Assembly: GCA_934358405.1 (NCBI GenBank)
Contig: CAKRKL010000065.1
Coordinates: 1 to 11,516, forward strand
Source of the DNA: an uncultured Blautia sp.
GTDB taxonomy: Bacteria; Bacillota; Clostridia; Lachnospirales; Lachnospiraceae
DNA length: 11,516 nucleotides
Direction: 5' to 3'
Under the pieces are notes generated by a model. The model did not search any database. It had not been told where the DNA came from and was given only the letters and a program-made list of their open reading frames with translations. The first letter of the stretch is position 1. Every line of letters starts with the position of its first letter. Position numbers and translations under genes: made by a program. Positions 1-11,516 of this stretch are shown piece after piece.

Positions 1-7
1 GATTGAT

Positions 8-865
8 TTATTCTGTAATTGCCAGAAGCAGCTCTCTAAGAACCTTACATGCTGTTGCAGTGGAAACACCACTTACATCCAGCATAGGTGCCAGTTCATT
101 AACGTCTGCCCCCACTATATTTGTCTGGGAAACAGTGCGGATCGCATCAAGAAGCTCAAGGAAGCTTACCCCTCCTGTCTCCGGTGTTCCTGTACCTGGA
201 AATACTGATGGATCCAGGCAGTCCAGATCAATTGTAAAATATACCGGAGCCTTTTTTTCCTTCAGGTCCCTCACGGTCTCCTTCAGACCATCAAAGGTAA
301 ATGGATGAAAGTCAGTATGCAATCTGGCAAACTGAAATTCTTCTCTCTCACCGCTTCTGATGCAGAACTGATGAATGCGGTTATCTCCCAAAAGGTCGTG
401 GCATCTTCGCAGCACGCAGGCATGGCTTAGCCTTGCTCCCAGATAATCATCTCTTAGATCTGCATGTGCGTCAAAATGAATAATATGAAGATCCGGATAT
501 TTCTCAAAGACAGCCCGTACCGCCCCTAAGGTCACCAGATGCTCCCCTCCCAGCAGCAGCGGGAGCTTATCTGCTTTTAATATTTCCTTTGCTCTCTTTT
601 CTATATCCAAAAGAGCCATTTCACTGCTTCCAAAGCAAAGCTCCAGGTCTCCGCTGTCAAATACCCGGATATCCATAAGGTCTCTGTCCTGATAGGGACT
701 GTAGGTCTCAAGGCCAAAGCTTTCATGGCGCATGGCTGATGGGCCAAATCTGGCACCCGGTCGAAAGCTTGTTGTGGAATCAAACGGTGCCCCGTAAAGA
801 ACTACAGATGCTTCCTCAAAGCTGCTTTCGCAGCCGATAAAGGTTTCTACGTTAGGTCGGATCAT
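8..865 (-). CDS. speB: Agmatinase (ureohydrolase family)
   Basis: Cytosolic ureohydrolase of 285 aa, predicted to hydrolyse agmatine to putrescine and urea. The binuclear manganese ligands of the arginase/agmatinase family are all visible: GGEH at residues 106-109 (His109), HFDAHADLR at 130-138 (Asp132, His134, Asp136) and TIDLDCLDP at 211-219 (Asp213, Asp215), followed by the family signature PGTGTPETGG. The length is normal for bacterial SpeB. The ATG is preceded by GGAGG, which lies inside the last codons of speE, and only 3 nt separate the two genes, so translation is probably coupled. Position after an arginine-type decarboxylase and spermidine synthase favours agmatinase over arginase, guanidinobutyrase or formiminoglutamase. 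The stop lies 7 bases from the window edge, so whether the operon continues cannot be seen. Family assignment is very secure; substrate rests on context. Confidence 0.95.
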   Translation of the reverse strand: MIRPNVETFIGCESSFEEASVVLYGAPFDSTTSFRPGARFGPSAMRHESFGLETYSPYQDRDLMDIRVFDSGDLELCFGSSEMALLDIEKRAKEILKADKLPLLLGGEHLVTLGAVRAVFEKYPDLHIIHFDAHADLRDDYLGARLSHACVLRRCHDLLGDNRIHQFCIRSGEREEFQFARLHTDFHPFTFDGLKETVRDLKEKKAPVYFTIDLDCLDPSVFPGTGTPETGGVSFLELLDAIRTVSQTNIVGADVNELAPMLDVSGVSTATACKVLRELLLAITE

Positions 866-868
866 ATA

Positions 869-1723
869 TTATTCCTCCACTTCTTTTAGCATCTCCTCCA
901 GGAATGCAGGAAGATAAAATGCTCCTTTATGAAGTCTTGTTGTATAGTAACGTGTGCGAAGATTTAATGCATTCCATGCCTCAGGATCCAGGTCATCTAC
1001 CGGATGATATTTTTTGCTTGCAAATCCAAACAACCAGTAGCCTGCAGCAAATGTGGGGATATGTGCCTGATAAACACGGCTGATCTGGAAGGTACTGGCA
1101 ATTTTCTTATGACTGCGCTGCATGGCATGTGCATCCTCGGTATAGAAGGGACTTCCCTGCTGATTTACCATAATTCCGTCGTCCTTTAGTGCATTGTAGC
1201 AGTTCCCATAAAATTCACGGGTAAAAAGTCCTTCGGAGGGTCCAAAGGGATCGGAGGAATCTACAATAATAAGGTCGTATTTTCCCTCACACCTTCTGAT
1301 AAATTTCAGTGCATTTTCGTAATGAAGGTGTACTCTTCTGTCATCCAGTCTGCATGCATTTCCGGGAAGATATGCGCGGCAGGCTTCCACAACCATAGGG
1401 TCCATTTCTACCAGGTCAATGCGACTGACTCTGTCATATCTGGTCAGTTCACGGACAACACCTCCATCTCCTGCACCAATTACAAGGATATCCTTAGCCT
1501 CCTTATGGATTGCCATGGGCACATGGGTGATCATCTCATCATAAATAAATTCGTCTCTTTCTGTGAGCATTACATTGCCATCCAAAGTCAGCACACGGCC
1601 AAATTCCGGTGTCTCAAAAATATCAATTCTCTGATAATCACTCTGTTTCGAATAAAGCTGACGGTTTACCCGGATGCTATGCTTCACATCCGGTGTATGA
1701 AATTCTGAAAACCACATTTCCAT
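869..1723 (-). CDS. speE: Spermidine synthase (polyamine aminopropyltransferase)
   Basis: Cytosolic aminopropyltransferase of 284 aa that transfers the aminopropyl group of decarboxylated SAM to putrescine, giving spermidine and methylthioadenosine. Visible family features are YDEMITHVP at residues 61-69, the Rossmann nucleotide loop IGAGDGG at 82-88 (usually GGGDGG; the Ala is a mild variant), the acidic VEMDP at 105-109 and the substrate-binding VDSSDPFGP at 154-162. The first ATG (MEM) was chosen because GGGAGG, formed by the last two sense codons of speA, lies 8 nt upstream; the second Met two codons later would be too far from it. It is the middle gene of speA-speE-speB, with gaps of 5 and 3 nt. 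No SAM decarboxylase (speD) is in the window, so the co-substrate must come from elsewhere. Confidence 0.95.
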   Translation of the reverse strand: MEMWFSEFHTPDVKHSIRVNRQLYSKQSDYQRIDIFETPEFGRVLTLDGNVMLTERDEFIYDEMITHVPMAIHKEAKDILVIGAGDGGVVRELTRYDRVSRIDLVEMDPMVVEACRAYLPGNACRLDDRRVHLHYENALKFIRRCEGKYDLIIVDSSDPFGPSEGLFTREFYGNCYNALKDDGIMVNQQGSPFYTEDAHAMQRSHKKIASTFQISRVYQAHIPTFAAGYWLFGFASKKYHPVDDLDPEAWNALNLRTRYYTTRLHKGAFYLPAFLEEMLKEVEE

Positions 1724-1728
1724 TGCCT

Positions 1729-3198
1729 TTACCTCCCTTTCAGAACATTCAGTTTCAAAATATCCGGATCCTCCGGTCCTGTCATATTGCAGCCCTTTGC
1801 CTTTGCATATTCAATATAATCCAGGATCTCTGCTGTAATCCTCTCTCCAGGTGCAAGAATAGGAATTCCAGGCGGATAGCACATGACAAATTCACTGCAG
1901 ACCTTTCCTTCTGTTTCCCGAAGAGGCAGGCTGCATTTGTCCGCATAAAAAGCCTCCTGTGGACTGGTTATTACCTGCGGATCAATATACTCCTGGCTCA
2001 AAAGCCCGGAACCATCTGTCTGAAAACGTCTGCGGATTTCTGCAAGCGCACTTACAAGCCGTTCCACCTCCTGGGCACGGTCACCAATGGAAAGATAGGC
2101 AAGAATATTTCCGATATCACCGAATTCTATCTGGATATCATATTCATCCCGCAAAATATCATAAACCTCAATTCCCGCAAGTCCGATGTCCAGTGTATGT
2201 ACACTTAATTTGGTAATGTCAAAATCAAAAACTGAATTTCCGTTTACCAGTTCTTTTCCAAATGCATAATAGCCGCCGATTGCATTAATTTCCTCTCTGG
2301 CATATTCTGCCATATCGGCTACCTGATGAAAGATCTGACGGCCGCGCTGGGCAAGGTTTCTTCTTGAAATATCAAGACTTGACATCAGAAGATAGCTTCC
2401 TGAGGTGGTCTGAGTCAGGTTAATGATCTGGCGCACATAGCCTGCGTGTACCCCCGGGCCTGTAAGGAGAAGACTTGACTGTGTAAGACTTCCTCCGCTC
2501 TTATGCATGGATACAGATGCCATGTCTGCACCTGCTGCCATGGCAGAAACCGGAAGCCCGCCGCCAAAATAAAAATGGGTTCCATGGGCCTCATCTGCCA
2601 GACACAGCATTCCTGCGTCATGGGCCATCTTCACAATGGCACGAAGATCGCTGCAGATCCCATAATAGGTCGGGTTATTTACCAGCACTGCAACTGCCTT
2701 GGGATGCTCTTTTATGGCCTTCTCAACCTGTTCCCTGCGCATTCCCAGGGATATTCCAAGTCTTTGATCCACTTCCGGATTTACATAAACAGGAATTGCA
2801 CCGCACAAAACAAGGGCATTTAAAACGCTTCTGTGAACATTACGCGGCAGTATGATTTCATCTCCACGCTTACAGGCAGTCAATACCATTGTCTGAACAG
2901 AGCTTGTTGTGCCCCCTACCATCAGAAATGCATGTGCTGCACCAAAAGCGTCTGCTGCCAGCTCTTCTGCTTCCCGTATTACGGATACCGGATGACAAAG
3001 GTTGTCCAGAGGCTTCATGCTGTTAACATCCACTCCTACACATTTTTGTCCGAGAAACTCTGTCAGCTCCGGATTACCTCTTCCGCGCTTATGCCCTGGA
3101 ACATCAAATGGTACAACTCTCATTCGTCTAAAGGTCTCCAGAGCTTCATGTATAGGTGCATGATTCTGGTTCAGTTTAAAACGACTTCCTATCATCAT
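1729..3198 (-). CDS. speA: PLP-dependent arginine (Orn/Lys/Arg) decarboxylase
   Basis: Fold-type I PLP decarboxylase of the Orn/Lys/Arg family in its short Firmicute form (489 aa; Bacillus SpeA is about 490). Visible features are PGHKRG at residues 34-39, the cofactor-binding DEAHG at 202-206, the Schiff-base lysine Lys233 in SMHKSGGSLTQSS, and the small C-terminal domain with a YPPGIPIL motif. The expected reaction is arginine to agmatine plus CO2, feeding agmatinase two genes downstream. Sequence alone does not separate arginine from lysine or ornithine decarboxylase; the speB partner makes arginine most likely. The start is uncertain. GGAGG (3200-3204) is only 1 nt from the first ATG and 4 nt from the second (3195), so initiation may be at the second Met. 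A tiny ATG-GAG-GAA-TGA frame (3206-3195) overlaps the start. No clear promoter lies between this gene and the terminator at 3279-3318. Confidence 0.92.
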   Translation of the reverse strand: MMIGSRFKLNQNHAPIHEALETFRRMRVVPFDVPGHKRGRGNPELTEFLGQKCVGVDVNSMKPLDNLCHPVSVIREAEELAADAFGAAHAFLMVGGTTSSVQTMVLTACKRGDEIILPRNVHRSVLNALVLCGAIPVYVNPEVDQRLGISLGMRREQVEKAIKEHPKAVAVLVNNPTYYGICSDLRAIVKMAHDAGMLCLADEAHGTHFYFGGGLPVSAMAAGADMASVSMHKSGGSLTQSSLLLTGPGVHAGYVRQIINLTQTTSGSYLLMSSLDISRRNLAQRGRQIFHQVADMAEYAREEINAIGGYYAFGKELVNGNSVFDFDITKLSVHTLDIGLAGIEVYDILRDEYDIQIEFGDIGNILAYLSIGDRAQEVERLVSALAEIRRRFQTDGSGLLSQEYIDPQVITSPQEAFYADKCSLPLRETEGKVCSEFVMCYPPGIPILAPGERITAEILDYIEYAKAKGCNMTGPEDPDILKLNVLKGR

Positions 3199-3278
3199 TC
3201 CTCCATTTCCGGTTTCCTTTGCTTAAGCCCTCAATCAGCAATCCTGCAGTCTATTCCATAAAACAATTCTCATTACAT

Positions 3279-3318
3279 AAAAAAAGCGCAGGCAAGGGCA
3301 CTAAACCACAAACCTGCG
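3279..3318 (-). terminator. Intrinsic terminator or attenuator upstream of speA
   Basis: Read on the minus strand, CGCAGG (3318-3313) pairs with CCTGCG (3292-3287) across a 20-nt loop and is followed by C and seven consecutive T (3285-3279). This is a classic rho-independent terminator pointing towards speA, whose start is about 80 nt further on. It should end the RNA made from the strong promoter at 3673-3701. If transcription can read through under some condition, it would act as an attenuator of the spe operon. On the plus strand the stem is followed only by TTTTG, so it is mainly one-directional. Confidence 0.75.
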
Positions 3319-3337
3319 TTTTGATCGGTATTTATCT

Positions 3338-3394
3338 GCTTTATTTACAACATAAAAAGAAAAGGATGCACTCTTTAATTTTCATAAATAAAGC
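3338..3394. repeat. 10-bp perfect inverted repeat, 37-nt spacer
   Basis: GCTTTATTTA (3338-3347) and TAAATAAAGC (3385-3394) are exact reverse complements. On the minus strand the enclosed segment contains a smaller AAAGAG/CTTTTC pairing (with a wobble) followed by a U-rich stretch, so it could be a long AT-rich stem or a weak first termination site of the upstream RNA. It lies between the structured RNA core and the strong terminator. Its function is not known. Confidence 0.5.
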
Positions 3395-3411
3395 TTCTGG
3401 ATCATGGGTGT

Positions 3412-3634
3412 CAGAGTCTATATAGCAATTATACTTTTACTACTCTTATTGACCGTTTCACAAGTCTGCGCTTCTGGCGCATCGCGGTTATCAAAGGAAC
3501 CTACTTATAAAATTTGAGCTTTTAACTCAATCAATAAGGTAACCAAAGTTACCATAATCGGCAGTGGACCCGGCTGTCCGTATGGCCTTAACCCTGATCG
3601 GGTGGTCCAAAACAATTGCTTTGAAAAGACTCTG
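3412..3634 (-). ncRNA. Structured non-coding RNA or leader, family unassigned
   Basis: About 223 nt close on themselves through an 8-bp stem (CAGAGTCT/AGACTCTG, 3412-3419 with 3627-3634). Inside, all perfect in plus-strand terms: (a) a compact three-way junction with stems TGGACC/GGTCCA (3565-3570/3604-3609), GGC/GCC (3572-3574/3585-3587) and ACCC/GGGT (3591-3594/3600-3603); (b) a hairpin GGTAAC-CAAA-GTTACC (3538-3553); (c) a domain closed by CTTATTGA/TCAATAAG (3445-3452/3531-3538) holding hairpins TGCGC-loop-GCGCA (3467-3481), GGTT/AACC (3486-3489/3498-3501) and TTGAG/CTCAA (3514-3518/3526-3530). A near-perfect promoter lies about 30 nt upstream and a terminator follows. The minus strand is chosen from these signals. 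No open frame has a ribosome binding site. Size and branching recall the raiA-motif RNA, but I cannot confirm this from memory. It does not look like 6S RNA, SRP RNA, RNase P, tmRNA or a T-box. Confidence 0.6.
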
Positions 3635-3672
3635 TCTGTTACTCTGTATCTTCGTCTTCCAAAATCGAATTT

Positions 3673-3701
3673 ATCATATCATGCAGAAAATAAACTGTCA
3701 A
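3673..3701 (-). promoter_or_regulatory. Near-consensus sigma-A promoter for the structured RNA
   Basis: On the minus strand TTGACA (3701-3696) is followed after exactly 17 nt by TATGAT (3678-3673), preceded by TGA, which gives an extended -10 (TGN). The expected transcription start is a purine near 3666-3665. The -35 is perfect and the -10 has one mismatch. It fires leftwards into the structured RNA and eventually towards speA. No operator-like palindrome overlaps it, which suggests high constitutive transcription. Confidence 0.8.
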
Positions 3702-3719
3702 CAACAAATTATTAAACGA

Positions 3720-3753
3720 GAATTGCGGGAGCAGCTTCGCTGCGGAGCAATTC
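3720..3753. repeat. Two-tier hairpin element after the lacI-type gene; possible terminator
   Basis: GAATTGC (3720-3726) pairs with GCAATTC (3747-3753), and inside it GCAGC (3731-3735) pairs with GCTGC (3739-3743) around a TTC loop, with a small GGGA/GGA internal loop between. It begins 27 nt beyond the stop of the minus-strand regulator gene, so it would be in the 3' end of that transcript and could terminate it. The following minus-strand bases (TCGTTTAATAATTT) are only moderately U-rich. The organisation (long outer arm, short inner arm, adjacent GGGTCAAAAATCC) suggests an interspersed palindromic repeat rather than a simple terminator. Confidence 0.55.
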
Positions 3754-3779
3754 GTGGATATCAAGTTAGGGGCAAAGGG

Positions 3780-4787
3780 TCAAAAATCCGTTGTGCACCT
3801 TCGTACAATCTGGCATGGAACGCACACATTCTTCTCGATTTTAGCGCCCTTCTCCAGAAGCTCGATCATTCGCCCCACTGTCTTTTTGCACATCACGCCC
3901 AGCTTACTGTCCACCGACGTAAGCTCCGGATCGCTGCTGATTGCAAGAATGGAGTTATTATATCCTGCCACAGACAGCTCCCCGGGAATAGACAGTCCCT
4001 TAATCTTTGCGTATTTTACTGCTCCGATGGCAATTCCGTCCTCTGTTGCAAGGACGCTGTCAAAATCAAGGGTCTTATTGTATTCAAGCAGCATGTTCCG
4101 CGTATATTCAATGTCATTTCTGGTTTTGAATTTCAGATTCCCAAGGATGGGGTATCCTGCGTCCTGCAGTGCGGCTTCATAGCCTGCCATCTTCTGTCTG
4201 GCACTGTAGGATTCCGAGTCATACATAAAAAGGATTCTCTTTTTGCCTCTTCGGAGAAAAGCCTTTGTCACTTCATAAGTAGCCTGAAAATCATCTGCAT
4301 AGGTGCAGTAAATATTCCTGCCGGAAACCTTTGCGTTGATCATAAATACAGAAACCTGTTCTGCTGCCTCGCGAATATAATCTGTGTCAGATTCGTCTTT
4401 CCCATTTCCTGCATATGTGGAACCAACCAGTATCAGCGTATCGATTTTTTTGGACAAAAGAAGTCTGACGTAGCTTTCCTTTTCTTCCTGCTTAAACCCG
4501 CTGCAGCCAAGAATACAGTCATATCCATAGGCATGAAGATTTTGTTCCAGATAAGATACTGCTTTTGCCATATAGATATCGTCAATATTGGGACAGATGA
4601 TCCCCACTGTTTTCATGGAGCCAAGGCCCAAGCCTCTTGCAAAGGCATTCGGCGTATATTCATTTTCTTTCATAACCGCAAGAACCTTTTCTTTGGTTCT
4701 TTGGCTAACCTTGGGACTGTTATTTACGACTCTGGATACTGTTGCAATGGAAACATTTGCCAGCTTTGCAATATCATATATATTCAC
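3780..4787 (-). CDS. LacI-family transcriptional regulator, probable hexuronate repressor
   Basis: 335-aa LacI/GalR repressor. The N-terminal helix-turn-helix (residues 4-23, IYDIAKLANVSIATVSRVVN) and hinge (NEYTPNAFARGL, about 42-53) are canonical. They are followed by a periplasmic-binding-protein-like effector domain starting KTVGIICPNIDD. The start is GTG at 4787, with AGGAG 7 nt upstream (4795-4799). It lies 70 bp downstream of uxaC on the same strand with no terminator or promoter seen between, so it is probably co-transcribed. It probably binds the two TGTAAG-NN-CTTACA operators in the uxaC/uxaA gap, repressing both arms and itself, with a hexuronate or pathway intermediate as inducer. 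Its role parallels Bacillus ExuR/KdgR, which are also LacI members, but orthology is not shown. The stop codon sits within a TTTTTGACCC motif shared with the palindrome at 8044-8133. Confidence 0.9.
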   Translation of the reverse strand: MNIYDIAKLANVSIATVSRVVNNSPKVSQRTKEKVLAVMKENEYTPNAFARGLGLGSMKTVGIICPNIDDIYMAKAVSYLEQNLHAYGYDCILGCSGFKQEEKESYVRLLLSKKIDTLILVGSTYAGNGKDESDTDYIREAAEQVSVFMINAKVSGRNIYCTYADDFQATYEVTKAFLRRGKKRILFMYDSESYSARQKMAGYEAALQDAGYPILGNLKFKTRNDIEYTRNMLLEYNKTLDFDSVLATEDGIAIGAVKYAKIKGLSIPGELSVAGYNNSILAISSDPELTSVDSKLGVMCKKTVGRMIELLEKGAKIEKNVCVPCQIVRRCTTDF

Positions 4788-4857
4788 TCTATTTCTCCTG
4801 GTAAGCCTTCACTTCAATATTTGTATCAAACTGCCTGTTATTTTAACATCAATCATT

Positions 4858-6264
4858 TTACAGGTCAAATCCAAAATAGCGTACTGCGTTATTGTATGAA
4901 ATTCCGCACACAATCTCCTCTAAGGTCTTATAATCAGCCGGATATTCGCCGTTTTCGACCCAGCCTCCTATAAGTTCGCAGAGGATTCTGCGGAAATACT
5001 CGTGTCTTGTGTAGGACAAAAAGCTTCGTGAATCTGTAAGCATACCTATAAAGTTTGCAAGCAGTCCCAGATTCGCAAGTGATGTCATCTGTGCGATCAT
5101 GCCTGTCTTGTGATCGTTGAACCACCATGCACTTCCCTGCTGGATTTTGCCTGCTGCCTCTGTTCCCTGGAAGCACCCGAGAATTGTTCCGATTGCTTCG
5201 TTGTCATTTGGGTTTAAGGAATAGAGGATTGTCTTTGGAAGCTCATCTGATGCAACCAGCGAATTCAGAAAATCTGCGGTCTGGGCACTTGGAGCATAGT
5301 TGTTAATGCAGTCATATCCTGTGTCCGGCCCAAGCTTCTCATACATCAACGCATTGTTGTCTCTCTTGCAGCCATAATGAATCTGCATTACCCAGTTTTT
5401 CTCATGGTATGCCTTACCTGCAAACTGCATAAACGCTGTCTTAAAAATCATTTCCTCTTCTCTTGAAATGCTTTCACCACTCAGGCTCTTCCTGAAAATC
5501 CGGTTTACTCTTTCTTCTGCTGCCGGTGCATACATCACATATTCCAGTGCATGATCAGATACACAGCAGCCCATCTGTGCAAAGAACTCCATTCTCTTAA
5601 GAAGAGCTTCCTTCAGGTCTTGGAAATCCCTGATTTCAACGCCGCTGACCTGTGAAAGCTTTGCCACATATTCCGGGTATCCGGGCTTTTCCAGATTCAT
5701 TGCCTTATCCGGGCGCCATGCAGGAAGCACTTTTACCTCAAAGCTTTCATCCTCTGCAAGAAGCTTATGCCACTTCAGATCATCTGCGGGATCATCTGTG
5801 GTGCAGATTAATTTTACATTGGACCTGCGGATAATATTTCTTACAGACAGGTCATCTTCCTGCAGCTTTTTGTTGCACAGGTTCCACACTTCCTCTGCTG
5901 TATCCGTGTTCAGATAGCCTGTATATCCGAAATATCTCTGCAGCTCCAGATGACTCCAGTGATAGAGCGGATTTCCAATTGCTCTGCCAAGCGTTTGTGC
6001 CCATTTCTGAAATTTCTCACGGTCACTGGCGCCGCCTGTAATGTAGTACTCATCTACTCCGTCTGATCGCATCTGGCGCCATTTATAATGATCGCCCCCA
6101 AGCCACACCTGGGTAATATTTTCAAACTTACGGTCCTCTGCAATTTCCTGTGGATTAATATGACAATGATAGTCTACGATGGGCATTTTCATAGCATATT
6201 CATGAAATAATTTTTTAGCGGTTTCTGTTGAAAGTAAAAAGTCCTGATCCATAAATGCTTTCAT
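4858..6264 (-). CDS. uxaC: Uronate (glucuronate/galacturonate) isomerase
   Basis: 468-aa isomerase of the UxaC family, an outlying member of the metal-dependent amidohydrolase superfamily. It interconverts D-galacturonate and D-tagaturonate, or D-glucuronate and D-fructuronate, the first cytosolic step of hexuronate breakdown. The metal-binding HxH is visible as VDYHCHINP at residues 30-38 (His33, His35), and the full length matches the usual 465-470 aa. Other family-like stretches are TTDDPADDLKWH and the C-terminal LTDSRSFLSYTRHEYFRR. The ATG at 6264 has AGAGGAT about 10 nt upstream (6274-6280). It is first in a leftward unit with the LacI-type regulator and is transcribed divergently from uxaA. 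A strong promoter lies at 6366-6394 with an operator just downstream of its start point. Since only altronate-branch enzymes follow in the window, galacturonate is the best-supported substrate here. Confidence 0.96.
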   Translation of the reverse strand: MKAFMDQDFLLSTETAKKLFHEYAMKMPIVDYHCHINPQEIAEDRKFENITQVWLGGDHYKWRQMRSDGVDEYYITGGASDREKFQKWAQTLGRAIGNPLYHWSHLELQRYFGYTGYLNTDTAEEVWNLCNKKLQEDDLSVRNIIRRSNVKLICTTDDPADDLKWHKLLAEDESFEVKVLPAWRPDKAMNLEKPGYPEYVAKLSQVSGVEIRDFQDLKEALLKRMEFFAQMGCCVSDHALEYVMYAPAAEERVNRIFRKSLSGESISREEEMIFKTAFMQFAGKAYHEKNWVMQIHYGCKRDNNALMYEKLGPDTGYDCINNYAPSAQTADFLNSLVASDELPKTILYSLNPNDNEAIGTILGCFQGTEAAGKIQQGSAWWFNDHKTGMIAQMTSLANLGLLANFIGMLTDSRSFLSYTRHEYFRRILCELIGGWVENGEYPADYKTLEEIVCGISYNNAVRYFGFDL

Positions 6265-6341
6265 AATATAATTATCCTCTTCATTTTATCTTTTTAAATA
6301 CAGATTAAAAATCTTTCTTCCTTGTTGTTTTTATTTTATTT

Positions 6342-6355
6342 TGTAAGCACTTACA
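6342..6355. promoter_or_regulatory. LacI-type operator in front of uxaC
   Basis: TGTAAG-CA-CTTACA, with perfect 6-bp arms around a 2-bp centre. It begins just downstream of the predicted transcription start (about 6359) of the leftward uxaC promoter, a classic blocking position. The arms are identical to those of the second operator at 6510-6523. The centre is CA rather than CG, so it is not a good CcpA cre site. The likely ligand is the LacI-family protein encoded at 3780-4787 (inference from location and palindrome type). Confidence 0.8.
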
Positions 6356-6365
6356 CTTTTCTTAC

Positions 6366-6394
6366 AGTATACAATACACTGTCAACAATTTCAA
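6366..6394 (-). promoter_or_regulatory. uxaC promoter
   Basis: On the minus strand TTGAAA (6394-6389), a 17-nt spacer and TATACT (6371-6366), each one mismatch from the sigma-A consensus. The expected start is near 6359, giving a leader of about 95 nt before the uxaC ATG. The operator at 6342-6355 lies immediately downstream. A TTGACA (6385-6380) also occurs inside the spacer but has no matching -10. Confidence 0.75.
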
Positions 6395-6422
6395 TTCCTG
6401 TTTTAGTTTCTAAATATCTAAA

Positions 6423-6467
6423 TTTTTTCATGTATTTTTATGTGTTTTCACGAATTTTCGCTTTTTT
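6423..6467. promoter_or_regulatory. Phased T-tracts, probable intrinsic bend between the two operators
   Basis: Five runs of 4-6 T occur at 6423-6428, 6435-6439, 6445-6448, 6455-6458 and 6462-6467. Their centres are spaced roughly 8-12 bp apart, that is, about one per helical turn. Such phasing is known to curve DNA. The segment lies directly upstream of the -35 of uxaA and between the two operators, so it could act as an UP-like element or favour loop formation. Confidence 0.45.
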
Positions 6468-6477
6468 CCATTTCCCA

Positions 6478-6506
6478 TTGACACTCAGACTCTGTTGATG
6501 TAACTT
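6478..6506 (+). promoter_or_regulatory. Candidate uxaA promoter
   Basis: A perfect TTGACA at 6478-6483 is followed after 17 nt by TAACTT (6501-6506), a weak -10 with 3 of 6 matches. The start would be near 6513, inside the operator at 6510-6523, as expected for a repressed promoter. The -35 is convincing. The exact -10 is less so. Confidence 0.55.
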
Positions 6507-6508
6507 AT

Positions 6509-6524
6509 ATGTAAGTACTTACAT
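6509..6524. promoter_or_regulatory. LacI-type operator in front of uxaA
   Basis: A perfect 16-bp palindrome, ATGTAAGTACTTACAT, with the core TGTAAG-TA-CTTACA at 6510-6523. It overlaps the predicted uxaA transcription start and lies 35 bp before the TTG start codon. Its centre is 168 bp from that of the sister operator at 6342-6355. The in-frame ATG at 6523 falls inside this palindrome, one reason to reject that codon as the uxaA start. Confidence 0.85.
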
Positions 6525-6558
6525 GCAGTTTTCTAGCAGGAAGGAGGACATTTATTTC

Positions 6559-8040
6559 TTGAAATCTTTTATTAAAATTAATCCTTTAGATAATGTAGCC
6601 GTTGCGCTTCAGCCACTGGCCAAAGGCACTGTGATCCAGCTTGATCATTCCACACTCACTCTTACAGAGGACATCATGCAGGGGCACAAGTTCGCATTAA
6701 AAAATCTAGAGTCTGGAGATTCTATTATCAAATATGGCAATCCCATTGGACGTGCAACCGCAAAAATCCCTGCCGGCTCCTGGATCCATACTCATAATCT
6801 GAAAACAGGGCTGGGAGATCTTCTTACTTATACATACAACAAGAACACTGCAGAGCTTTTGCACCGAGAGCCAAAATTCTTCCAGGGATATCAAAGAAAA
6901 GACGGACGTGTAGGTGTACGAAATGAGATCTGGATCATTCCTACAGTAGGCTGCGTTAACAATGTTGCAGCTGCCATTGAGCGAGCTGCACAAAAATACA
7001 TCACAGACCAGGTCGATGGTATCTGTGCCTTCCCGCATCCTTACGGATGTTCCCAAATGGGTGATGACCAGAATCACACACGCCAGATCCTGGCTGATCT
7101 GGTTAATCATCCCAATGCCGGCGGTGTTCTGGTTCTTGGACTTGGCTGCGAGAACAGCAACATTGATGAATTAAAGAAGTTTATCGGGGACTATGATTCC
7201 CGGCGTGTACGTTTTCTTGTTGCCCAGGAATGCGAGGATGAAATCCATGACGGAATAGAAATTGTCAGAGAGCTTATCTCCTATGCCTCCGCCTTTAAAC
7301 GGGAACCCATCAGCGCAGCCAAACTGGTGATCGGCATGAAATGCGGCGGCTCTGACGGCTTATCCGGAATCACGGCAAACCCTGCTGTGGGTGCCTTTTC
7401 TGACAAGCTGATTTCCATGGGCGGATCTACCATTCTTACAGAGGTTCCTGAAATGTTCGGTGCAGAAGAATCACTTATGAACCGCTGTGAGAACGAGGCT
7501 CTGTTTGACAAGACCGTAGCGCTTATCAATGACTTCAAAAGCTATTTTAAAAGTCATAATCAGACTATTTATGAAAATCCTTCCCCTGGAAACAAAAAGG
7601 GTGGTATTTCAACCCTGGAGGACAAATCCCTTGGCTGTACCCAGAAATCAGGAAGTGCACCTGTCAGGGGAGTTCTTTCTTACGGTGAGCCTGTAAAAGA
7701 AAAAGGGCTGAACCTGCTTAGTGCACCTGGCAATGACCTTGTTGCCTCTACTGCCCTTGCAGCATCCGGTGCACACATTGTTCTTTTCACCACCGGACGG
7801 GGAACCCCTTTTGCCTGTCCTGTGCCCACAGTCAAGATTTCCACCAATAACCAGCTTGCCCAAAAGAAGCAGAACTGGATTGATTTCAACTGTGGAGTTC
7901 TGGTAAATGGCACACCGCTTGATGAGCTTTCAGAAAATCTTCTGGATTTTGTCCTTGAAATTGCTTCCGGAAAGAAATCCAAATCCGAAGAAGCCGGTTT
8001 TCATGATATGGCAATCTTCAAGCAAGGCGTTACCTTATAA
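6559..8040 (+). CDS. uxaA: Altronate dehydratase
   Basis: 493-aa UxaA/GarD-family dehydratase converting D-altronate to 2-keto-3-deoxygluconate (KDG) in the cytosol. The N-terminal SAF-like domain (about 1-90, starting KSFIKINPLDNVAVAL as in other UxaA proteins) is followed by GYQRKDGRVGVRNEIWIIP (110-128), PYGCSQMGDD (161-170), GLGCEN (194-199), GMKCGGSDGLSGITANP and EVPEMFGAE. These are hallmark stretches of the altronate/galactarate dehydratase C-terminal domain, whose family members are iron-dependent. The TTG at 6559 was chosen over an in-frame ATG at 6523. AGGAAGGAGG (6538-6547) lies 11 nt before the TTG, and the family N-terminus begins there. The ATG lies within the operator and has no ribosome binding site. 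It is first in the rightward unit uxaA-uxaB-kdgA-kdgK. No truncation is seen. Confidence 0.95.
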   Translation: MKSFIKINPLDNVAVALQPLAKGTVIQLDHSTLTLTEDIMQGHKFALKNLESGDSIIKYGNPIGRATAKIPAGSWIHTHNLKTGLGDLLTYTYNKNTAELLHREPKFFQGYQRKDGRVGVRNEIWIIPTVGCVNNVAAAIERAAQKYITDQVDGICAFPHPYGCSQMGDDQNHTRQILADLVNHPNAGGVLVLGLGCENSNIDELKKFIGDYDSRRVRFLVAQECEDEIHDGIEIVRELISYASAFKREPISAAKLVIGMKCGGSDGLSGITANPAVGAFSDKLISMGGSTILTEVPEMFGAEESLMNRCENEALFDKTVALINDFKSYFKSHNQTIYENPSPGNKKGGISTLEDKSLGCTQKSGSAPVRGVLSYGEPVKEKGLNLLSAPGNDLVASTALAASGAHIVLFTTGRGTPFACPVPTVKISTNNQLAQKKQNWIDFNCGVLVNGTPLDELSENLLDFVLEIASGKKSKSEEAGFHDMAIFKQGVTL

Positions 8041-8043
8041 ATC

Positions 8044-8133
8044 TGATACCAGGGTCAAAAGGTCAAAAAATCGATGCAAGCTCGCTTGCAAGAGGATTTT
8101 TGGTATCAAAGGGGTCAAAAACCTTTTGACCCC
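8044..8133. repeat. Nested palindromic element between uxaA and uxaB
   Basis: The 121-bp gap is nearly all inverted repeats. TGATACC (8044-8050) pairs with GGTATCA (8102-8108), AAAAATC (8066-8072) with GATTTTT (8095-8101), and TGCAAGC (8075-8081) with GCTTGCA (8084-8090) around TC, giving one long interrupted hairpin. To its right, GGGGTCAAAA (8111-8120) pairs with TTTTGACCCC (8124-8133). Alternatively GGGTCAAAAGG (8052-8062) pairs perfectly over 11 bp with CCTTTTGACCC (8122-8132), which excludes the right-hand hairpin. GGTCAAAA occurs three times. No T-run follows, so it is not a standard terminator. It would be transcribed inside the uxa operon and may alter mRNA stability or relative expression. 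It may belong to an interspersed repeat family, since related bases occur at 3775-3789. Confidence 0.75.
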
Positions 8134-8161
8134 AACATCATCAATGAAGGGAAAAAGGAAA

Positions 8162-9652
8162 ATGAAAAAATTATCTTACGCAACATTAAAAGAACAGGGT
8201 TATGACGGATATCTTCTTGAGTCAGCACCGGAGCGTGTGCTTCAGTTTGGCGAGGGAAACTTTCTCCGTGCCTTTGTAGATTATTTTATTGATGTGTTAA
8301 ATGAAAAAGCAGGCTTCAACTCCAAGGTTGTACTTTGCCAGCCAAGCGCACCTAAGCCCGTGCTTGCTGATGTGATCAACCAGCAGGAGGGTCTTTACAC
8401 ATTGTTTCTCCGTGGCTTCCAGGATGGTCAGAAGGTCAATAAAAAACGTGTTATTTCCTGCGTAAGCCGCTGTCTCAATCCATACAGGGATTTTGAAGCG
8501 GTTCTTGCCTGTGCAGATAACCCGGACCTTCGTTTTATCGCATGTAATACTACAGAAGCAGGTATTGCGTATGACCCTTCCTGCCAGTTCACGGATACTC
8601 CTCCAAGCAGCTATCCCGGAAAGCTGACTCAGCTTATGTATCGTCGTTTCCAAAAATTTGGTCAAAAGGCTGGCAAGGGATTTCTGATTCTTTCCTGTGA
8701 GCTCATTGATGACAATGGAAAAGAACTGGAAAAATGTGTATTAAAATATGCAAAGCAGTGGAAGCTTGGCGAAGACTTCATCAACTGGATCAAGACTGAG
8801 AATCTCTTCTGTTCCACACTGGTAGACCGTATTGTAACCGGATACCCGCGCAATGAGGCTGCTGCAATCTGTGAAGAGCTTGGCTATGAGGATGATCTGA
8901 TCGATACCGGTGAAATCTTCGGATTCTGGGTAATTGAAGGACCTCAGTCAATCAAAGAGGAATTCCCGGTTGACAAGGCAGACCTTCCGATCCTGATCAC
9001 AGACAATCATAAGCCATACAAGCAGAGAAAGGTTCGTATCCTAAACGGTGCCCACACCTCCTTTGTACTGGGTGCTTACCTTGCAGGACAGGACATTGTC
9101 AGAGATTGCATGAATGACCATGTGATCTGCGAATTCATGAACAAAACCATTTATGATGAGATCATTCCCACTCTGGACCTTCCCAAAAAAGAGCTTGAAG
9201 AGTTCGCAGCTTCCGTTACAGAGCGTTTCAAAAACCCATTTATTGACCACGCACTTCTTTCCATTTCTCTGAATTCCACCTCCAAATGGAAAGCGCGTGT
9301 TATGCCTTCCCTGAAAAAATATGTGGAGCGTAAGGGTACGCTTCCGGCATGCATCACAGCTTCTTTTGCCTTCTATATTGCCTTCTATAACGGATATGCC
9401 CTGACAGAGGACGGACTTACCGCCAAAAGAGCTGCCAATGAATATACGGTAAAGGATGACAAGGCAGTTCTTGAATTCTACCTTGCACATAAGGACGATT
9501 CTGTAGATAAGCTTGTCCATGCAGTATGCACCAACACCGCTTTCTGGGGCGAGGATCTGACACAGATTGCCGGATTTGAAGCAGCTGTATGCAATTACTT
9601 AACTCAGATCCGCGACAACGGTACCTATGAAGTAATGAAAGAACTGGTTTAA
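8162..9652 (+). CDS. uxaB: Tagaturonate reductase (altronate oxidoreductase)
   Basis: 496-aa NAD-dependent member of the long-chain mannitol dehydrogenase family, reducing D-tagaturonate to D-altronate. The N-terminal RVLQFGEGNFLRAFVD (residues 25-40) carries the glycine-rich nucleotide-binding loop. ACNTTEAGIAY (127-137), SCELIDDNG (178-186) and STLVDRIVTGYPR (218-230) follow closely the E. coli UxaB pattern. The catalytic KxxxxNxxH is K290, N295, H298 in KVRILNGAH. The resemblance to UxaB is closer than to fructuronate reductase UxuB, and the altronate dehydratase neighbour agrees. The start chosen is ATG 8162 (MKKLSYATL), with GAAGGG at 8146-8151. An in-frame ATG at 8144 is possible, but it would put that Shine-Dalgarno sequence inside the gene. 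The longer open frame back to 7907 overlaps uxaA and the palindromic gap and is not coding. The stop overlaps the kdgA ribosome binding site. Confidence 0.95.
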   Translation: MKKLSYATLKEQGYDGYLLESAPERVLQFGEGNFLRAFVDYFIDVLNEKAGFNSKVVLCQPSAPKPVLADVINQQEGLYTLFLRGFQDGQKVNKKRVISCVSRCLNPYRDFEAVLACADNPDLRFIACNTTEAGIAYDPSCQFTDTPPSSYPGKLTQLMYRRFQKFGQKAGKGFLILSCELIDDNGKELEKCVLKYAKQWKLGEDFINWIKTENLFCSTLVDRIVTGYPRNEAAAICEELGYEDDLIDTGEIFGFWVIEGPQSIKEEFPVDKADLPILITDNHKPYKQRKVRILNGAHTSFVLGAYLAGQDIVRDCMNDHVICEFMNKTIYDEIIPTLDLPKKELEEFAASVTERFKNPFIDHALLSISLNSTSKWKARVMPSLKKYVERKGTLPACITASFAFYIAFYNGYALTEDGLTAKRAANEYTVKDDKAVLEFYLAHKDDSVDKLVHAVCTNTAFWGEDLTQIAGFEAAVCNYLTQIRDNGTYEVMKELV

Positions 9653-9666
9653 GGAGAATTTATATT

Positions 9667-10317
9667 ATGAATACAACACTAGAAAAGCTTGGTAAATTCG
9701 GTGTGGTTCCTGTTGTTGTGTTGGATGATGCCAACGATGCCGCACCTCTTGCAAAAGCACTCTGTGATGGCGGCCTTGCCTGTGCGGAAGTAACCTTTCG
9801 TACTGCTGCTGCCGAAGAGGCTATCCGCATTATGACATCCAGGTATCCCAAAATGCTTGTGGGTGCCGGCACTGTTCTTACCAAAGAGCAGGTTGACCGC
9901 GCTGTAGCCGCCGGAGCAGCCTTTATCGTAACACCAGGACTTGACCCGGAAATTGTCAGATACTGCATGGAAAAGGGTGTGCCTGTAGCTCCCGGGATCG
10001 TAACTCCAAGCGAGCTTGCAAAAGCTTATACCCTCGGACTTCGTCTTGTAAAGTTCTTCCCGGCAGAGCTATCCGGCGGGCTTCCGATGATCAAGGCTCT
10101 GGCAGCCCCTTATAATATGATGCAGTTTATGCCTACAGGCGGTATCAGCGCAGCAACCCTTTGTGATTATCTTCGCTGCGAAAAGATCTTTGCATGTGGC
10201 GGAAGCTGGATGGTCAAGGACAGCCTTATCAAATCCGGAGATTTTGACAGGATTACAGCGCTTACAAAAGAGGCTGTTGAGCTCGTCCATACTGTCAGGG
10301 GGTGTGAAAATGACTAA
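9667..10317 (+). CDS. kdgA: KDPG aldolase (2-dehydro-3-deoxyphosphogluconate aldolase)
   Basis: 216-aa class I aldolase of the Eda/KdgA family. It splits 2-keto-3-deoxy-6-phosphogluconate into pyruvate and glyceraldehyde-3-phosphate, the last step of the pathway. Visible are the catalytic glutamate Glu41 in AEVTFRT, the phosphate/substrate loop GAGTVL at 66-71, the Schiff-base lysine Lys129 in LVKFFPAE, PTGGI at 156-160 and the C-terminal GGSW. Length and order are typical, and a (beta/alpha)8 barrel is expected. AAGGAG (9651-9656) overlaps the uxaB stop codon and stands 10 nt before ATG. The gene overlaps kdgK by 8 bp. Some members also act on 2-keto-4-hydroxyglutarate; the context here points clearly to KDPG. 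Confidence 0.96.
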   Translation: MNTTLEKLGKFGVVPVVVLDDANDAAPLAKALCDGGLACAEVTFRTAAAEEAIRIMTSRYPKMLVGAGTVLTKEQVDRAVAAGAAFIVTPGLDPEIVRYCMEKGVPVAPGIVTPSELAKAYTLGLRLVKFFPAELSGGLPMIKALAAPYNMMQFMPTGGISAATLCDYLRCEKIFACGGSWMVKDSLIKSGDFDRITALTKEAVELVHTVRGCEND

Positions 10318-11338
10318 AGTCGTAACTTTAGGAGAAATTATGCTAAGACTCTCCCCACCTGGATATCAGCGCTTTGCCCAGGCAGGAAGTTTTGAAATCA
10401 ACTATGGAGGTGCGGAGGCTAATGTTGCCGCATCTCTGGCACAATTTGGCCATCATTGCCTTTTTCTTTCCAAAATACCACAAAATGCCATTGGAGATGC
10501 TGCCATTCAGACACTTCGCAGTTTAAATGTAGATTGCGGACACATTGCAAGAGGCGGCAAGCGTCTTGGAATTTACTTCCTGGAAAACGGTTCTTCCATA
10601 CGTCCGTCCAGTGTGATCTATGACCGTGCGGATTCTTCCATCACCAAGGCATCTCCTGATGAATTTGATTTTGACCGGATATTTAAAGACGCAAAGCTTT
10701 TTCACGTATCCGGAATCACTCCTGTATTAAGTGAAGAGGCCCAAAGGCTTACCTTTGCTGCATTAAAAAAGGCCAGGGAACATCATGTAATGGTTTCCTT
10801 TGACCTGAATTATCGCTCTAAATTATGGACATCTGATATAGAGGGCAAGCAGAAAATGCTCTCAAGGATGATGGAGTATGTGGACATCTGCTTCGGAAAT
10901 GCCCGTGATGCAGCAAAATGTCTCGGCTACACCGAGACTGGGGTTGATTTTATAAACGGCGACTACAGCATCTGCGTAGACGAAGAACATATGCGTAATG
11001 TATTAAAGCACTATCAGTTCACCCACCTGGTCACAACTCTGCGCAACAGCATCAGTGCATCTGACAATGGATGGTCGGGAGCCGTCTGCACAAAAGAGGA
11101 TTACTACAAGGGACGTGACTACATGCTTCATATTGTTGACCGCGTCGGCGGCGGAGATTCTTTTGCTTCCGGCTTCCTTCATGGCATTCTTGCCAATATG
11201 GGAAACCGGAAAGCTCTTGAATTTGGTCTTGCAGCTGCTGCCATCAAGCACACCATCCCAGGTGACTTAAACTATATTACGGAATCAGAGGTTCTTTCCA
11301 TGATTGAAAGTGACGGCGCAGGGCGGGTACAGCGTTAG
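10310..11338 (+). CDS. kdgK: 2-keto-3-deoxygluconate kinase (PfkB family)
   Basis: 342-aa PfkB/ribokinase-family sugar kinase phosphorylating KDG to KDPG with ATP. The first signature region is NYGGAEANVAASLAQFG (residues 31-47). The second is DRVGGGDSFASGF (277-289), with the catalytic base Asp283 in the anion-hole GGGD. This GGGD, rather than GAGD, is what one expects of KDG kinases of this type. The start is ATG 10310 (MTKVVTLGEIMLRLSPP), preceded by AGGGGGTG, and overlaps the last 8 bp of kdgA, so translation is likely coupled. The extension upstream to 10163 lies inside kdgA and is not coding. It is the last gene of the rightward unit. The context argues against other PfkB sugars such as fructose or ribose. 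Confidence 0.94.
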   Translation: MTKVVTLGEIMLRLSPPGYQRFAQAGSFEINYGGAEANVAASLAQFGHHCLFLSKIPQNAIGDAAIQTLRSLNVDCGHIARGGKRLGIYFLENGSSIRPSSVIYDRADSSITKASPDEFDFDRIFKDAKLFHVSGITPVLSEEAQRLTFAALKKAREHHVMVSFDLNYRSKLWTSDIEGKQKMLSRMMEYVDICFGNARDAAKCLGYTETGVDFINGDYSICVDEEHMRNVLKHYQFTHLVTTLRNSISASDNGWSGAVCTKEDYYKGRDYMLHIVDRVGGGDSFASGFLHGILANMGNRKALEFGLAAAAIKHTIPGDLNYITESEVLSMIESDGAGRVQR

Positions 11339-11381
11339 AGCCTTTTTCAAACACGCTCTAGCGGCTGCTTTATTTATAGAG
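11336..11381. repeat. TAGAGC/GCTCTA inverted repeats between convergent genes
   Basis: TAGAGC (11336-11341, beginning at the kdgK stop) and GCTCTA (11355-11360) form a 6-bp stem with a 13-nt loop. A second TAGAGC copy (11377-11382, inside the last codons of the opposite gene) could pair with the same GCTCTA instead. The element fills the 31-bp gap between kdgK and the convergent gene and is the only terminator candidate there. It lacks a clean T-run in either direction, so terminator function is uncertain. Confidence 0.4.
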
Positions 11382-11516
11382 CACAAATGCCTCATAAGGC
11401 TTCAGCACAATTTTTCCCTCAAAGCTCTTTCTTTCAAGATTTGAGATCAGGCATCTGGCATTGGTAAATTCCTCCGGAATTTCCATTTCTGCCGGATGCT
11501 CACTGAAATTGCAGAC
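11370..11516 (-). CDS. 3' end of a GH13-like alpha-glucosidase (partial)
   Basis: The last 48 codons of a minus-strand gene cut by the window edge, ending in TAA at 11370-11372. The visible peptide runs from VCNFSEHPAEMEIPEEF through CLISNLE to LKPYEAFVLYK. The pattern 'V-x-N-F ... P-E-x-F ... L-I-S-N ... L-x-P-Y-E-A-x-V' matches the C-terminal beta-domain ending of GH13 oligo-1,6-glucosidases, alpha-glucosidases and trehalose-6-phosphate hydrolases. No catalytic residue is in view, so the exact activity cannot be given. It converges on kdgK with a 31-bp gap and is probably a separate transcription unit. Confidence 0.65.
   Translation of the reverse strand, partial: VCNFSEHPAEMEIPEEFTNARCLISNLERKSFEGKIVLKPYEAFVLYK

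Follow-up and report, generated by a model that had tools for sequence, protein, structure and literature searches.

Polyamines are abundant RNA-binding cations, and whether bacteria possess dedicated RNA folds that sense them was for a long time an open question. The validated spermidine riboswitch is a rare SAM-I variant with a four-stem architecture and 13 examples in several Gram-positive genera, shown experimentally to be a terminator-type OFF switch upstream of polyamine genes including ldcC (PMC10853860). Among other RNA motifs, odc1 and speF are described in alphaproteobacteria, speF doubtfully also in C. difficile, and potE in Veillonella (PMC8632094, PMC11477304). In the pneumococcus, two reports locate F59 at 869510-869591, between SP0915 and SP0916, equating it with SN20/srn235 (PMC3395615), and describe SN20 of S. 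pneumoniae TIGR4 as a 318-nt transcribed region between SP0915 and SP0916, seen by tiling array, with a predicted promoter and Rho-independent terminator (PMC2887815). A list from 2025, drawn up from a pool cleared of recognised cis-regulators, enters M7 (srn235/F59/Spd_sr49) as a putative sRNA, and the accompanying text contains neither the word polyamine nor the word spermidine (PMC12323649). The F59 coordinates fall inside SN20. SP0916 is a lysine/arginine decarboxylase gene.

The window analysed here (the whole stretch of 11,516 nucleotides from an uncultured Blautia sp., contig CAKRKL010000065.1) carries on its minus strand, in this order, a LacI-type gene, a promoter, a structured RNA, a terminator and the genes speA-speE-speB (Table 1). 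The gap from the end of the LacI-type gene (3780) to the start of speA (3198) measures 581 bp; the two plus-strand frames touching it, 3219-3425 and 3564-4973 (the latter antisense to the LacI-type gene), were judged spurious. Among the loci compared, the closest is from Blautia sp. MSJ-9 (locus L088), with a 99% identical SpeA and the same RNA. The region 3780-11338 encodes a LacI-type regulator and UxaC on the minus strand and, on the plus strand after UxaC, altronate dehydratase-like, mannitol-dehydrogenase-family, KDPG aldolase and PfkB kinase genes (Pfam); going by these Pfam hits, it is a hexuronate utilisation locus unrelated to the RNA.

Table 1. Coordinates of the features of the locus, listed in the direction of the minus strand.
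Feature	Position	Strand	Basis
Sigma-70-type promoter TTGACA-N17-TATGAT, extended -10 (TG)	3673..3701	-	11/12 matches; enriched over homologues
Conserved structured RNA, aptamer-like domain, 223 nt, P1 5′ to P1 3′ strand	3412..3634	-	alignment A1, counted pairs, covariance model R1
P1 5′ strand CAGAGTCT, partner 3419-3412	3627..3634	-	73-75% of cells paired in homologues
P2 5′ strand AGCAATT, partner 3430-3424	3614..3620	-	58-66% of cells paired
P3 5′ strand, partner 3570-3565; second pair covaries UA/GC/CG	3604..3609	-	RNAalifold and pair counts
RF02440 SpF59_sRNA (ldcC RNA) part: P3, P4, conserved core	3558..3608	-	cmscan
P4 hairpin; 4/4 pairs covary	3591..3603	-	pair counts
Near-invariant core AAGGCCATACGGACAGCCGGG, the search pattern; GGC/GCC helix closes loop CAUACGGACA	3569..3589	-	homologue comparison
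P5 hairpin GGTAAC/GTTACC; 6/6 pairs covary	3538..3553	-	pair counts
P6 5′ strand TATTGATT, partner 3454-3447	3529..3536	-	97-99% of cells paired
P7 hairpin GAGT/GCTC	3516..3528	-	pair counts
P8 5′ strand TTTTATAAGT, partner 3465-3456	3503..3512	-	97-99% of cells paired
P9a hairpin, three-way junction	3486..3501	-	pair counts
P9b hairpin, three-way junction, length variable	3468..3480	-	73-74% of cells paired
Antiterminator strand CGCAGACTTGTG (P9b 3′ and P8 3′), 12 bp with 3318-3307	3459..3470	-	cognate-pairing test
3′ module, most universal part; alternative hairpin GAGT/ACTC and AGTA/TGCT competes with P1/P2	3412..3465	-	model and locus comparison
Terminator 5′ arm and flank CGCAGGTTTGTG, antiterminator target	3307..3318	-	cognate-pairing test
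Intrinsic terminator, stem 3318-3312/3293-3287, U-run 3285-3279	3279..3318	-	terminator search
speA-type Orn/Lys/Arg decarboxylase, first operon gene	1729..3198	-	Pfam PF01276; no NCBIfam model at its cut-off
speE spermidine synthase	869..1723	-	TIGR00417 and NF002010 above cut-off
speB agmatinase	8..865	-	TIGR01230 above cut-off

An earlier reading of the same DNA, made from the sequence alone (the sequence-only reading), had described an RNA of unknown family and named the raiA motif as the first family to compare. Screening with all Rfam models (cmscan) gave RF02440 (SpF59_sRNA) as the only family above its cut-off in the window, matched over its full model (positions 1-54) at 66.9 bits against a gathering score of 37.2, and neither part of that description held: the family is a known one, and raiA gave no gathering-level match in the window and none at E≤1 in 3200-3780. 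Likewise, over the 4227 Rfam models, no SAM-family or T-box match reached its gathering score in the window, and none appeared in 3200-3780 at E≤1; speF, odc1 and potE were not among the window's Rfam matches, of which Rfam may not contain all three. S_pombe_snR95 and Atu_C9, on the E≤1 list for 3200-3780, lay far below cut-off and were taken as chance. In the open-licence literature searched, no paper treating the RNA as a riboswitch was found; the Rfam alias ‘ldcC RNA’ suggests an earlier naming, so that priority may lie elsewhere. On the opposite strand to the structured RNA, 3674-3763 (plus) shows a sub-threshold match to Clostridiales-1 RNA (RF01699; 27.9 bits against a gathering score of 48, E 4e-4 in a 581-nt search); the strong hairpin there, AATTGCGGGAG..CGGAGCAATT, which separates the LacI-type gene from the speA promoter, resembles a shortened copy.

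The RNA is, as the sequence-only reading had it, multibranched and about 220 nt in length, with an 8-bp closing stem (P1), a three-way junction (P8 with the hairpins P9a and P9b) and further stems, all of which could be located. The fold energy of 3662-3412 (minus strand) is -72.1 kcal/mol (z = -4.1), a value equalled by 0 of 200 shuffles. Covariation was examined in alignment A1, comprising 76 sequences aligned with plain MAFFT on sequence alone, which remained when 96 loci with both ends were reduced to 86 without near-identical members and 10 of more than 250 nt were left out. A 64-pair structure applied to A1 had 87.1% of its cells paired, compared with 35-46% when slid, and 240 cells changed on both sides, compared with 102±8 in shuffles; 0 of 500 shuffles reached any of five measures. 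Similarly, 61 matches from the genome draws, aligned by fitting to the structure model (six of the 61 rows coincide with A1 rows), gave 287 double-changed cells against 79±10, with double change in 47 of the 64 pairs. The weakest helices are P1, P2 and P9b (58-75% of cells paired). The RNAalifold consensus on A1 comprises 35 pairs, in P3, P4, P7, P8, a CGG/CCG helix and the 3′ hairpin; P1, P2, P5, P6, P9a and P9b are not part of it and were named by hand, then counted. Conservation and covariation of the stems, on which the sequence-only reading had staked its proposal, are thus present in both alignments, and the strong covariation supports a functional structured RNA. In the A1 columns just outside P8, A/C alternates with G/U (CAAATTTT with GAAACGG; CAGTTTT with GAAATGG), which by eye resembles an A+.C to G.U wobble exchange.

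In the core, the CGG/CCG helix proposed by RNAalifold breaks in divergent members and was rejected in favour of GGC/GCC, because divergent members swap the latter to GCC/GGC, AGC/GCU or GGC/GCU. All three core-helix pairs were formed in 42 of 50 rows for CGG/CCG and, with loop length chosen freely, in 49 of 50 for GGC/GCC (11 of the 61 rows are without ACGGACA); the CGG/CCG pairs were still part of the 64-pair structure counted in both covariation tests. In two divergent loci from the Bacilli draw (L176 and L177), the core helix is fully swapped to GCC/GGC and the 3′ module is altered, with a weak match of 26.7 bits to the 3′-module model R2. Invariance of the core among core-selected loci proves nothing, because they were picked by that core. 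Conservation outside it is informative: measured from the core start, it extends about 50 nt in the upstream and 175 nt in the downstream direction. The last segment of the conserved region, TTGCTATATAGACTCT, is exact in 82 loci among the 99 whose end could be found (112 examined).

The promoter noted in the sequence-only reading, with its 17-bp spacer and extended -10, is present, placing the likely transcription start near 3666. As a single site it is weak evidence, because the window's promoter region contains two sites of at least 9/12 where 1.5 are expected. Over homologous loci, a site of at least 10/12 occurred 170-50 nt upstream of the core in 76 of 115, compared with 3.6 expected.

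The exact 21-base core was found in at least 118 stretches of one-genome-per-species contigs. The proportion of genomes matched by covariance model R1 was 25/398 in a draw from the phylum of the Blautia genome, 22/200 in one from the class of Bacillus sp. V3B, 7/80 in one from the class of a Phascolarctobacterium and 8/81 in one from the phylum of a Synergistaceae genome, with some genomes recurring between draws. The RNA therefore occurs in Bacillota and Synergistota genomes; variants without the core or the modelled parts would be missed, because the core, or models derived from it, brought in most of the loci. In the Blautia class the RF02440 model itself matched 14 genomes out of 118; among 14 control genomes it matched Lactococcus lactis only. 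A genome can hold more than one copy: in each of two metagenome-assembled genomes the core appears on two separate contigs (L034/L093 and L107/L114).

The linkage of the RNA to polyamine genes is nearly complete. The nearest same-strand match within 1.6 kb downstream was read by tblastn with six reference proteins. Among the matches listed, a polyamine gene came next in 112 of 112 readable core-selected loci (7 of the 119 core-selected contigs end too soon for a reading), the nearest gene being SpeA in 35, SpeD in 30, carboxy(nor)spermidine synthase in 30 and PotA in 17. One of the same four gene kinds followed in 68 of 69 loci from the genome draws, each recurring locus being counted once (25/25, 17/18, 6/6, 8/8 and 12/12). 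Over the 80-nt stretch used for comparison, 18 of these 69 are copies of a core-selected locus; this leaves 51 further distinct loci, 50 of them with a polyamine gene, and an overall same-strand linkage of 162 of 163 distinct readable loci in Bacillota and Synergistota. The sole match without a polyamine gene (L180, 25.3 bits) was taken as a false positive. Representatives of SpeD, SpeE, SpeB, NspC and PotA reach the curated cut-off (NCBIfam/Pfam), that of carboxy(nor)spermidine synthase is a strong match below it (418 of 800 bits), and for the trio of genes behind potA the best matches are PotB, PotC and PotD, also below cut-off. In L083 and L023, SpeD is followed by frames that by eye resemble SpeA, SpeE and SpeB.

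The RNA is modular, with a constant 3′ module (the P8 3′ strand and the GAGU..ACUC hairpin/toggle strand) and an exchangeable 5′ domain. The 3′ module was present in 27 of 28 loci inspected (absent in L193), including all 14 brought in by RF02440; none of these 14 had been used for R2, though the window, which did contribute to R2, has a near-identical counterpart among them (L156). In the 398-genome draw R2 and R1 matched exactly the same 25 genomes, an agreement that is partly circular because twelve of those loci contributed to R2 and R1 includes the module. In 5 of the 25 R1 loci of that draw (L143, L145, L146, L148 and L149) the 5′ domain is either absent or unrecognisable; RF02440 also misses L140 and L147, and matched 2 of 12 rescanned loci with divergent RNAs. 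Loci L145 and L148 (1501-1750), where the downstream gene is speD, retain only the 3′ module together with a P2-like partner strand, GCAAATATTTT, and have a promoter-like site (by eye) immediately before the module; they form a natural minimal version that lacks the RF02440 part. In L149, L178 and L179 the same 3′ module lies upstream of speA behind a different, shared 5′ region with a GGGGCT..CGCGCCC hairpin and no Rfam match at gathering level. The exact 3′-module pattern had no copies in the viral contigs searched. Since the 3′ module is constant and the 5′ domain sometimes missing, sensing or switching may be centred in the portion that no database models.

The terminator of the sequence-only reading is real, but it lies about 95 nt past the closing stem, outside the 3412..3701 to which that reading had assigned it. 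Between the RNA and the start codon, a terminator was found in 79 of 83 loci, compared with 7.6 expected from shuffles, and none in the other four (36 of the 119 loci were left out because they lacked an anchor, a label or a start motif). Among 64 draw loci tested (leaving out L119-L121, L152, L156, L180 and L186), 60 had a terminator, three mutually alike loci (L136-L138) had none and one was without an anchor.

The 3′ strand of P9b and P8 can base-pair with the 5′ arm of the terminator, and the antiterminator so formed and P8/P9b are mutually exclusive. This complementarity was first noticed by eye and then subjected to permutation and held-out tests. The first test set comprised 82 non-redundant loci, restricted to those having a terminator no more than 260 nt away. 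In it, cognate duplexes averaged -13.74 kcal/mol and swapped ones -12.15, a difference reached by 0 of 5000 permutations, and again by 0 of 5000 when swaps stayed inside a gene group; four control strands from elsewhere in the fold gave -5.0 to -8.1 kcal/mol with the terminator arm. The P4-side control strand showed a small cognate effect overall (-7.94 against -7.31, 9/5000) and none within groups. By group, permutations as good numbered 3 of 5000 for SpeA, 0 for SpeD and 117 for PotA, a weaker effect, and in the carboxy(nor)spermidine synthase group, with nearly alike sequences, no cognate effect was seen (-15.16 against -15.14, 2350/5000). Furthermore, 46 held-out loci, non-redundant with the first set, gave -12.40 for cognate and -9.87 for swapped duplexes (0/5000), two control strands (-5.33 and -4.98) not being significant in that set. 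At least four of the five conserved P8 bases ACTTG are used in the antiterminator in 70 of 84 loci. In the window the state with aptamer and terminator is 12 kcal/mol better than the antiterminator state, and the ON state would therefore need kinetic or cotranscriptional help.

A further pairing involves the end of the conserved region. The TTGCTATATAGACTCT strand can pair with the variable 5′ strand of P1/P2 at -18.72 kcal/mol for cognate and -15.69 for swapped combinations (0/2000 permutations), the cognate strand ranking only 14th of 76 at the median. Its alternative partner is the near-invariant AGAGTAGTAAAAGTA, 98% paired and with weak covariation (3 cells). The two pairings exclude each other and possibly constitute a second toggle.

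Two traits of a riboswitch emerge computationally: a conserved, structured, aptamer-like domain in the 5′ leader (given the predicted transcription start) and an expression platform that is mutually exclusive with part of the aptamer. We consider it likely that the RNA is a cis-acting, transcriptional leader of riboswitch type for the polyamine operon and that RF02440 is a fragment of it. Of the options left by the sequence-only reading, an independent ncRNA or a leader of speA-speE-speB, the leader is thus the better supported, and the terminated leader might have a trans role in addition. Binding of a ligand would stabilise the fold with P8 and P9b closed, leaving the terminator arm free, and transcription would stop to give a terminated leader of roughly 390 nt; without ligand, the 3′ strand of P9b/P8 would capture the terminator arm and the operon would be read. 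The switch would accordingly be OFF when the fold closes, probably at plentiful polyamine.

As to the ligand, SpeA-SpeB-SpeD-SpeE and carboxy(nor)spermidine synthase-NspC are unrelated routes to spermidine. Spermidine is the favoured candidate, with another polyamine second, because these two unrelated routes and the spermidine/putrescine importer share it as their end product. The same anatomy could instead serve a non-polyamine ligand such as SAM, decarboxylated SAM, arginine, agmatine or lysine, given that speA and speD act upstream of spermidine and use arginine/lysine and SAM. However, neither SAM nor arginine is a shared substrate of the carboxy(nor)spermidine synthase-nspC and potABCD operons, and the common point of the linked genes is spermidine or putrescine, which makes such a ligand unlikely. 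Distinctly unlikely, in our estimation, is an attenuator in which an RNA-binding protein or ribosomal component reporting polyamine status sets the choice of terminator. A large leader with a constant 3′ module, an exchangeable 5′ domain and no known ligand would suit it, but in ten loci inspected the genes that come directly after it encode polyamine enzymes or components of a transporter (a few of the names having been tested), the one exception-like case being a regulator-like frame, by eye, about 4 kb downstream in L100; moreover, the long near-invariant loops appear typical of aptamers.

Leader-peptide attenuation is known from speFL of enterobacteria. Its counterpart here would be a short frame starting GTG AAA CGG, open in many sequences and reaching 19 codons, to or near the aligned end, in 27 of 76. 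Against it, the distances from one conserved block to the next differ by 1-2 nt (9-12 nt in 96 loci, with 23 loci lacking the anchor in this first count; 2-8 nt in 100 loci), frame lengths range from 2 to 19 codons and GTGAAA is absent in 7 of 76. Because single-base variation separates the conserved blocks, there is no conserved reading frame; a conserved peptide was rejected, and this mechanism is scarcely credible. A gene for a trans-acting sRNA (SpF59/srn235/SN20/M7), merely situated upstream of polyamine genes and pairing with distant mRNAs, would agree with how the pneumococcal RNA has been catalogued: as a tiling-array transcript (PMC2887815), in the F59 listing (PMC3395615) and in the 2025 putative-sRNA list (PMC12323649), with F59/srn235/SN20 placed in a review table beside ‘Lung’ under virulence control. 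A terminated leader would give the same array signal, though, and both the same-strand position upstream of four polyamine gene kinds in 162 of 163 distinct readable loci and a terminator/antiterminator pairing that covaries with the fold speak against such a gene, which we regard as very unlikely.

Returning to the riboswitch-type leader, we lean towards a widespread natural class of polyamine riboswitch, with spermidine as the likeliest ligand and a fold of its own, unrelated to the SAM-I variant, that controls two spermidine routes and uptake in Bacillota and Synergistota and is modular, its heart perhaps in the unmodelled part. A large common fold at the genes of polyamine synthesis and uptake offers a candidate answer to the question of polyamine-sensing RNAs, with a stated ligand, switching strands and a predicted direction. 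If this holds, the pneumococcal putative-sRNA entry becomes a cis-regulatory leader.

Among known systems, the raiA motif RNA (RF03072, as designated in the sequence-only reading) is of comparable size and complexity; the RNA described here does not match it and differs in its tight cis linkage to one pathway. RF02440 is typed as an sRNA gene, and its 54 positions cover a quarter of the RNA, whose most constant part, the 3′ module, lies outside the Rfam model. The speF, odc1 and potE motifs resemble it in being structured RNAs upstream of polyamine-related genes (PMC8632094, PMC11477304). The SAM-I variant shares with it the polyamine genes downstream, the terminator-type OFF design (predicted for the present RNA) and the same biological logic, whereas the present RNA has no SAM-I match, a different fold and a wider spread (PMC10853860).
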